Shown: piece by piece, positions 1 through 64,000 of the stretch
How the letters are laid out: each line of letters begins with the position of its first letter
Position numbering within the stretch: position 1 is the stretch's first letter
Source: Pedobacter sp. ISL-64
GTDB taxonomy: Bacteria > Bacteroidota > Bacteroidia > Sphingobacteriales > Sphingobacteriaceae
Assembly (NCBI RefSeq): GCF_018613605.1
Contig: NZ_JAGGPU010000009.1
Coordinates: 1-64,000 of the forward strand
Reading direction: 5' to 3'
DNA: 64,000 nt
Translations under genes and position numbers: made by a program
Notes under the pieces: model-generated
The model's input: the letters and a program-made list of their open reading frames with translations, nothing else
Database searches by the model: none
Told to the model about the DNA's origin: nothing

Positions 1-278
1 TTTAAAGACAGTACCTTTTCAGCTTCTATGGCTTGATTGTCAGTTAATTTTCATGTTTTCGTTTTTATATATTTGATGCCTTTGAACGCTTTAATTTTGC
101 GGACTTTATAAATTAAATTATCTCAAAACTATGTACCTAAAAAAACAAAGGTCTGTTTTTAAAAGGGCTGGAAAGCGGTAAAAAAGAACAATCAAAATAA
201 AATAGTGAAAGAATTAATGAATGAGTGTGTTTAGTTTAACTCAACCGTTCTCTTTTTCAAAACTCAATTATTCAGTAC

Positions 279-1064
279 ATGCATCCGAATATCATTAAAA
301 TTCAAGAAAGAATAGAGCCCCTAAGGCAGCAAATCATCAACCATAAAGTTTATTCGGCCATTAGTGAACTGGAAGATCTTCAGGTTTTTATGGAACACCA
401 CATTTTTGCCGTTTGGGATTTCATGTCGCTGCTTAAAGCCTTACAGATAAATTTAACCTGTACCACCCTACCCTGGGTCCCGGTGGGCGATCCTGTTACC
501 CGGCAATTGATTAATGAAATTGTGGCTGGTGAAGAATCGGATATAGATGCTCACGGAAACATTAAAAGTCATTTCGAACTGTATTTAGATGCGATGGATC
601 AATGTGGGGCAAACACGAAGCCGATCAATGCTTTTTTAAGTGAGCTAAAAAATGGCAAAAGCTTTAATGAAGCTTTCGAAATTGCCAATGTACCCGCAAC
701 TGCTAAAGATTTTGTTAATGCGACATTTGAAACCATTAACAGTGGCAAAACACATTTACAGGCCGCAAGCTTTACTTTTGGTCGCGAGGATCTGATCCCA
801 AACATGTTTTTTAGCATGGTAAATGACCTGAACAGTACCCAGGCTGATAAAGTTTCGATTTTTAAATATTACCTGGAGCGCCATATCGAAGTAGATGGCG
901 ATCACCATAGCCATTTGGCACTCGCTATGATGGAGAAGCTCTGTGAAAAAAATGAAGCCTTTTGGGCCGAAGCAGAAGAGACCACAATACTAGCCTTGCA
1001 GAAAAGGATCGACCTGTGGGACGCAGCCTATGCCGAAATTGTTAAAAATAAAGTTGAAGCATAA
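279..1064 (+). CDS. DUF3050 family protein (heme-oxygenase-like fold)
   Basis: A 261-residue soluble protein with no signal peptide or membrane segment. It matches the DUF3050 family as I recall it, including the segment MEHHIFAVWDFMSLLKAL near residues 38-55. Potential metal-binding residues cluster in E39-H40-H41, E85/E86/D88, H98/E100 and E200-x-H202-x-E204-x-D206 followed by H209, H210 and H212. That pattern resembles helical heme-oxygenase-like oxidases, but the reaction is unknown and any diiron role is inference. It stands alone, followed by a 127-bp gap before another possible iron oxygenase. The ATG at 279 gives the full family length. Confidence 0.8.
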   Translation: MHPNIIKIQERIEPLRQQIINHKVYSAISELEDLQVFMEHHIFAVWDFMSLLKALQINLTCTTLPWVPVGDPVTRQLINEIVAGEESDIDAHGNIKSHFELYLDAMDQCGANTKPINAFLSELKNGKSFNEAFEIANVPATAKDFVNATFETINSGKTHLQAASFTFGREDLIPNMFFSMVNDLNSTQADKVSIFKYYLERHIEVDGDHHSHLALAMMEKLCEKNEAFWAEAEETTILALQKRIDLWDAAYAEIVKNKVEA

Positions 1065-1191
1065 TTACTAAATTGTTAAGTATTTGCTAATTTAGATTAC
1101 GTGATTTTAGTCACATTTACCTGTTAACATCAATTTTGTAAAATAAAATTTACACATTTGTTGTTCGGCACAAATAACCGATTTTAAGCGC

Positions 1192-2070
1192 ATGAGTTTC
1201 ATTTTAAAACCTGTTGATATCGTTGAGAGCATCACTCCCGAAGATTTTAAGAAAAATTATCTGAAAACTAAACGTCCGTTAGTAATCAGGGGCCTAACTA
1301 AAGACTGGCCTGCCAGAGAAAAATGGACAACTGAATATTTAAAAGAAATTGGTGGCGAGCTTGAAGTTCCACTTTACGACAACTCAAAAGCCGATCCATC
1401 TAAACCAATTAATGCAGCTACGGCGCATATGAAATTTGGCGATTACCTTGACCTGATCAAACGTGAGCCAACTGAACTTAGGATATTCTTTTTTAACCTG
1501 TTTAAAAAAGTACCAAGTTTAATCAATGATGTAAAAATCCCAAAAGATTTAATGGGTGGTTTTATCGAAAGTATGCCTGCTATGTTCTTTGGCGGTTCTA
1601 ACTCGGTGACCTTTTTACATTACGATATCGATTTACCGCATATTTTCCATACACACTTTGGCGGTAGAAAACACATCGTTCTTTTCGACAACAAATGGAA
1701 AGACAGATTGTATTGCCTGCCAAATGCAACTTATGCTTTAGAAGATTATGATGTGGCTAACCCTGATTTCGAAAAATTCCCAGCACTAAATGGTGTTGAA
1801 GGTTATGAAGTTTTCCTGGAGCATGGCGATACTTTATTTATGCCAACCGGAATGTGGCACTGGATGAAATACCTGGATGGGTCGTTCTCTTTAAGCTTAA
1901 GAGCCTGGGATCAATCAATTACGCGCAAAGTAGCCAGTGTTTGGAGTTTATTTACCCATGGAGCGATAGACAGTTTAATCAAAATGACTTTCAAAGAAAA
2001 ATACGCCCACTGGAGAGAGAAAAAAGCAGTTAAAATTGCCGAAAGGGCTTTAGCCAAAGGCAGACCATAG
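1192..2070 (+). CDS. Cupin-like (JmjC-type) domain protein, probable Fe(II)/2-oxoglutarate oxygenase
   Basis: A 292-residue cytosolic protein of the cupin_8 / JmjC-like group. The N-terminal part has the typical PLVIRGLTKDWPA segment (residues about 29-41). The metal triad is visible as H143-x-D145 and a distal H223 (MWHWMKYL), and K160 may contact 2-oxoglutarate. Relatives hydroxylate proteins or tRNA, but the substrate here cannot be inferred. It is monocistronic and ends 24 bp before a strong terminator. Family assignment is confident, the exact reaction is not. Confidence 0.85.
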   Translation: MSFILKPVDIVESITPEDFKKNYLKTKRPLVIRGLTKDWPAREKWTTEYLKEIGGELEVPLYDNSKADPSKPINAATAHMKFGDYLDLIKREPTELRIFFFNLFKKVPSLINDVKIPKDLMGGFIESMPAMFFGGSNSVTFLHYDIDLPHIFHTHFGGRKHIVLFDNKWKDRLYCLPNATYALEDYDVANPDFEKFPALNGVEGYEVFLEHGDTLFMPTGMWHWMKYLDGSFSLSLRAWDQSITRKVASVWSLFTHGAIDSLIKMTFKEKYAHWREKKAVKIAERALAKGRP

Positions 2071-2094
2071 AAATTATTGAAAAAGTAAAATACA

Positions 2095-2126
2095 ACGGGG
2101 CATCGGTTACGATAGCCCCGTTTTTT
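2095..2126 (+). terminator. Rho-independent terminator
   Basis: ACGGGGC (2095-2101) pairs with GCCCCGT (2115-2121), with a short inner ATC/GAT pairing, followed directly by a run of six T. It ends transcription of the cupin-like gene. Confidence 0.85.
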
Positions 2127-2173
2127 GTTATTATTGCGTTTAAACACGGAGAATTAAAAATCAGATACCAAAG

Positions 2174-2788
2174 ATGGAAAACAATATCCTTAGCGAAAAA
2201 GAAAAAATGCTGGCCGGCAAAGCTTATCAGGCTGGCGGCGAAGAACTATCAAAAGAAAGATTAAAAGCGCGTGAAATTGTTTTCGAGTTTAATAACCTCG
2301 CACCTAAATTTATCAAACAACGCAAAGAGTTATTAAAAAGGTTATTCGGAAAAACAGAAAGGATGTTTTATGTAGAGCCTCCATTTAGATGCGATTATGG
2401 TTACAACATTGAAATCGGTGATAATTTTTATGCAAACTTTAATCTTGTCATTTTAGATTGCGCCAAGGTGCGCATTGGCAACAGCGTTTTCATTGCACCA
2501 AACGTGGCTATTTATACCGCAGGTCATCCTATCCATGCACATTTACGCGATCAGGAATATGAATGGGCCCAGGAAGTGACCATTGGCAATAGTGTTTGGA
2601 TTGGTGGAAATGTAGTGATTAACCCCGGGGTAAAAATTGGGTCGAATGTCGTAATCGGATCAGGCAGTATTGTAACCAGGGATATTCCGGATAATGTTTT
2701 TGCAGCAGGAAATCCATGCAGGGTAATCCGCCAGTTAACAGATACTGATAAGGATTATTATTATAAGGATTTTAAGCTGTGCGAGTAA
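2174..2788 (+). CDS. Sugar O-acetyltransferase (maltose acetyltransferase / NodL type)
   Basis: A 204-residue left-handed beta-helix acetyltransferase. Residues 6-60 form the helical maltose-acetyltransferase N-terminal domain (EKEKMLAGKAY). Hexapeptide repeats follow from about residue 78 to 190, with IGDNFYAN, IGNSVFIAPNV, IGNSVWIGGNV and IGSNVVIGSGS as clear coils. H118 in TAGHPI is the likely catalytic histidine. The enzyme transfers acetyl from acetyl-CoA to a sugar hydroxyl; the acceptor cannot be told from sequence. Length and domain order are normal. Confidence 0.9.
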   Translation: MENNILSEKEKMLAGKAYQAGGEELSKERLKAREIVFEFNNLAPKFIKQRKELLKRLFGKTERMFYVEPPFRCDYGYNIEIGDNFYANFNLVILDCAKVRIGNSVFIAPNVAIYTAGHPIHAHLRDQEYEWAQEVTIGNSVWIGGNVVINPGVKIGSNVVIGSGSIVTRDIPDNVFAAGNPCRVIRQLTDTDKDYYYKDFKLCE

Positions 2789-2826
2789 ATTAGCCATCAT
2801 CCCCTACCTTTACTTAATTAAACGGC

Positions 2827-2909
2827 GTCATCTCGACTGAAACGCAGTGGAATGGAGAGATCTATCTAGACAGATTTCTCGACTTCGTTGCACTCCGCTC
2901 GAAATGACG
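2827..2909. repeat. Dispersed palindromic repeat, family A
   Basis: An 83-bp element beginning GTCATCTCGA and ending TCGAAATGAC, near-perfect inverted ends, with a quasi-palindromic centre (GAGAGATCTATC / GACAGATTTCTC). Related copies lie at 23878-23938, 25521-25559 and 60007-60109. It sits between convergent genes. Confidence 0.8.
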
Positions 2910-2981
2910 ACCCGGGAGAAGCTTCGCTACCAAAACAACTTTGTCTTCCTCATTCATTTCCCATCTCACATCTTCCATCAT

Positions 2982-3407
2982 TTAGCTACTATGATCGGCA
3001 ACTACTTTCCATTCTCCTTTAATTTTTCTGATCAGGAGCGTGAAATATCCTTTAAGTTCATCTTTTTCGCGTTTAACATTCCAGCTGCCCAATACAAAAG
3101 CCAGATCAGGCTTTAAAAAATCGACCTTTTTAATTCCAAACACCAAAAATCCCATTGCCGATTTATCCGGATAACCCTTTTTATAATTATCCAATGTTTT
3201 TTGCCAGCCATAAGTTGGTCCGTTTTTACCTACGAAAAGTAAACTATCCGATTTTTCATAACCCTGCATAAAGGCTTCAACATCGCCTTTGTTCCAATCT
3301 GTGCGCTGCTTTTCGAGTAAATTAAGTATGGCTTGTTTATCATTTGCATTTTGAGCAAAAGCGCTAAAAGAAGTTAAAAACAATGCAATTACAAGTATTC
3401 TTTTCAT
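2982..3407 (-). CDS. Secreted DUF4440 / SnoaL-like (NTF2-fold) protein
   Basis: A 141-residue protein with a clear signal peptide (MKRILVIALFLTSFSAFA, cleavage before QNAND). The mature part has the NTF2-like pattern: an N-terminal helix with a tryptophan (LLEKQRTDWNKGDVEAFMQGY), then strands ending in WKVVADHSS. Members serve as small ligand-binding or enzyme domains, and no catalytic function can be assigned. It is divergent from the PfkB kinase gene, with 93 bp between the starts. Confidence 0.8.
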   Translation of the reverse strand: MKRILVIALFLTSFSAFAQNANDKQAILNLLEKQRTDWNKGDVEAFMQGYEKSDSLLFVGKNGPTYGWQKTLDNYKKGYPDKSAMGFLVFGIKKVDFLKPDLAFVLGSWNVKREKDELKGYFTLLIRKIKGEWKVVADHSS

Positions 3408-3500
3408 GGTTATTTAAGTTGAGGTAAAAATTAAAGATAAGAAACAAATTATTTTGTTCCATGCGTAAAAATTCTTTATTTACATATCTATAAATCTCCT

Positions 3501-4379
3501 ATGCAAAATAAAGTAATCACAATTGGCGAAATACTCTGGGATGTTTTCCCAGAGGGTAAAAAAGCTGGCGGCTCGAGCATGAACGTTGCGCTTAATTTAC
3601 ACAAACAAAGTATAGATAGCAGTTTTATTAGCGCAATTGGTGATGATGAAAATGGAAAAGAGCTATTCGATTTTCTAGCCAGCAATCATTTTGCAACTGA
3701 TTTGATCCAAGTAAACGCCGAATTACCAACCAGTACGGTTGTGGTGCGGTTGGATGAAAACCATCAGGCCACTTATACGATTAAACAACCTGTAGCATGG
3801 GATGACATCAAAATCAACGATAAAAACATAGCCGCCGTAAAACAGGCAGATGCATTGGTATATTGCAGCTTAACCTGTAGAGCGAAAGAATCTAAAAAAA
3901 CTATCCTTACGCTCTTAGAAAATGCAAAGACTAAAATCTTTGACATAAACCTCCGTGCTCCTTTTTATACAAAAGAATTAATTGGAACGCTTTTGGCAAA
4001 AGCGGATATCCTAAAAATAAATGAAGATGAAATTTTATGGGTGAAAGAAGCGTTTGCTTTAACTGGCAATACCGATGAGCAACTTTTAAAACAACTTTCC
4101 AGTCAGTTTAATATCGAAATCATCTGCCTCACGCTTGGTGATAAAGGTGCCTGTGTTTTAAAAGATGGCAAGTTGTTTAAACATGCTGGTTACAAAGTAC
4201 AAGTGGCCGATACAGTTGGTGCCGGCGATGCCTTTTTAGCTACATTTATTGCCTCTTACCTACAAGGTTATCCTATGGAGACCACATTAGATAACGCCTG
4301 CAAAGTTGGGGCATTTGTAGCCTCTCAACCTGGCGCAAATCCAGAGTACAATAAAAAGATTTATCATATGGCGCTATAA
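3501..4379 (+). CDS. PfkB-family carbohydrate kinase (fructokinase-like)
   Basis: A 292-residue ribokinase-fold kinase. The N-terminal GGSSMNVALNL motif (residues 23-33) forms part of the sugar site. The C-terminal signature DTVGAGDAFLATF contains the anion hole (G240-A241-G242) and catalytic base D243. It probably phosphorylates a sugar such as fructose with ATP. No sugar transporter or hydrolase is adjacent, although a GH32 gene that could supply fructose lies at 51.9 kb. The ATG at 3501 gives normal family length. Confidence 0.85.
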   Translation: MQNKVITIGEILWDVFPEGKKAGGSSMNVALNLHKQSIDSSFISAIGDDENGKELFDFLASNHFATDLIQVNAELPTSTVVVRLDENHQATYTIKQPVAWDDIKINDKNIAAVKQADALVYCSLTCRAKESKKTILTLLENAKTKIFDINLRAPFYTKELIGTLLAKADILKINEDEILWVKEAFALTGNTDEQLLKQLSSQFNIEIICLTLGDKGACVLKDGKLFKHAGYKVQVADTVGAGDAFLATFIASYLQGYPMETTLDNACKVGAFVASQPGANPEYNKKIYHMAL

Positions 4380-4415
4380 GACCTTATAGGTTTTTGAAAC
4401 CTATAAGGTCTCTTT
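4379..4415. terminator. 15-bp perfect hairpin, probable terminator
   Basis: AGACCTTATAGGTTT (4379-4393) pairs perfectly with AAACCTATAAGGTCT (4397-4411) across a 3-nt loop, followed by a short T-rich run. It overlaps the stop codon of the kinase gene, so it probably ends that transcript. The T-tract is weak. Confidence 0.7.
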
Positions 4416-4493
4416 TACCTTCCAAATATGACACCACGCTTAAATTAATGCAAAGCGAAACTTTTATCTTCGATAAATCGTTAATACAAGCAC

Positions 4494-5591
4494 ATGAGAG
4501 GTTTTCGTTTTTCTGATTATAAGCCGGGCGATACGCCAAAGGGTGGGTTTGATGAGTTGCTGAAATTATTTAGCGAACTGCTGAATTATACAGCTGGGGA
4601 TGCAGCAGAGGCTTTAAGCTGGCTGAATGAGCTCGACAAACAATATAAATTAACCAATAACGATTATGGCATTGGTAATTTTATCGACGACCTGAAAGAC
4701 AAAGGTTATCTTACTGAGGATAATCAATCCGGAGAGTTTAAAATTACTGCCAAAACCGAACAGACCATTCGCAAATCTGCCTTGGACGAAATTTTCGGGA
4801 AACTAAAAAAATCGGGAAGGGGCAACCACAACAGTAATCAATCGGGTATTGGTGAAGAGAAAAATGCGGATAGGCGCGAATATAGTTTTGGCGACAGTTT
4901 GGATCAGATTGATATGACGGCCTCTATCCAAAATGCCCAGATTAATCATGGCATCGCCGATTTCACTTTAACCGATCGCGATCTGGAAGTAGAGGAAAAG
5001 GATTTTAAAACCTTAACATCTACCGTATTGATGATTGATATTTCGCACTCGATGATCTTATATGGCGAAGACCGGATTACCCCAGCTAAAAAAGTAGCGA
5101 TGGCTTTGGCCGAGCTGATTAAAACGAAATACCCTAAAGATACTTTAGACATTGTGGTTTTCGGAAATGACGCCTGGCCAATTAGCGTGAAAGACCTGCC
5201 TTATTTACAGGTTGGTCCTTACCATACGAATACTTATGCGGGATTAGAATTGGCTGCTGATTTACTCCGTCGCAGGAAAACGCATAATAAACAGATTTTC
5301 ATGATTACCGACGGAAAACCGACCTGCTTAAAGGAAAATGGCAAATACTATAAAAATAGTATGGGTTTGGATAGGAAGGTAATTAATAAAACCTTAAATA
5401 TGGCTGCCCAATGTAAGCGGCTGAAGATTCCGATTACTACATTTATGATTGCCAAAGACCCTTACCTGCAGCAGTTTGTTCGCCAGTTTACCGAAATTAA
5501 TGGCGGCAGGGCTTTTTATAGCTCGTTAAATGGCTTGGGCGAATACATTTTTGAAGATTACATTAAAAACAGACGTAAGACGGTTAAATAA
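4494..5591 (+). CDS. VWA (von Willebrand factor A) domain protein
   Basis: A 365-residue cytosolic protein. Residues 1-130 are a helical N-terminal region with a polar linker around 105-130. The VWA domain begins near residue 175 with an intact MIDAS: D182-I-S184-H-S186, threonines around 245-247 and D273 in ITDGKP. It pairs with the AAA+ ATPase 160 bp downstream, the usual partner arrangement of MoxR/VWA chaperone or metal-chelatase-like systems. In such pairs the VWA subunit binds the client and the ATPase remodels it. The client here is unknown. Confidence 0.85.
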   Translation: MRGFRFSDYKPGDTPKGGFDELLKLFSELLNYTAGDAAEALSWLNELDKQYKLTNNDYGIGNFIDDLKDKGYLTEDNQSGEFKITAKTEQTIRKSALDEIFGKLKKSGRGNHNSNQSGIGEEKNADRREYSFGDSLDQIDMTASIQNAQINHGIADFTLTDRDLEVEEKDFKTLTSTVLMIDISHSMILYGEDRITPAKKVAMALAELIKTKYPKDTLDIVVFGNDAWPISVKDLPYLQVGPYHTNTYAGLELAADLLRRRKTHNKQIFMITDGKPTCLKENGKYYKNSMGLDRKVINKTLNMAAQCKRLKIPITTFMIAKDPYLQQFVRQFTEINGGRAFYSSLNGLGEYIFEDYIKNRRKTVK

Positions 5592-5710
5592 AGGTAGAGG
5601 GCAAAAGGTGGAAGGTTTAAGGTAAAACCTAAAGCCGAAAAGACCTATTTAACGAGTCTTAGAAACATTTAAACAAGGGAAGATTTAGCGATTGATGTTG
5701 CGTGCTGCAA

Positions 5711-5741
5711 CCTTAAACCCTAAACCCTAAACCTTAAACCC
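5711..5741. repeat. Short CCCTAAA / CCTTAAA array
   Basis: Four and a half heptamer-like units (CCTTAAA, CCCTAAA, CCCTAAA, CCTTAAA, CCC) lie 10 bp before the AAA+ gene. An inverted partial match (AAGGTTTAAGGT, near 5610) lies upstream in the same gap. A longer array of the same heptamer is at 23991-24036. Confidence 0.75.
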
Positions 5742-5751
5742 ATTTTAAAAG

Positions 5752-7239
5752 ATGCAAAACACCACATTAGGCGAATTAAAAACCACTGGATATAAATCGA
5801 GATCTGTAAAGGAAGAGCTTAGGGAAAATCTGATTAAAGTTCTCCGCGATAAAAAAACCGAATTTGAGGGCATTATCGGCTACGATGAAACGGTGATTCC
5901 TGAATTGCAAACGGCCATTTTATCGCGTCACAATATTTTATTATTGGGATTACGCGGACAGGCTAAAACACGTATTGCCCGTTTAATGGTAAACTTACTG
6001 GACGAATATGTGCCATATGTTGCCGGAAGTGAAATTTTCGATGATCCATTGAATCCAATTTCATGGTATGCTAAAAACGAAATTGCCATAAAAGGCGATG
6101 ATACCGAAATCGCCTGGTTACACCGTAGCGAAAGATATACCGAAAAACTAGCGACACCAGATGTTACCGTTGCCGATTTAATCGGCGATGTTGATCCCAT
6201 TAAAGCCGCTACATTGAAACTAACTTATAATGATGAGCGTGTAATCCACTTTGGTTTAATTCCGCGTGCACACCGCAGCATTTTCGTGATTAATGAACTT
6301 CCTGATTTACAGGCACGCATCCAGGTGGCATTATTTAACATGCTACAGGAAAAAGATATTCAGATCCGCGGTTTTAAACTGCGTTTACCATTGGATATCC
6401 AGTTTGTATTTACCGCAAACCCTGAAGATTATACTAACCGTGGAAGCATTGTAACACCTTTGAAAGACAGGATAGAAAGTCAGATTTTAACCCACTACCC
6501 TAAAAGCATCGAAATTTCGCGCAAAATTACTTTTCAGGAGGCAAAATTAACCACCGATCAAAAAGCCAATATTGAGGCTGATGGTTTGGTGAAAGATTTA
6601 ATCGAGCAGATTGCTTTCGAAGCAAGAAAAAGCGAATATATCGACCAAAAATCGGGCGTTTCGGCGAGGTTAACCATTTCGGCCTATGAAAATTTAATCA
6701 GCACTGCCGAAAGAAGAATGCTGATCTCTGGCGAGAAAAATACTTTTGTCCGTTTATCTGACCTGGCCGGGATTATCCCTGCAATAACGGGAAAAATAGA
6801 ACTGGTTTACGAAGGCGAACTGGAAGGGCCAGCGCATGTAGCTACAACCTTAATCGGCAAAGCGGTTAAAACGTTGTTTGCGCGCTACTTCCCTGATCCT
6901 GAAAAAGCAAAGAAAAGTAAAACGGCCAATCCTTATACCGAAGTAACCGAATGGTTTACGGAAGGCAACAATGTAGATGTTACCGATGCTTTAACCAATG
7001 CACAGTATAAAAAAGCGCTGATGCTGGTACCAAGTTTATACGATCTGGTAAAGAAGTTTCATCCTAAATTAAGCGAAAATCAAACTTTATTGTTAATGGA
7101 GTTCGTATTGCATGGTTTAGCTGAATACTCGCAATTGAGCAAAAATTATTTAAATGGCGGCTTTGGTTTCTCTGATATGTTTGGCAGTTTATTCAACGCC
7201 GAATTTGACGAAGAAGAGGACGAAGACGATTTCAGATAA
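5752..7239 (+). CDS. MoxR / magnesium-chelatase-type AAA+ ATPase
   Basis: A 495-residue ATPase. The Walker A site is the variant GLRGQAKT (residues 66-73), and a sensor-type segment (FVFTANPEDYTNRG) and the arginine-rich LKDRIES follow. The DLIGDVDP insert and FVINELPDLQ are typical of the chelatase/MoxR branch. The C-terminus is very acidic (EFDEEEDEDDFR). With the upstream VWA protein it probably forms a two-part chaperone that loads or activates a client protein. Only 5 bp separate it from the following ATPase gene, so those two are cotranscribed. Confidence 0.88.
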   Translation: MQNTTLGELKTTGYKSRSVKEELRENLIKVLRDKKTEFEGIIGYDETVIPELQTAILSRHNILLLGLRGQAKTRIARLMVNLLDEYVPYVAGSEIFDDPLNPISWYAKNEIAIKGDDTEIAWLHRSERYTEKLATPDVTVADLIGDVDPIKAATLKLTYNDERVIHFGLIPRAHRSIFVINELPDLQARIQVALFNMLQEKDIQIRGFKLRLPLDIQFVFTANPEDYTNRGSIVTPLKDRIESQILTHYPKSIEISRKITFQEAKLTTDQKANIEADGLVKDLIEQIAFEARKSEYIDQKSGVSARLTISAYENLISTAERRMLISGEKNTFVRLSDLAGIIPAITGKIELVYEGELEGPAHVATTLIGKAVKTLFARYFPDPEKAKKSKTANPYTEVTEWFTEGNNVDVTDALTNAQYKKALMLVPSLYDLVKKFHPKLSENQTLLLMEFVLHGLAEYSQLSKNYLNGGFGFSDMFGSLFNAEFDEEEDEDDFR

Positions 7240-7244
7240 AATTA

Positions 7245-7991
7245 ATGGAGTTTAACGGATATCTTTTATCGCTAAGGTTAAAACAAGAGCACCTTCCTAA
7301 TGGGTATCCGTTTAATATTCCGTGCTTAAAATCTTTTGAAAAGTTAGACTTCCATCCTAATGTTACATTTTTTACCGGCGAAAATGGGGTTGGAAAATCG
7401 ACCCTTATTGAAGCTATTGCAGTTTATCTTGGTTTCAATGCAGAGGGCGGAGGTAAAAATTTCAATTTTAAAAGCACAGCAACACATTCTGACCTTCATA
7501 ATTTTTTAACAATATCAAAAAGTTTTAGAAAGCCAAAAGATGGTTATTTCCTTAGAGGTGAGAGTTTTTACAATGTTGCCAGCGAGATTGATAAGCTAGA
7601 TGAGGAGCCTGGCGGACCAAAAATTATAGATTCTTATGGCGGGCTATCTTTACATGAACAATCTCACGGACAATCGTTTTGGTCGCTATTTACGAACCGA
7701 TTTTGGGGCAATGGTGTTTATATCCTCGATGAGCCCGAATCGGCGCTTTCTGCTACAAAACAAATAGCCATGTTATCCAAAATTAATAATCTGGTAAACA
7801 AAAATGCCCAATTCATCATCGCAACACACTCTCCGATTTTATTATCCTACCCCAATGCCTGGATATACGAAATGTCGGAAAATAAAATAGCTAAGGTTAA
7901 ATACGAGGAATCGGAAGTTTATCGGGTTTATAAAGCCTTTTTAGATCACCCTCAACGAATATTAGATAATTTATTTACTTCAAATACTTAA
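7245..7991 (+). CDS. ABC-type / AAA_21 ATPase
   Basis: A 248-residue soluble ATPase with Walker A GENGVGKST (near residue 45), an ABC-like signature region (LSLHEQSHGQS), Walker B VYILDEPESALS and a switch histidine in IIATHSPILL. It has no membrane part. It resembles the predicted ATP-binding proteins of the SMC/RecF-like AAA class rather than a transporter. It follows the AAA+ gene by 5 bp and a terminator follows it, so it is the last gene of that unit. Confidence 0.85.
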   Translation: MEFNGYLLSLRLKQEHLPNGYPFNIPCLKSFEKLDFHPNVTFFTGENGVGKSTLIEAIAVYLGFNAEGGGKNFNFKSTATHSDLHNFLTISKSFRKPKDGYFLRGESFYNVASEIDKLDEEPGGPKIIDSYGGLSLHEQSHGQSFWSLFTNRFWGNGVYILDEPESALSATKQIAMLSKINNLVNKNAQFIIATHSPILLSYPNAWIYEMSENKIAKVKYEESEVYRVYKAFLDHPQRILDNLFTSNT

Positions 7992-7994
7992 TTT

Positions 7995-8025
7995 AGACAG
8001 GTCAAAAGAACCTGTCTTATTTTTT
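7995..8025 (+). terminator. Rho-independent terminator
   Basis: AGACAGGT (7995-8002) pairs with ACCTGTCT (8010-8017) over a 7-nt loop, followed by TATTTTTTAA. It closes the VWA/AAA+/ATPase unit. Confidence 0.85.
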
Positions 8026-8050
8026 AATTTAACTCGAATAACCCGATCGT

Positions 8051-9301
8051 ATGGGAAGATTACCTTTCATCATTGCTGCCTGCATATTCATCATTGCTTT
8101 TGACATTTATTGTTTCAAAGCCATTATCGCTGTTTTTAAAAAATGGAAACCGACTACTAAAAAAGTATTCGCTATTGCCTATTGGAGTTATAGCTTACTT
8201 CTGATTTTCGGCGTTTTTTGCGGCATTTACCTCAACCTTTTCCTTACGTTAAGGGCCATTATTTTGGTTGCCTTCTTTTTAACCGTTGCCTGTAAACTGG
8301 CTATGCTTCCATTTTTGATCTTGGATGATTTACGAAGGTTATTCATTAAAATTTTCAGGAGGAACAAAAAAAGTGAAGTTTCAACAGCACAAAATACAAC
8401 AGCAGAACCCATTTCACGCTCTGAATTTCTGGTTAAAGCCGGATTGGTGGCAGCAGCAGTACCCTTAACTTCATTAAGCTGGGGCATTATTTCCGGTGCA
8501 TACGATTATCAGGTGCGACGGGTAAATTTAATCCTCCCTAACCTACCCAAAGCTTTTGACGGCATTACCATGGGGCAGATTTCTGATATCCACTCTGGAA
8601 GCTTTTACAACAAAACAGCCGTAAAAGGCGGTGTAGAAATGCTATTGGGCGAGAAACCCGATTTCGTTTTTTTCACCGGTGATTTAGTGAATAACCTTAC
8701 CAACGAGGTAAGAGATTATCAGGATATATTTTCGAAAGTAAAAGCACCTCTTGGTGTATATTCAACATTGGGAAACCACGATTATGGTGATTATTTTTTT
8801 GGCAAAGAATCTTCTCCTGCCAAGGTAAAAAACCTGAAAGATATGGTTGATGTGCATAAAGTAATGGGATACGATTTACTAATGAACGAAAACCGGAGAT
8901 TAAAAGTAGATGGAGAAGAAATCGGGATTTTAGGCATCGAAAACTGGGGAATGGGCCGCTTCCCTAAATATGGAAAAATGGAGCTTGCAGTTCAGCATAC
9001 AGACGATTTACCGGTTAAACTTTTGCTTAGTCACGATCCTTCGCACTGGCGTGGAGAGGTTTTAAAGAAATACCCCCAAATAGATGCCATGTTTAGCGGC
9101 CATACCCACGGAATGCAGTTTGGCGTTCGTTTCAAAGAGGTTCAATGGAGCCCGGTGCAATACATTTACAAGGAATGGGCGGGTTTGTACCAGGAGCAAA
9201 AACAACAGCTTTATGTTAATGTGGGCTATGGCTTTTTAGGTTATCCAGGCAGGGTTGGAGTTTTACCTGAGATTACAATATTTACTTTGAAGAGGGCTTA
9301 G
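8051..9301 (+). CDS. Membrane-anchored metallophosphoesterase
   Basis: A 416-residue protein with three to four membrane helices in the first ~95 residues and another hydrophobic stretch near 128-150. A calcineurin-type phosphoesterase domain follows. All metal motifs are present: D179-x-H181 (SDIHSG), TGDLVNN, LGNHDYGD, LLSHDP and SGHTHGMQ. Relatives include YkuE/YaeI-type proteins acting on lipid-linked phosphoesters, and the catalytic domain is probably outside the cytoplasm. The substrate is not determinable. Confidence 0.88.
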   Translation: MGRLPFIIAACIFIIAFDIYCFKAIIAVFKKWKPTTKKVFAIAYWSYSLLLIFGVFCGIYLNLFLTLRAIILVAFFLTVACKLAMLPFLILDDLRRLFIKIFRRNKKSEVSTAQNTTAEPISRSEFLVKAGLVAAAVPLTSLSWGIISGAYDYQVRRVNLILPNLPKAFDGITMGQISDIHSGSFYNKTAVKGGVEMLLGEKPDFVFFTGDLVNNLTNEVRDYQDIFSKVKAPLGVYSTLGNHDYGDYFFGKESSPAKVKNLKDMVDVHKVMGYDLLMNENRRLKVDGEEIGILGIENWGMGRFPKYGKMELAVQHTDDLPVKLLLSHDPSHWRGEVLKKYPQIDAMFSGHTHGMQFGVRFKEVQWSPVQYIYKEWAGLYQEQKQQLYVNVGYGFLGYPGRVGVLPEITIFTLKRA

Positions 9302-9321
9302 ACCAAACATAAGTGAGTTTC

Positions 9322-9393
9322 GAATGATTGAATGAGAGAATATCGGCATCAGGCCTAAAACATTCGCTAATTCAATCATTCTCTCATTCAAGA
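9322..9393. repeat. Inverted repeat, family B (GATTGAATGAGAGAATAT type)
   Basis: GAATGATTGAAT (9322-9333) pairs with ATTCAATCATTC (9370-9381). Left and right ends also share a GAATGAGAGAAT / ATTCTCTCATTC pairing. A homologous element lies at 51830-51889. It sits between two convergent genes and may act as a bidirectional transcription stop. Confidence 0.7.
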
Positions 9394-9400
9394 ATTATAT

Positions 9401-10090
9401 TTATCCCGCGTTAAAGCGATAACCTACCCCCCTAACAGTTTGTAATAACTGCGGATTATCAGGGTTCAATTCTATCTTCTTACGTAAGCGCACAATATGC
9501 ATATCAAGCGTTCTGGTATTCACATCAGAGTTGTAGCCCCACACCACCAACATCAATTCATCACGGTTGATAACTTTACCTGGGTTGCGCAAGAAATAAA
9601 GGAGGATACGGTTTTCCAATATCGTTAACTCGATCTTCTTTCCATCCCTAAACAACGTGTGGATGTTTGGATGATGTTCCATATTACCAAAACGGTGAAT
9701 TTCGGCCGTATCTTTATTCACAATAAATTTCACCTTACTCTCCAACATCGCAACCAAAACATCCATATTAAATGGTTTGGTGATATAATCAGATGCACCA
9801 AAGTTATAGGCGTCAATTTTATCAACATCCTGCGCTTTAGCAGTCATCATAATGATCAGGTTTTCGAATCCTTGCTTGCGCACATTTTCGCAAACTTCGG
9901 CGCCCTGTTTACCCGGCATCATCCAATCCAATAAAACAATATCAGGCTGATCGGCAACAATCATTCTTTCACCAGCTTCGCCATCATTTGCTTCAAGCAC
10001 AGTATAACCTTCAGCCTTTAAACGGTGGGCCACAAGAAAGCGAAGATTTTCATCATCTTCTACAATTAATATTTTTACTTCTTTTGACAT
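9401..10090 (-). CDS. OmpR/PhoB-family response regulator
   Basis: A 229-residue regulator. The receiver domain (residues 4-118) has the acidic pair E11-D12-D13, phospho-acceptor D55 (LLDWMMPG) and a conserved lysine in ITKPF. The C-terminal winged helix (about 130-228) shows NRDELMLVVWGY and TLDMHIVRLRKKIE, ending in VRGVGYRF. It is the last gene of a minus-strand unit after the histidine kinase (92-bp gap), so it almost certainly receives phosphate from it. Targets are unknown. Confidence 0.93.
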   Translation of the reverse strand: MSKEVKILIVEDDENLRFLVAHRLKAEGYTVLEANDGEAGERMIVADQPDIVLLDWMMPGKQGAEVCENVRKQGFENLIIMMTAKAQDVDKIDAYNFGASDYITKPFNMDVLVAMLESKVKFIVNKDTAEIHRFGNMEHHPNIHTLFRDGKKIELTILENRILLYFLRNPGKVINRDELMLVVWGYNSDVNTRTLDMHIVRLRKKIELNPDNPQLLQTVRGVGYRFNAG

Positions 10091-10182
10091 TTGTATGTGT
10101 GTTTTATACGCGGTTGTAATGTTGAAACGCTGTAATGTTTAAAGGGTTAAGCTCAACTTTACAACCTTCCAATTCCTAAAAT

Positions 10183-11856
10183 TTAACTATTATAAGGCAG
10201 CACAATCTTAAATTCAGTACCACTTCCTACTTTACTTTTTACAGAGATTTCTCCCTCCATAAAGTTAACCAGTTCTTTGCAGAATGCCAAACCCAGGCCT
10301 ACACTGCCCATTTGGTTATATTCATTCTGAATCCTGAAAAACTTCTTAAATATATTGTTTAATTCTGATGCTGCGATACCTATTCCCTTATCGGCAAACC
10401 GGAAAACCAGCACCCCTTTAATCAACTTTGCACTAATGTGTAATTTTTTCTGTTCTGGTTTCGAATATTTGTAGGCATTCTCTGCCAGATTATCGAATAA
10501 ACTCCCCAATAATACCGGATCGGTAATAAAGGTTTTAAAGCCCACCACCTCATAGGTAATCTTAAAATCGGGATGTTTTAATGTATGCGATTCGATGGTA
10601 CTTTCAATAAAATCTACAATATTAACTTCTTCCTGATTCAGTTTAATCGCCTTATTTTCAATCTGCGTAAAGGCCAGTAATTTGTTCATTAAGCCATTCA
10701 GTTTGTCGGCTTCTTCATCCAGTATCTTGCCATAAAGTTGCTGTTCCCTCTGGCTTAATGTAGTAGCACTTTTAATATTGTTTCCCGCAATCTTAATCAC
10801 GCTGACGGGCGTTTTAAACTCATGCGTAAGGTTATTCACAAAATCGTACTGCAGCTTAAACATTTTGCTATTGATATTCAGGTTACGGTAAATCAAAAAA
10901 GCAACCAATAAAAGTACGCCGTATACCAGTAAAAGCACCAGGGCGATCGGCATGAAGTAAATAAAAATTTCTTTCTTGATGTAAGATCTTGATGAAATAA
11001 GGTATAACTTAAAATCAGAAAATGCACCCGGCAGAGCAATTTCGGTATTAATATTTTCGTCAGAAGTATCAATCGGATCGTAAGTCAACGGCTCAATCCT
11101 GATCGTTTGGTACAGCAATGGTCTGGTATTGATGATCTTTATTTTATGTGCATCGAGATTAAAAACCAGTACATCCTGTTGATAAACAGGCGCTGGATTT
11201 AATTTCCGTCTGATCATATCTTTATAGGCCCTTAAATCTTCCCGGCGGGGAATATTTAAATAGGTGATTTTATTTTCATTCGAGTTAACGATAGAAAAAT
11301 TAGTAAACAATTCCTCTTGTGTAGGTACCGATGCTGTATCCAGATCCTCAACAAAAGTGGCAAGTTTTATGGCTATTGCATTAAAATCGCTCCCCACATT
11401 AAAAGATCTGGTATCATCTTCTGAATATAATTTTACCGAATCGGGCTTAATACCTTTACCAAACTGAAAAATAGATTTAGGGCCAATACCTAAGTGGTTT
11501 GCATTGATCCCATCTTTTACGGGAACATTCTTTACCTCTGTATCGTAAAAAGTAACCTTCGAGATAAAAGGATATTTTAACATCACGGTATCTACAAACT
11601 TTGCTGCTGTAGAAGAATCTAAAAAGCCGCTATAATACGAAATCTCGGGCATTTTATTCTGAAAGAAATCGTTATAAGGCTTAATACTCTGCTCTAGCAC
11701 GTTTACTTTCTCAGATACAAAATCGTTCTCAATCGATTTCTTGCTGTAGTTAAACGCTAAAAAAAGCGATAGAATAAAAAGAATGGAAATGAGTACAATG
11801 AAGGTTATACCGAGCGAGAAATTTTTACGATATCCACTTTTTTTATCTAAGGCCAT
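10183..11856 (-). CDS. Sensor histidine kinase
   Basis: A 557-residue membrane kinase. It has an N-terminal membrane helix (about 16-36), a large extracytoplasmic sensor region (about 37-295) without a domain I recognise, and a second helix (about 298-324). The HisKA domain has phospho-acceptor H345 (NNLTHEFKTPV) and the HATPase_c domain has the N box (LAENAYKYS), G1 (DKGIGIA) and G2 (GLGLAF). It begins 3 bp after the stop of the S9-fold protein gene and precedes its regulator. The neighbouring S9-fold lipoprotein may take part in sensing. Confidence 0.92.
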   Translation of the reverse strand: MALDKKSGYRKNFSLGITFIVLISILFILSLFLAFNYSKKSIENDFVSEKVNVLEQSIKPYNDFFQNKMPEISYYSGFLDSSTAAKFVDTVMLKYPFISKVTFYDTEVKNVPVKDGINANHLGIGPKSIFQFGKGIKPDSVKLYSEDDTRSFNVGSDFNAIAIKLATFVEDLDTASVPTQEELFTNFSIVNSNENKITYLNIPRREDLRAYKDMIRRKLNPAPVYQQDVLVFNLDAHKIKIINTRPLLYQTIRIEPLTYDPIDTSDENINTEIALPGAFSDFKLYLISSRSYIKKEIFIYFMPIALVLLLVYGVLLLVAFLIYRNLNINSKMFKLQYDFVNNLTHEFKTPVSVIKIAGNNIKSATTLSQREQQLYGKILDEEADKLNGLMNKLLAFTQIENKAIKLNQEEVNIVDFIESTIESHTLKHPDFKITYEVVGFKTFITDPVLLGSLFDNLAENAYKYSKPEQKKLHISAKLIKGVLVFRFADKGIGIAASELNNIFKKFFRIQNEYNQMGSVGLGLAFCKELVNFMEGEISVKSKVGSGTEFKIVLPYNS

Positions 11857-11859
11857 ACC

Positions 11860-13743
11860 CTATTTCTTACCTAGATTTTCCTGTAAAAATTCTTCTAATG
11901 CTTTGTACAGAGCCGTTCTACTTTGTTGACGTACTATAGGGTTTGGGCCTTCTTCCTTTTCGATATAGGTAACCTGAACATTCCGTTTTTTCAGCTCTTT
12001 AATAAACTGAACACCTTCCGCTACATTAACACGAGGATCTTTAGGGTTCTGCGCTATAAAAACAGGCGCTTTAAACCGGTCGGCATGGAAAACAGGTGAT
12101 GCAAACCGCATATAATCGGTATCTGTTACCGGATTGCCAACAATTTCATAATACATCTGCAAATTCGCTTTTAAAAACGGCGGGATGGTTTTCAGGTAAC
12201 TAAACAAATTGATTACTCCTGAATTTGATCCACCACATTTATAAAGATCGGGATTTTTATACAAACAATTTAATGCAATATAACCACCAAAACCATTGCC
12301 ATAAATGGCGATTTTTTTAGGATTGGCAATTTTTTTGGCAATTAACCATTTTACGCCATCGTTAACGTCTTCCTGGATTTTATCGCTCCACTGCTTAAAG
12401 CCAGCAGCATAAAAAGATTTTCCATAACCGGTAGATCCACGATAGTTTACCTGCAAAACAGCATAACCACGGTTAGCCAGAAATTGTACTTCGGCATTAT
12501 AGCCCCAACTATTTCTCCCTGTAGGGCCATTATGCGGCAGAACCACTACAGGCAAATTAACAGCCTTTTTATTTTTGGGTAGGGTTAAATAACCGTTAAT
12601 GATTAAATTATCAGAACTTTTAAAACAGATTGGTTTCATGGCACTCATATCGCCCTGTTTAATAGATGGGCTAATATCAGTTAGTTTTTTAAGTTTGTTC
12701 TCGCTAACAGTATAAAGGTAATAAGAACCTGGATTTTTATCAGTAAATGTCCTTACCACAAAAACCTTGTCCATTTTATCTTTATCCATAATTTTCCATT
12801 CGGTTCCTGGCAAAAGCCGGTCTATTTTCGAATAAGTAATTTTGGTACTGTCATCAAGATAATATTTTTCCTTTTTCCAGGTTTCGCAGGTTACAAAAAG
12901 CATTTTCTTTTTTGGGCGCGAATATTTTGCATCTACTACATTTAAGGTATCGTTTGCAAAAAGCACCTGTTTTTCTTTACCTGTTTTTAAATCGAGTGCC
13001 ACTAGTGCATTCTTATCCCTATTTACATTTGAAATTACATAAAGTATATTAGGTTGGCTTTCGGAGAAGGCAACTGGCTGTAAAGTGGTTTCGAAATTAT
13101 TGGTAATTACCGGAGCAAAGGCCTGATTTTCGTTTTCCCGGTACATTAAAGTTTCGTTCACCCCATCACTCGCTACAGCAATTTTCAACACCCCTCTGTT
13201 ATCTGTCATCCATTCGGTAATATTGCCAGGGTTTTTAGCTGCAATATCCATTTTACCATTCCGAACATTTAAGCGGTAAACATCGAAAACTGTCGAATCG
13301 CGTTTATTGGATGCAACAATAATGTATTTATCATCAATCAACTGATCTTCTATTACCCTTAACCTGTTTTTCTCGTTTGCACTCAGCTGAACCTGCTTGC
13401 TTCCATCTTTATTGATCACGAAAATATCCGATTTACGCTCTTTAGATTCGTCTTCAGTATAATAAATCAACTCGTTATTGCTGGTCCAGAAATGAAAACT
13501 GATATTCTTCCCATTCAGATGGGTTAACTGAAGACTATTTCCGGTAGCAAGGTCTTCAACAAAAAGATCAAGTTTTTTATCATGAAGCTTTAAATAAGAA
13601 AGACTTTTCCCGTCCGGAGAAATGCGATAATAGGCTTTATCCTGCGTTTTAAAAAAGTCGTCCACAGGAATAGTATCATCGTTAGCGCCTTTACAGGCCC
13701 AGATCAATGCAACCATTAACAATAGAAAAATCTTTTTTAGCAT
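11860..13743 (-). CDS. S9 (prolyl oligopeptidase)-like lipoprotein lacking catalytic Ser and His
   Basis: A 627-residue protein with a lipoprotein signal (LIWAC, lipid-modified C17), a beta-propeller region (about 35-355) and an alpha/beta-hydrolase domain (about 370-625). The fold signatures VVVLPHNGPTGRNSWGYN and VQVNYRGSTGYG are clear. However, the nucleophile elbow expected as GxSxGG reads G-N-G484-F-G-G, so serine is replaced by glycine. The position expected for the catalytic histidine reads EEGPNPIV. Only the aspartate (D569 in PKDPRV) remains. It is probably a pseudoenzyme acting as a binding or sensor protein. It is the first gene of the unit with the two-component system. Confidence 0.88.
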   Translation of the reverse strand: MLKKIFLLLMVALIWACKGANDDTIPVDDFFKTQDKAYYRISPDGKSLSYLKLHDKKLDLFVEDLATGNSLQLTHLNGKNISFHFWTSNNELIYYTEDESKERKSDIFVINKDGSKQVQLSANEKNRLRVIEDQLIDDKYIIVASNKRDSTVFDVYRLNVRNGKMDIAAKNPGNITEWMTDNRGVLKIAVASDGVNETLMYRENENQAFAPVITNNFETTLQPVAFSESQPNILYVISNVNRDKNALVALDLKTGKEKQVLFANDTLNVVDAKYSRPKKKMLFVTCETWKKEKYYLDDSTKITYSKIDRLLPGTEWKIMDKDKMDKVFVVRTFTDKNPGSYYLYTVSENKLKKLTDISPSIKQGDMSAMKPICFKSSDNLIINGYLTLPKNKKAVNLPVVVLPHNGPTGRNSWGYNAEVQFLANRGYAVLQVNYRGSTGYGKSFYAAGFKQWSDKIQEDVNDGVKWLIAKKIANPKKIAIYGNGFGGYIALNCLYKNPDLYKCGGSNSGVINLFSYLKTIPPFLKANLQMYYEIVGNPVTDTDYMRFASPVFHADRFKAPVFIAQNPKDPRVNVAEGVQFIKELKKRNVQVTYIEKEEGPNPIVRQQSRTALYKALEEFLQENLGKK

Positions 13744-13971
13744 AAATAAATCCTTTACGGGATGACAAAAATAAGTATCATAACAACTTAACTGCGATTT
13801 ACACCAACAATGTTACTTATGCAATCAATAATAAGTCGTGGTTCAATTTAGTATTTATAAAATACCTACAAAATAAAATACAGGTAACATTTAAAATACG
13901 TTTAATATCAATTGATGCTTTAGCTAAAGATGTATTAAAATGTTACATTTAAAACTTATAATTTAGGGTTT

Positions 13972-15795
13972 ATGAACCGCTTGCTTTTCATCATATTCTT
14001 ATTTCTATCTCTTGGGGCCAATGCACAAATCTTCCGTCCCAATCAACAGATTACACCTGATGAAAGTAGCTTGGCCATTCAATACTATAATGATGGAGAT
14101 TATGAAAAAGCAGTTGTGCTACTGGAAAAACTTTATGCCATACCCAATAACGAAGCCTATTTCGATATTTACTTTAATACATTGGTAAAATTGAAGCGTT
14201 ACGATGTTGCGGAGAAAGTGGTTAAAAGGGAAATAAAAAAAAATCCACAGGGTGATGTTTATCCAATAGCATTGGGCAAACTTTATCAGGAGAAGGGTGA
14301 TGTGCAAGCGGCAAACAAGATTTTTACCGACGTAATTAATAAACTTCCGAAAGATGAATTTAAGATCCGGAATTTAGCCAATAGTTTTTATCGTTTTGAA
14401 AATTATGAATTTGCGGTTCAAACTTTTAAGCAGGGAAGAAAACTGTTGGGCAACGATCAACTCTTTGCCTTTGAGCTATTAAATATCTACCGTTTTAAAA
14501 AGGATAAGCCCATGCTCATGCAAGAGTACCTTGATGCCATGGGCACCATGCCGCAGCTTTTACCGCAGGCTGAAGCCGTACTGGCATCTATTTTTGAGGA
14601 CAAAAACGATTACCAAACCTTTCAGGCAGCCATTTTAAAGAAAATACAGAAAGAGCCCGATGCCGAAATTTATATTCAGTTACTCACCTGGAACTATATT
14701 CAACAACAGGAATTTGATATGGCCCTGCGCCAACTAATTGCATACGATAAACGCACCAAAGCTGATGGAGGCACCTTGTTTAATGCCATTTATACATTTG
14801 TTGACAATGGCGCATACGAAACAGCGATTAAAGCTTACGATTACCTGTTAACTAAAGGAAAGGATAACCAGTATTATCTTCCTTCAAAAATAGAAATGCT
14901 GAACACCAAGTATAACCTGCGTACCAACGGGAAATATACAGTAGCCGATCTTGATCTGTTAGCGAAAGATTATCAGGCCTTACTGGACGAAAACGGTAAG
15001 AACAGAAACACACTTTTCGCGATAAAAAAACTCGCAAACTTGCAGGCTTACTATTTAAATCAACCCAGTAGTGCAGAAAAAGAGCTGGAAGAAGCCATAA
15101 AAATGCCTGGCATTAACGATCAGGAGTTAGGCCAACTGAAACTCGATTTAGGCGATATCTATATTTTAACCAACCAACCCTGGGAAGCTTTTTTAGTATA
15201 CGAGCAAGTGAGCAAACAATTTGAAGGACAACCCGTAGGAAATGAGGCACGTTTCAGAAGCGCTAAACTTTCATTTTATCAGGGTAATTTCGAATACAGC
15301 AATGGCCAATGCCTGGTTTTAAAGGCTGCGACTTCACAACTCATTGCAAACGATGCGCTGAATCTGAGTTTACTGATTAACGATAATATTCAAACCCCTG
15401 CTGATAGCAACGCACTAAAAATGTATGCCGATGCAGAGATGCTTTTATTCAGAAACCTCCCTGAACGAGCAGTTAAAAAAATGGATAGTATTGCGGTAGC
15501 GTTTCCACAAAATAGCCTAACCGACGCGATAATGATGAGTAAGGCAAGAATTCTCATCAAAGCCAACGATTTCCAAAAGGCAGCCGATATCTTGAAAAAG
15601 GTAACTGAAGATTTTAAAGATGGGATTTGGACAGACGATGCGCTTTTTACATTGGGCGATCTTTATGAAAAGAAATTGAACGACATTGCACAGGCCAAAA
15701 TCTATTTCCAGAAACTGATTACGGATTACCCGGGGAGCATGTTCAGTGCCGAAGCCAGGAAAAGGTTTAGGAATTTACGCGGTGACGGAGTTTAA
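13972..15795 (+). CDS. Secreted tetratricopeptide-repeat protein
   Basis: A 607-residue protein with a signal peptide (LLFIIFLFLSLGANA, mature start at QIF). Its body is a run of TPR-like helix pairs, for example AIQYYNDGDYEKAVVLLEKL, PLGKLYQEKGDVQAANKIF-type units and, at the end, ALFTLGDLYEKKLNDIAQA followed by YFQKLITDYPGS. It is probably a periplasmic scaffold for protein-protein contacts. It stands alone, divergent from the S9/two-component unit across a 228-bp region that must hold both promoters. Confidence 0.82.
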   Translation: MNRLLFIIFLFLSLGANAQIFRPNQQITPDESSLAIQYYNDGDYEKAVVLLEKLYAIPNNEAYFDIYFNTLVKLKRYDVAEKVVKREIKKNPQGDVYPIALGKLYQEKGDVQAANKIFTDVINKLPKDEFKIRNLANSFYRFENYEFAVQTFKQGRKLLGNDQLFAFELLNIYRFKKDKPMLMQEYLDAMGTMPQLLPQAEAVLASIFEDKNDYQTFQAAILKKIQKEPDAEIYIQLLTWNYIQQQEFDMALRQLIAYDKRTKADGGTLFNAIYTFVDNGAYETAIKAYDYLLTKGKDNQYYLPSKIEMLNTKYNLRTNGKYTVADLDLLAKDYQALLDENGKNRNTLFAIKKLANLQAYYLNQPSSAEKELEEAIKMPGINDQELGQLKLDLGDIYILTNQPWEAFLVYEQVSKQFEGQPVGNEARFRSAKLSFYQGNFEYSNGQCLVLKAATSQLIANDALNLSLLINDNIQTPADSNALKMYADAEMLLFRNLPERAVKKMDSIAVAFPQNSLTDAIMMSKARILIKANDFQKAADILKKVTEDFKDGIWTDDALFTLGDLYEKKLNDIAQAKIYFQKLITDYPGSMFSAEARKRFRNLRGDGV

Positions 15796-15816
15796 ACCAG
15801 TAGCAAATGTTAATCA

Positions 15817-16464
15817 TTACATGATAATCGTTTTACTTTTGAAAATGCTTTCTAATTTTTCGGCAGACAAAAAAGAAAGAGCAATTGCAGCGAAACCGAT
15901 TAGTGAACATACGATAACAAAGAGACATACCCCTGTTGCAAATGGAGCAGATCCTTTGGTTAAAACGATGCATTTATCAGAAATATTATAGCCTCCTTCA
16001 ACAAGGATTTTTTTACTTTCCTCATTAATCACCTCATTATCAAACTTGCCTTTGATATGAGCATTTTTCGTAAAATAGTCTGCTAAATCTTCCCTATTTA
16101 CTTTGTCGTCTATAACTACGACAAAACATTCTATATTTTTCAAGTTAGCTACGTTCTCATCATTTTGGTAAACCGGATAGGTAATTGCCGAAAGCGTAGT
16201 ATCTCCATCTTTAACGCTTAAATTTTCGACATAGAGATCTCCGTATGCGCTTACATCAGCAACTCCAAAGTACCTGGGCAGTTTTCCAGCTCCTATACTT
16301 TTTACTTCTGCAAGTGTATAATTCTTTATATTCTTAATTTGATGATTGAAAATCAGATCTGGAACAGCTTCAATAATGAATGCTATTGTAATACCCAAAC
16401 CGATAAACCGATAAATGATTCCAAAATGCTTTAGAAATACGATGGCCTTTATTAAAAATTTCAT
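15817..16464 (-). CDS. Hypothetical protein with two membrane segments
   Basis: A 215-residue protein not assigned to a family. Hydrophobic segments lie near residues 15-34 and 176-198, enclosing a soluble region with several acidic and aromatic residues and the stretch DLYVENLSVKDGDTTLSA. This suggests a large extracytoplasmic loop. It is convergent with the TPR gene. No catalytic motif is visible. Confidence 0.6.
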   Translation of the reverse strand: MKFLIKAIVFLKHFGIIYRFIGLGITIAFIIEAVPDLIFNHQIKNIKNYTLAEVKSIGAGKLPRYFGVADVSAYGDLYVENLSVKDGDTTLSAITYPVYQNDENVANLKNIECFVVVIDDKVNREDLADYFTKNAHIKGKFDNEVINEESKKILVEGGYNISDKCIVLTKGSAPFATGVCLFVIVCSLIGFAAIALSFLSAEKLESIFKSKTIIM

Positions 16465-16510
16465 TTTTGAGAGTAGCTAATTTATCGAATGTAAATAATT
16501 GATATCGATT

Positions 16511-17086
16511 TCAGAAAGTATTTTTCTTATTTTTTTTCCAGTCCCAAACCACAACATTCCATTCTACCGCGCTGTTATCTGTATAAGTATGAATAACCTC
16601 GAAACCAATACGTTTATGTGCATTCATCGATCGTAAATTGATGCTTGCAATTTCGGTGATTGCGAAATCGTATTTAGATTTAAAATAATCTTTATAAGCC
16701 CGATAACATTGATCGAACAAACCTTTACCACGATAAGCCTGACTAACGCAAACCTGCCCTACAACGATATAGAAATAAGAAGAAACGGATTTACCGTGAT
16801 ATTGGATGTGATCGAAACTTTCGTACATTTCAACCAATCTTGGGATATCATTTTTAGATTCCTCAGTCATTGCTAACACATAAGCTATAACCAATTCGCC
16901 ATCTTTTGCAATAATGTTGGGTTCGTGCCGATGCATCTTTTCCAGATCATCAAGCGAATGCGAAACGGTAACAAAGCCTTCTTCTTTTATTTGTTCTGGA
17001 GTTAAATCTTTCTTTAAGTTTTGCTTTTGAAGCTCAAGAATGCCTTCAAGCTCTTTTGTAGTAGAAGATCTGGTAATGACAATCAT
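16511..17086 (-). CDS. GNAT-family N-acetyltransferase
   Basis: I chose the internal ATG at 17086 (MIVITRSSTTKELEGI), giving 191 residues; a longer reading would overlap the neighbouring gene. The acetyl-CoA signature is visible as VCVSQAYRGKGLFDQCYRAY (V-x-x-x-x-R-G-K-G). NLRSMNAHKRIGFEVIHTY is the usual C-terminal N-x-x-A-x-x-x-Y/F-x-x-x-GF motif. It probably acetylates an amine; substrate unknown. It follows a small membrane-protein gene on the same strand with a 17-bp gap. Confidence 0.85.
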   Translation of the reverse strand: MIVITRSSTTKELEGILELQKQNLKKDLTPEQIKEEGFVTVSHSLDDLEKMHRHEPNIIAKDGELVIAYVLAMTEESKNDIPRLVEMYESFDHIQYHGKSVSSYFYIVVGQVCVSQAYRGKGLFDQCYRAYKDYFKSKYDFAITEIASINLRSMNAHKRIGFEVIHTYTDNSAVEWNVVVWDWKKNKKNTF

Positions 17087-17103
17087 TTCTGGATATAGAT
17101 GGC

Positions 17104-17367
17104 TTAGGCATCTAATGCAATAATAGTTAAGGTTAGCAACAAAACGAAGCAAATTGCTGCCAAAATTAAAATTCTGGCGCCATGCTGCCTATCCGTTAGG
17201 GAATAAGAAAAAACCTTTTCGCCAGTATTTAATGTTCTCTTTTTCTTCATTAAATCCCAACCAATCACCAACCCTAAAATGCCGCCGAAAATTGCAGTTA
17301 GGTAACCAGTATAAATATAATTACGAGTGGAATTGTCTATTTTTTGAGAGTCGTTAGTTCGTATCAT
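17104..17367 (-). CDS. Small two-helix membrane protein
   Basis: An 87-residue protein counted from the ATG at 17367; an upstream TTG would add four residues. Two hydrophobic helices are visible, YLTAIFGGILGLVIGWDLM and ILILAAICFVLLLTLTIIAL, separated by a polar loop containing TGEKVFSYSL. I do not recognise a family. It probably shares a transcript with the downstream GNAT gene. Confidence 0.6.
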   Translation of the reverse strand: MIRTNDSQKIDNSTRNYIYTGYLTAIFGGILGLVIGWDLMKKKRTLNTGEKVFSYSLTDRQHGARILILAAICFVLLLTLTIIALDA

Positions 17368-17463
17368 GCTTAAAAACAATGGGATTCGTCAAATTTAACA
17401 GATTGACACCACTTTAAAGAATAAAATCCATTATCATCAATTTTTTAACATTTATATATTATT

Positions 17464-17471
17464 TACCTTTG
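17464..17471 (+). promoter_or_regulatory. Bacteroidota -7 element (TACCTTTG)
   Basis: TACCTTTG matches TAnnTTTG and ends 4 bp before the ATG of the DUF4286 gene, implying a very short or absent leader. A T-run at 17441-17446 occupies the -33 position. Confidence 0.5.
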
Positions 17472-17475
17472 TGCC

Positions 17476-17787
17476 ATGTTTTTATATAATGTTACGCTTA
17501 TCCTTGATGATGCAGCGGCTGAAGAGTGGTTACAGTGGATGCAAGATGTTCATATCCCTGAAGTGATGGCTACGGGTATGTTTATTTCCAACCGTTTATT
17601 AAAGGTTGTAGACTCACCGAACGAAGGGGTAACCTATTGCGCACAGTACGTTGCCGAAACATTAGATCATTACAATAAATACCAAGAGATATTTGCCCCT
17701 GCTTTACAGGCTGAACTAAACGAAAGATACAAAAACCGCTTTGTGGCTTATCGTACCTTAATGGAATTTGTACCCCCAACCCCCTGA
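17476..17787 (+). CDS. DUF4286 family protein
   Basis: A 103-residue single-domain protein of the small DUF4286 family (ferredoxin-like fold expected), with conserved EEWLQWMQDVHIPEVMATG near the N-terminus and VTYCAQYVAETLDHYNKY in the middle. Function is unknown. The last residues (FVPPTP) are encoded by a palindromic intergenic repeat that has run into the gene end, so the native C-terminus may have differed. Confidence 0.8.
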   Translation: MFLYNVTLILDDAAAEEWLQWMQDVHIPEVMATGMFISNRLLKVVDSPNEGVTYCAQYVAETLDHYNKYQEIFAPALQAELNERYKNRFVAYRTLMEFVPPTP

Positions 17788-17840
17788 AGGGGGCTTAAAT
17801 CCAAAAAATCCAAAGTCCCCTTCAGGGGATTTAGGGGTTT
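17775..17840. repeat. Inverted repeat built on CCCCTGAAGGGG
   Basis: AACCCCCTGAAGGGGGCTT (17779-17797) is the imperfect inverted match of AAGTCCCCTTCAGGGGATT (17813-17831), each arm itself palindromic. The element supplies the last codons and stop of the DUF4286 gene and, on the other strand, the last codons and stop of the MazG-like gene. Confidence 0.8.
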
Positions 17841-18160
17841 AACTTCTCATTATTCTTGTGCCTATCTGCATCGCGGATGCTCTTTTTTTCCAGGTTCTTT
17901 TCCAAAGCATCGGTAAGGTTTATGCCTGTTTGATTAGCCAGACAGATTAAAACGAACATCACATCGGCCATTTCATCGGCGAGGTTTACCTCTTCGTCGC
18001 TTTTTTTAAACGACTGCTCGCCGTATTTACGGGCCATAATACGGGCTACTTCTCCAACCTCCTCCATCAAAATGGCGGTATTGGTGAGTTCGTTAAAATA
18101 GCGGATGCCTGTGGTTTTAATCCAACGGTCTACGGTTTCTTGTGCTTGGTTAATGGTCAT
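17831..18160 (-). CDS. MazG-like nucleotide pyrophosphohydrolase
   Basis: A 109-residue all-helical NTP pyrophosphohydrolase of the MazG / RS21-C6 group. The metal-binding ExxE...ExxD arrangement is visible as EEVGEVARIM and LADEMADVMF. It probably hydrolyses (d)NTPs to monophosphates as house-cleaning. Its start overlaps the end of the glycosyltransferase gene by 11 bp, so the two are translationally coupled. The C-terminal KLNP comes from the palindromic repeat. Confidence 0.88.
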   Translation of the reverse strand: MTINQAQETVDRWIKTTGIRYFNELTNTAILMEEVGEVARIMARKYGEQSFKKSDEEVNLADEMADVMFVLICLANQTGINLTDALEKNLEKKSIRDADRHKNNEKLNP

Positions 18161-19691
18161 GTTTTTCTTCTTCTATTTCTGATTTTATAATGCTGCTCAC
18201 TTTGATATTGGCACCTTCGAGCAAAAATACACCTGCACCTTCTTCTCTCACATAAGGTGTTTTTATTTCCCCAATTTTGGTAATCTTGACAAAAAATGGC
18301 TGCTCTCTCTTACGCTGTGGATCTTCATCGTTCCATTCGGTGATCATAATTAAATCCTTGATCGGTTTATCCATTTTAAACCAATAAAGATAATCGGCAT
18401 TGTACGATACAGCATTTATACTTTTATATTTTGAATAATAGTTAATCGCACCAGCTTGTCCATAATTATCGGCACGTACCAACAGCGCAGATTTATCTTT
18501 AACCTTTCCGTAAGCAACATCAACAAGTGCTGCCAATTCTTTCCAGCCCTGCATATCAGCATAATCTTGTGGCAGCTGGTGGTTTCTCCCGTCTTCCCAT
18601 CGCAAGGCACCTACCCGTTCAAATCTCTTATGATGTGCTACAATTTCATCAGGACTATAAACTGGCATAATAAGCGGTATCAAATAAATGAATGAGCCAA
18701 TATTAAAGGCTAACAGTAATCCAGTTAATACATATTTCTTTGCTAAAACCCGACTTAAATAATGTGCACCAAAAGCCAGTAAAACAGGATATAAGCCTAA
18801 TGCATAATAATCTTTTGCCTTAAAATAGCTAAATACAAAAAGTGTAAACAGGTAGGAGAGAATAATCCATCTGTATTTGCTGAAATCCTTATAAAAAATC
18901 AGGCTGCCAATGCCTGCTAAAAGAATAAAGATCGAACTGATAAAAAAGAGGGACTGTCCGATAAAAAAATCAATCCGGTTTACATGAACCAACTGAGTTG
19001 CCTGTAAAAGTTTCATGTGGGCGAGCACTGGAAAGTGATTGTTAATCTGCCAGATTACATTGGGCGAAATGATTAAAAGCGCCAGTAAAGTGGCCAGATA
19101 AAGATGTTTATCGGTAAATATTTTTCGTTTTGATGTAATGAGTATAGCTGGTAGTAGACCAATTATGAGAAAAAGGATGTTGTATTTATTTAAAAAACCT
19201 AAAGCGACAAAAAAGGCAAAGGCATACAAGTATCTGGCTTCGTTTTTATCGAAATATTTTAACAGATAATAGAATATAGCTGTCCAGGCCAAAACATCGA
19301 AAGAATTGGGCTGATAAAGGGTATTTAGTCTGAGCAGAGCAGAACACAGGCAAGCTACTGCAACCAGGCATTTGGCCAGCAAGTTACCCTTTAAAAAACC
19401 GACAATTTTCCAGCAGTACAATATCGTGAAGGCACCTAATAATGCAGGAACTAGTTTTACCACGAAATATCCATTGCCAAAAGCTTTAATAAGCCATGAA
19501 AATAGCGAGGTTAATGGCGGAACAGAGGTGAAACCCGCAGCGAGGTGGTTTGCCTGATCTAAATGCAGAAATTCATCACGGTGCAGTTCGTAAACTGAAT
19601 TGACCAATACAAAAGATAACACTAACTTTAAAATCAGAAAAAACGCAAGACAACTGTATTCCGCTAGCCGGTTCGGATTTTTATCCTTCAT
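18150..19691 (-). CDS. Glycosyltransferase family 39 (ArnT/PMT-like) membrane protein
   Basis: A 513-residue polytopic protein with about ten to twelve membrane helices. The first extracytoplasmic loop has the acidic motif HRDEFLHLDQANHLAAG (around residue 37), the catalytic-site feature of lipid-linked sugar transferases, and PPLTSLF follows. The C-terminal soluble part (about 390-510) includes LLVRADNYGQAGAINYYSK. It likely transfers a sugar from a polyprenyl phosphate donor to a cell-envelope acceptor. It precedes and overlaps the MazG-like gene. Confidence 0.85.
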   Translation of the reverse strand: MKDKNPNRLAEYSCLAFFLILKLVLSFVLVNSVYELHRDEFLHLDQANHLAAGFTSVPPLTSLFSWLIKAFGNGYFVVKLVPALLGAFTILYCWKIVGFLKGNLLAKCLVAVACLCSALLRLNTLYQPNSFDVLAWTAIFYYLLKYFDKNEARYLYAFAFFVALGFLNKYNILFLIIGLLPAILITSKRKIFTDKHLYLATLLALLIISPNVIWQINNHFPVLAHMKLLQATQLVHVNRIDFFIGQSLFFISSIFILLAGIGSLIFYKDFSKYRWIILSYLFTLFVFSYFKAKDYYALGLYPVLLAFGAHYLSRVLAKKYVLTGLLLAFNIGSFIYLIPLIMPVYSPDEIVAHHKRFERVGALRWEDGRNHQLPQDYADMQGWKELAALVDVAYGKVKDKSALLVRADNYGQAGAINYYSKYKSINAVSYNADYLYWFKMDKPIKDLIMITEWNDEDPQRKREQPFFVKITKIGEIKTPYVREEGAGVFLLEGANIKVSSIIKSEIEEEKHDH

Positions 19692-19781
19692 ATTAGCTTA
19701 GGTTAAATTTTGGAATAAATTAATATTATTTTTTTGACAATTCAAGACTTAATAAGTTACGCCGCTATTGTTTAAATTCAA

Positions 19782-20234
19782 TTATTCCTTATCTTTTGTA
19801 TCAATCAAAATTGTAACTGGCCCATCGTTTAAAAGTGCGATTTTCATATCAGCGCCAAAAATTCCTGTTTTTACTTTTTTACCCAATAAAGCCGATAACT
19901 TTTCAATCATTTTTTCGTAAAGTGGAATCGCTACATCTGGTCGCGCTGCCCTTGTAAAACCTGGGCGGTTTCCTTTTTTGGTAGATGCAAATAAGGTGAA
20001 CTGGCTGATCAATAAAATATCTCCGCCCACATCGGCAAGTGCTTTATTCATCATTCCGTTTTCATCTCCAAAAACACGCATACCGATAATTTTCTGTGCT
20101 AGCCAATCCAAATCGGCTAAAGCATCGGCATCTTCTATGCCTAACAACACTAAAAATCCGGCATCAATCGCTCCCGTTATTTCACCATCAACTGTGCAAC
20201 TTGCCTGTGTAACTCTTTGTAAAACTGCTCGCAT
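19782..20234 (-). CDS. dtd: D-aminoacyl-tRNA deacylase
   Basis: A 150-residue protein of full family length, starting MRAVLQRVTQASCTV. Both signature motifs are present: SQFTLFAS (nucleophile-region SQxTL) and NDGPVTILIDT (the NxGPxT cross-subunit motif). It removes D-amino acids mischarged on tRNA and acts as a cytosolic dimer. It is divergent from the lipoprotein gene at 20265, with only 30 bp between the starts. Confidence 0.96.
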   Translation of the reverse strand: MRAVLQRVTQASCTVDGEITGAIDAGFLVLLGIEDADALADLDWLAQKIIGMRVFGDENGMMNKALADVGGDILLISQFTLFASTKKGNRPGFTRAARPDVAIPLYEKMIEKLSALLGKKVKTGIFGADMKIALLNDGPVTILIDTKDKE

Positions 20235-20241
20235 TTTATAC

Positions 20242-20249
20242 TACTTTTG
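20242..20249 (+). promoter_or_regulatory. Bacteroidota -7 element (TACTTTTG)
   Basis: TACTTTTG fits TAnnTTTG, 15 bp upstream of the ATG at 20265. A TTTG at 20216-20219 lies 22 bp upstream, close to the expected -33 spacing. The -33 part would then sit inside the 5' end of dtd. Confidence 0.45.
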
Positions 20250-20264
20250 CTCAATAAAATTGAT

Positions 20265-21290
20265 ATGCGCAAGATAAGTATTTTAGTGATTTCTGTATTT
20301 CTCTTCATCGGTTGTAAGCAAAAATCAATCGTTCATCCTACTTTTTATTATTGGAAAACGGATTACCAGAATAAAAAGGAAGAAACCGATTATCTTGATC
20401 AGTTTAAATCAAAATCTTTATATGTACGGATCATGGATGTAGATTTTAATCCCGATCTGCAATTGCCAGTACCCATTTCGCCAATTAAATTCTCAGACCC
20501 CATACCCAGGCAGGTCGATATTATCCCCGTTGTGTTTATCGTTAACCAGGTTTTTAACAAGATTGACACCTTGCAAACAGCAGTTATGGCCAATCGCATT
20601 GCCAAATTTGTAGAAGCAAAGGTAAAACAGGCCGGAAAGCTAAATTATACGGAATTACAAATTGATTGTGATTGGACCAAAGGCACAAGAAACAGATATT
20701 TTAAATTTTTAGAGCAATTAAGCGCCAACCCACTTTTAAAGGGCAAAACCATTTCGGTAACCTTGCGCTTGCATCAAATAAAAAATATTGTGTCGAATGG
20801 GATTCCCCCAGTAGAGAAAGGCATTTTAATGTGTTACAACATGGGTAACCTGCGTAAATATGGCGACCAAAACTCCATATTGGATCAGCACGAAATGGAT
20901 CTCTACTTAAAAGATTTCCTGGAACAATATCCCTTACCACTTGATGTGGCCTTACCCATTTTCGAATGGGCAGTAGTATTCAGAAACGGGCAATATGCCG
21001 GTATCTCGAAACGAATAGGCAAAACCCAGATCGGGGATAAAAAACTTTTTAAACAGAGGGGAAATTCCATTCTCTATGATCTTTTGGTTGATTATCCTGC
21101 TGCCGGATTAAAAAAAGGAGATGTGGTAAGGAAGGAAGAGATTTCCACTGAAGATTTACTTTCAACCTCTAAATTTTTATCGCGATATTTAAGCCCTAGA
21201 GACCGGAACCTCGTTTTCTACCATTTAGACACCGACCTTTTAAAACATTTTACTAATGAAGACGTTCAAAAAGTTATCGCTAATTTTTAG
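20265..21290 (+). CDS. Hypothetical lipoprotein (TIM-barrel-like?)
   Basis: A 341-residue protein from the ATG at 20265 (an upstream TTG would add six residues). The signal ends in the lipobox FLFIGCK. The body has no family I can name. DVDFNPDLQLPVPISP, LQIDCDWTKGTRNRYFKFLEQL, KTISVTLRLHQIK and GILMCYNMGNLRKYG resemble strand-end acidic and aromatic positions of glycosidase-like barrels, but this is only impression. The 3' end overlaps the next gene by 35 bp, so they are coupled. Confidence 0.65.
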   Translation: MRKISILVISVFLFIGCKQKSIVHPTFYYWKTDYQNKKEETDYLDQFKSKSLYVRIMDVDFNPDLQLPVPISPIKFSDPIPRQVDIIPVVFIVNQVFNKIDTLQTAVMANRIAKFVEAKVKQAGKLNYTELQIDCDWTKGTRNRYFKFLEQLSANPLLKGKTISVTLRLHQIKNIVSNGIPPVEKGILMCYNMGNLRKYGDQNSILDQHEMDLYLKDFLEQYPLPLDVALPIFEWAVVFRNGQYAGISKRIGKTQIGDKKLFKQRGNSILYDLLVDYPAAGLKKGDVVRKEEISTEDLLSTSKFLSRYLSPRDRNLVFYHLDTDLLKHFTNEDVQKVIANF

Positions 21291-23709
21291 TGTATTCCTG
21301 ATTACTTTTTTCGGCGAAATTGCCGTAAATCTTGCCTGTGGTGGCGAGATAGATCCTTATGATTACTACATTTCTTATTTCCACAACAACATTGAAGGGG
21401 ATGAATATTCGCCGTTCGCCTACAACCAGATGGTATACCTCAACAGCGAAACGGATATAGAAAGCGAGCCAGATATCAATAGTCGTGAATGGGCGAAATA
21501 CCTCAATGTTAAAAAAGAAGATGTGCTAAAAGTAATGTACAAAACAGATAGTGCAACTGACGTAAAACTCGTTAATTTTGATGGTAACGTTTCGCAATTA
21601 CCCGATAGCTTACAACAGAATAGTTTTATCAAGGCGTTAAGCAAACGCAAAGAATCACTAAAGTATTATCAATTCGCCAAAAGCTGTGAACCCTTGGCTA
21701 ATGTGGATTTTAGTCTTTGGGATCCTAATCCCCGTGATACGACCGCCATGGGTTCAAAAGCCCAAGAAGGTCTAAAATTAACAGAAGCAGAGAAAGACGA
21801 TTTTCTTAAACTGCGTTACGCTTACCAAGCTGAACGGATGTTTCATTTTGCAGGATTGCACGCCGAAAGCAAATCGACCTACGAAAAGTATATCAAAACC
21901 AGTAAGGTAAACAGTGCGGTTAAGGGCTGGGCATTAGCACTCTATGCCGGATCGACCCGTAGGTTGGGAAATCCTGAAGAATCTGCCTTTTTATTCTCGA
22001 AGGTTTTTGCAAGCAACCCAGAACGGAGAGTACAGGCCTATAAAAATTATTATTACACCAGTTCGCCCGTTAACGGGGCGCTAAAATACGCCAAAACCAA
22101 TAACGAGAAAGCCAATATCTGGGCGATAAATGGCTTTGGAGATGCTGATTCGGGTATAGAAAGTCTGAATAAAGTTTATCAGTACGAACCAAAAAGCCAG
22201 CTTAACGGCACGCTGCTGGTACGCGAAGTCAATAAATTAGAGCAAGATCTTATTGAGGCGAACGACATTGCCAAAATTGGCTATAATTATTATTTTTCGG
22301 ATAACGGCAATTCTAAATATAAAGACAGTCTAAAAGCCGTCAACCTTAAACAGCTGAATGAAATCAGGAATTTTGCAGTAAAACTGGCCACCGAGAAGAA
22401 ATATCCACAACCAGAACTAGGTACGTTAACAGCAGCTTATTTATCATGGATGGAGAACAAAGATTTCTTGGCCTCAAATTACCTTGCCATCTTAAAACCT
22501 GATAAATTACCGGAAAGATTACGCGACCAATATCGCATTACCGATTTATTAATCAAGGCTAAAAACATCAAAAAAGGAAATCCTTTTAATGAGAACGATT
22601 TATTGCCAACCTTAAAATGGCTCGACGAAAAACGTTTTGCAGAGAACAGCGAGCAACCAAAAGGACCATATTATTATGATACAGATCGTGCCAGCAAACG
22701 CTTTAGCAGAACGACCAGGAATTTTTATCAGCAAATATTGGCTCCAGCTTATTTGAGTATGGGCGATACTGCAAAAGCGGCATTAGCAATGGTTAAAGGT
22801 GACTTGGAATACAAAACATTAAAGGAGAATTCACTTTTCCAGAACATGAGTTATCAAAGTATTGCTTTTTGGCAGAAAAACTTAAGTCCGAAAAGCTTGC
22901 AGGGCTTAGCTGTTTATAAAACCAGGGCGACAGGTAACGATGTTACCGCTTTGTTGGCTTCGGCTTTAAACCAGCTCAAAAACGATGATTTTTATGAACT
23001 TTTTGGCACAACTTATTTACGCACACATCAATATGATAAGGCCGTTCAAATGTTTGCAAAGGTTTCGCAAGGTTACAAATATTTTAACCCCGATAACTGG
23101 TACGCTGATGAAGCCAACGCTAAACTTTATGCTAATCCTTTCATCGAAACGATAAACGATTATCCTAAAAAATATGTAACAGCGAAAACATCAATTACTA
23201 AAAAAGCTTTTGCAGCTGAAATGCTCCGCTTGCAGAAATTAACCGTTAGCGATAAAAAAAATGCCGCACTTTACTATTATAAAATGGCCAATGCAGTTTA
23301 CCAAACCGGCTACTACGGCAATAGTTGGTTTTTAATCAGTTACGACTGGTCATCATACGACAACAGCAACCCAGCAAAATATGTATACGATGGCGATTAT
23401 AAAAAAGCGCAAACGGCAAAAGCCTGGTATTTAAAAGCAAGGGCTTTAAGTACCAATGCTGATTTTAAAGCAAAATGTACATTTATGTTGGCTAAATGTT
23501 TACAGAAACAGATCATCATGAATGCTAACCCGCTATCATTTTATTATTACGATAAAAAAGATGTGAAATGGAGAAACTTCATCAAGGCAAATTACAACAA
23601 CCCTTATCTTAAAGAATTAAGGTTTAGCTATGGCAAAACGCCTTTTTATGCTGTTGCGGCGGGCGAGTGTAGTTATTTAGGAGATTTTATTAAGCCAAAA
23701 ACGCAATAA
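21256..23709 (+). CDS. Large secreted hypothetical protein
   Basis: An 817-residue protein with an N-terminal signal peptide (LIFSVFLITFFGEIAVNLACGG; possibly a lipoprotein). The rest is helix-rich with TPR-like pieces (AERMFHFAGLHAESKSTYEKY; YDKAVQMFAKVSQGY; KAWYLKARALS), suggesting a solenoid. The pair with the preceding lipoprotein gene (35-bp overlap) points to a shared envelope function, but none can be named. Confidence 0.65.
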   Translation: MKTFKKLSLIFSVFLITFFGEIAVNLACGGEIDPYDYYISYFHNNIEGDEYSPFAYNQMVYLNSETDIESEPDINSREWAKYLNVKKEDVLKVMYKTDSATDVKLVNFDGNVSQLPDSLQQNSFIKALSKRKESLKYYQFAKSCEPLANVDFSLWDPNPRDTTAMGSKAQEGLKLTEAEKDDFLKLRYAYQAERMFHFAGLHAESKSTYEKYIKTSKVNSAVKGWALALYAGSTRRLGNPEESAFLFSKVFASNPERRVQAYKNYYYTSSPVNGALKYAKTNNEKANIWAINGFGDADSGIESLNKVYQYEPKSQLNGTLLVREVNKLEQDLIEANDIAKIGYNYYFSDNGNSKYKDSLKAVNLKQLNEIRNFAVKLATEKKYPQPELGTLTAAYLSWMENKDFLASNYLAILKPDKLPERLRDQYRITDLLIKAKNIKKGNPFNENDLLPTLKWLDEKRFAENSEQPKGPYYYDTDRASKRFSRTTRNFYQQILAPAYLSMGDTAKAALAMVKGDLEYKTLKENSLFQNMSYQSIAFWQKNLSPKSLQGLAVYKTRATGNDVTALLASALNQLKNDDFYELFGTTYLRTHQYDKAVQMFAKVSQGYKYFNPDNWYADEANAKLYANPFIETINDYPKKYVTAKTSITKKAFAAEMLRLQKLTVSDKKNAALYYYKMANAVYQTGYYGNSWFLISYDWSSYDNSNPAKYVYDGDYKKAQTAKAWYLKARALSTNADFKAKCTFMLAKCLQKQIIMNANPLSFYYYDKKDVKWRNFIKANYNNPYLKELRFSYGKTPFYAVAAGECSYLGDFIKPKTQ

Positions 23710-23718
23710 GCACGTTTG

Positions 23719-23785
23719 ACCATTAAGAAGTTAAGGTAGTTAGGAACCATGTGACAAACCTTTATATCCTTAACTTCTTAATGGT
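23719..23785. repeat. 18-bp perfect inverted repeat
   Basis: ACCATTAAGAAGTTAAGG (23719-23736) and CCTTAACTTCTTAATGGT (23768-23785) are exact inverted copies around a 31-bp spacer. It lies just after the stop of the large secreted protein gene and may stop transcription. Confidence 0.8.
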
Positions 23786-23877
23786 AAAAAACATAAAGCT
23801 ATTGGTAAAACTCAAAGGCTTTTCTAAGAACTGTGGGTTATCTCCATTGGAGCGCACCTGTACCAATTTTACATCAC

Positions 23878-23938
23878 GCAATGGAGAGATCCTTTGATAT
23901 AGATTTCTCGACTTCGTTGCACTCCGCTCGAAATGACG
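23878..23938. repeat. Dispersed palindromic repeat, family A (copy 2)
   Basis: Shares AATGGAGAGAT, AGATTTCTCGACT and CACTCCGCTCGAAATGACG with the other copies. The flanking ACCTGTACCAATTTT just upstream is also found in the 60007-60109 copy (ACCTGTACCGATTTT). The whole 323-bp gap 23710-24032 consists of this repeat, the inverted repeat at 23719-23785 and the heptamer array at 23991; I see no gene in it. Confidence 0.8.
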
Positions 23939-23990
23939 AATCTGTATTGATGAGACAACTTTCTTATCTTAACTTGCCTGGCTATTTTAA

Positions 23991-24036
23991 CTAAACCCTA
24001 AACCCTAAACCCTAAACCCTAAACCCTAAACCCTAC
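23991..24036. repeat. Telomere-like heptamer array (CTAAACC)6
   Basis: Six exact CTAAACC units (23991-24032) followed by CTACC. The stop codon of the minus-strand FabH-type gene (24033-24035) is the first CTA after the array, so the array abuts the coding region without a gap. Confidence 0.9.
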
Positions 24037-25079
24037 CACCTAATCAGTGCACTGGCCCAGGTAAAACCCGATCCGAATGCGGCAAGGCAAACCAGATCAC
24101 CATCTTTAATTTTGCCTGCTTCCCAAGCCTCGCACAAGGCAATAGGAACAGAAGCTGCTGTGGTATTGCCATATTTTTGGATATTATTAAAAACCTGATC
24201 ATCATTTAAACCCAACAGCTGCTGCACATACTGGCTGATACGCAAATTTGCCTGATGTGGCACCAACATATCAATATCTTTCTCTGTTAAATTATTTGCA
24301 GCCAAAGCCTCTTTAATTACTTCAGGAAATTTTACCACCGCTTTTTTGAAAACCGATGGCCCATCCATATAAGGTAAAGCGGCACCGCTATCCAAAATTT
24401 CCTGCGTCATAAATAAGCCACCCAACTCCTGCTCAGGATAGGCAGGTTTATCTTTCAACCATTTATTGGCATGAGAACCTGGATAATACATGGCCAGGAT
24501 TTCGGCATCCGCACCATCGCTATGCAAATGCGTACTTAAAATCCCTTTTCCGGGTTCATCTGTAGGCTGTAATACCACAGCGCCAGCACCATCGCCAAAA
24601 ATCACCGATACATTACGGCTACGGGTTTCGAAATCCATCGCGAACGAATGTTTCTCGCTTCCCACTACCAGCACATTTTTATACATACCTGTTTTTACAA
24701 ACTGATCGGCCACAGAAAGGGCATAAACAAAGCCCGAACATTGGTTGCGGATATCTAAAGCACCAATTTCACCCATGCCCATTTCGCGTTGCAATAGTAC
24801 GCCACAACCCGGGAAATAATAATCGGGGCTTAAGGTGGCAAAAACGATAAAATCGACATCCTTAGCGGTAATGCCAGCCCTTTCGATCGCGATTTTGGCT
24901 GCCTCAATACCCATGGTGGTAGTGGTTTCCTCGTTACGATCGGCAAAACGGCGCTCTTTAATACCGGTACGTTCCTGGATCCATGCATCGTTGGTATCCA
25001 TAAAACGGCTTAAATCATCGTTGGTATATACATTTTTCGGAACGTAGTAACCTATTCCGGCAATTTTAGACTGGTGCAT
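24033..25079 (-). CDS. 3-oxoacyl-ACP synthase III family protein (FabH-like paralogue)
   Basis: A 348-residue thiolase-fold enzyme from the ATG at 25079 (MHQSKIAGIGYYVP). The FabH triad is complete: C114 (IRNQCSGFVY), H275 (LVPHQANLRIS) and N305 (KYGNTTAAS). It condenses an acyl-CoA with malonyl-ACP or a related extender. A second FabH lies in the fatty-acid operon at 33215. This copy stands alone, so it may start a branched-chain or specialised lipid rather than be the main initiator. Function beyond the family is inference. Confidence 0.88.
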   Translation of the reverse strand: MHQSKIAGIGYYVPKNVYTNDDLSRFMDTNDAWIQERTGIKERRFADRNEETTTTMGIEAAKIAIERAGITAKDVDFIVFATLSPDYYFPGCGVLLQREMGMGEIGALDIRNQCSGFVYALSVADQFVKTGMYKNVLVVGSEKHSFAMDFETRSRNVSVIFGDGAGAVVLQPTDEPGKGILSTHLHSDGADAEILAMYYPGSHANKWLKDKPAYPEQELGGLFMTQEILDSGAALPYMDGPSVFKKAVVKFPEVIKEALAANNLTEKDIDMLVPHQANLRISQYVQQLLGLNDDQVFNNIQKYGNTTAASVPIALCEAWEAGKIKDGDLVCLAAFGSGFTWASALIRW

Positions 25080-25191
25080 GCTATTATTTATATTTTGGTT
25101 AAACAAAGTTAATCATTTATTGCCTAAGCTATTATTATTAACAAAGGAACAAAATCTTGTTACTCGATACTAAATACTTGATACTAATGTT

Positions 25192-25199
25192 TATTTTTG
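25192..25199 (+). promoter_or_regulatory. Bacteroidota -7 element (TATTTTTG)
   Basis: TATTTTTG fits TAnnTTTG and lies 4 bp before the clpS ATG. No convincing -33 TTTG is seen at the expected spacing. Confidence 0.4.
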
Positions 25200-25203
25200 C
25201 GCC

Positions 25204-25485
25204 ATGTCTACAGAAACCAAAGAAGAGACCTTTACGCTCGAAGAAATTTTAACTTCCCTAAAAACCGTACATCGCCTTATTTTGTGGAATGATGATATCA
25301 ATACTTTCGATCATGTGATTTATTGCATGATGAAATACCTGGATTATAACGAATCGCAGGCTGAAAAAATTGCATGGAAAGTGCATAATGATGGAAAATG
25401 CCCTGTTTTGGAAGGATCATTTACCGAAATGGAAGTTTACCGTAAAATTTTACAACAAGAGGGCTTAACTGTTTCTGTTGATTAG
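25204..25485 (+). CDS. clpS: ATP-dependent Clp protease adaptor ClpS
   Basis: A 93-residue adaptor. The core LILWNDDINTFDHVIYCM contains the N-D/N-D motif and the hydrophobic N-degron pocket, and EKIAWKVHNDGKCPVLEG matches the conserved AHxxGKA-type segment. It delivers N-end-rule substrates to the ClpA/ClpC-ClpP protease in the cytosol. No Clp gene is next to it, which is common. Length is usual. Confidence 0.93.
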   Translation: MSTETKEETFTLEEILTSLKTVHRLILWNDDINTFDHVIYCMMKYLDYNESQAEKIAWKVHNDGKCPVLEGSFTEMEVYRKILQQEGLTVSVD

Positions 25486-25520
25486 CGATATTTATTTCGC
25501 GAACTACCCTCGCACAATAC

Positions 25521-25559
25521 CGTCATTTCGAGCGGCGTGCAACGCAGTCGAGATGACGA
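25521..25559. repeat. Dispersed palindromic repeat, family A (short copy)
   Basis: CGTCATTTCGAGCGG and CAGTCGAGATGACG form an inverted pair around GTGCAACG. This is the end segment of the family A element in the opposite orientation. Confidence 0.75.
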
Positions 25560-25573
25560 CGATTCTGTATAAA

Positions 25574-26173
25574 TTAACTCCCCAACCCTTTCAAAAGCTC
25601 CAATAACCCGGCCTGCGTAGTTTGCGTTTTATCTTTAGCGTACCAGCCGTGAAGTTTTTCTGCCAAAATTGGCATATCAGTGCTATCTTTTCTCCACTCT
25701 TTTAAAAGCTCCTGCAAAATTTGCGGCCTTGGGCCCCAGGTTCCTAAAACTTGGCCTGCTGATTCATTTAACACAATTAAAACCGGAATAGCTCTTCCAC
25801 CATTGGTTAAGTGCGCATCAATTAAGGGCAAATTTTTATCTCTAAGCACAAATTTCAGATCAATTTTACCTAATGACGCTGTCGCGATTTTATTAAACAC
25901 CGGAACAATCTGGGCAGCATCGCCACACCAGCCTTCGGTAATCACTAAAAATTTATAATTTTCTTTAAGATGATCAATGGTTGAAGTCAACTCATCGGTT
26001 AAGCTAACTGTTTTATCCACACGATTCATCCTTTGCACATTCATTTTAGTATAGTGTAAATCGTAAGTTACATCACCAGTAGCCTTTCCCTCTAACAGAA
26101 GTCGATCAATCAATTCACGATAGGTTAAATAGTCAATGCCTTGTTCCTCAAAAATTTCGCGATAATTTATCAT
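25574..26173 (-). CDS. Thioredoxin-family protein with a single active-site cysteine
   Basis: A 199-residue cytosolic protein. The thioredoxin fold spans about residues 55-160. The active-site segment TEGWCGDAAQIVPVFNKI holds C83 but alanine where the second cysteine of CxxC would be, which is common for this Bacteroidota group. GGRAIPVLIVLNE is the cis-proline region. It probably works by a monothiol mechanism; the partner is unknown. It is convergent with clpS. Confidence 0.82.
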   Translation of the reverse strand: MINYREIFEEQGIDYLTYRELIDRLLLEGKATGDVTYDLHYTKMNVQRMNRVDKTVSLTDELTSTIDHLKENYKFLVITEGWCGDAAQIVPVFNKIATASLGKIDLKFVLRDKNLPLIDAHLTNGGRAIPVLIVLNESAGQVLGTWGPRPQILQELLKEWRKDSTDMPILAEKLHGWYAKDKTQTTQAGLLELLKGLGS

Positions 26174-26283
26174 AAGATTTCCTTAAAAATACAGCGCAAA
26201 GGAAAGGAGAAATTAGATAAGAATGATCATTACTTTGCAATTTGATGTAACAACATGTAGTTGAAAAATCAGGTTTTTAATAC

Positions 26284-26655
26284 TTATTTAATGTCACTTA
26301 CCTCATTAATAACTTTTGACTTATGATTATATATCCGAACTGTAGGCTTAATCTCTTTCCTAGAAACATTTAATATTTCAATATCAACTTTAGGATCTAC
26401 CGCTATCGAAATCTTATTATTGACTATTATCTGATCTTTATGATTTGCTCTTTTGAGTATTAAAGTATCTTTTGAAGTATTCTGAATATCCATATCAAAT
26501 GCAGATCTGTCCTCCAGACATATTGATAGTTTTGTGCTTGGAGCTAAAGGTTTCATGATATATAACGACTTGGGATCCCTATGTAACACTGAACAACCAA
26601 CCAATATTATAGATAACAAAAGGATACTACAAGAGATGGTGATTTGATTTTTCAT
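26284..26655 (-). CDS. Small hypothetical lipoprotein
   Basis: I chose the ATG at 26655 (MKNQITISC), 123 residues; an earlier ATG at 26676 is possible. The signal ends in the lipobox SIILVGC. The mature part is short and strand-rich (LSICLEDRSAFDMDIQN, ISIAVDPKVDIEILNVS), compatible with a small beta-sandwich. I recognise no family. Base composition is more AT-rich than in neighbouring genes. Confidence 0.6.
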   Translation of the reverse strand: MKNQITISCSILLLSIILVGCSVLHRDPKSLYIMKPLAPSTKLSICLEDRSAFDMDIQNTSKDTLILKRANHKDQIIVNNKISIAVDPKVDIEILNVSRKEIKPTVRIYNHKSKVINEVSDIK

Positions 26656-26695
26656 ATCATTCTTTAATTTATTCATGATAGCGAAAAATTAAGGC

Positions 26696-27481
26696 TTAAG
26701 GTTGCATCAACTTACTCACATGCTGCGTTAAAGCCACAAAATCTGCTACGGTTAACTGCTCCGCACGTTTCTCGAAGTAGATATGATCGTCCATTTTATC
26801 TTTAGGCATCACCGCAGAAACAGCGTTACGCAAAGTTTTTCTCCGCTGGTTAAAACCTGCCTTAACCACCCGCCAGAACAATTTTTCATCACAGTCTAAA
26901 GTCTCCACTTCGTTTCTGGTTAAACGGATCACTGCAGAATGTACTTTTGGCGGTGGATTAAATGTACCCGGCTTAACCGTAAACAGGTATTCGATTTTAT
27001 AATAGGCCTGAAGAAACACACTTAAAATCCCGTACTCTTTGTTACCTGCAGGTGCAGCGCAACGTTGGGCAACTTCCTTCTGAAACATGCCTACCATCTC
27101 GACTACTTTATTCCGGTTATCTAAAATCTTAAATAAAATCTGTGATGAGATATTGTATGGAAAATTACCAATAATGGCAAACGGACCTGGAAAAATAGCA
27201 TCGAAATCGAGTTTCAAAAAATCGCCATTAATCAACCGATCGCCAAGCTGAGGATATTTTTCATTTAAAAAGTGAAAAGACTCGGTATCAATATCGATAA
27301 GATAAGTTTCTAAGTCTTTACGCTGCAGCAAAAAATCAGATAAGATTCCCATACCTGGCCCTACCTCTAAAACCTGATTGTATTTATCGGTGTTTACCAA
27401 TGCCTCTACAATGCGGTTGGCAATGCCTTTATCGGTTAAAAAATGTTGGCCTAAATGTTTTTTCGCTTTTACTAAACTCAT
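26696..27481 (-). CDS. rsmA: 16S rRNA dimethyladenosine transferase (KsgA)
   Basis: A 261-residue SAM-dependent methyltransferase. Motif I is VLEVGPGMGILSDFL (about residues 38-52), and the catalytic NxPY motif is present as GNFPYNISSQI. The C-terminal helical domain includes FNQRRKTLRNA. It dimethylates two adjacent adenines in the 3'-terminal hairpin of 16S rRNA, a late step of 30S maturation. It is divergent from pdxA, the classical neighbour of rsmA in many bacteria. Confidence 0.96.
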   Translation of the reverse strand: MSLVKAKKHLGQHFLTDKGIANRIVEALVNTDKYNQVLEVGPGMGILSDFLLQRKDLETYLIDIDTESFHFLNEKYPQLGDRLINGDFLKLDFDAIFPGPFAIIGNFPYNISSQILFKILDNRNKVVEMVGMFQKEVAQRCAAPAGNKEYGILSVFLQAYYKIEYLFTVKPGTFNPPPKVHSAVIRLTRNEVETLDCDEKLFWRVVKAGFNQRRKTLRNAVSAVMPKDKMDDHIYFEKRAEQLTVADFVALTQHVSKLMQP

Positions 27482-27654
27482 ACCTTAAAATTAATCGAAT
27501 ATTTTAACCACAAAGAGGTGCTAAGATTCGGCGCTATGGACGCAAAGATAGGCTTATTATTTCTTTGCAAATCAATCTCTGTTCTTTGAGGTTTCATTTT
27601 TTTTAAAGTCTTTAAACGAAAATCAGTAATTTGCGCTAAAATTTTCCAGTAATT

Positions 27655-28734
27655 ATGAGCGATAAACTTAAAATTGGCATCAGTATAGGCGACGTAAACG
27701 GTATAGGTTTAGAGGTAATCATTAAAACATTATCTAATCCTGCCATTTTAAATTATTGTACACCGATTGTTTATGGCCATACCAAGGTTTCATCTTTTCA
27801 TAGAAAAGCAAATAACCTGGGCGATTTCAGTTTTAACGTAGTTAGCCATGCCAACCAGGCACAGCCAAAAAAGGCAAACATGATTAATTGCTGGGAAGAG
27901 GATGTGAAAATCGAATTGGGGCAGGTTACGGCAACAGGCGGAAAATATGCACTTTTATCACTTGAGCGTGCAACAGCCGATCTGGTAAACGGCGATATCG
28001 ATGCACTGGTTACCGCTCCGATCAATAAACATAACATTCAATCAGAAACTTTTGCTTTTCCGGGCCATACCGAATACCTGCAGGAAAAAAGTGGAAGTAA
28101 AGATGTGCTGATGTTTTTGATCAGCGAAAATTTACGTGTGGGTGTAGTTACTGGCCACATTCCGGTGAAAGATGTTCCAACCTCGATTACAAAAGAGAAA
28201 ATTATCAGTAAATTAAAGCTGATTAACGAAAGCCTTAAAAAAGATTTTTGGATCGAAAAACCAAAAATTGCCGTTTTAGGCTTAAACCCACATGCGAGCG
28301 ATAATGGTTTATTGGGTACCGAAGAGGCTGAAATTATTACACCGGCCATTCAGGAAGCCTACGATAAAGGTATTGTTTGTTTTGGGCCATACCCTGCTGA
28401 TGGCTTTTTCGGCAATGGTAGCTACAAACAGTTTGATGCCGTTTTGGCTATGTACCATGATCAGGGCTTAATTCCTTTTAAAACATTAGCTTTCCATAAT
28501 GGCGTAAATTATACCGCTGGTTTAAACTTCGTGCGCACCTCTCCAGATCATGGAACAGGCTACGATATTGCGGGTAAAGACCTGGCTGATTCTACTTCTT
28601 TCACCGAAGCATTGTTTTCGGCTATCCATATTGTAAAAAACCGTAGGGAGCAAGAAGAAATGTTGGGCAATCAGTTGCGTACAGGTGGAAAAGTGGTTGA
28701 AACGCAGTTTGATATTAAAGATGATGCTTCTTAA
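27655..28734 (+). CDS. pdxA: 4-hydroxythreonine-4-phosphate dehydrogenase
   Basis: A 359-residue enzyme of vitamin B6 synthesis. It starts with IGISIGDVNGIGLEV, the family N-terminus. It has metal-site histidines in FPGHTEYLQE, in the central conserved region and in AMYHDQGLIPFK, and the nucleotide-site segment FVRTSPDHGTGYDIAGK. It oxidises 4-phosphohydroxy-L-threonine, leading to pyridoxine 5'-phosphate. It lies divergently next to rsmA with a 173-bp gap. Length is normal. Confidence 0.95.
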   Translation: MSDKLKIGISIGDVNGIGLEVIIKTLSNPAILNYCTPIVYGHTKVSSFHRKANNLGDFSFNVVSHANQAQPKKANMINCWEEDVKIELGQVTATGGKYALLSLERATADLVNGDIDALVTAPINKHNIQSETFAFPGHTEYLQEKSGSKDVLMFLISENLRVGVVTGHIPVKDVPTSITKEKIISKLKLINESLKKDFWIEKPKIAVLGLNPHASDNGLLGTEEAEIITPAIQEAYDKGIVCFGPYPADGFFGNGSYKQFDAVLAMYHDQGLIPFKTLAFHNGVNYTAGLNFVRTSPDHGTGYDIAGKDLADSTSFTEALFSAIHIVKNRREQEEMLGNQLRTGGKVVETQFDIKDDAS

Positions 28735-28885
28735 AAGGTAGAAAGACTAGAGCTGAAAGACCAAAGTTTTATTAAACTCAGATCTACTAAGGCAGCTTAG
28801 GTAGTCAATATTTTTTTTTGCAAAGCATGGTCTTGTGTTTCATAGGTCCCGAAAGTCCTGCTATGCGTTCCAATCTTTTTGTGAT

Positions 28886-28907
28886 TGTCATGCTGAGCTT
28901 GTCGAAG
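28886..28907. repeat. Half copy of a dispersed repeat (family C)
   Basis: TGTCATGCTGAGCTTGTCGAAG matches the arms of the inverted repeat at 49777-49855. It lies in the 223-bp gap between pdxA and the MFS gene, in which I otherwise see no gene. Confidence 0.6.
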
Positions 28908-28975
28908 CACCATATCAAAAAGTATTTCCACTACTATCAGGTTTATTTTAGGTAAAATTGTGCATCAAATTCAAA

Positions 28976-30154
28976 ATGAACGGCACTAAAAAACCCAATT
29001 ACATTCTCCCCACAATTGTTATTGCACAGTTTCTCTGTACATCGTTGTGGTTTGCTGGCAATGCAGTATTACCAGATATTGTTAAAAGTTTTCCAACAGA
29101 AACAAACCTATTGGCCAACCTCACCAGCATGGTACAGTTTGGTTTCATCAGCGGAACATTAGTTTTCGCTTTTTTTGCCATTTCCGATATTTTTTCACCC
29201 TCGAAAGTGTTCTTTATCTGCGGAATTGCAGCTGCCTTGTTTAATCTGGGCATCTGTTTAGCACTATCCGATGTCCGTTTATTGTTACTTTTTCGCTTTT
29301 TAACCGGTTTTATGTTGGCTGGAATTTATCCTGTCGGCATGAAAATAGCATCCGATTACTTTAAAGACGGGCTAGGGAAATCGTTAGGTTTTTTAGTTGG
29401 TGCTTTGGTTTTTGGTACTGCCTTCCCTCATTTATTAAAAACATTTACAGCAAATTTTAATTGGCAATATGTAATCTTTGCTACTTCGGGTTTATCTCTA
29501 ATTGGTGCAATTGCTATTTTATGGTTTGTACCAAACGGCCCATTTAGAACAGCCGGGCAGAAATTCGATTTCCGTTCTTGTTTTCATGGCTTTAAAAATC
29601 CTGATTTTCGATCTGCTGCTTTCGGCTATTTCGGGCACATGTGGGAACTTTACACCTTTTGGGCTTTTTTACCCGGCATGCTGCTGCTTTACAACACTAA
29701 ACATGCATATGCAACTTTAAATATACCGCTGTTTTCGTTCTTAATTATCGCGTCAGGAGGTCTGTCTTGCATGATCGGCGGTTTGCTCTCACAAAAATTT
29801 GGTGCAAAACGGATTGCCACCATTGCCCTTTCCATTTCGGGGTTATGCTGCCTGCTCTCGCCGCTTTTCCTGTTCAGCGGCTCGGTTTATCCTTTTCTTA
29901 TATTTTTATTTTGCTGGGGCTTGTCAGGCACGGCCGATTCACCTTTGTTTTCTTCTTTAATTGCCAAACATGCGCCCCAAAGCCTGCGGGGAACTTCGTT
30001 AACACTGGTAAACTGTATCGGCTTTGCCATTACGATTATTAGCATCCAGATGATTAATCTTTTGGCTAAAGAAATGAATTCGCATTATCTTTATATGGTT
30101 TTAGCTGCTGGGCCAGTTTTAGGTATTGTGGCACTCATAAGAAAAACAACTTAA
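28976..30154 (+). CDS. MFS transporter
   Basis: A 392-residue protein from the ATG at 28976 (an upstream TTG would add six residues). About twelve hydrophobic helices are visible. Helix 1 begins ILPTIVIAQFLCTSLWFAGNAV, and the loop between helices 2 and 3 carries a weakened MFS motif (FAISDIFSPSKVFF). It is probably a proton-driven exporter or importer; the substrate is not determinable. A tiny downstream reading frame starts one base after its stop. Confidence 0.85.
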   Translation: MNGTKKPNYILPTIVIAQFLCTSLWFAGNAVLPDIVKSFPTETNLLANLTSMVQFGFISGTLVFAFFAISDIFSPSKVFFICGIAAALFNLGICLALSDVRLLLLFRFLTGFMLAGIYPVGMKIASDYFKDGLGKSLGFLVGALVFGTAFPHLLKTFTANFNWQYVIFATSGLSLIGAIAILWFVPNGPFRTAGQKFDFRSCFHGFKNPDFRSAAFGYFGHMWELYTFWAFLPGMLLLYNTKHAYATLNIPLFSFLIIASGGLSCMIGGLLSQKFGAKRIATIALSISGLCCLLSPLFLFSGSVYPFLIFLFCWGLSGTADSPLFSSLIAKHAPQSLRGTSLTLVNCIGFAITIISIQMINLLAKEMNSHYLYMVLAAGPVLGIVALIRKTT

Positions 30155-30286
30155 ATGCACCTATTTGGAATTGTAATAAGCGTTTTGATGGGGGTTCTCG
30201 CTATGATTCTTTTTTCTTATCGCCACGAAACAGACAATAAAGTTAGTAAGATCGGAGAATATTCTTTCATATGTCTTCCAATATAA
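30155..30286 (+). CDS. Possible 43-residue membrane peptide
   Basis: The ATG immediately follows the stop codon of the MFS gene. It encodes 43 residues with one hydrophobic segment (LFGIVISVLMGVLAMILFSY) and a polar tail. Translational coupling to the transporter is plausible. It may also be a chance frame; no homologue is known to me. Confidence 0.35.
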   Translation: MHLFGIVISVLMGVLAMILFSYRHETDNKVSKIGEYSFICLPI

Positions 30287-30329
30287 TTACTGGAATTATA
30301 ATTACATTAGTTATCCTTAAAAAACATAC

Positions 30330-31175
30330 ATGAACACAAAATTATCATCCATTATAAAACCAGCAGAATTAACCTGGCTAAACCAAGACGATGAAATCGT
30401 AATTATAGATGCCAGTGCCGGCTCAAAAGTGAGATACGATGAACAACATTTGGCAGGTGCACTTTTTGCAGATGTAAATAATGATTTAGCCAGCATTGGC
30501 GATTTTGCTATTGGCGGAAGGCATCCCTTACCAACATCCGACCAGTTTTCTGGCACCTTACAGCAACTCGGTATCACAAAAGACAGCCATGTAATTATTT
30601 ACGATGATAAAAACGGCGGTAACGCAGCCGCGAGGCTCTGGTGGATGCTAAAAGCCATCGGTCATGAAAAAGTACAGGTAATTGATGGAGGCTTTCAGGC
30701 GGCTGTTAAAGCAGGCTTCCCGACTACAGATAAAGTAGAAATCCCAAAGTCTGTCGAAAAATACGAAATCACAGCATGGAACTTACCTTTATCAGATATC
30801 AATGAAGTAGAAAAAGTTGCTAAAACCGACGACTACATTGTGATTGACGTGCGCGATGCCAACCGTTTTGCAGGCCTTACCGAACCTATCGATTTAATTG
30901 CAGGCCACATCCCTGGTGCGGCAAACATTCCCTATACCGAAAATTTGGATGCTACGGGCGCTTTCCTGGCCCCTGAAATATTGAAAGAAAAATATGCTGA
31001 AGCTTTGGCTCACGTTAAACCCGAAAACGTAATTGTACACTGTGGCTCGGGTATTACCGCCTGCCATACGATACTGGCTATGGATTATGCAGGTTTACCA
31101 ATCCCTAAGCTTTATGTTGGTTCCTGGAGCGAATGGAGCAGGAATAACAAGGAAATGGTATTGGCGGATCAGTAA
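30330..31175 (+). CDS. Sulfurtransferase with two rhodanese domains (3-mercaptopyruvate type)
   Basis: A 281-residue tandem-rhodanese protein. The N-terminal inactive domain covers about residues 8-135 (HLAGALFADVN, VIIYDDKNGGNAAARLWWM). The C-terminal active domain covers about 155-280 with DVRDANRFAG and active-site C238 in HCGSGITACH. The loop CGSGIT is the 3-mercaptopyruvate variant rather than the thiosulfate one. It moves sulfane sulfur to thiol acceptors. A triple hairpin array follows the stop. Confidence 0.9.
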   Translation: MNTKLSSIIKPAELTWLNQDDEIVIIDASAGSKVRYDEQHLAGALFADVNNDLASIGDFAIGGRHPLPTSDQFSGTLQQLGITKDSHVIIYDDKNGGNAAARLWWMLKAIGHEKVQVIDGGFQAAVKAGFPTTDKVEIPKSVEKYEITAWNLPLSDINEVEKVAKTDDYIVIDVRDANRFAGLTEPIDLIAGHIPGAANIPYTENLDATGAFLAPEILKEKYAEALAHVKPENVIVHCGSGITACHTILAMDYAGLPIPKLYVGSWSEWSRNNKEMVLADQ

Positions 31176-31184
31176 TTTTTGTTG

Positions 31185-31284
31185 GTCGAGATTTGCAATC
31201 TCGACTCATTAAGTGGATTTACAATCCACTTAATGAGTAAGAATCCTTTCTTGTTAGTCGGAATCACAAATCCCGACTAACAAG
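31185..31284. repeat. Array of three consecutive perfect or near-perfect hairpins
   Basis: Hairpin 1: GTCGAGATT / AATCTCGAC (31185-31205, loop TGC). Hairpin 2: ACTCATTAAGTGGATT / AATCCACTTAATGAGT (31204-31238, loop TAC, 16 bp). Hairpin 3: CTTGTTAGTCGG / CCGACTAACAAG (31250-31284) with a short inner stem. The loops are similar (GATTTGCAATC, GATTTACAATC, GAATCACAAATC), so they look like copies of one repeat type. The array lies between the sulfurtransferase stop and the yceD operon promoter. Confidence 0.85.
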
Positions 31285-31388
31285 AAACGTGTAAGGTCTC
31301 TTTCAGTATTTCGATTAACATTCTGAAAACCTGTTCGATTAACATCAACAATTTTTAAAAAACATTTTTAATCTAATTATTTTATCCC

Positions 31389-31396
31389 TACATTTG
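31389..31396 (+). promoter_or_regulatory. -7 element of the yceD-rpmF-plsX-fabH-accBC unit (TACATTTG)
   Basis: TACATTTG is an exact TAnnTTTG match. A T-run at 31365-31369 sits about 19 bp upstream, where the -33 element is expected. Transcription would start near 31403, about 16 nt before the TTG start codon at 31419. Confidence 0.55.
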
Positions 31397-31418
31397 CAGG
31401 CTAAAATTTTACAGTACT

Positions 31419-31949
31419 TTGAACCCACTAAAACAATTTTCATTACCGTTTACCGGATTAAAATTGGGAACTCATCAGTTTGATTATGAGCTTGATGACG
31501 CCTTTTTTAATGCATTTGAGTATTCGTTAATTAAAAGTGGAAATTTAAAAGTAAACCTGGAACTTGAGAAACAAGAGACCATGTTGCTTCTAAAATTCAA
31601 AGTTATTGGTACGGTTAATTTAGATTGCGATAAATGTTTATCTGAGTTTTCATTACCGGTAAATCTATACGAAAGACAGATTGTAAAATTTGCGGAGGCC
31701 GAGATGGAAAGCGATGATGAAGAAATTATCTCGCTAAGCCGTAAAGATACCGAGATTGATATATCGGGCCCTTTATACGAAATGATTAACGTAGCCGTAC
31801 CTTATATCAAAAACTGCGAGCAGGCAGGTAAAGATTGCGATCAGGAGATGATTGATCGCTTAAATCAATTATCGATCGAAAAGCAGGCTGAAGAAAATGA
31901 ACAAACAAGCGACCCACGTTGGGAAGCCCTTAATAAGTTAAAAAAATAA
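31419..31949 (+). CDS. YceD / DUF177 family protein
   Basis: A 176-residue protein that starts with TTG at 31419, as no in-frame ATG precedes the conserved N-terminus. It has the DUF177 cysteine pattern: LDCDKCLSEFSLPV in the middle and NCEQAGKDCDQEM near the end, plausibly binding a metal. It is encoded just before rpmF, the usual position, and is thought to aid 23S rRNA/ribosome assembly. This is the first gene of the lipid/ribosome unit. Confidence 0.9.
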   Translation: MNPLKQFSLPFTGLKLGTHQFDYELDDAFFNAFEYSLIKSGNLKVNLELEKQETMLLLKFKVIGTVNLDCDKCLSEFSLPVNLYERQIVKFAEAEMESDDEEIISLSRKDTEIDISGPLYEMINVAVPYIKNCEQAGKDCDQEMIDRLNQLSIEKQAEENEQTSDPRWEALNKLKK

Positions 31950-31964
31950 TTAGATTATACACCA

Positions 31965-32156
31965 ATGGCACATCCAAAACGGAAAATCTCGAAACAGAGA
32001 AAAAATAAAAGAAGAACACACTATAAAGCGGTTACTCCTTCTTTAGCAACATGCTCGGCAACAGGTGCTATTCACGTACCTCACCGTGCTTACAACGTTG
32101 ATGGTAACTTATACTACAACGGCAAACTGGTTATCGAAAATACTCAGATAGGGTAA
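31965..32156 (+). CDS. rpmF: 50S ribosomal protein L32
   Basis: A 63-residue basic protein beginning AHPKRKISKQRKNKRRTHYK, the standard L32 start. It lacks a zinc-binding four-cysteine set; only one cysteine (LATCSATG) is present. It follows yceD by 15 bp and precedes plsX, the conserved yceD-rpmF-plsX-fabH order that links ribosome and fatty-acid synthesis. Confidence 0.96.
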   Translation: MAHPKRKISKQRKNKRRTHYKAVTPSLATCSATGAIHVPHRAYNVDGNLYYNGKLVIENTQIG

Positions 32157-32257
32157 TTTTCTTAAAAAATTATTTGTGTTTTCAGCGGCTTTAGTCATAC
32201 CTTAGTCAACTGAAAAATTCAGGATTACACCTGACTTAACACAAACAGATTTTTTCT

Positions 32258-33196
32258 ATGAAAATAGGCCTCGACATAATGGGCGGAGACTATGCTCCCA
32301 AAGCAATTGTTTTGGGAGCAATAGCTGCTCATCAATCGCTTAACGCTGGAGAGCATTTAGTTCTTATTGGCGATACCGAACAGATTAAACCCATTCTTGC
32401 AGAAGAAGGTTTTAATCCAGATCATTTTGAATACGTTCATACTGATGAAGTAATTGGTATGGGCGAACATCCCACCAAAGCAATCGTTCAGAAACCAAAT
32501 TCGAGCATAGCAATTGGTTTTAACCTTTTAAAAGAAGGCAAAATCGATTCTTTCGCAAGTGCTGGTAACTCTGGAGCCATGTTGGTTGGCGCAGTTTTTA
32601 GCGTTAAAACCATTCCGGGCATTATCCGCCCTTGTTTATGTACAATTCTTCCAAAAATTAAAGGTGGTACTGGCTTACTCTTAGATGTAGGTGCTAATGC
32701 CGACTGCAAACCCGATATTTTATTACAATTTGGTGTTTTAGGCAGTTTATATGCAGAAAATCTTTTGCAGATAAATGATCCGAAAGTTGCCCTGATAAAT
32801 ATTGGCGAAGAAGATGAGAAAGGAAATATGCTAAGCATGGCTACTTTCCCGTTAATGAAAGAAACCAACCTTTTCAACTTTGTTGGCAATGTGGAGGGAA
32901 GGGATTTATTTAATGATAAAGCCGATGTAATTGTGTGCGATGGTTTTACCGGAAATATAATGCTAAAATTAGCAGAATCGTTTTACGTACTTACCATCAA
33001 AAAGGGACTTAAAGATGAGTTCTTCGATCGTTTTAATTATGAACAATACGGTGGAAGTCCGGTTTTAGGCGTTAACGCTCCCGTTGTTATCGGACATGGA
33101 ATTTCTAGTCCGCTAGCTGTTAAAAATATGGTTCTACAATCCAGAGAAATGATCACTACAGGATTGGTAGAAAAGATTAGAATGGCATTTAAATAA
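32258..33196 (+). CDS. plsX: Phosphate acyltransferase
   Basis: A 312-residue protein beginning MKIGLDIMGGDYAPKA, the canonical PlsX start. AGNSGAMLVGAVF and CDGFTGNIMLKLAE are further family motifs. It converts acyl-ACP to acyl-phosphate, the donor for the first acylation of glycerol 3-phosphate, and acts peripherally at the membrane. It lies between rpmF and fabH (18-bp gap to fabH). Confidence 0.96.
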   Translation: MKIGLDIMGGDYAPKAIVLGAIAAHQSLNAGEHLVLIGDTEQIKPILAEEGFNPDHFEYVHTDEVIGMGEHPTKAIVQKPNSSIAIGFNLLKEGKIDSFASAGNSGAMLVGAVFSVKTIPGIIRPCLCTILPKIKGGTGLLLDVGANADCKPDILLQFGVLGSLYAENLLQINDPKVALINIGEEDEKGNMLSMATFPLMKETNLFNFVGNVEGRDLFNDKADVIVCDGFTGNIMLKLAESFYVLTIKKGLKDEFFDRFNYEQYGGSPVLGVNAPVVIGHGISSPLAVKNMVLQSREMITTGLVEKIRMAFK

Positions 33197-33214
33197 TTTA
33201 TTAAAATTCTTAAA

Positions 33215-34213
33215 ATGAGTAAAATTCACGCTGCTATTACAGCAGTAAATGGTTACGTTCCCGACTATGTGCTTACAAACGCAGAGTTAGAAACCATGGT
33301 TGATACTTCGGATGAATGGATTACCAGTAGAACGGGAATTAAAGAACGCAGAATTTTAAAGGGAGAAGGTTTAGGTACTTCCGATCTGGCTGTTCATGCC
33401 GTAAACGGGTTACTTAAAAAGAGAGGAATTGATGCAAAAGAAATTGAACTGATTATCTTTTGCACCACTACTCCTGATTTTACTTTCCCTGCAACAGCCA
33501 ACGTTTTAGCTGATAAAATTGGTGCCACAAATGCATGGGGTTACGATTTACAGGCAGCATGTTCTGGCTTCATTTTCGGACTTTCTACAGGCGCATCATT
33601 CATTGAGTCGGGAAGACACAAAAAGGTTTTAGTAGTTGGTGGCGATAAAATGTCATCAATTATCAACTACGAAGACCGTACAACCTGTATCATTTTTGGT
33701 GATGGTTGTGGCTGTGCTTTATTAGAGCCAAATGAAGAAGGTTTAGGTATCCAGGATTCTATTTTAAGAACTGATGGTTCTGGAAGAGATTTCTTAGGCA
33801 TGAAAGCGGGTGGTTCGGTTATGCCGGCAACACACGAAACGATTGATGCAAGATTACACTTTGCACACCAGGAAGGCCCAACAGTATTTAAATTTGCGGT
33901 AACCAATATGGCCGATGTTGCAGCCGAAATTATGGAACGTAACGGCTTAACTGCCGATGATGTTGCATGGTTAGTGCCTCACCAGGCCAACAAACGTATT
34001 ATCGATGCCACTGCAAACCGTATGGGCGTTACAACCGACAAGGTAATGATCAATATCGAGCGTTACGGAAACACAACCAACGGAACTATTCCTTTATGTT
34101 TATGGGAATGGGAAAGCAGATTAAAAAAAGGCGATAACATCGTTTTAGCTGCATTCGGTGGTGGTTTTACCTGGGGTTCGATTTACCTTAAATGGGCTTA
34201 CGACTCTAATTAG
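33215..34213 (+). CDS. fabH: 3-oxoacyl-ACP synthase III
   Basis: A 332-residue initiating condensing enzyme. The catalytic cysteine is C116 ([14 protein letters not shown]); the histidine is in [11 protein letters not shown] and the asparagine in [10 protein letters not shown]. It condenses acetyl-CoA or a branched primer with malonyl-ACP. Its place after plsX and before accB and accC marks it as the housekeeping copy, unlike the lone paralogue at 24033. Confidence 0.96.
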
Positions 34214-34329
34214 TCAGAAGTCTTTAGTCGGGAGTCCGAAGTCCTATACTACGTAGAAAAAAATAAAACAAAAAAAGTATAACTTAGTTAATTCAATAAA
34301 CACTATTTTTTACATAACTAGCCTAAAAA

Positions 34330-34806
34330 ATGGATATCAAACAAATACAGGAACTGATTAAATTTGTTTCTCGTTCTGGAGTAAATGAAGTTGCTATTGA
34401 GCAAGAAAACTTCAAAATCACGATCAAAACAAACCAAGCACCAACAGTTGTGCATGCTACCGTACCGCAAGCTCCGCTTGTACAGGCTGCTGCTCCTGTT
34501 GCCACAGCTCCTACCGCTCCAAATGCAGCAACACCTGCTGTACCAGCCGCAGAAGACACCTCAAAGTACATTACTGTAAAATCGCCAATGATTGGTACTT
34601 TCTATCGTTCAGCTAGTCCAGACAAACCAATGTTTGTTAATGTTGGTGATGAAATTAGCACTGGTAAAGTAGTTTGTATTATTGAGGCAATGAAACTTTT
34701 CAACGAAATTGAAAGTGAAGTTTCGGGCCGTATCGTTAAAATCTTGGTTGATAATGCATCACCGGTGGAATACGACCAACCGTTATTTTTAGTAGAACCT
34801 ATTTAG
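34330..34806 (+). CDS. accB: Biotin carboxyl carrier protein of acetyl-CoA carboxylase
   Basis: A 158-residue carrier. An N-terminal part (about 1-35) precedes an Ala/Pro-rich linker (about 38-75). The biotinyl domain has K122 in the [11 protein letters not shown] motif as the biotinylation site. It shuttles carboxybiotin between biotin carboxylase and carboxyltransferase. It is 116 bp after fabH and 97 bp before accC. Confidence 0.96.
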
Positions 34807-34903
34807 AAGCTGATTTCACAGATTAATTTGATTTCACAGATTGTGATGATACCGCTTAAATCGGTGTAATCCTTAAAATCAGTGCAATCCTAAATTAAAA
34901 ATT

Positions 34904-36247
34904 ATGTTTAAAAAAATACTAATTGCCAACAGGGGTGAAATCGCTTTGCGTATTATCCGTACCTGTAAGGAAATGGGCATCAAAACGGTTGCTGTTTACT
35001 CTACCGCAGATCGCGAAAGTTTACACGTACGTTTTGCTGATGAGGCTGTTTGTATTGGCCCTCCACCTAGTAAAGATTCATATTTAAATATTCCAAATAT
35101 CATCTCGGCTGCAGAATTAACCAATGCCGATGCCATACACCCAGGTTATGGTTTCTTATCAGAAAATGCTAAGTTTTCTAACATCTGCCGCGAGTACAAC
35201 ATCAAATTTATTGGTGCAACTCCAGAGCAGATCAATGGCATGGGCGATAAAGCCTCTGCAAAAGAAACCATGAAAATTGCCGGTGTACCAACCATTCCAG
35301 GATCTGAAGGCTTGCTTACCAGCGTTAAAGAAGGTATTGCAATTGCAAATGAAATGGGCTACCCTGTTATTCTAAAAGCAACTGCCGGTGGTGGTGGCCG
35401 TGGTATGCGGGTAGTTTGGAAAGACGAAGATTTCGAAAATGCATGGGATAGTGCCCGTCAGGAATCTGGTGCAGCTTTTGGTAATGATGGTTTATATTTA
35501 GAAAAATATATCGAAGATCCACGTCACATCGAGATCCAGATTATAGGAGATCAGTTTGGCAAAGCCTGTCACTTATCAGAACGCGATTGTTCTATTCAAC
35601 GCCGTCACCAGAAATTGGTAGAGGAATCTCCCTCTCCTTTTATGACAGATGAACTCCGTGTAAGAATGGGCGAAGCAGCTATTAAAGGTGCAATGGCCGT
35701 AAATTACGAAGGTGCTGGTACAATCGAATTCCTGGTTGATAAACACCGTAATTTCTACTTTATGGAAATGAACACCCGTATCCAGGTAGAGCATCCGGTT
35801 ACTGAAGAAGTAATCAACTTCGATTTAATCAAAGAACAGATTAAAGTTGCTGCCGGAATTCCAATTTCGGGTAAAAATTACTTCCCTGATATGCACGCAA
35901 TCGAGTGCCGTATCAATGCAGAAGATCCAGCAAATAACTTCCGTCCGTCACCAGGGCGGATCACCAATTTCCACTCTCCGGGTGGCCATGGTGTTCGCGT
36001 TGATACGCACGTTTATGCAGGGTATTCAATTCCTTCCAACTACGATTCGATGATTGCTAAATTAATCTGTGTGGCACAAACACGCGAAGAGGCAATCTGT
36101 ACCATGGAACGTGCATTAGGCGAATTTGTAATTGAAGGTGTGAAAACAACCATTCCATTCCATTTGCAGTTAATGAAAGATCCCAACTTCAGGGCAGGAA
36201 ATTTCACTACGAAATTTATGGAAACGTTCGAGTTTATAGAAGGATAA
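34904..36247 (+). CDS. accC: Biotin carboxylase subunit of acetyl-CoA carboxylase
   Basis: A 447-residue ATP-grasp enzyme starting [19 protein letters not shown]. It has the glycine-rich ATP loop ([15 protein letters not shown]), the biotin-site region [15 protein letters not shown] and the metal and bicarbonate segment [15 protein letters not shown]. It carboxylates the biotin of AccB with ATP and bicarbonate. It is the last gene of the unit, followed by a strong terminator. Confidence 0.97.
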
Positions 36248-36272
36248 AAACGATTTTCACGTTTAACCGCAT

Positions 36273-36306
36273 AAAGGCTGTTCAAAAGATTTGAACAGCC
36301 TTTTTT
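36273..36306 (+). terminator. Rho-independent terminator after accC
   Basis: AAAGGCTGTTCAA (36273-36285) pairs perfectly with TTGAACAGCCTTT (36291-36303) over a 5-nt loop, followed by more T. Confidence 0.92.
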
Positions 36307-36417
36307 ATGGAGTTTAAATTTTTAATTATAATCGATAAATACCTGATAATTAATATTTAACTCCGATACTGTAGCGTTTAATTAATTGCATACGTTTAAC
36401 AACAAAACACTCCAATT

Positions 36418-37611
36418 ATGAAAAAAAATCTAATTAACGTACTACTCCTACTACTTGTTTTCGCTGTATTTACAGGATGCAAAAAAGACGAGTATGAAAT
36501 GATAAAGATTGTAAAAATGATTTCTGTTCAGCAAATGAGGGCTTTACCTGTAGGGATGATAAAAGCTATTCCTGCCCAAAAAACCGGAAAAATATACATT
36601 TACAACGATTATCTTTTCATTAATGAACCAAATGAAGGTATTCATATCTACAACAATGCTAATCCGGCTGCTCCTGTAAACGTGGGTTTTCTACAAATTC
36701 CGGGAAACGTAGATTTAGCGATCCACAACAACATCCTTTACGCTGACAATTTTATTGATTTGCTGGCTTTTGATATCTCAAATATGAACAACATCAAACA
36801 GGTAAAAAGAGTAACTGATGTTTTCAATCAATTGTATACCACAGGCGCTCAAAAGTATCTTTACATCTATAAAGACACCCTGGTAAAGAAAGAAACTTAC
36901 AAGGAAAAGAAATATTACGACGCTGCCGCTTACAGCAACAACTCTTCTTCTGGGCAAGGTGGCTCGATGGCCAGATTTACCTTAATGAATGACTATTTAT
37001 ATACTGTTGGTGTGAATAATTTAAGTTTGTTTGACGTGAAAACAGCATCAAACCCAACTTTTCTGAAGGCTATTAATTTAGGCTGGGGTGTCGAAACTAT
37101 TTTTCCTTACGAAAGCAAATTATTTATCGGCACAAATAGAGGTATGCACATTTTTAGTGCTACCGATCCGGCTAATCCCGTACAACTATCTACTTACAGC
37201 CATATTTTTGCCTGCGACCCTGTTGTTGTACAAGGCAAATATGCTTACTTTACCTTACGCACAGGCAATATGTGCATGCAAGCAAGCAATCAGTTGGAAG
37301 TTGTAGATATAGAAGATCCCACCAAACCGAAACAGATTGCAGTTTATGCTATGCAAAATCCACACGGCCTAAGCACCAGTGGCGATAATCTGTTTCTCTG
37401 CGAAGGCAATTATGGAATAAAGAGCTTCAATATTACCGATAAAACCAAAATAGGCAACAACATGTTGCAGCATTTGAATAATATTAAAAGCTTTGATGTT
37501 ATTGCAGGCCCTAAATCTTTAATCGTTACAGGAGACGATGGGGTATATCAATTTAATTATAACAATGCCGCAAATTTAAAGCAACTGAGTATAATTAAAG
37601 GACAACGTTAA
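36418..37611 (+). CDS. LVIVD-repeat lipoprotein (beta-propeller)
   Basis: A 397-residue surface or periplasmic lipoprotein (lipobox VFTGC after a hydrophobic start). Repeats of the LVIVD type are visible as INEPNEGIHIYNNANPAAPV, LLAFDISNMNNIK, LSLFDVKTASNPT, MHIFSATDPANPV and LEVVDIEDPTKPK, arranged as a propeller. It has no catalytic motif and probably binds a ligand or partner. It is flanked by terminators on both sides, so it is transcribed alone. Confidence 0.82.
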   Translation: MKKNLINVLLLLLVFAVFTGCKKDEYEMIKIVKMISVQQMRALPVGMIKAIPAQKTGKIYIYNDYLFINEPNEGIHIYNNANPAAPVNVGFLQIPGNVDLAIHNNILYADNFIDLLAFDISNMNNIKQVKRVTDVFNQLYTTGAQKYLYIYKDTLVKKETYKEKKYYDAAAYSNNSSSGQGGSMARFTLMNDYLYTVGVNNLSLFDVKTASNPTFLKAINLGWGVETIFPYESKLFIGTNRGMHIFSATDPANPVQLSTYSHIFACDPVVVQGKYAYFTLRTGNMCMQASNQLEVVDIEDPTKPKQIAVYAMQNPHGLSTSGDNLFLCEGNYGIKSFNITDKTKIGNNMLQHLNNIKSFDVIAGPKSLIVTGDDGVYQFNYNNAANLKQLSIIKGQR

Positions 37612-37687
37612 AAACTATTGTTGTAGCTTCTTTCTATTTTGCAGTCATTTCTCATAATAATATAAACTATTTCTATATTTAACACGT

Positions 37688-37725
37688 AAATACCATTCTA
37701 TTCAAATAGAATGGTATTTTTGTTT
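37688..37725 (+). terminator. Rho-independent terminator
   Basis: AAATACCATTCTATT (37688-37702) pairs with AATAGAATGGTATTT (37705-37719), then T-rich sequence. It ends within 12 bp of the tatC start codon, so the tatC promoter must overlap it or tatC depends on read-through. Confidence 0.85.
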
Positions 37726-37730
37726 TCAAC

Positions 37731-38612
37731 ATGAGCGACACTAAAAAAACTTCACTTACAAAAGCTATCGGGCAAAAGAGCACCACATTAGAGGCAGAAA
37801 TGTCTTTTTTCGATCATCTGGATGTTCTCCGTAAACATTTAATCAGGGCCGTAATTGCCATTGCCGTTTTTACGGGTATCGCTTTTTACTTCAACGAATT
37901 CATTTTAGATAAAATCATATTTGGCCCAAAAAAGCCCGATTTCTGGACCTACAGGATGATGTGCAAACTGGTAGAAAAATTTCCATCGCTTGGTGCAGAT
38001 ATGTGTATCACTAAAATTAATGGAGAGATTATTAACACCGAAATGGCCGGTCAGTTTAACCTGCAATTAAATGTTTGCGTAATGTGCGGCATCGTGGTTG
38101 GTTTCCCTTATTTATTATGGGAAGTCTGGCGTTTTATTAAACCAGCATTACACGAAAATGAACGTAAATCGGCAAGTGGTTTTGTATTTTTCGCTTCTGT
38201 ACTTTTCATTATCGGTATCTTTTTTGGCTACTTTATAGTGTGCCCATTATCAGTTAACTTTTTAACAGGTTATACGGTAAGTGCCGAAATCAAAAATACA
38301 TTCACCGTTGATTCGTATCTATCATCTGTTGCAACTTTAACCTTAGGTACCGGGATTATCTTCGAGCTTCCTGTTATTATTTTTATCCTATCAAAATTAG
38401 GTTTAATGACACCAAAATTAATGAGATCGAGCAGAAGATATGCCGCCGTAATTATCTTGATTATTGCCGCTATCGTTACCCCAACACCTGATATCATGAC
38501 GATGTTAATTGTAGCTACGCCATTATTCTTACTTTACGAGCTGAGTATTTTTGTTTCTGCATATATTGAAAAGAAGAAGAAAAAAGCCGATGCTGCGTTC
38601 TATGCTAACTAA
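37731..38612 (+). CDS. tatC: Twin-arginine translocase subunit TatC
   Basis: A 293-residue membrane protein with six helices. The cytoplasmic N-terminus carries EMSFFDHLDVLRKHLIRA, the conserved signal-recognition region. The first periplasmic loop is long, as is common in Bacteroidota. NENERKSA-type and PTPDIMTMLIVATPLFLLYE segments follow. It recognises twin-arginine signal peptides for export of folded proteins. TatA/B are not in the window. Confidence 0.94.
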   Translation: MSDTKKTSLTKAIGQKSTTLEAEMSFFDHLDVLRKHLIRAVIAIAVFTGIAFYFNEFILDKIIFGPKKPDFWTYRMMCKLVEKFPSLGADMCITKINGEIINTEMAGQFNLQLNVCVMCGIVVGFPYLLWEVWRFIKPALHENERKSASGFVFFASVLFIIGIFFGYFIVCPLSVNFLTGYTVSAEIKNTFTVDSYLSSVATLTLGTGIIFELPVIIFILSKLGLMTPKLMRSSRRYAAVIILIIAAIVTPTPDIMTMLIVATPLFLLYELSIFVSAYIEKKKKKADAAFYAN

Positions 38613-38657
38613 CAAAAACATTACGAATAGATTTTATAATTCTCTATAAATTTGACA

Positions 38658-39095
38658 ATGTCTGATACAAAAATTAAAATTGCTATTGGAGCGGATCACG
38701 CTGGGTTTGAATACAAAGAAATACTAAAAGATTTTTTACAGGATTACGAAGTAAAAGATTTTGGTACTTACTCAGAAAATTCTGTTGATTATCCAGATTT
38801 TGCCCATCCAGTTGCTGCTGCTGTAGAAAATGGAGAATTTACTTATGGGATTTTACTTTGTGGATCGGCAAACGGTGTAGCCATCACTGCTAACAAGCAT
38901 CAGCATATCAGGGCAGGTTTATGTTGGGAGAATGAAGTTGCTTCTTTGGTACGCAAGCACAATAACGCAAACGTTTTGTGTATACCTGCCAGATTTGTTT
39001 CGGAAGAACTGGCTAAAGAGATTACCACAACCTTTTTAACAACTGAATTTGAGGGCGGGCGTCACCAAAACAGGGTTGAAAAGATTTCGTGCTAA
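38658..39095 (+). CDS. rpiB: Ribose 5-phosphate isomerase B
   Basis: A 145-residue enzyme from the ATG at 38658 (a TTG two codons earlier is possible). It has the family start IAIGADHAGFEYKE, the phosphate/active-site segment LLCGSANGVAITANKH with the catalytic cysteine, and RAGLCWENEVA. It interconverts ribose 5-phosphate and ribulose 5-phosphate. It follows tatC by 45 bp and may be cotranscribed with it and the M28 peptidase. Confidence 0.94.
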   Translation: MSDTKIKIAIGADHAGFEYKEILKDFLQDYEVKDFGTYSENSVDYPDFAHPVAAAVENGEFTYGILLCGSANGVAITANKHQHIRAGLCWENEVASLVRKHNNANVLCIPARFVSEELAKEITTTFLTTEFEGGRHQNRVEKISC

Positions 39096-39121
39096 CAAGA
39101 AAATAACTAACTATTATCATA

Positions 39122-40756
39122 ATGAATAAAAATTTTTTAACCCTTGGCCTGGTATCGCTTGTTACGGCAAGTTGCTTTAGCCAGGTAAAGCCCCTTATAC
39201 CGAATAAGGATGCTATAAAATTCAGCAAGGCCATTAGCCCTGAAAATGCATATAAACATCTTTCAGTATTGGCATCTGATGCGTACGAAGGCCGCGAAAC
39301 AGGAACAAAGGGTGCCTGGATGGCTGCTGATTATATCCGCGATTATTTCAAATCGTTAGGCTTAAAAGCCCCTGTAAATGGCAGTTATTTCCAAAAAATT
39401 GATCTGGTTAACGTTACACTAAAAGAAAGTCAGGTAACGGTAAATGGCCAGCCTAAAGAATACCAGAAAGATTATTTGGTGTCTCCCAGCTTAATAAGCG
39501 ATCAAGGTTTTACTTTCTCAGCCAACGAACTTGTATTTATTGGTTATGGTTTAAAGAAAGACAACTATAACGATTTTACAGGTACCGATATCAAAGGAAA
39601 AGTGGTGATCATGTTTAATGGTGGAGATCCAACCGTAAAACCGGGTACAAGAATTGATAGAGCAGCTTATCGTGCTACGCTTGAAGCAAGGGCAAAGTAT
39701 TTTGCAGAAAATAATGTGAAAGCAATTATCCTGATCGACCCAGCAGTTGATAGAATAACTGAAAACACCAAGCAAACTCTCAAAAAAGGTAAGGTAATGG
39801 TGAAAACCAATGCTGCTATCGAAGCTCAAAAGCAAAACGATATTCCACGCATCTCGATATCTGTCGCTTTAGCAAACGATCTGTTAAAAGTATCGAATAC
39901 TACAGTAGCCGATCTGCAAAAGAAAATAGTAGATAGTCAGGCTCCTGCCTCTCAAGTATTAAATATACCTTTCTCAGCAAGTGCTGCAAAAACAGAAACA
40001 CCAGTAAGATGCGAAAACGTTTTGGGTTACTTAGAAGGTTCAGATCCGATACTAAAAAAAGAAGTATTGATCCTTACAGGCCACTATGACCATATTGGCT
40101 TAGTAACTGATCCAGATGCAAAAGACAAAGTGAACAACGGAGCAGATGATGATGGATCTGGAACTACAGGCGTATTGTTAATGGCAAAAGCATTTACAGA
40201 TGCAAAAAAAGCTGGAAAAGGTTCTAAACGCAGTATCTTATTTATGACTGTTGTTGGTGAAGAAAAAGGACTTTGGGGTTCTGAATGGTATTCTGAGCAT
40301 CCGGTTTTCCCTGTTGAAAACACCATTGCTGATTTAAATACCGATATGATTGGCCGTACTGGCGAAGAATATTTAGGTAAAGCAGATTCTGCAAATTACA
40401 TTTACTCTGTAGGCTCGAGAATGTTGAGCAGTGATTTGGCTAACTTAAGTGAGCGAGTTAACGCAACCTATACTAAAATGAAACTGGATTATAAATACGA
40501 TGATCCAAAAGATCCTGAGCAGATTTATTACCGTTCAGATCATTATAACTTTGCTAAATTGGGTATTCCGATCATCTTCTATTATGATGGCATGTTACAA
40601 CAAGACTACCACAAACCTGGTGATGAAGTAAGCAAAATTAACTTCCCACTTTTGGCCAAAAGAGCAAAACTAACCTACTTTACCGCATGGGAATTGGCCA
40701 ACAGAGCAAAACGCCCGGCAGTAGATATGGATGGAAAAGGAAATCCAAAGAAATAA
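39122..40756 (+). CDS. Secreted M28-family metallopeptidase with PA-like insert
   Basis: A 544-residue protein with a signal peptide (LTLGLVSLVTASCFS). A PA-like domain lies near 130-260. The M28 domain has the complete zinc set: GHYDHIG near residue 320, NGADDDGSG, GEEKGLWGSEW, LNTDMIGR and YRSDHYNF. It is a periplasmic or secreted aminopeptidase. It follows rpiB by 26 bp and is followed by a terminator. Confidence 0.92.
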   Translation: MNKNFLTLGLVSLVTASCFSQVKPLIPNKDAIKFSKAISPENAYKHLSVLASDAYEGRETGTKGAWMAADYIRDYFKSLGLKAPVNGSYFQKIDLVNVTLKESQVTVNGQPKEYQKDYLVSPSLISDQGFTFSANELVFIGYGLKKDNYNDFTGTDIKGKVVIMFNGGDPTVKPGTRIDRAAYRATLEARAKYFAENNVKAIILIDPAVDRITENTKQTLKKGKVMVKTNAAIEAQKQNDIPRISISVALANDLLKVSNTTVADLQKKIVDSQAPASQVLNIPFSASAAKTETPVRCENVLGYLEGSDPILKKEVLILTGHYDHIGLVTDPDAKDKVNNGADDDGSGTTGVLLMAKAFTDAKKAGKGSKRSILFMTVVGEEKGLWGSEWYSEHPVFPVENTIADLNTDMIGRTGEEYLGKADSANYIYSVGSRMLSSDLANLSERVNATYTKMKLDYKYDDPKDPEQIYYRSDHYNFAKLGIPIIFYYDGMLQQDYHKPGDEVSKINFPLLAKRAKLTYFTAWELANRAKRPAVDMDGKGNPKK

Positions 40757-40771
40757 TAATTCAAAATACTT

Positions 40772-40799
40772 AGCCTCGACAAAATGTCGGGGCTTTTTT
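40772..40799 (+). terminator. Rho-independent terminator
   Basis: AGCCTCGAC (40772-40780) pairs with GTCGGGGCT (40786-40794, one T-G wobble), followed by six T. Confidence 0.9.
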
Positions 40800-40833
40800 A
40801 TGCACAATACCTTTTCGCGCCTGCATAAATTCC

Positions 40834-40841
40834 TATCTTTG
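40834..40841 (+). promoter_or_regulatory. Bacteroidota -7 element (TATCTTTG)
   Basis: TATCTTTG fits TAnnTTTG, about 70 bp before the LutB-type gene. Transcription would start near 40848. Confidence 0.5.
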
Positions 40842-40910
40842 ATTTTATAACGAAATAGCTAAGAACTAAAATCAGTTAATATTCGTTACCCTATTACAAA
40901 ATAACTATTG

Positions 40911-42296
40911 ATGAATATTGCCGAGGAATTTTTAGAGAAATCTGACGAGAAAGCTTTCGATCTACCGCATCGTAAAACCATAAATTATAATATTGGGAAA
41001 TACAATGCAGCTGTTGAACGGGGCTTATCAAAATTCGAAAATTTAGAGGCATCCAAAAAAAAGGCACACGTAATCAAATGGCGTGTGATGGAAAACCTTG
41101 ATAAGTTCTTGCCAGAATTTGAATCAAATTTCCAACGCCGTGGCGGTAAGGTAATCTGGGCCAATGATGCTGAAGAAGCCCAACAGGAAATCCTCAACAT
41201 CATCAAAAGAAACAATGGCAAAACGGTTATCAAATCAAAATCGATGACCACCGAGGAAATCCACTTAAACGATTTCCTGGAAAAGAACAACATCGAATCT
41301 TTAGAAAGTGATCTGGGCGAATACATTGTTCAACTGCTTGGACAGGCTCCCTACCATATTGTTACCCCGGCCATGCACCTAAGTGCAACAGATATAGCGC
41401 AGTTATTTCACGATAAATTTGGCACACCTATCGATGCCACTCCCCCGCAGCTGGTACAAAAAGCAAGAGAATTACTCCGCGATAAATACCTGAATGCCGA
41501 TATTGGTATTAGTGGCGGAAATTTTTTAATTGCCGATAGCGGAAGTATTGCCCTAACTGAGAATGAAGGCAATGCACGTTTAAGCACCACTTTCCCTAAA
41601 ATCCACATTGCTATTGTGGGTATTGAAAAAGTAATTCCTTCGATGGCAGATCTTGATCTGTTCTGGCCTTTACTGGCATCGCACGGAACTGGGCAAAACT
41701 TAACGGTTTATAATACCATTTTAAGTGGTCCACGCCAACCCAATGAAACAGATGGACCCGAGGAAATGTATGTGATTTTGCTGGATAATGGCCGCACCAA
41801 TTTATTGGCACAAAAAGACCAGAGACAGGGCTTGTACTGCATCCGTTGTGGTGCGTGTTTAAATGCCTGCCCGGTTTATAAAAATATTGGTGGCCATACT
41901 TATAACACAACCTATAGCGGCCCAATCGGCTCTGTAATCACCCCGCATTTAAAGGGCATGGAAGAGTTTAAACATTTAAGCTATGCGTCTAGTCTTTGCG
42001 GCAAATGTTCTGAGGTATGCCCGGTAAAAATCGATATTCATAAAATGCTCTTACTTAACCGTAGAGATGCTGCTGCAGGGCACGAAAATGGCAAAAAAGA
42101 AGAAATCGGCTGGAGCATGTTCAGCAGAATGATGCAAAAACGCAAATGGATGGATTTCTTTGGCGGCAAGTTTAAAAACTTTATGCTCAAAAGATTTTTC
42201 AAAAAGAGCTGGGGCAAATACCGGGAGATGCCTAAAGTTGCCGATAAGTCTTTTGCTAAACAATGGGAAGAATTGAAAAAAAATAAGGAGTCTTAA
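40911..42296 (+). CDS. LutB/LldF-type iron-sulfur lactate utilisation protein
   Basis: A 461-residue protein. The N-terminal two thirds are the LUD domain (VNT: KSMTTEEIHLNDFLE, NFLIADSGSIALTENEGN). Two cysteine clusters bind iron-sulfur centres: C310-x2-C313-x2-C316-x3-C320 (CIRCGACLNACP) and C363-x2-C366-x3-C370 (CGKCSEVCP). With LutA and LutC it would oxidise L-lactate to pyruvate. Neither partner is adjacent here; the next gene is a 2-oxoacid dehydrogenase E1, which fits pyruvate or branched-chain oxoacid use. Confidence 0.9.
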   Translation: MNIAEEFLEKSDEKAFDLPHRKTINYNIGKYNAAVERGLSKFENLEASKKKAHVIKWRVMENLDKFLPEFESNFQRRGGKVIWANDAEEAQQEILNIIKRNNGKTVIKSKSMTTEEIHLNDFLEKNNIESLESDLGEYIVQLLGQAPYHIVTPAMHLSATDIAQLFHDKFGTPIDATPPQLVQKARELLRDKYLNADIGISGGNFLIADSGSIALTENEGNARLSTTFPKIHIAIVGIEKVIPSMADLDLFWPLLASHGTGQNLTVYNTILSGPRQPNETDGPEEMYVILLDNGRTNLLAQKDQRQGLYCIRCGACLNACPVYKNIGGHTYNTTYSGPIGSVITPHLKGMEEFKHLSYASSLCGKCSEVCPVKIDIHKMLLLNRRDAAAGHENGKKEEIGWSMFSRMMQKRKWMDFFGGKFKNFMLKRFFKKSWGKYREMPKVADKSFAKQWEELKKNKES

Positions 42297-42326
42297 ATCA
42301 GGACTCATTAGTCAAAATAACCAGAT

Positions 42327-44303
42327 ATGCAATTTAACAGAGGTGATAAAGACGACGAGTTCTTATTGAACTTATACAGAAGATTACTTTACCCTCGGAT
42401 GGTTGAAGACAAAATGCTTAAGCTTTTGCGTCAGGGCAGGATTGGCAAGTGGTTTTCGGGCATTGGCCAGGAAGCAATAGCTGTTGGCAGTACCTTAGCC
42501 ATGCAAAGTGATGAGTACATTTTGCCTATGCACCGTAATTTAGGCGTTTTTACCTCTCGCGATATTCCATTAAAAAAATTAATGGCCCAATGGCAGGGCA
42601 AAATTACCGGCTTCACCAAAGGCCGCGACCGCTCTTTCCATTTCGGCACACAAGAATATAAAATTATTGGGATGATATCCCACCTTGGCCCGCAGATGGC
42701 CTTAGCTGATGGTATTGCACTGGCAGATGTTTTAGCTAATAAACCGCACGCCACATTAGTTTACACCGGAGAAGGGGCAACCAGTGAAGGCGATTTCCAC
42801 GAAGCAGTAAATGTTGCTGCAGTTTGGAACCTTCCTGTTATTTTCCTGATCGAAAATAATGGATATGGACTTTCCACTCCAAAATCGGAGCAGTTCAGGT
42901 GCAAAAACCTGGTTGATAAGGCCATTGGTTATGGCGTAGAGGGCATTCAGATAGATGGAAATAATATTCTAGAAGTTTATAATACCATTAACCAGCTGGC
43001 TATGGAAATCCGAAAAGATCCAAGACCGGTTTTGGTAGAGTGCCTAACTTTCAGAATGCGTGGACATGAAGAAGCATCAGGTACTAAATACGTTCCGCAA
43101 GAATTGTTGGATGAGTGGGGAAAGAAAGATCCTTTGAGTAATTACGAAGCGTATTTAATTGAACAGGGTATTTTAACCTCAGATTCAATTATCGACATCA
43201 AAATCCAGGTTAAAAGAGATATAGAGCTGGAAGTTGAAGAAGCTTTTAATGAAGATGAGCCGATCGCTAATGCCGATCAGGAAGAGGCTGATATGTATTT
43301 CCCCTACAGTCAACAGGTTATTCAACCAGATCATTCTTCTACAGAAAAAAGATATCTGGATGCCATAACCGATGGCCTGGATCTGGCCATGCAAAAACAC
43401 CCCAACCTGGTTTTAATGGGGCAGGACATTGCCGATTATGGTGGAGCTTTTAAAATTACGGATGGTTTTATTGCTAAATATGGCAAAGGCAGAGTGCGTA
43501 ATACTCCCATTTGTGAATCGGCCATTGTTGGCGCAGGTTTAGGTCTATCTATAAATGGTTATAAAGCAGTTGTAGAAATGCAATTTGCCGATTTTGTCAC
43601 CGTAGGTTTCAACCAGATTGTAAATAACCTGGCCAAAACACATTACCGCTGGGGCGAAAAGGCCGATGTGGTGGTGCGCATGCCCACGGGTGCCGGAACA
43701 GGTGCAGGTCCGTTTCATTCACAAAGTAATGAAGCCTGGTTTACCAAAACACCGGGTTTAAAAATTGTTTATCCGGCTTTCCCTGAAGATGCGAAAGGTT
43801 TGCTGTTGGCAGCGATTGAAGATCCAAACCCAGTGCTTTATTTCGAACATAAATACCTCTACAGGAGTTTAAGTGCTCCTGTTCCTAATGGCTACTATAC
43901 TACAGAGATTGGTAAAGCAGTTAGGCTTGCCGAAGGAAGTAAATTCGCGATTATTACTTACGGGCTGGGTGTACATTGGGCTTTAGATTACCTGAAACAA
44001 TATCCTGAAAGCTATGCCACATTAATCGATCTGCGCACGCTTCAGCCCTGGGATAAAGAAACAGTAAGGGCAGCGGTTAAAGCAACAGGAAGGGTTTTAA
44101 TTTTGCATGAGGATACCTTAACCAATGGCTTTGGCGCCGAACTATCTGCCTGGGTTGGAGAGCACTGTTTCTCTTTTTTGGATGCACCTGTAATGCGCTG
44201 TGCAAGCTTAGATACGGCGATCCCAATGAGTAAGGTATTGGAGGAAGATTTCTTGGCCAAAGCAAGATTAGCAGAAATGATTGATAAATTATTGAAATAT
44301 TAA
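42327..44303 (+). CDS. 2-oxoacid dehydrogenase E1 component, alpha-beta fusion
   Basis: A 658-residue fusion. The alpha half (1 to about 330) has the thiamine diphosphate motif GEGATSEGDFHEAVN...ENNGYG and the E1-alpha loop RMRGHEEASGT. The beta half (about 345-658) begins YLDAITDGLDLAMQ and has MGQDIADYGGAF and VEMQFADF. Fused E1 of this form is typical of Bacteroidota branched-chain or related oxoacid dehydrogenases. It feeds acyl groups to E2, which is not in the window. It lies 30 bp after the LutB-type gene. Confidence 0.92.
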   Translation: MQFNRGDKDDEFLLNLYRRLLYPRMVEDKMLKLLRQGRIGKWFSGIGQEAIAVGSTLAMQSDEYILPMHRNLGVFTSRDIPLKKLMAQWQGKITGFTKGRDRSFHFGTQEYKIIGMISHLGPQMALADGIALADVLANKPHATLVYTGEGATSEGDFHEAVNVAAVWNLPVIFLIENNGYGLSTPKSEQFRCKNLVDKAIGYGVEGIQIDGNNILEVYNTINQLAMEIRKDPRPVLVECLTFRMRGHEEASGTKYVPQELLDEWGKKDPLSNYEAYLIEQGILTSDSIIDIKIQVKRDIELEVEEAFNEDEPIANADQEEADMYFPYSQQVIQPDHSSTEKRYLDAITDGLDLAMQKHPNLVLMGQDIADYGGAFKITDGFIAKYGKGRVRNTPICESAIVGAGLGLSINGYKAVVEMQFADFVTVGFNQIVNNLAKTHYRWGEKADVVVRMPTGAGTGAGPFHSQSNEAWFTKTPGLKIVYPAFPEDAKGLLLAAIEDPNPVLYFEHKYLYRSLSAPVPNGYYTTEIGKAVRLAEGSKFAIITYGLGVHWALDYLKQYPESYATLIDLRTLQPWDKETVRAAVKATGRVLILHEDTLTNGFGAELSAWVGEHCFSFLDAPVMRCASLDTAIPMSKVLEEDFLAKARLAEMIDKLLKY

Positions 44304-44309
44304 GAAGGT

Positions 44310-44384
44310 GGTTAATTGTATAAACTGTTTGAATTGGTTAATTGCTAAAGTAAATCGACAGTTAACCAATTTATACAATTAACC
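44310..44384. repeat. Nested inverted repeat
   Basis: GGTTAATTGTATAAA (44310-44324) pairs with TTTATACAATTAACC (44370-44384). Inside, ATTGGTTAA (44333-44341) pairs with TTAACCAAT (44362-44370). It fills the gap before adenine deaminase and may stop E1 transcripts. Confidence 0.75.
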
Positions 44385-44403
44385 AGTTAAACATAAAGAA
44401 TGC

Positions 44404-46041
44404 ATGAGCAATTTTAAAGTCGAAGGGAATATCATCAACATCACAAAGCGAAATATTTTCTTTGGCGAAGTAGCCGTTGAGGGTGGAAAAATAAAATCAA
44501 TCTCTAAAATTTCTGAACAGAAAGAAGGAGCACATTTTATCTCTCCAGGTTTTATAGATAGCCATGTGCATATCGAAAGCAGCATGCTAATTCCAAGTGA
44601 GTTTGCGCGGTTAGCAGTAGTTCATGGAACCGTTTCCACAATTAGCGATCCACACGAAATTGCCAACGTTTGTGGTATGGAAGGTGTAGAATTTATGATT
44701 GAAAATGGCAATACCGTTCCTTTTAAATTCAATTTTGGTGCCCCAAGCTGTGTTCCGGCTACTGTTTTCGAAACTGCTGGAGCCGAATTAAATCATGATG
44801 ATGTGAAGGCACTTTTAGAACGCCCTGAAATAAAATACCTGAGTGAAATGATGAATTTTCCAGGCGTACTTTATAAAGATGATGAAGTTTTAAAAAAGAT
44901 TGCTGCTGCTCATAAACTAGGTAAACCAGTTGATGGACATGCACCAGGTTTACGCGGCGATACTGTTCAACAATATATCAATGCCGGAATTTCTACCGAT
45001 CACGAATGTTTTACCGCCGAAGAAGCATTAGATAAATTACAGCGCGGCATGAAAATCCTAATCCGTGAAGGAAGCGCAGCCAAAAATTTTGAGGCGCTGA
45101 TCGATCTACTGAACGATTGGCCCGAAATGATGATGTTCTGCAGCGACGATAAACATCCGGACAGTTTAGTCGAAAACCATATTAATCAGCTCTGTGCAAG
45201 AGCAGTAGAAAAAGGAATTGATATATTCAATATACTCCGGGCGGCCTGCATCAATCCTATTCTTCACTATAAATTAGACGTTGGCTCACTCCAGATTAAT
45301 GATGATGCAGATTTTATCGTACTTGAAGATTTAAAAACATTCAAAGTTAAACAAACCTATATAGATGGGCTGTTGCTTGCCGAAAATGGAAAAACAGTGG
45401 GCAATTGGGTAAAACATGTCGAAGATCGAGAATCGGTAAATCATTTCGACTGCAGTTTGAAAAGGGAAGAAGATTTTATTTATCCATTCACCGGACAAAA
45501 AGAAATTCCAGTTATTGAAGCGTTAGACGGACAACTGATTACCAACAGGTTATCTGCCAGACCGAAAATTTTAAATCAAAATATCGTTAGTGATCTGGAA
45601 AACGATGTTTTGAAAATGGTGGTGGTAAACCGTTACCATGATGCCCCTATTGCTGTCTCATTTGTAAAGAACTTTGGTTTAAAAGGAGGAGCAATTGCAT
45701 CAAGTGTTGCACACGATAGTCATAACATTATTGCTGTCGGCATAGACGATAAAAGTATCTGCGAAGTCGTAAATCTGGTGATTAATGAAACCGGTGGCGT
45801 AGTGGCATTGGGAAATGGGAAAAAAGAAGTTTTAGCTTTACCAGTAGCAGGCTTAATGAGCAACCATAACGGTTATCAGGTTGCAGAAAGTTATACTTCA
45901 ATCGATCAATTTGCGAAAGATTTAGGCTCTACTTTACTCGCCCCTTTCATGACGCTTTCTTTTATGGCCTTATTGGTAATACCACACTTAAAACTAAGTG
46001 ACAAAGGTTTATTTGATGGGGATGAGTTTAAGTTTGTATAG
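44404..46041 (+). CDS. ade: Adenine deaminase
   Basis: A 545-residue amidohydrolase. The metal motif is SHVHIESSM with H54 and H56, followed by [29 protein letters not shown] and [10 protein letters not shown]. The C-terminal adenine deaminase domain includes [12 protein letters not shown]. It deaminates adenine to hypoxanthine for purine salvage. Length and domain order are normal. It stands alone between two inverted repeats. Confidence 0.93.
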
Positions 46042-46048
46042 ATATAAT

Positions 46049-46132
46049 CGTCATTGCGAGGTACGAAGCAATCCTACAACGATCGCTAGTAAAACCCCAA
46101 GCATTAAGATTGCTTCGTACCTCGCAATGACG
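46049..46132. repeat. Inverted repeat with 25-bp perfect arms (family D)
   Basis: The left arm (46049-46073) starts CGTCATTGCGAGGTACGAAG and continues CAATC. The right arm (46108-46132) is its exact reverse complement; the spacer is 34 bp. A single arm with one difference (GCACGAAG for GTACGAAG) occurs at 63008-63033. Confidence 0.9.
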
Positions 46133-46203
46133 AACACTTTAAATTTGTTATATTAATTACTAAAGATGCTGAAACAAGTTCAGCAGGACGATCGCGAAAA
46201 AAA

Positions 46204-46812
46204 TTATTCCACCACAAAAACCTCTGCCAAAGGATTAAACAGATATAACCGTTTATCATCTAAACATATACAGCGGTACCGCTTCCTAATACGTTCGCCT
46301 TTGGTAAAACGCCGGCCATCTTTAATTTTAAAAGTGGTATTAATCGGCAATTGCTCTAAATGTAAAGTCTCGGTTTTATTGCTATCGTATTTTTTTAAAG
46401 CTCGCGATAAATGCAGATCAGAACAGCTGGATGCCGCCGGGTTCGACATATAATTATCAATCGCTTTGTGGATATCGGCTGGAAAGATATTCAGTTCAAA
46501 AAAGGGAACCATCATCCGCTGGAAGTTCTTCTTCCATTCTGTGCCATGCGGTTTTACTTTATTCTTAAAATCGTTCCAGGTGAGCAAATGCGCAAACTCA
46601 TGCACTGTGGTAACCAGAAAAGCGTAATGGTTAAGATTGAAGTTTACTGAAATACGATGGCCTTTGCCTTGATAAGGATGGCGGTAATCGCCCAGTTTTG
46701 TAGAACGGGTTTTGGCGATCTTAAATTCACACTGAAAATAATCTATCCATTTTGCAATTAGCGGTGCCGCTGGTTCGGGCATGTACTGCGCTAAAACTTT
46801 AACCTTTTCCAC
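46204..46812 (-). CDS. SprT-like metallopeptidase-domain protein
   Basis: A 202-residue protein starting with GTG at 46812 (ATG at residue 11 is the alternative). The SprT zinc motif is H71-E72-F-A-H75 (TTVHEFAHLLTW). The C-terminal part contains cysteines (YRCICLDD) but not a clear four-cysteine zinc ribbon. SprT/Spartan-like proteins cleave or bind DNA-associated proteins in eukaryotes; the bacterial role is poorly known. It lies downstream of the GxxExxY and helicase genes on the same strand. Confidence 0.85.
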   Translation of the reverse strand: MEKVKVLAQYMPEPAAPLIAKWIDYFQCEFKIAKTRSTKLGDYRHPYQGKGHRISVNFNLNHYAFLVTTVHEFAHLLTWNDFKNKVKPHGTEWKKNFQRMMVPFFELNIFPADIHKAIDNYMSNPAASSCSDLHLSRALKKYDSNKTETLHLEQLPINTTFKIKDGRRFTKGERIRKRYRCICLDDKRLYLFNPLAEVFVVE

Positions 46813-46893
46813 GGATGCAAGATAAGAATTTGCTAAAGTATTTCAACCATATAAGACATATAAGAACATTTAAGGCTTTACAACTAATAGTAA

Positions 46894-47301
46894 TTAATGT
46901 AGGAATCTATACAAATCATTTACATAAGTTTTTTGTCCGCTTTCGTAAATATTCAAACAGTTGAAATTAATTATCAATCCCATAGGAACCTCTAAAAGTT
47001 TCATATAAGTTAAAATTTGTGCTTCATGGATAGGTAATACTTTCTCAACCGCTTTCAACTCCACAACTATACTATTTTCCACAAACAAATCACACCACAA
47101 TTCTGTTTCAACTAAAATTTCCTTATAGTAAACTGGCACTAACATTTCAGATTTATAATTTATTCCACGAAGAGCCATCTCATGTTTCAAACATTTGTGA
47201 TAAACACTTTCCAACAAACCTGGTCCGAGTGCTTTATGAACTTCGATTGCTGCTCCATTAATTTTATAAATTAACGTTTTTAGATAGTCTTTACTCACCA
47301 T
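46894..47301 (-). CDS. GxxExxY-family protein
   Basis: A 135-residue protein with the naming motif GPGLLESVYHKCL near residue 26 and a nuclease-like core: the acidic ELWCDLFVENSIVVELKAVE followed by HEAQILTYMKLL, consistent with the PD-(D/E)xK fold. Its function is unestablished. It lies 34 bp downstream of the helicase gene on the same strand. Confidence 0.88.
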   Translation of the reverse strand: MVSKDYLKTLIYKINGAAIEVHKALGPGLLESVYHKCLKHEMALRGINYKSEMLVPVYYKEILVETELWCDLFVENSIVVELKAVEKVLPIHEAQILTYMKLLEVPMGLIINFNCLNIYESGQKTYVNDLYRFLH

Positions 47302-47335
47302 GGCTAATATGTTCTTATATGGTTAAATCATAAAT

Positions 47336-49603
47336 CTAGTCCTCCGAAGGGAACAACGATGCTAAAACCAGTTTAATCTCCCCGAAAGAATAATCTTTGC
47401 CTAAAAACTCCCTTATGGTAGCCATCGATTTTGTTTTCTGACTTTCTATAGCATCGGTAATGTTTTTGATTTTATTCGCCTTTACCAGTTTGGTTACATC
47501 CAATTGTTGTGTAGAAACATAATAGGCCAAATGTCCCTCAATGGTACCGGCAGAAAAGCCACGTTCTTTTGCAATTTCGTCGATGGTTTTGCCCTGCTCA
47601 TACAGCTCGAAGCTCACTAACTTGGTATCAATCTTTGGCTCTTTTTTCTTTTTCTCTGCCGCAGATTTTACTTTAAGCGTTTCTCCTTTTAGCTGAATGG
47701 CTTTCTGAAGCTGGTTGTTTCTTTCAACCGTATTCAACAGTGCATCGGTATCGGCTTTGCTAAACTCTTTCCCAGCAATGAGCGCTTGCAATAATGCTTT
47801 GCTTTTATGCATTTTTTTTAATTGCTCATATACCAAAATTTCTAGCTCTAACAGTTCTGTAACATAGGTTTTAATTTGCTTTTCTTCTTTGATCGCTTCA
47901 ATTTGGGCCAGAAAACGATCAGAAATTTCCTTAACTAAAGGATTAAAATATTTTAAAGCAGCCTCTACCCTTTTCGATACATTAAATAAAGTATGTTCGG
48001 TTTGCTGTGCGAATAGGTTTTTGAGCTGATTAACAAACGTATCGGCTGTGGCTGTTATTTTTTGAAAGTCGGTATAAACGGTATCAGTCCAATCTTCGTG
48101 TTTTTGCTTGGTCGATTTTTCACTTTTATCAAAAGTCTGGCGGTGTTCTTTTAAATAATAGCGGATCAGGTTCAAATCAAATGCGGCAAGCAAATAACTG
48201 CGGATAAAAGTATAACTCTCTATACTGATCTGCTCGTTTAGCACTTCGGAAGGTTGTTTTGTTTTAGAGAAGTAATGCACATTTTGATCCTGTTGCAAAC
48301 CACTATCACGAAGATGAGAAGTTAAAACCAAACCCTTCAAAGAGCGTAAACGCGACAAGGCTACATAAGCCTGGCCAGGTGCAAAAGCATCACCTACATC
48401 AATAATGGCCTTATCAAAGGTTAAACCTTGACTTTTATGCACGGTGATGGCCCAGGCCAGTTTAATCGGATATTGGATAAACGAACCTGCTACATTTTCT
48501 TTGATTTCGTTGGTTGCCTCATCCAGTTTATATTTTACGTTCTCCCATGTATAGGGTGAAATCTGGATCACCACTTTGTCTTCAGGCAGTTCAATTTCAA
48601 CTACATCCTTTTCAATATGATGTACCACACCGATTTTACCATTGTAATAGCGCTTTTCGGCTGTCATGTCATTTTTAATGAACATTACCTGTGCACCTAC
48701 CTTTAATTCTAAACTTTTATCATTCGGGTAAGCATATTCATTAAATTCACCCTGAATCTTTGCATCAAAAAAGTAAGATTTAGTTTTCAGCTGTGTTAAC
48801 CTTTCGCGGTTAATGCCATCAGCTTTATTGTTATGGGTGGTTAAAGTGATATAATTTTCATCTGCCGAGGGTTTAAAATCCTGTTTGAAATGCTGCCTTA
48901 ATAATGCAGTATCTTCAGCAGTAATTTTGTTGTTCCGTAGGTTGTTGAGCAAGTCGATAAAAACAGCATCGTCCTGACGGTAAATTTTATCCAGTTCGAT
49001 ATAAACCGGTGGATTATCCTGCAGGGCCAGCGCATCGAAGAAATAAATACTCTTATAAAATTTAGCCATGATGCGCCACTCGTCATTTTTTACCACTGGA
49101 GGTAACTGGTGCAGGTCGCCTATAAATAATAACTGTACCCCGCCGAATGGAAGGTTTCTGTTCCTCCGTACATAACGCAAGGCGAAATCTATGGCATCGA
49201 GCATATCGGCCCGCAGCATACTTACCTCATCGATAACAAGTAACTCCAGTTCCTGCAACATGCGACGCTTATTGCCCTGCATGTTTAAGTGTTTTACTAA
49301 AGTTTTGGGCGTATTGAAGTTAAAATTGATATTTTCATTGATCAAGGCGCCAGCAGCATCAGGGAAAAAAGCCCCAAAAGGAAGTTGAAAAAGCGAATGG
49401 ATAGTTACACCAGCTGCATTGATTGCAGCAATACCCGTTGGTGCTACAATTAAGGCTTTTTTATGCGTAAGCTGAATGAGTTTCCGTAGAAAAGTTGTTT
49501 TACCTGTTCCTGCTTTTCCGGTCAAGAAAACGTGTTTTGAGGTATAATTAACAAATTTGGCCGCAATTTCTGCGGGCATAGAAGTTTCTTCTAAAGTGGG
49601 CAT
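47336..49603 (-). CDS. PIF1/RecD-like helicase with C-terminal HTH domain
   Basis: A 755-residue superfamily 1 helicase from the ATG at 49603; a TTG eight codons upstream is possible. Walker A is GKAGTGKTTFLRKL (near residue 30) and Walker B LLVIDEVSMLRADML. Later motifs are GDLHQLPPV, RYYNGKIGVV and the UvrD_C_2 segment WAITVHKSQGLTFDKAI. The C-terminal region is helical and Lys/Glu-rich, ending in a helix-turn-helix (DEIAKERGFSAGTIEGHLAYY). It probably unwinds DNA in replication or repair. Confidence 0.92.
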   Translation of the reverse strand: MPTLEETSMPAEIAAKFVNYTSKHVFLTGKAGTGKTTFLRKLIQLTHKKALIVAPTGIAAINAAGVTIHSLFQLPFGAFFPDAAGALINENINFNFNTPKTLVKHLNMQGNKRRMLQELELLVIDEVSMLRADMLDAIDFALRYVRRNRNLPFGGVQLLFIGDLHQLPPVVKNDEWRIMAKFYKSIYFFDALALQDNPPVYIELDKIYRQDDAVFIDLLNNLRNNKITAEDTALLRQHFKQDFKPSADENYITLTTHNNKADGINRERLTQLKTKSYFFDAKIQGEFNEYAYPNDKSLELKVGAQVMFIKNDMTAEKRYYNGKIGVVHHIEKDVVEIELPEDKVVIQISPYTWENVKYKLDEATNEIKENVAGSFIQYPIKLAWAITVHKSQGLTFDKAIIDVGDAFAPGQAYVALSRLRSLKGLVLTSHLRDSGLQQDQNVHYFSKTKQPSEVLNEQISIESYTFIRSYLLAAFDLNLIRYYLKEHRQTFDKSEKSTKQKHEDWTDTVYTDFQKITATADTFVNQLKNLFAQQTEHTLFNVSKRVEAALKYFNPLVKEISDRFLAQIEAIKEEKQIKTYVTELLELEILVYEQLKKMHKSKALLQALIAGKEFSKADTDALLNTVERNNQLQKAIQLKGETLKVKSAAEKKKKEPKIDTKLVSFELYEQGKTIDEIAKERGFSAGTIEGHLAYYVSTQQLDVTKLVKANKIKNITDAIESQKTKSMATIREFLGKDYSFGEIKLVLASLFPSED

Positions 49604-49776
49604 CGGCAGTAAAATTTTAGTCAACAATAAACGGAGGGATGAATAAAGCTAAACATTTTAGCACAAAATTAAACAATGATTGATGAGAAATTTTAAATTT
49701 TATTGGATAATTTTCAGCGAGCACTTATTCAAGCCACATTGGATCTTCAAACGCTATTAACTTTAAGCGCAAGAAC

Positions 49777-49855
49777 TGTCAGTCTGAGCCTGTCGAAGAC
49801 CTTTTGATAGTTAAACAAATAAAACATTTGTCCTTCGACAAGCTCAGGATGACAA
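49777..49855. repeat. Imperfect inverted repeat (family C)
   Basis: The left arm TGTCAGTCTGAGCCTGTCGA and right arm (TCCTTCGACAAGCTCAGGAT then GACA) pair with a few mismatches around a ~30-bp spacer. A half copy is at 28886-28907. The 629-bp stretch 49604-50232 holds this repeat, the element at 49944-50030 and the prfC promoter and leader; I see no gene in it apart from a possible 14-codon leader frame. Confidence 0.7.
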
Positions 49856-49943
49856 TGCTTTTCTATCTATCACGGAGCTGAACGGTTCATTATATCTCAA
49901 TTAGCAGAATAAAAAACCTCAATAGAATTACTGGAGAAGCAAC

Positions 49944-50030
49944 ATAAACCTGACAGAAACGGCAGCTCCCGTCCCGATTTTACATCGGGATTCGTCGGGA
50001 CTATAGTGTATGGCAGGGCTACAATAACGG
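49944..50030. repeat. Dispersed element with conserved ends (family E, copy 1)
   Basis: Starts ATAAACCTGACAGAAACGGC and ends GGGCTACAATAACGG, with an inner hairpin TCCCGAT / ATCGGGA (49972-49990). A second element with the same ends but a different interior lies at 60203-60276. Confidence 0.6.
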
Positions 50031-50136
50031 AAGAACTACTGTCCCTACTTTTCCAAAGTATTGCTAATATTTAGGCCTATTTAACACCACAATAAAACAA
50101 TACAACATCCTAACAATTAATAATAAAGCTTTTTCT

Positions 50137-50144
50137 TATCTTTG
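50137..50144 (+). promoter_or_regulatory. -7 element of prfC (TATCTTTG)
   Basis: TATCTTTG fits TAnnTTTG, about 89 bp upstream of the prfC ATG. The predicted transcript begins near 50151, giving a leader of about 80 nt. Confidence 0.5.
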
Positions 50145-50150
50145 CGGCCT

Positions 50151-50208
50151 GATGAAACAACAATATTCAAATCTTATCGCTGTTAAATTCCTTTAACAAG
50201 GTTTCATC
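50151..50208 (+). promoter_or_regulatory. Structured prfC leader with a possible 14-codon frame
   Basis: GATGAAAC (50151-50158) pairs with GTTTCATC (50201-50208), enclosing a second hairpin TGTTAAA / TTTAACA (50181-50198, loop TTCC). The same stretch contains an ATG frame at 50152-50196 encoding MKQQYSNLIAVKFL then TAA. Translation of it would break both stems, so a leader-peptide mechanism is possible but unproven. Confidence 0.4.
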
Positions 50209-50232
50209 ACTCTTTACACCCAAAATTTTATT

Positions 50233-51816
50233 ATGCTTAACCCTGAAATAGAAAAACGTAAAACCTTTGCCATTATTAGCCACCCCGATGCGGGCAAAAC
50301 CACACTGACAGAAAAATTTCTGCTTTTTGGTGGTGCTATTAATACTGCTGGGGCAGTAAAAAGGAACAAAGCGAACCAGAGTAATACTTCCGATTTTATG
50401 GAGATCGAAAAGCAACGTGGTATCTCGGTTGCGACTTCGGTAATGGGTTTCGAATATAGTGGTAAACGCATCAATATTCTCGATACACCTGGTCACAAGG
50501 ATTTTGCGGAAGATACCTACAGAACCTTATCGGCGGTAGATAGTGTTATTTTGGTAGTAGACTGTGTAAAGGGTGTGGAGGAACAGACCGAAAAACTGAT
50601 GTCGGTTTGCCGTATGCGTAACACCCCGGTGATTATCTTCATCAACAAAATGGACCGTGAAGGTAAAGAGGCTTACGATTTATTGGATGAAATTGAAGAA
50701 AAATTAAATATCAGCCTTTGTCCGCTTTCCTGGCCTATTGGTCAGGGACATACGTTTAAAGGTGTTTACAGCATTTATAACAAACATTTAAATTTATTCA
50801 ATTCAGATAAAACCAAAGTAACCGATTCGGTTGTGGCGGCAAGTGATTTAAATGATCCATCTTTATTGAATTACCTTAAAGAGAATGAAATCAATACATT
50901 GAAAGATGATGTTGAATTGGTTGATGGTATCTACGGTAAGATAGATAAGGATTTATATACCGATGGCTTGGTTGCACCAGTATTTTTTGGCAGTGCGATT
51001 AATAATTTCGGGATAAAAGAACTCTTGGACGCCTTTATTGATATTGCCCCGAGCCCTCGACATAGAGAGGCTGAAGAGCGTGATGTACTGGTGGAAGAGA
51101 AAAATTTCAGTGGGTTTGTATTTAAGATCCACGCCAACTTAGATCCAAAACACCGTGACAGGATTGCCTTTTTAAGAATTTGTTCAGGTAAATTTGAACG
51201 CAATAAATTTTATTACCATACCCGCCAGGATAAGAAGCTAAAGTTTTCTAACCCGATGGATTTTATGGCGAACGAAAAAAGTATTGTAGAAGAGGCCTGG
51301 CCGGGTGATGTGGTAGGTTTATACGATAGTGGTAACTTTAAAATCGGCGATACCTTAACCGAAGGTGAAAAACTGCAGTTTAAAGGTATCCCTAGTTTCT
51401 CTCCATCTATTTTTAAAGAGGTAGAAAATATGGACCCAATGCGCACTAAACAGCTGGAAAAAGGCATTGAGCAACTAACTGACGAAGGTGTTGCACAATT
51501 ATTCGTGATGCAGCCTGGAAACAGGAAAGTGATCGGTGCAGTTGGTGAGCTCCAGTTCGAGGTAATCAATTTCAGGTTAGAGCATGAGTATGGCGCAAAA
51601 TGTCGTTTCCGTACCTTGAGTTATACCCGTTCGAGCTGGGTAACTTCTGCCGACAGAAAGAAACTGGATGAATTTGTAAAACGTAAACAACAGCACATCG
51701 GTTTCGATAAAGAAGCTAATCCGGTATATTTGGCTGATAGTGAATACATGATTAATTTAACGAAACAGGATTATCCTGATATCGATTTCCATAAAACAAG
51801 CGAGTTTAAGAGTTAA
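50233..51816 (+). CDS. prfC: Peptide chain release factor 3
   Basis: A 527-residue GTPase. G1 is [14 protein letters not shown], the switch region is [13 protein letters not shown]3 is LDTPGHKDF and G4 is FINKMDRE. The C-terminal domains run to the family end. RF3 recycles RF1/RF2 from ribosomes after stop-codon hydrolysis. It is monocistronic, with its own promoter and a repeat downstream. Confidence 0.96.
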
Positions 51817-51829
51817 TTTTTGAATAACT

Positions 51830-51889
51830 GAGTGATTGAATGAGAGAATATTGGCAACAGCACTAATAAATTCATTAATTCAATCACTC
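51830..51889. repeat. Inverted repeat, family B (copy 2)
   Basis: GAGTGATTGAAT (51830-51841) pairs with ATTCAATCACTC (51878-51889). It shares TGATTGAATGAGAGAATAT and a following GGCA with the element at 9322. It separates the convergent prfC and GH32 genes. Confidence 0.75.
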
Positions 51890-51897
51890 AAATTCAA

Positions 51898-53418
51898 TCA
51901 TTTTCGTTTACTCATATCCCAAACTTTAAGGCTATTTAAAACCGCTTTACCTCCTATGGAAAAGGCGGCTAAGCCTGTGGCTTTTTCATCAGGAAAAATC
52001 ATCGTGGTAATTACTTTTTCGCCACCATTCACGAAAACTTCTAATGAAGATTTATCGAGCAAAATCTGGAGTTTTATTCTACCGTTTAACGGACTCACGG
52101 TTATAGTTTGAATGATGTTCTTATCATTTTTAATACCTTTCTCTGAACGTGAGCAATCTACATAAAGTTGTTTTTTAACAGCATCATAGCCAACTTCAAC
52201 TTCCTTAACAACATTTCCTTTCTCATCCTTCAGTTGTGCAAGCTTAAAACCTAAGTTTTTTGCATCTTTAACAGAAAATTCGGCATCAATCCAATACGAA
52301 TTTTGGCTGTCACCCAAGTCGATATCCTGATCGATAACAATATTTTGTTTGGTTATGACTTTACTACCTGAGTGTTTTTTAATATTATCGGCAATCAGGC
52401 TGGCCGGCTGCTGAAACAACCTAATTCCTTCAGGTGTAGTTTTTAAAGATAAATCTCTTGGGATAGACATCTGTCCTTTCCATGGGAATGTTTCTTTACC
52501 GCCAGGTTGTAACCATCCCAATAAAATCCGCTTGTTTTTTGGCGCATCGTTCCAAGGAATGGCAGCATAAAAAGAATCGCCATCATCAACCAACAAGGTT
52601 AATTTTCCGTCATTGTCGTTTTTAAAAGTCTTGCCATCAAAATCGCCTACAAAATACTGCATTGTTGGCCCCTTTGGTCCAAATAAGGATATGGCTAAAA
52701 CCCATTTTGTATTATTCTTATTTCCGTCAACTGCCAGGGGAATAATAAACGGGCATTCCCAACCGCTACCCTGATTACCTTGTTTACCGAAATCACTCAA
52801 CATCGTCCAATCTTTCAAGTTTTTTGAGCCATAAAACCTTGCCTGATGCTCATCAACCATTGCAACAGTCATAATCCATTGCTGAGATACCTCATACCAC
52901 CAGACATTAGGGTCTCTGAAATCTTTTTTATTTAAATCAATAATGGGATTTTTGGCATAATTGGTAAAGGTTAACCCTCCATCATTGCTATAGGCCATGT
53001 ATTGAGATTCATTCCGTTGTTTGGGTAGATCTGCTGTATAAAAAGCTACAACGGGTGCCTGTCCTTTCCCCAATCCACTTACATTATGTTTATCCAGCAC
53101 AGCCGAACCTGAAAAAATCATGGTGGTGGTGTCATTTGTAATTTTTTCCGGAATAGCAACCGGAAGGTGCTTCCAGTTTACCAGATCCTTACTGGTGGCA
53201 TGGCCCCAGCTCATATGGCCCCATTTATTTTCGAACGGATTGTACTGATAATAAAGATGAAATTCCCCATTCAGATAAATTAACCCGTTTGGATCGTTTA
53301 ACCAATTTGATGGTGCAGTGAAATGATAATTTGGCCTCCATTGAGCCGTAGGCCGTTGAGCGAAAGTACTTATCGAACAGCACATTAGAAAAGCTAGAAT
53401 ATATTTGGTCTTGAACAT
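51898..53418 (-). CDS. Glycoside hydrolase family 32 (fructan hydrolase / invertase-like)
   Basis: A 506-residue secreted protein from the ATG at 53418, with a signal peptide (YILAFLMCCSISTFA). The GH32 catalytic residues are all visible: nucleophile D42 in WLNDPNG, RDP at about 168-170, and acid/base E221 in WECP. The C-terminal beta-sandwich (about 360-506) includes LQILLDKSSLEVFVNGGE. It releases fructose from sucrose or fructans outside the cytoplasm. It follows the WYL regulator gene by 47 bp on the same strand, with no fructan transporter near. Confidence 0.93.
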   Translation of the reverse strand: MFKTKYILAFLMCCSISTFAQRPTAQWRPNYHFTAPSNWLNDPNGLIYLNGEFHLYYQYNPFENKWGHMSWGHATSKDLVNWKHLPVAIPEKITNDTTTMIFSGSAVLDKHNVSGLGKGQAPVVAFYTADLPKQRNESQYMAYSNDGGLTFTNYAKNPIIDLNKKDFRDPNVWWYEVSQQWIMTVAMVDEHQARFYGSKNLKDWTMLSDFGKQGNQGSGWECPFIIPLAVDGNKNNTKWVLAISLFGPKGPTMQYFVGDFDGKTFKNDNDGKLTLLVDDGDSFYAAIPWNDAPKNKRILLGWLQPGGKETFPWKGQMSIPRDLSLKTTPEGIRLFQQPASLIADNIKKHSGSKVITKQNIVIDQDIDLGDSQNSYWIDAEFSVKDAKNLGFKLAQLKDEKGNVVKEVEVGYDAVKKQLYVDCSRSEKGIKNDKNIIQTITVSPLNGRIKLQILLDKSSLEVFVNGGEKVITTMIFPDEKATGLAAFSIGGKAVLNSLKVWDMSKRK

Positions 53419-53465
53419 AATTAAATTCAAATTACACATAAGAATTCAATTACTAAAACGTTTAA

Positions 53466-54518
53466 CTAGTTTCTTAAGGACTTTATAAAAACTTTTTCTT
53501 CATCAACGCTTTCGTATTGCTCATAAGTTTGCGCCAATCTTCTTTTGATTTTCGAAATCAACAATCGTGGCGAAAGCACTTTAACACACTCTCCAAAGCC
53601 TAAAATTTCGCGCTCCAGTTCATAGTTTAGTACCACATCGATCCTAAAAGTTGTTGTTTTCTCGTTCTTACTTAATACTACCTGCGATTGATGCATCGGT
53701 TTCGTTACGACATAGGGCGCATGATCGTTGGTAAATTCGAGGATCACTTTCTGCGCACGGTCCCTTTCGCTTTTGGTTACACCGATCAGATCTTCATAAT
53801 ACCGATCGAAATCTACTCCTTGATAACTTACAAATTCTTCGTTAGGCAATTCCTGAAATTCTACTATCCTATCCAATGCCAAATTTAAGATCCCAGGCCG
53901 TTTTTTCGCTTTACAGATCAAAAACCATCTGTTTCTGTATTCTTTTAACAAATACGGATAGTAAATTCCTTGTTGTGATTGTTGTGCCTTGAAAGATTTA
54001 TATTCAATTAATAGTGAACGTTTGTTTAAAACAGCCTGATATAATGGCGGAATACATTCCAAACCCTTAACGAGCTTATTACTTTCCAATTGAATATTAT
54101 TGCCACTCTGTTTGGTCGATTTGTATAGGTTGTTTTCTAAACGGGCAATCATATCGCTCATTTCATCGAAATAATTGAAGGCATTAAACTGTTTCAGTAC
54201 ACCCACAATCTCTTTCATTTTATCTACGTCGGCATTATTGATCGGCGCTTTGGTAATACTAAAACCAGAATCTTCGTAAGCATAAAAGCGTTTATCCTTC
54301 ACCACAATCGGTGCATTGTAACCCAGTTTATCACTTCGCATCAATTGGATATCAGCCTGGATAGTCCGCTTGCTTACCCCGGTGGTAATTCCTTCGAGCT
54401 CGTACAGGGTTGCCGACACCTTTTCAATAAGATCTTCTAGTGTCCATTTACGGTAACGGTTCTTCAAACAATCGTCGATGGTTTTATACCGGATAAGCGC
54501 CAATTTATTTACTGCCAT
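53466..54518 (-). CDS. WYL-domain transcriptional regulator
   Basis: A 350-residue regulator. An N-terminal winged-helix region (about 1-85) contains VSKRTIQADIQLMRSD as the recognition helix. The WYL domain (about 155-235) has YYPYLLKEYRNRWFLICKA (W198-F199-L200 at the WYL position), followed by a C-terminal WCX-type extension. WYL domains bind nucleic acid or nucleotide ligands and often control DNA-damage or defence genes. It is divergent from the slipin-RtcB operon across a 1-kb region with two similar dyads, so it is the likely regulator of that operon. Control of the downstream GH32 gene is an alternative. Confidence 0.9.
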   Translation of the reverse strand: MAVNKLALIRYKTIDDCLKNRYRKWTLEDLIEKVSATLYELEGITTGVSKRTIQADIQLMRSDKLGYNAPIVVKDKRFYAYEDSGFSITKAPINNADVDKMKEIVGVLKQFNAFNYFDEMSDMIARLENNLYKSTKQSGNNIQLESNKLVKGLECIPPLYQAVLNKRSLLIEYKSFKAQQSQQGIYYPYLLKEYRNRWFLICKAKKRPGILNLALDRIVEFQELPNEEFVSYQGVDFDRYYEDLIGVTKSERDRAQKVILEFTNDHAPYVVTKPMHQSQVVLSKNEKTTTFRIDVVLNYELEREILGFGECVKVLSPRLLISKIKRRLAQTYEQYESVDEEKVFIKSLRN

Positions 54519-54592
54519 TTTTAATCAATTTGGTTTTCAAGCTAAAAATCTGGTCATAAAGCTTAATTAAATATAGCAAAGTGTTCTTCATC

Positions 54593-54611
54593 TACGCAAT
54601 ACAATTGCGTA
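54593..54611. promoter_or_regulatory. Candidate operator dyad O1 on the WYL side
   Basis: TACGCAATACAATTGCGTA is a 19-bp dyad: TACGCAA-N5-TTGCGTA, 75 bp upstream of the WYL start codon. It has the same left half (C)TACGCAA and the same 5-bp spacer as the dyad at 54705-54723. Binding by the WYL protein is inferred. Confidence 0.6.
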
Positions 54612-54704
54612 ATTGGAAGATAAAAGAAAAAATATAATGTAAAAATTAAATTTATCAATCTAATTATCAGCTAATTAATTCTTTTAAGTCAAAATAAATT
54701 TTAC

Positions 54705-54741
54705 TACGCAAATCTGCCGCGTAGTGGTGGTGGCATCTTTG
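54705..54741 (+). promoter_or_regulatory. Candidate operator dyad O2 and promoter of the RNA-repair operon
   Basis: TACGCAA (54705-54711), N5, CCGCGTA (54717-54723) is the second dyad; it is flanked so that ACTACGC/GCGTAGT pair perfectly. CATCTTTG (54734-54741) is a one-mismatch TAnnTTTG element placed so that its -33 region falls on the dyad, where no TTTG is seen. A promoter that depends on or is blocked by the bound regulator fits this layout. Transcription would start near 54748. Confidence 0.5.
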
Positions 54742-55002
54742 TAATGTCGCCAGTCGATAAAGTTCTTTGATAAATATTAACAACAACAATCTGATTGACA
54801 GAAACAGTTAACTGTTCTAAATGATACGCGCTCTCGTTTATGCTGCTCCGGTTTTAACTGGATCAGCATTCACTAACATGAAGCCCCTGTTCGGGATACG
54901 CCGGACAGGGTTACATTAGTAGTGGTTATCATAATCAGATTGATATAAAGAAATCCCGAATGGGATGGCAATACTAAATAAAACTTATCCAATGTTGCGG
55001 GT

Positions 55003-55111
55003 TTCGGAATAGCCCCAAAGTATTCGGGCAATTGCGTAGAATATGCTGATAAGAATTGTGATAGATTGTCTAAACACGTTGTGTGTCGTGGGTTCGAATC
55101 CCACTTCCGAT
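55003..55111 (+). ncRNA. tRNA-like module 1 (anticodon arm replaced)
   Basis: The 5' acceptor-like TTCGGAA (55003-55009) pairs with TTCCGAT (55105-55111) at 6 of 7 positions. TA is followed by a D-like stem GCCC/GGGC (55012-55015, 55026-55029). The T arm is perfect: GTGGG-TTCGAAT-CCCAC (55088-55104). In place of the anticodon arm there are about 58 nt that fold on themselves (CAATT/AATTG enclosing GCGTA/TATGC). No encoded CCA. It is not a functional tRNA gene. Confidence 0.65.
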
Positions 55112-55114
55112 TAA

Positions 55115-55175
55115 TTCGGAATAGCTCAGAGGTTAGAGTAACAACCAAAATGCAGGTTCGAATCCTGCTTCCAAC
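55115..55175 (+). ncRNA. tRNA-like module 2 (no anticodon arm)
   Basis: Acceptor-like TTCGGAA (55115-55121) precedes TA and a canonical D arm GCTC-AGAGGTTA-GAGT (55124-55139). Only 12 nt follow before a perfect T arm GCAGG-TTCGAAT-CCTGC (55152-55168) and TTCCAAC (55169-55175). The linear acceptor pairs at 5 of 7 positions. The anticodon arm is absent. Confidence 0.65.
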
Positions 55176-55180
55176 CGTCA

Positions 55181-55255
55181 CTTGGAATAGCAAAATGGTA
55201 ATGCAATGGACTTAGGATCCATCTAAAAGAAGGGTAACTTTTCAAATCGCTCACC
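55181..55255 (+). ncRNA. tRNA-like module 3 (5' half with anticodon arm, no T arm)
   Basis: CTTGGAA (55181-55187), TA, a D arm GCA/TGC with GG in the loop (55190-55204), one base, then a perfect 5-bp anticodon arm ATGGA-CTTAGGA-TCCAT (55206-55222) with TAG in the anticodon position (leucine type). Downstream only a T-loop-like TTCAAAT (55241-55247) without a pairing stem remains. Its acceptor strand pairs at 6 of 7 positions with TTCCAAC of module 2. Confidence 0.6.
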
Positions 55256-55542
55256 AAAACCAGCGTTGCGCAACCGCGTTTGGCTTAAGATTTTTCGAAA
55301 TCCAAAAAGCAAATTTGTGTTTTGCTAAGTAAGGATCAGTGCAATAAGAAAAGATTTAAAAATCAAATGAGTTAATCGAAAAGGAAAATGCGATAACGAG
55401 CACATACCAGAATAGAAAGGCATAATTTCATTTTTAAACAAGCTTAATAAACTTTTACTTCCGCAGAAAACAGGTAAATGCTCTTCCGCAACGCTTTTAA
55501 GAGAATAAATAACAATAGAAATAAATTTTAACTCCAGAAAAC

Positions 55543-56640
55543 ATGAAAAGAGTAACCATTAACACCAATTATGTTGGATTGGTGTTTAAAAAAGGAAAAT
55601 TAAAAAACGTTTTAACAGCTGGAACTTACTGGTTAGGTTTCGGTGAAGACATGACTTTGTACGATATGGCAAAAGAGTACTATTACACGGTTGCCGAATT
55701 GGATATCTTATTGGAAAACACAGATTTTGTGAATTTGATTCACTTGGTAAGTGTTGCCGATAATGAATTGGCCTTAGTTTATCAAAACAAAAACTTCAAG
55801 AACGTTTTAACAGCTGGCAGACATGCCATCTGGAAAGGTTTGTCTGCATATGACTTTATTAAAGTAGATATCAGTAACATCAAAATTGATGAAACCATTG
55901 ATAAAAATTTGTTAGAGAAAGCACCATTATTGAATTACATCAGGGCTTATAAAGTAGAATCGTTCGAAAAAGCTTTATTGTTTATTGATGGTAAGTTTGA
56001 AAACGTATTGGAAGCAGGAAACTATGTTTACTGGAAAAACAGTACTACTGTTCAAGTTTTGAAAACCGATATGAGGCAATTGAATATGGAAATTATCGGT
56101 CAAGAAATTTTAACCAAAGATAAAGCGCAATTGAGGGTAAATTTCAGCATTCAATATAAAGTGGATGATATCATCAAAGCCTTATTGGATAACAAAGAAT
56201 TTGAAAAACAATTATACATCACCATGCAATTGGCATTAAGAGAATGTATTGGCTTAATGACTCTTGACGAATTGATGGAAAGCAAAGAAAAAATTGCCGA
56301 AATGGTAATGGCCATCACCTTGGATAAGGTTGAAAACTTGGGCGTAAAACTAACCAATTGTGGGGTTAAAGACATCGTTTTACCTGGTGATGTTAAAGAA
56401 ATTATGAACCAGGTTTTAGTTGCCGAAAAAAGAGCGCAAGCCAATATCATTACCAGGAGAGAAGAAACAGCATCGACCAGAAGTTTGTTGAATACAGCCA
56501 AATTGATGGAAGACAACGTTATGTTGTATAAGTTAAAAGAGATGGAATATGTAGAGAAAATCGCAGAAAAAATCAACAACATCAGCTTATCGGGCAGTGG
56601 ACAAATTGTAGATCAATTGAAACAAATCTTCGTAAAATAA
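55543..56640 (+). CDS. SPFH / slipin-like protein with three internal N-terminal repeats
   Basis: A 365-residue protein. The C-terminal part (about 180-330) is a band-7/SPFH domain (LTKDKAQLRVNFSIQYKVDD; LGVKLTNCGVKDIVLPGDVK), ending in a helical tail. The N-terminal half has three copies of one motif about 66 residues apart: LVFKKGKLKNVLTAGTY (13-29), LVYQNKNFKNVLTAGRH (78-94) and LLFIDGKFENVLEAGNY (145-161). Unlike typical slipins it has no N-terminal membrane segment. It is the first gene of the RtcB operon and may form an oligomeric scaffold for the repair enzymes. Confidence 0.85.
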   Translation: MKRVTINTNYVGLVFKKGKLKNVLTAGTYWLGFGEDMTLYDMAKEYYYTVAELDILLENTDFVNLIHLVSVADNELALVYQNKNFKNVLTAGRHAIWKGLSAYDFIKVDISNIKIDETIDKNLLEKAPLLNYIRAYKVESFEKALLFIDGKFENVLEAGNYVYWKNSTTVQVLKTDMRQLNMEIIGQEILTKDKAQLRVNFSIQYKVDDIIKALLDNKEFEKQLYITMQLALRECIGLMTLDELMESKEKIAEMVMAITLDKVENLGVKLTNCGVKDIVLPGDVKEIMNQVLVAEKRAQANIITRREETASTRSLLNTAKLMEDNVMLYKLKEMEYVEKIAEKINNISLSGSGQIVDQLKQIFVK

Positions 56641-56656
56641 ATTAAATTTAGAAACT

Positions 56657-56686
56657 CCTCGGTTAGGTGAGTATTACCTGCCGGGG
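56657..56686 (+). other. Intercistronic hairpin
   Basis: CCTCGG (56657-56662) pairs with CCGGGG (56681-56686, one wobble), with an inner AGGT/ACCT stem (56665-56668, 56676-56679). It fills the 64-bp gap between the slipin-like and first nucleotidyltransferase genes. There is no T-tract after it, so it is more likely an RNA-processing or stability element than a terminator. Confidence 0.6.
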
Positions 56687-56704
56687 ATTGAACAAGAAAT
56701 AAAA

Positions 56705-57466
56705 ATGAAAACTACAATAATAAACAGACTTGCAGAAATAGAAAGATCAAATGATATCAAAATATTATTTGCATGTGAATCAGGTAGCAGGGGATGGGAA
56801 TTTCCATCACCGGATAGTGATTTCGATGTCCGCTTTATTTATGTACGCCCGCTCAACTTTTATCTTTCGGTTCAGGATAAGGATGATCAATTGGGTTTCC
56901 CTATTAATGATGAACTGGATATTTATGGATGGGATATCAGGAAGGTGCTTAAATTGATCCGAAAATCGAACACCACTCCTTTCGAATGGTTACAATCACC
57001 TATCGTTTATGGAGAAAAGGATCATTTCAAGGAAGAATTATGGACATTATGCCAATCTTATTTTTATAGGAAGACAAATATCAACCATTATTTAGGAATA
57101 GCACACAGTGCTCTAGAAACCGTAGTAAACAGTGACGAAATTAAAATAAAAAAACTTTTTTATGTACTTCGCCCTCTACTTTCAGCTAAATGGTGCCTGA
57201 AAAAAAATACGATAGCACCAATGACCATTGGACCACTTTTGAACTTAATGCCAGAACACCTTCAAAAGTTGGTGAAAGACCTGATTACACTAAAGTCAAC
57301 CTCTGCAGAAGGATATATTATTAAAATACATCCTGAGCTAAGTAACTATATTGATGAGGAATTTAAAAACTGTACTGAAGGCGCTAAAGATTTACCAAAA
57401 GAAAGTTTTGATTCAGAAATGCTCGACGTCCTTTTTAGAAAAACAATAAACCGTTATGACGATTAA
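56705..57466 (+). CDS. Nucleotidyltransferase (YcgL/COG3541-like), copy 1
   Basis: A 253-residue protein with the polymerase-beta-type active site GSRGWEFPSPDSDFDVRFIY: G27-S28 and the metal-binding pair D39-x-D41. RKSNTTPFEWLQSPIVY is a further family segment. The substrate is probably an RNA 3' end or small nucleotide, as in other RtcB-linked nucleotidyltransferases, but this is inference from context. Its 3' end overlaps the next gene by 11 bp. Confidence 0.88.
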   Translation: MKTTIINRLAEIERSNDIKILFACESGSRGWEFPSPDSDFDVRFIYVRPLNFYLSVQDKDDQLGFPINDELDIYGWDIRKVLKLIRKSNTTPFEWLQSPIVYGEKDHFKEELWTLCQSYFYRKTNINHYLGIAHSALETVVNSDEIKIKKLFYVLRPLLSAKWCLKKNTIAPMTIGPLLNLMPEHLQKLVKDLITLKSTSAEGYIIKIHPELSNYIDEEFKNCTEGAKDLPKESFDSEMLDVLFRKTINRYDD

Positions 57467-58517
57467 AGATTTAAAGGACAAAAACCTATTATTATTCGAA
57501 TGTTTAAGCGGTAGTAAAGCCTATGGATTAGCCACTCCACAATCTGACACTGATATAAAAGGAATATATTATATGCCAAAAGAAATGTTTTTTGGCCTGA
57601 AATATATTTCTCAAATCAGCGATGAAAGTAATGACGAAGTTTACTATGAAATTGGCCGCTTTATCGAATTACTGATTAAGAACAACCCCAATATTGTCGA
57701 AATTTTAGCTACTCCGGAAGACTGTATCTTATATAAGCACCCAATAATGGACAAGCTTAGAATCGAGATGGTTTTATCAAAGTTATGTAAGGATACTTTT
57801 GGTGGCTATGCTTTAACCCAGATTAGAAAAGCAAAGGGATTAAACAAAAAAATATTAAACCCAATGCCTAAAACCCGGAAAACGGTATTAGACTTTTGTT
57901 TCATCACAGTAAACTATTCATCTGTAAAAGCGAAAACCTGGCTTACAAAAAATGGCATTTCGAAAGCTGATTGTGGATTGTCCAAAATCCCTAATGCTAA
58001 AGATCTGTATGCTTTGTTTCATGATGCAGAGAAGAAATTGAATTATAAAGGGATTGCGAACAAGGAAGCGGCAAATGAGGTTTCGGTCTCGTCAATACCT
58101 GCAGGAGAACAAGAAATTGCCTATTTATTTTTTAACAAGGATAGCTATTCATCTTATTGCAAGGAGTATAATGAATATTGGGAATGGGTAGAAAAACGAA
58201 ATGAAGACAGGTACAGCTTAAATAAAAGCCATGGCAAAGATTACGATGCCAAAAACATGATGCATACCATTAGGCTTTTGCAAGTAGCTCTTGAGATTGT
58301 ACGCGATGGAGAACTAAATGTAAAAAGACAAAATCGCGATGAGTTGCTTTTAATAAAAAGAGGAGAACTTGATTACGATGAAGTATTAAAAATGGCAGAA
58401 AAACTAATGCTACTAATAGAACAAGAAACAACAAAAAGTAAGCTTCAGGATAAACCAGATGCTAAGTTAATTGAGATGTTACTTGTTGAGATGAGAACTG
58501 AGCTATATGCCAATTAA
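57456..58517 (+). CDS. Nucleotidyltransferase, copy 2
   Basis: A 353-residue protein with the active site LSGSKAYGLATPQSDTDIKG: G19-S20 and metal pair D31-x-D33. FIELLIKNNPNIVEILATPED matches the COG3541-like segment of copy 1 (KLIRKSNTTPFEWLQSPIVY). It is 100 residues longer than copy 1, with a helical C-terminal part. It starts inside the end of copy 1 and ends 11 bp before rtcB, so translation is coupled. The two copies may modify RNA ends at different steps. Confidence 0.87.
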   Translation: MTIKDLKDKNLLLFECLSGSKAYGLATPQSDTDIKGIYYMPKEMFFGLKYISQISDESNDEVYYEIGRFIELLIKNNPNIVEILATPEDCILYKHPIMDKLRIEMVLSKLCKDTFGGYALTQIRKAKGLNKKILNPMPKTRKTVLDFCFITVNYSSVKAKTWLTKNGISKADCGLSKIPNAKDLYALFHDAEKKLNYKGIANKEAANEVSVSSIPAGEQEIAYLFFNKDSYSSYCKEYNEYWEWVEKRNEDRYSLNKSHGKDYDAKNMMHTIRLLQVALEIVRDGELNVKRQNRDELLLIKRGELDYDEVLKMAEKLMLLIEQETTKSKLQDKPDAKLIEMLLVEMRTELYAN

Positions 58518-58528
58518 AAGATTAAACA

Positions 58529-59953
58529 ATGAACAACAACATAACAGGTAATAACCTTATAGAAATAGGTTATTCCGAAGGAAAAATAGTAGGCTTGGCT
58601 TTAGATATCCTGAAAGAAAATTTTGCGGATATTGAAGAAAAAGAATTATTAGCCTTATTTAAAAAAGTAAAAGAATACCCGGAAAGTTTTTTGGATGACA
58701 AGGTATTAAATGTATTGGCAACTGCTGTGATCGAGGAAGCCAATCCAAAATCAGATGGGACCATTGAACTAATCAGCAATGCTAAAGATTATTCAATTTT
58801 CGGTGCCGATTATATAGAAGAAGGTGCCCGAAACCAAATGGATATCGCCATGAAACTGCCAGTTTCGGTAGCTGGGGCATTAATGCCTGATGCCCACCAA
58901 GGGTATGGCTTGCCGATTGGTGGTGTTTTAGCGACAAGAAATGCAATTATTCCTTATGGTGTAGGTGTAGATATCGGTTGCCGAATGGCGTTGAGCATTT
59001 TCGATATTCCGGAGAAACATTATTTCGGGAAAGATGCAATGTACAAACGCGAATTAATTGCTTTCACCAAATTTGGCGCAGGTCAGAATTTTAAAGGTAA
59101 TGAAAGGGCTGATCATGATGTTTTAGAAAACGAGGCTTTCAACGCTACTCCTTTTCTTAAAAATTTACACGGAAAGGCTTGGGCACAACTGGGTACTTCG
59201 GGTGGTGGAAATCACTTTGTAGAATGGGGAATTATCGATTTTGCGGAGCGTGATGAAATTTTGAATATCGATAAAGGCCGTTACGTAGCATTATTGACCC
59301 ATTCCGGTTCCCGTGGTTTTGGCGCAACAATCGCTGGTCATTATACCAAACTGGCTAAAGATATCTGCAAGCTTCCTAAAGAGGCGGCAAACCTGGCTTA
59401 TTTGGATCTAAATTCTGCCGAAGGACAAGAGTATTGGATTGCCATGAACTTAGCTGGTGATTATGCTTCTGCCTGTCACGAAGTAATTCATAAAAGATTA
59501 ACCAAGGCAATTGGCGCTAAAGTTTTGGCCAAGGTAGAAAACCACCATAATTTTGCATGGAAAGAAATGCTTGATGGAGAAGAAGTAATTGTCCACCGAA
59601 AAGGTGCTACACCAGCAGGGAAAGGTGTGATGGGGATTATTCCAGGAAGCATGACCGCACCAGGATTTTTAGTTAGGGGAAAAGGCGAAATGAATGCAAT
59701 CAATTCAGCATCTCATGGTGCGGGTAGACAAATGAGCCGAACAAAAGCGATTCAATCGATTACCAAATCGGATATGAAAGCGATTTTGAAAGATCATAAC
59801 GTTACCTTAATCGGAGCAGGTTTAGATGAGGCGCCAATGGCCTATAAAGACATCAACAAAGTGATGGCAGCACAAACTGAACTGGTTGATGTAGTGGCCA
59901 AATTTGAACCAAAGATGGTGAGAATGGCTGATGATGGAAGTCGTGAGGATTAG
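58529..59953 (+). CDS. rtcB: RtcB RNA-splicing ligase family protein
   Basis: A 474-residue ligase with a complete active site: D148-I-G-C151 (first Mn ligands), H229 in GGGNHFVEW, H258 in THSGSRGFG, a histidine in VENHHNFAW, and the guanylylated histidine H396 in SASHGAGRQMSR. It joins RNA 2',3'-cyclic phosphate or 3'-phosphate ends to 5'-OH ends using GTP and Mn. It is the last gene of the operon. No archease or RtcA is adjacent, so the upstream slipin-like protein and nucleotidyltransferases are its local partners. Confidence 0.96.
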   Translation: MNNNITGNNLIEIGYSEGKIVGLALDILKENFADIEEKELLALFKKVKEYPESFLDDKVLNVLATAVIEEANPKSDGTIELISNAKDYSIFGADYIEEGARNQMDIAMKLPVSVAGALMPDAHQGYGLPIGGVLATRNAIIPYGVGVDIGCRMALSIFDIPEKHYFGKDAMYKRELIAFTKFGAGQNFKGNERADHDVLENEAFNATPFLKNLHGKAWAQLGTSGGGNHFVEWGIIDFAERDEILNIDKGRYVALLTHSGSRGFGATIAGHYTKLAKDICKLPKEAANLAYLDLNSAEGQEYWIAMNLAGDYASACHEVIHKRLTKAIGAKVLAKVENHHNFAWKEMLDGEEVIVHRKGATPAGKGVMGIIPGSMTAPGFLVRGKGEMNAINSASHGAGRQMSRTKAIQSITKSDMKAILKDHNVTLIGAGLDEAPMAYKDINKVMAAQTELVDVVAKFEPKMVRMADDGSRED

Positions 59954-60006
59954 TTTGGAGGTGGAAGTTATTAGTTTGGAGTCAGAATAGTACCCCATAG
60001 AAAAGT

Positions 60007-60109
60007 CGTCATCTCCTAAAGCCCTACCTGTACCGATTTTTCATTGGTAGCGAAATGGAGAGATCTATGATAGATTTCTCGACTGCGTTACACTCCGCTC
60101 GAAATGACG
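60007..60109. repeat. Dispersed palindromic repeat, family A (longest copy)
   Basis: Begins CGTCATCTCC and ends CACTCCGCTCGAAATGACG. It contains ACCTGTACCGATTTT, GCGAAATGGAGAGAT and AGATTTCTCGACTGCG, shared with the copy at 23878. The 382-bp gap 59954-60335 holds this repeat, the rtcB terminator and the family E element; I see no gene in it. Confidence 0.8.
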
Positions 60110-60120
60110 ATCAAATTCAG

Positions 60121-60158
60121 AAAAAACCCTCTTCAAAATTAATTGAAGTGGGTTTTTT
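60121..60158 (+). terminator. Terminator of the rtcB operon
   Basis: AAAAAACCC-T-CTTCAA (60121-60136) pairs with TTGAAG-T-GGGTTTTTT (60143-60158) with one internal T/T mismatch, ending in a T-run. Confidence 0.8.
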
Positions 60159-60175
60159 ATAATACATTTTACAGA

Positions 60176-60287
60176 AACCGATTAGCACAACCTTAAGTTA
60201 AATAAACCTGATTGAAGTGGAAACAAAAAGCTTTTTCAGCTTTTGTTGGAACAAAAAGCAGGACTACAATAACCGATTAGCACAACA
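60176..60287. repeat. Family E element flanked by a 16-bp direct repeat
   Basis: AACCGATTAGCACAAC occurs at 60176-60191 and 60272-60287. Between them lies ATAAACCTGATTGAAGTGG ... GGACTACAATAACCG (60203-60276), with an inner AACAAAAAGC / GCTTTTGTT hairpin. The ends match the element at 49944-50030. Confidence 0.65.
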
Positions 60288-60335
60288 ATTGCTTTCCAAA
60301 AAAAGCTTTTATATTGCGCTGTAAGCTATAAATAA

Positions 60336-61589
60336 TTATTTCAACTTACTCAAAGCCATTTTGATCCTTGGTAACATATCTTTAATATCCTGCAGGGTAC
60401 AAGCACCAACCGAAGCCCTGAACCAAGGCATACTGTCTTCATTTCCAAAAGCAGAGAACGGAACCAAAGCTGCTCCGGCTTCTTTGATCAGATAGAAATT
60501 CACATCTGCACTGTCTTTTAAAAGCTGCCCGTCTTCAGTAGTTTTCCCGATATAATCGATTTTGATTGTTAAATAAATTGCACCCATGGGCTCAACAGCA
60601 TCAACATTAAAACCCTCAGTTTTTAATTCGTTAAATCCATTGTAAAGTGCGTTTAAGCTATCTTGAATTTGACCTTTAAAACTGGTTAAGAAAGTATCAA
60701 CCTGTGCTTTATCGTTAAAATAATTAGACATAGCCACTTGCTCTGCTTTTGGCGCCCAGGCACCCATATGACCGACCAAAGCTTTCATTCTATTGATAAT
60801 ATCCTCCGGACCAAAACCCCATCCTACACGTACACCAGTTGCCGCCAAACATTTCGAACTACCATCAACAAAAACCGTAAACGGACGCATTGCAGGGCGC
60901 AAAGAAACTGGATTTACATGTTCTTTTCCGAAAGTTAAAAGCGAATAAATCTGATCATACATCATGTATAACGGTTTTTCATCAGCTCCACGAGATGCAT
61001 TTTCTTCTAAAACAGCATCACAGATTTCAGCTAAGGAATCGGCATCGAACATGGTTCCTGTTGGGTTTAATGGCGAACACAGCGCCAATAAGGTTGCCCC
61101 TTTTAAATGTGGTTTTAATTGCGCTGCAGTTGGCATAAAATTATGCGCAGCATCGGTTTCTACCGCAATTGTTTTTGCCGAAGTTAAGTGAGAATAGTGG
61201 TTGTTGTTCCAAGATGGCGCAGGAAAAACCACGGTATCTCCTGGATCAATCAACGCCAGATAAGTGGCATAAATTAAAGGACGCGAACCACCAGAAACTA
61301 AAATGCTGTTGGTGTTGTATTCTAACCCAAATCTATCCTTTAACAATTCTGAAACCGTTTCGCGTAAAGGTAAAACACCATCAGCTGGCGGGTAGTTGGT
61401 TTGGTTGGCGTTGTATGCCTCTACAATTCCGGCCTTTAATTCGGTTGGGATTGGGTAAATGTTTGCGTCAAAATCGCCTATGGTTAAATTAGCGATCGAA
61501 GCACCTTTGCGCTTCATTTCGTTAACTTCATTACCGATTTTTATAATTTCTGAGCCGATTAATGAACTGGCCAATACTGAAACTTTCAT
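60336..61589 (-). CDS. Class I/II pyridoxal-phosphate aminotransferase
   Basis: A 417-residue fold-type I aminotransferase. The PLP lysine is K246 in VDGSSKCLAATGVRVGWG. CSPLNPTGTM supplies the substrate-site asparagine, MMYDQIYS the aspartate that holds the ring nitrogen, and the C-terminal FRASVGA the carboxylate-binding arginine. It resembles aspartate-type aminotransferases. It lies 28 bp downstream of argH on the same strand, which suggests but does not prove a role in amino acid synthesis. Confidence 0.9.
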   Translation of the reverse strand: MKVSVLASSLIGSEIIKIGNEVNEMKRKGASIANLTIGDFDANIYPIPTELKAGIVEAYNANQTNYPPADGVLPLRETVSELLKDRFGLEYNTNSILVSGGSRPLIYATYLALIDPGDTVVFPAPSWNNNHYSHLTSAKTIAVETDAAHNFMPTAAQLKPHLKGATLLALCSPLNPTGTMFDADSLAEICDAVLEENASRGADEKPLYMMYDQIYSLLTFGKEHVNPVSLRPAMRPFTVFVDGSSKCLAATGVRVGWGFGPEDIINRMKALVGHMGAWAPKAEQVAMSNYFNDKAQVDTFLTSFKGQIQDSLNALYNGFNELKTEGFNVDAVEPMGAIYLTIKIDYIGKTTEDGQLLKDSADVNFYLIKEAGAALVPFSAFGNEDSMPWFRASVGACTLQDIKDMLPRIKMALSKLK

Positions 61590-61617
61590 ATACTATTATT
61601 TATTATCGCCGTTATAT

Positions 61618-62949
61618 TTAGCGAATTAAATCTTCTATTGCTTTATTCACTTTTCCGAAACCAAATTGAGACAATACCCCTTGCATTGCCGAAGTGATCT
61701 GCTCGTTGCACAGGTTGCCGATACTTCCTTCGTGTGTATGATGTATTTGGCCAGAAGGTGCAAAAGTACCATTTTCTATCTGTTCGCCAACAATTTTATA
61801 AGCCTCTCTAAATGGGACTCCCTGCAGAGCCAGATCATTCACCACTTCAACGCTAAACAGGTAATCATATTTTTTATCTTTCAAAATATCATCCTTTATC
61901 GTGATGTTCTGGAACATAAAAGTAGCGATCTCTAAACATTCGTTTAAAGAAGTAATTGCCGGAAATAGATTTTCTTTCAGCAATTGTAAATCGCGGTGAT
62001 AGCCTGATGGCAAATTGGTAATCATCATGGCAATTTCATTCGGCAAAGCCTGAATTTTATTGCAACGCGAACGGATCAGCTCAAAAACATCAGGGTTTTT
62101 CTTGTGTGGCATAATACTCGAACCTGTGGTGAGCTCTGCCGGGAAACTAATGAATCCGAAATTCTGATTAATGAATAAACACACATCCATAGCCATTTTA
62201 GCTAAAGTTGCTGCAACAGCACTCATTGCCTGTGCTAAAATCCTTTCTGTTTTGCCACGTCCCATCTGCGCATAAACCACATTATAGTTTAAACTTTCAA
62301 AACCCAACAACTCAGTAGTTAAGGTTCTATTTAACGGGAATGAAGAGCCATAACCTGCGGCAGAGCCTAAAGGATTTTTATTACAGATTTTCCACGCAGC
62401 CAGCATTAGCTCCATATCATCTGCCAAACTTTCGGCATAAGCACCAAACCATAGGCCAAAAGACGATGGCATGGCAATCTGCAAATGCGTATAACCTGGC
62501 ATTAATTTATCTTTGTGTGTATTGCTCAGCTCAATTAGCTCATTAAACAAGGTTGAGGTTTGGCCAACCATATCTTCGATGCAAGCCCTAAAGAACAGTT
62601 TCAAATCAACCAGCACCTGATCGTTACGCGATCGGCCACTATGGATTTTTTTACCTGCTTCGCCAATACGCTGTGTGAGCAGCCACTCCACCTGTGAGTG
62701 CACATCTTCTACACTGTCTTCGATGGTGAAATTTCCAGCTTCAATTTCAGCATAAATATTTTTCAATTCTTGTTGAACCGTTTTCAGTTCTTCAGCTGTT
62801 AGCAAATTAATGGTTTCTAACATTTGGGTATGCGCCAAAGAGCCCAATACATCAAACTTTGCCATTTGCAGATCCAGTTCGCGGTCTTTACCAACCGTAA
62901 AACGCTCTACAAACTGATTTACATCTATATTTTTTTGCCAGATTTTCAT
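61618..62949 (-). CDS. argH: Argininosuccinate lyase
   Basis: A 443-residue fumarase-superfamily lyase. The signature GSSIMPHKKNPDVFELIR holds the catalytic serine. HSGRSRNDQV and PGYTHLQIAMP are the other conserved regions. It splits argininosuccinate into arginine and fumarate, the last step of arginine synthesis. The argE-like gene upstream (partial, 63728-64000) on the same strand supports an arginine cluster, with the DUF433/DUF5615 pair inserted between. Confidence 0.96.
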   Translation of the reverse strand: MKIWQKNIDVNQFVERFTVGKDRELDLQMAKFDVLGSLAHTQMLETINLLTAEELKTVQQELKNIYAEIEAGNFTIEDSVEDVHSQVEWLLTQRIGEAGKKIHSGRSRNDQVLVDLKLFFRACIEDMVGQTSTLFNELIELSNTHKDKLMPGYTHLQIAMPSSFGLWFGAYAESLADDMELMLAAWKICNKNPLGSAAGYGSSFPLNRTLTTELLGFESLNYNVVYAQMGRGKTERILAQAMSAVAATLAKMAMDVCLFINQNFGFISFPAELTTGSSIMPHKKNPDVFELIRSRCNKIQALPNEIAMMITNLPSGYHRDLQLLKENLFPAITSLNECLEIATFMFQNITIKDDILKDKKYDYLFSVEVVNDLALQGVPFREAYKIVGEQIENGTFAPSGQIHHTHEGSIGNLCNEQITSAMQGVLSQFGFGKVNKAIEDLIR

Positions 62950-63007
62950 TATAATCTTATTTTTAAACGCTAATAAAGCTTGCTACGCAAGTTTCATATC
63001 TCATCTT

Positions 63008-63033
63008 CGTCATTGCGAGGCACGAAGCAATCC
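63008..63033. repeat. Single arm of the family D repeat
   Basis: CGTCATTGCGAGGCACGAAG followed by CAATCC matches the 46049-46073 arm apart from C for T in GGCACG. No inverted partner is nearby. It lies between argH and the broken DUF5615 gene. Confidence 0.75.
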
Positions 63034-63112
63034 TTTTTATTTAGTAAATAATGTCACATTCGCGAGTTACAGCAGCATTAAGACCGTTTTCTTGCTTAAA
63101 ATGCCAATTATG

Positions 63113-63445
63113 TTATTGTATTTCCAAACAAGAAAATTCATCTTGTTTGATAAACTCATTTATTAGTTCTTTTTTCTCTATTAAAACTTAAGCAATTCCT
63201 GATGTTGTATTGTTTCCAAAACGTAACCAGATTATTTTTGGCGGATGGCCATATAGATTTGAAAATTCATAGAAATCTGCATCGAAAGTAACTACAATAA
63301 GATTATTTTGTCCTGCAAATGTCCAGATTTCCTTATCCGTTTTGTTTTCTAACTTTAACCTTCGTATTTGGGTACAAGCTGAGAAATCGGCCTCTAAAAG
63401 TTTTATGATTCTATGAGAAATATTTTGGTCAAATAGAAGTTTCAC
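63113..63445 (-). pseudogene. DUF5615 PIN-like toxin gene with a premature stop
   Basis: Starts with GTG at 63445 and encodes 85 residues (MKLLFDQNISHRIIKLLEAD at the start, VTFDADFYEFSN in the middle, IIWLRFGNNTT near the end) before TAA at 63188-63190. The same frame continues for 24 codons, VLIEKKELINEFIKQDEFSC then LEIQ, to a second TAA at 63113. The joined length of about 110 and the CLEI-type ending are what I expect for a complete DUF5615 protein. The PIN-like acidic residues (D7, D72, D74) are intact. One substitution has probably removed the C-terminal helix. Confidence 0.8.
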
Positions 63446-63666
63446 TAGGCTACTCTTATTTTATGCTCTCTATCTGCTGAATAAGCAAGACAGGATAAGA
63501 TCTCTTCTTCAGTAATTTCAGGAAAATCTGTCAATATACTTTGCATAGTCATCCCATTTGCTAGCCATCCCAAAACATCATACACAGCGATTCTGGTTCC
63601 TTTTATGCAGGGCTTACCAAAACGTTTGTTAGCGTCAATTTCTATGAAATTAGAATAAGTTTTCAT
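63445..63666 (-). CDS. DUF433 antitoxin-like protein
   Basis: A 73-residue protein of the DUF433 (VapB-like/ParDE-adjacent) family, with FGKPCIKGTRIAVYDVLGWLANGM as the conserved winged-helix core and EITEEEILSCLAYSADRE at the end. DUF433 genes regularly precede DUF5615 PIN-like genes as presumed antitoxins. Its TAG stop overlaps the GTG start of the partner by one base, so they are coupled. The antitoxin frame is intact while the toxin is broken. Confidence 0.88.
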   Translation of the reverse strand: MKTYSNFIEIDANKRFGKPCIKGTRIAVYDVLGWLANGMTMQSILTDFPEITEEEILSCLAYSADREHKIRVA

Positions 63667-63727
63667 AACGTAAAGATAAACAATATTATAAGAATTTTGA
63701 TTTGCCCATTTTTGCAGAATTCTATTT

Positions 63728-64000
63728 TTATCCTTGTATAACCGGTTTCAACATGTTTACATATCCCTCAACTCCTTCGGCTACTTCTCTAACATACAAA
63801 AACTCATCAGCCATGTGCGAGCGACCAGAAAAACCCGGACCACATTTTACTGATGGGATATCTAACAATGCCTGATCGGAAGTAGTAGGCGAACCATAAG
63901 TAGTTTTTCCAAGGGCAACACCAGCCTGAACAACCGGATGGTTTTTATCAATCGACGATGGTTTTAAGCGGATAGACCGTGGGGTAACATCACAATCAAC
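63728..64000 (-). CDS. argE: M20-family deacetylase, ArgE-like (C-terminal 90 residues, gene runs off the window)
   Basis: Translated here from the reverse strand: the last 90 codons ending TAA at 63728-63730. Motifs include PSSIDKNHPVVQAGVALGK, TYGSPTTSDQALLDIPSVKC and GPGFSGRSHMADEFLYV. The TSDQ and SRSHMADE segments are the C-terminal metal and substrate regions of the M20 family, closest to acetylornithine deacetylase of Bacteroidota. Position upstream of argH supports an arginine role. The 5' part lies outside the window. Confidence 0.82.
   Translation of the reverse strand, partial: VDCDVTPRSIRLKPSSIDKNHPVVQAGVALGKTTYGSPTTSDQALLDIPSVKCGPGFSGRSHMADEFLYVREVAEGVEGYVNMLKPVIQG

What the first reader, a model, noticed from the sequence alone, without database searches (positions are those of the whole stretch)
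53466..60158. RNA-repair locus: WYL regulator divergent from slipin-like / two nucleotidyltransferases / RtcB with an 800-nt structured leader
Seen: an intact RtcB ligase at the end of a tightly packed plus-strand operon (11-bp overlap between nucleotidyltransferases, 11-bp gap to rtcB), with a WYL regulator opposite. Known: in enterobacteria rtcBA is run by RtcR with sigma-54, and Salmonella rtcBA lies beside tRNA-like Y RNAs. Here a different regulator, a scaffold-like SPFH protein and two end-modifying enzymes replace RtcR and RtcA. Inference: the set senses and repairs cleaved RNA, perhaps after tRNase attack.
Basis: partly seen in the sequence, partly recalled or inferred. Interest (0 to 1): 0.85.

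Follow-up and report, generated by a model that had tools for sequence, protein, structure and literature searches.

The report
RNA-repair operon with tRNA-mimic RNA
A Pedobacter-like bacterium carries a switchable RNA-repair operon whose long leader encodes an RNA that imitates two tRNAs wired in a scrambled order, and close relatives have repeatedly swapped this RNA and its partner protein for a Ro60 protein with Y-RNA-like RNAs, which suggests the two do the same job.

Summary
The genes are as described: a WYL regulator facing SPFH, RlaP1, RlaP2 and RtcB. It holds two chained tRNA-like modules (55078-55145; 55152-55222) in permuted order: T-arm, closed acceptor hairpin, D-arm. Module 1 is opened at the anticodon, as in YrlA Y RNA. 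Covariation across 45 relatives supports the fold (27 of 32 pairs change on both sides). At the same chromosomal site, 3 of 9 same-genus relatives with RlaP1 carry Ro60 plus Y-RNA-like elements in place of leader plus SPFH, with breakpoints at the likely transcription start and the SPFH stop codon; a tree forces at least three label changes. A palindromic operator lies in 60 of 60 WYL-bearing SPFH loci and before Ro60 cassettes. Best reading: a WYL-controlled repair operon in which SPFH plus the tRNA-mimic RNA form a scaffold RNP equivalent to Ro60-Y RNA. The kind (SPFH plus a 'novel tRNA-like molecule' in RNA-repair systems) was, as I recall, predicted by Burroughs and Aravind in 2016; that paper was not readable here. 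I have no expression or binding data.

The parts
53466..54518 (-). WYL/WCX regulator, divergent
   Evidence: Pfam WYL 2.8e-10, WCX 1.6e-8
54592..54613 (.). operator 1, on the WYL side
   Evidence: 1 mismatch to CTACGCAAN7GCGTAGT
54704..54725 (.). operator 2, the only perfect match in the held genome
   Evidence: conserved in relatives
54735..54741 (+). -7-like box ATCTTTG; likely start near 54748 (inference)
   Evidence: unchanged in the nine leaders aligned; Bacteroidota consensus recalled; homology to Ro60 alleles breaks at 54748
54749..56638 (+). exchange segment: leader RNA + SPFH, replaced by Ro60 + Y-RNA-like elements in L040, L045, L046
   Evidence: blastn breakpoints 54748 and 56634-56639 in all three
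55078..55145 (+). permuted tRNA-like module 1 (anticodon-stem strands outside; variable loop, T-arm, acceptor hairpin, D-arm inside)
   Evidence: R1 83.8 bits (the window is one of the model's 39 rows); covariation; MFE
55152..55222 (+). tRNA-like module 2 (T-arm, acceptor hairpin, D-arm, anticodon-type hairpin with UAG in the loop)
   Evidence: R1 34.2 bits over 55152-55205; T, acceptor and D pairs covary; anticodon hairpin read by eye
55225..55243 (+). hairpin like a class II variable arm
   Evidence: read by eye and in one MFE fold; not tested by covariation
55543..56640 (+). SPFH/Band-7 (slipin-type) protein, 365 aa, no membrane helix evident
   Evidence: Band_7 1.4e-29; highest 19-residue hydropathy 1.24
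56705..57466 (+). RlaP1 nucleotidyltransferase
   Evidence: PF10127 6.8e-72; GS..DFD motif
57456..58517 (+). RlaP2 nucleotidyltransferase
   Evidence: PF10127 1.7e-20; GS..DTD motif
58529..59953 (+). RtcB RNA ligase, intact reading frame
   Evidence: PF01139 1.6e-79

Best explanation
This is a stress-switched RNA-repair operon. SHOWN by sequence: the gene set; a conserved palindromic operator, two copies in the WYL-operon gap; a two-module permuted tRNA-like RNA in the leader, kept by compensatory change; repeated exchange of 'leader RNA + SPFH' for 'Ro60 + Y-RNA-like elements' under the same operator, at one chromosomal site. INFERRED: the WYL protein keeps the promoter shut (operator 2 lies about 23-44 nt upstream of the likely start) until a nucleotide-type signal of RNA damage binds it. 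The leader RNA then acts in trans. SPFH oligomerises and uses the RNA, a mimic of a tRNA opened at its anticodon, as tether or docking surface, so that RtcB and the RlaP enzymes work on tRNAs cut in the anticodon loop. SPFH plus this RNA is the functional counterpart of Ro60 plus Y RNA.
For: Covariation: 27 of 32 pairs change on both sides; 96.8% of cells paired against 77.7% shuffled and 39.7-50.5% slid. Model R1 of module 1 scores the window at 83.8 bits; the best hit elsewhere in its genome is 23.2 (150 of 1353 first-look candidates scored). In one search R1 rings in 9 of 9 SPFH loci and 7 of 7 Ro60 loci and in 0 of 14 other RlaP loci (L058 not searched; one extra weak hit in L054 is beside an ordinary tRNA-Pro). 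At least seven of those SPFH loci are the same contigs as rows of the named set, several used in training; the Ro60 loci are independent of it. In the named set R1 rings above 25 bits in 77 of 80 loci, 39 of 42 held-out ones, some of them near copies of training rows. T-loop pairs: 71 of 80 upstream of SPFH, 1 of 1076 downstream tiles. Exchange breakpoints; at least 3 label changes forced by starred branches. Operator in 60 of 60 against 1 of 60 shuffled, and in 7 of 7 Ro60 loci (no shuffled control there). Anabaena precedent: one repressor, TrcR, silences rtcB, a slipin gene and a 26-tRNA array until translation stress (PMC10272220, passages).
Against: No expression, processing or binding data. 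RNA and SPFH are not inseparable: 9 of 80 loci lack the T-loop pair, L137 and L138 have no R1 hit, L122 only 18.4 bits. R1 also rings at E<=1e-6 in 263 of 395 phylum genomes; I think most are tandem tRNA genes, but did not check them. Rfam at gathering thresholds lists no YrlA in the Ro60 loci L040, L045, L046, so their elements are Y-RNA-like by position and module only. Nine of 80 loci show no RtcB in the stretch held. Module 2 alone folds no better than shuffles, and a stretch holding both modules has a different minimum-energy fold, though its centroid keeps most module-1 hairpins. The tree shows label changes, not their direction, and does not exclude exchange by transfer of flanks. The operator test used mononucleotide shuffles and a consensus taken from this window.
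Confidence: 0.62

Rival explanations
1. The tRNA-like leader is a cis-acting sensor of the mRNA, like a T-box or attenuator, that tunes SPFH-RtcB expression by tRNA state or by being cut by the same nuclease.
For: It sits in the 5' leader, in the same orientation as the genes.
Against: In Ro60 alleles the related modules lie after Ro60 and before RlaP1, not in the leader. About 300 nt separate the RNA from SPFH, with no terminator-like site on the + strand between them. An operator already offers a switch.
Confidence: 0.15
2. The modules are decoys or competitive inhibitors that soak up anticodon nucleases or tRNA-modifying enzymes; repair is separate.
For: T- and D-arms are kept. A competitive-inhibitor role was proposed for YrlA by Hughes et al. 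(PMC7790460, passages).
Against: Module 1 has no closed anticodon loop. In L104-type loci the module-2 anticodon hairpin is replaced by a GAAA-loop hairpin (by eye), odd for a nuclease bait.
Confidence: 0.13
3. The modules are permuted tRNA genes whose halves are joined by RtcB to give working tRNAs.
For: Order 3' half then 5' half, with RtcB in the operon. Some relatives carry true tRNA genes next to it.
Against: In the window the acceptor strands are joined by loops of about 5 and 7 nt with no CCA; some relatives have longer loops. Anticodons vary or are lost (by eye). ARAGORN finds no tRNA in the window.
Confidence: 0.04

Closest known systems
RNA-repair systems with SPFH/Band-7 scaffold and a 'novel tRNA-like molecule' (Burroughs and Aravind 2016, NAR 44:8525; abstract recalled, paper not held)
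   Same: RNA ligase, nucleotidyltransferases, SPFH and a tRNA-like RNA in one system.
   Different: I cannot compare details. Documented here: two chained permuted modules, a WYL operator, and repeated allelic exchange with Ro60 and Y-RNA-like elements.
Salmonella rsr-yrlBA-rtcBA and YrlA Y RNA (RF02553)
   Same: T-arm, acceptor and D-arm in permuted order (alignment to RF02553); beside rtcB (PMC7790460 and PMC8394870, passages).
   Different: SPFH in place of Ro60, WYL in place of RtcR, no RtcA in the operon, two modules; below the Rfam cut-off (33.5 against 69 bits).
Citrobacter/E. coli slipin-nucleotidyltransferase unit
   Same: Homologous SPFH and RlaP with a T-arm plus acceptor hairpin upstream; a match to the Citrobacter slipin gene in 1623 of 5426 E. 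coli genomes (six rows seen, all named slipin).
   Different: rtcR opposite in Citrobacter; the RNA is reduced (R1 17.5 and 13.8 bits); no RtcB found in the two stretches.
Anabaena TrcR regulon (PMC10272220)
   Same: One repressor over rtcB, a slipin gene and an array of reserve tRNAs, released by translation inhibitors (passages).
   Different: The genes have scattered locus numbers and 'WYL' does not occur in the text; homology of that slipin not tested.
Major vault protein
   Same: In 8 of the 10 MVP rows shown the SPFH model aligns from residue 2-4 to 288-321 (Z 10.1-12.1, rmsd 2.8-8.4); Foldseek E 2.7e-11, TMq 0.47 for 9r86. A review notes band 7 proteins in BLAST searches with MVP (PMC7916137, passages).
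   Different: 365 aa; stomatins are closer (Z 16.9); ribosomal-protein rows reach Z 10.1; sequence support is weak (MVP_shoulder in 8 of 59, best E 0.0079).

Membership tests
SPFH-type RtcB repair system (2016 class, definition recalled) | RtcB-type RNA ligase | tested here: met
   PF01139 1.6e-79, motifs present
SPFH-type RtcB repair system (2016 class, definition recalled) | nucleotidyltransferase of the RlaP kind | tested here: met
   two PF10127 proteins; both found in 22 of 80 relatives
SPFH-type RtcB repair system (2016 class, definition recalled) | SPFH/Band-7 partner | tested here: met
SPFH-type RtcB repair system (2016 class, definition recalled) | cognate tRNA-like RNA | tested here: met
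   that SPFH binds it is untested
SPFH-type RtcB repair system (2016 class, definition recalled) | repairs cleaved RNA in the cell | not testable with these tools
   needs experiment
YrlA Y RNA (RF02553) | score above Rfam gathering threshold | tested here: not met
   33.5 bits against 69
YrlA Y RNA (RF02553) | tRNA-like domain of D, T and acceptor arms | tested here: met
YrlA Y RNA (RF02553) | Ro60/TROVE partner in the operon | tested here: not met
   no TROVE among the five proteins; rest of the genome not searched
ordinary tRNA gene | unpermuted cloverleaf found by ARAGORN | tested here: not met
   0 genes; the Rfam tRNA hits of 33.3 and 32.4 bits are the two lowest of the 52 listed for the genome
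rtcBA operon under RtcR | RtcA and RtcR in or beside the operon | tested here: not met
   neither among the five proteins nor among the six flanking proteins scanned; rest of the genome not searched
major vault protein | MVP repeats and cap | tested here: inconclusive
   fold rows span the N-terminal repeats; no MVP chain among the 24 found by sequence at E<=10

The most novel reading that the evidence does not exclude
SPFH proteins of this family look cytosolic, carry extra N-terminal repeats and match the major vault protein over most of their modelled length. With the tRNA-mimic RNA they may form a ring or cage RNP, a bacterial vault-like particle for tRNA repair. The vault's own parts (SPFH-like shoulder, the TROVE protein TEP1, a small vault RNA; PMC7916137, passages) would then echo the two interchangeable cassettes seen here, SPFH + RNA and TROVE + RNA.
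Probability: 0.12. Interest if true: 0.92.

Novelty: new member of a known kind. Interest (0 to 1): 0.62.

Why it matters
It gives a natural genetic test of what Ro60-Y RNA does in RNA repair: at one site and under one promoter the label has changed at least three times between Ro60 and an unrelated protein with its own tRNA-mimic RNA. It supplies a covariation-backed structure for that RNA and an operator for the WYL regulator. Matches to a related slipin gene in about 30% of complete E. coli genomes make the question approachable in a laboratory species.

Tried and rejected
Regulon beyond the locus: the only other place with 1 mismatch in the genome lies inside a SusC-type coding gene (that name is my reading of the ORF), so I dropped it. 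Looser hits are noise: 46 in all within 3 mismatches against 155 for the reversed control.

R1 as a genome-wide detector: rejected, because it rings in 263 of 395 phylum genomes.

Phage carriage of SPFH: no match in the phage collection at E 1e-10.

First SPFH model, on 9 sequences: poor (pLDDT 54). The second, on 59, was used (77.3); residues 299-365 stay under pLDDT 50 although highly conserved. The structure tool warns that outside residues 112-291 the model is barely tested.

Literature: eight searches (lists of four of them capped). No row shown had a title or abstract start on an SPFH-associated tRNA-like RNA or on Ro60/SPFH exchange. The library lacks the papers most likely to hold it.

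Rows dropped: one search used 45 of the 72 sequences with a T-loop pair. The 27 left out were my choice: mostly near copies, but also rows of odd register or spacing (L117, L118, L134, L136, L139, L146, L148). Six more were dropped by hand before model R1 (39 rows). At least eight of the 31 family loci are the same contigs as named loci (for example L039 and L075), so the two sets are not independent.
Full report
WHAT IS THERE. RtcB keeps its motif stretches. Both nucleotidyltransferases belong to Pfam RlaP and keep a GS..DxD motif. The genus is probably Pedobacter: the best named relatives of SPFH are Pedobacter (97% identity); the record itself is unnamed.

THE LEADER IS AN RNA GENE. Rfam finds two tRNA hits in the leader (33.3 and 32.4 bits) that ARAGORN does not see, and a sub-threshold YrlA hit (33.5 bits). 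The reason is the order of parts: T-arm, then an acceptor stem closed by a short loop, then the D-arm. Module 1 is 55078-82 (outer stem), 88-104 (T-arm), 105-121 (acceptor hairpin), 124-139 (D-arm), 141-145 (outer stem). Two bases join acceptor and D-arm, one joins D-arm to outer stem, and five stand where the variable loop would be, as in a tRNA. The outer stem corresponds to the anticodon stem, so the module looks like a tRNA opened at its anticodon. Module 2 follows at 55152-55222 and ends, by eye, in a hairpin with a seven-base loop.

EVIDENCE FOR THE FOLD. On a sequence-only MAFFT alignment of 45 leaders RNAalifold returns this fold without guidance: 32 pairs, 27 with changes on both sides. 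96.8% of cells pair, against 77.7% after shuffling and 39.7-50.5% after sliding; covariation score 0.578 against 0.212 and at most 0.143. All five pairs of the outer stem of module 1 have both-sided changes. Module 1 alone folds so at minimum energy; module 2 alone does not stand out, and the two together have another minimum-energy fold. Related sequences inflate such counts, as the tool warns; the slid control is the safer one.

DISTRIBUTION. RlaP1 relatives lie in 32 of 201 family genomes, the window's own included, and the SPFH family in 20 of 395 phylum genomes, likewise (E<=1e-60): an accessory system. Of these 80, 60 have the WYL gene divergent upstream, 65 RtcB downstream on the same strand (71 anywhere in the stretch), 22 both RlaPs, 4 also Ro60: L096, L103, L129, L135. 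These are tblastn finds with the window's proteins, and some stretches end early, so they are lower bounds. In the 31 family loci, RlaP pairs sit with SPFH (10), Ro60 (7), Hen1/Pnkp (5) or none of these (9). The RNA module follows SPFH and Ro60, not RlaP: 9 of 9, 7 of 7, and 0 of 14 (30 of the 31 loci searched).

EXCHANGE WITH RO60. In L040, L045 and L046 (3 of the 9 same-genus relatives with RlaP1) homology to the window runs to 54748 and resumes at 56634-56639, and the downstream aminotransferase is the same. Between the breaks they carry Ro60 (TROVE and vWA_Ro60 by Pfam in L040; L045 and L046 by tblastn) and a row of Y-RNA-like elements with the same module (sequence of L040 and L046; R1 in all three). 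Rfam at gathering thresholds does not name them YrlA. On a tree of the shared RlaP1-RlaP2-RtcB DNA, L040 pairs with SPFH-type L039 (100/100) and L046 with SPFH-type L044 (99/99); starred branches force at least three changes. Which way they went is not shown. The two cassettes are interchangeable in place.

SWITCH. A palindrome near CTACGCAA-N7-GCGTAGT occurs at 54592 and 54704. Within 3 mismatches it is in 60 of 60 WYL-bearing loci against 1 of 60 after shuffling. Without a shuffled control it is in 16 of the 20 loci that lack a WYL gene in the stretch and in 7 of 7 Ro60 loci. The two sites stand 112 bp apart in the window, L045 and L046 and 111 in L040. Position relative to the likely start suggests repression; this is inference. 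No other convincing site was found in the genome.

BEYOND BACTEROIDOTA. Homologous SPFH genes were read in Citrobacter, E. coli, Burkholderia, Photobacterium and Subdoligranulum records (five of nine plasmid-collection hits looked at). All five have a T-loop motif upstream. R1 scores 43.9 and 31.6 in Photobacterium, 25.6 in Burkholderia, 21.0 in Subdoligranulum, and 17.5 and 13.8 (partial) in Citrobacter and E. coli. In Citrobacter the neighbour is rtcR, so the regulator can be exchanged too. A distant-mode search with the Citrobacter slipin gene matches 1623 of 5426 E. coli genomes.

PROTEIN. The AlphaFold2 model (59 sequences, pLDDT 77.3) matches stomatins best (Z 16.9) and major vault protein over a longer span; ribosomal proteins of the same small fold reach Z 10.1, close to the vault rows. 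The highest 19-residue hydropathy is 1.24 in the window protein and 1.72 among 59. The usual cut for a membrane helix is near 1.6 (recalled), so a membrane anchor is unlikely for the window protein but not excluded for every relative.

EXTRA tRNA GENES. Seventeen of 80 loci have ARAGORN tRNAs in the 4.5 kb before SPFH; the L147 one overlaps the modules and is probably false, leaving 16. tRNA-Tyr(GUA) occurs in 11. Six Aquimarina loci (L136, L139, L141, L143, L146, L148) hold 3 to 16. This recalls the Anabaena reserve array that TrcR silences together with rtcB and a slipin gene (PMC10272220, passages).

VERDICT. I saw none of these in the rows shown by eight searches, in a library that lacks the key papers.

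Noticed in passing
L105, L108, L118, L126, L134, L137, L141, L143, L145, L146, L148, upstream of SPFH: True tRNA genes for Tyr(GUA), alone or in arrays, lie upstream of SPFH; several have an unusual base where U8 is expected (by eye). Possibly reserve tRNAs.
   Followed up: partly
window 60200-60269 (+) and 28850-28948 (-): Two Flavo-1 RNA hits (RF01705), one just downstream of rtcB.
   Followed up: no
window 63188-63666 (-): DUF433 + DUF5615 (PIN-like) pair, a likely toxin-antitoxin module.
   Followed up: no
window 50233-51816 (+): Release factor RF3 gene two genes before the operon; homologous DNA also upstream in the Ro60 allele L040.
   Followed up: no
L049 4398-5494 (oriented): SPFH is split into two overlapping frames, so this copy may be broken or hold a sequencing error.
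   Followed up: no
L218 5904-6833: A zeta-toxin family gene lies next to the E. coli slipin-nucleotidyltransferase unit.
   Followed up: no
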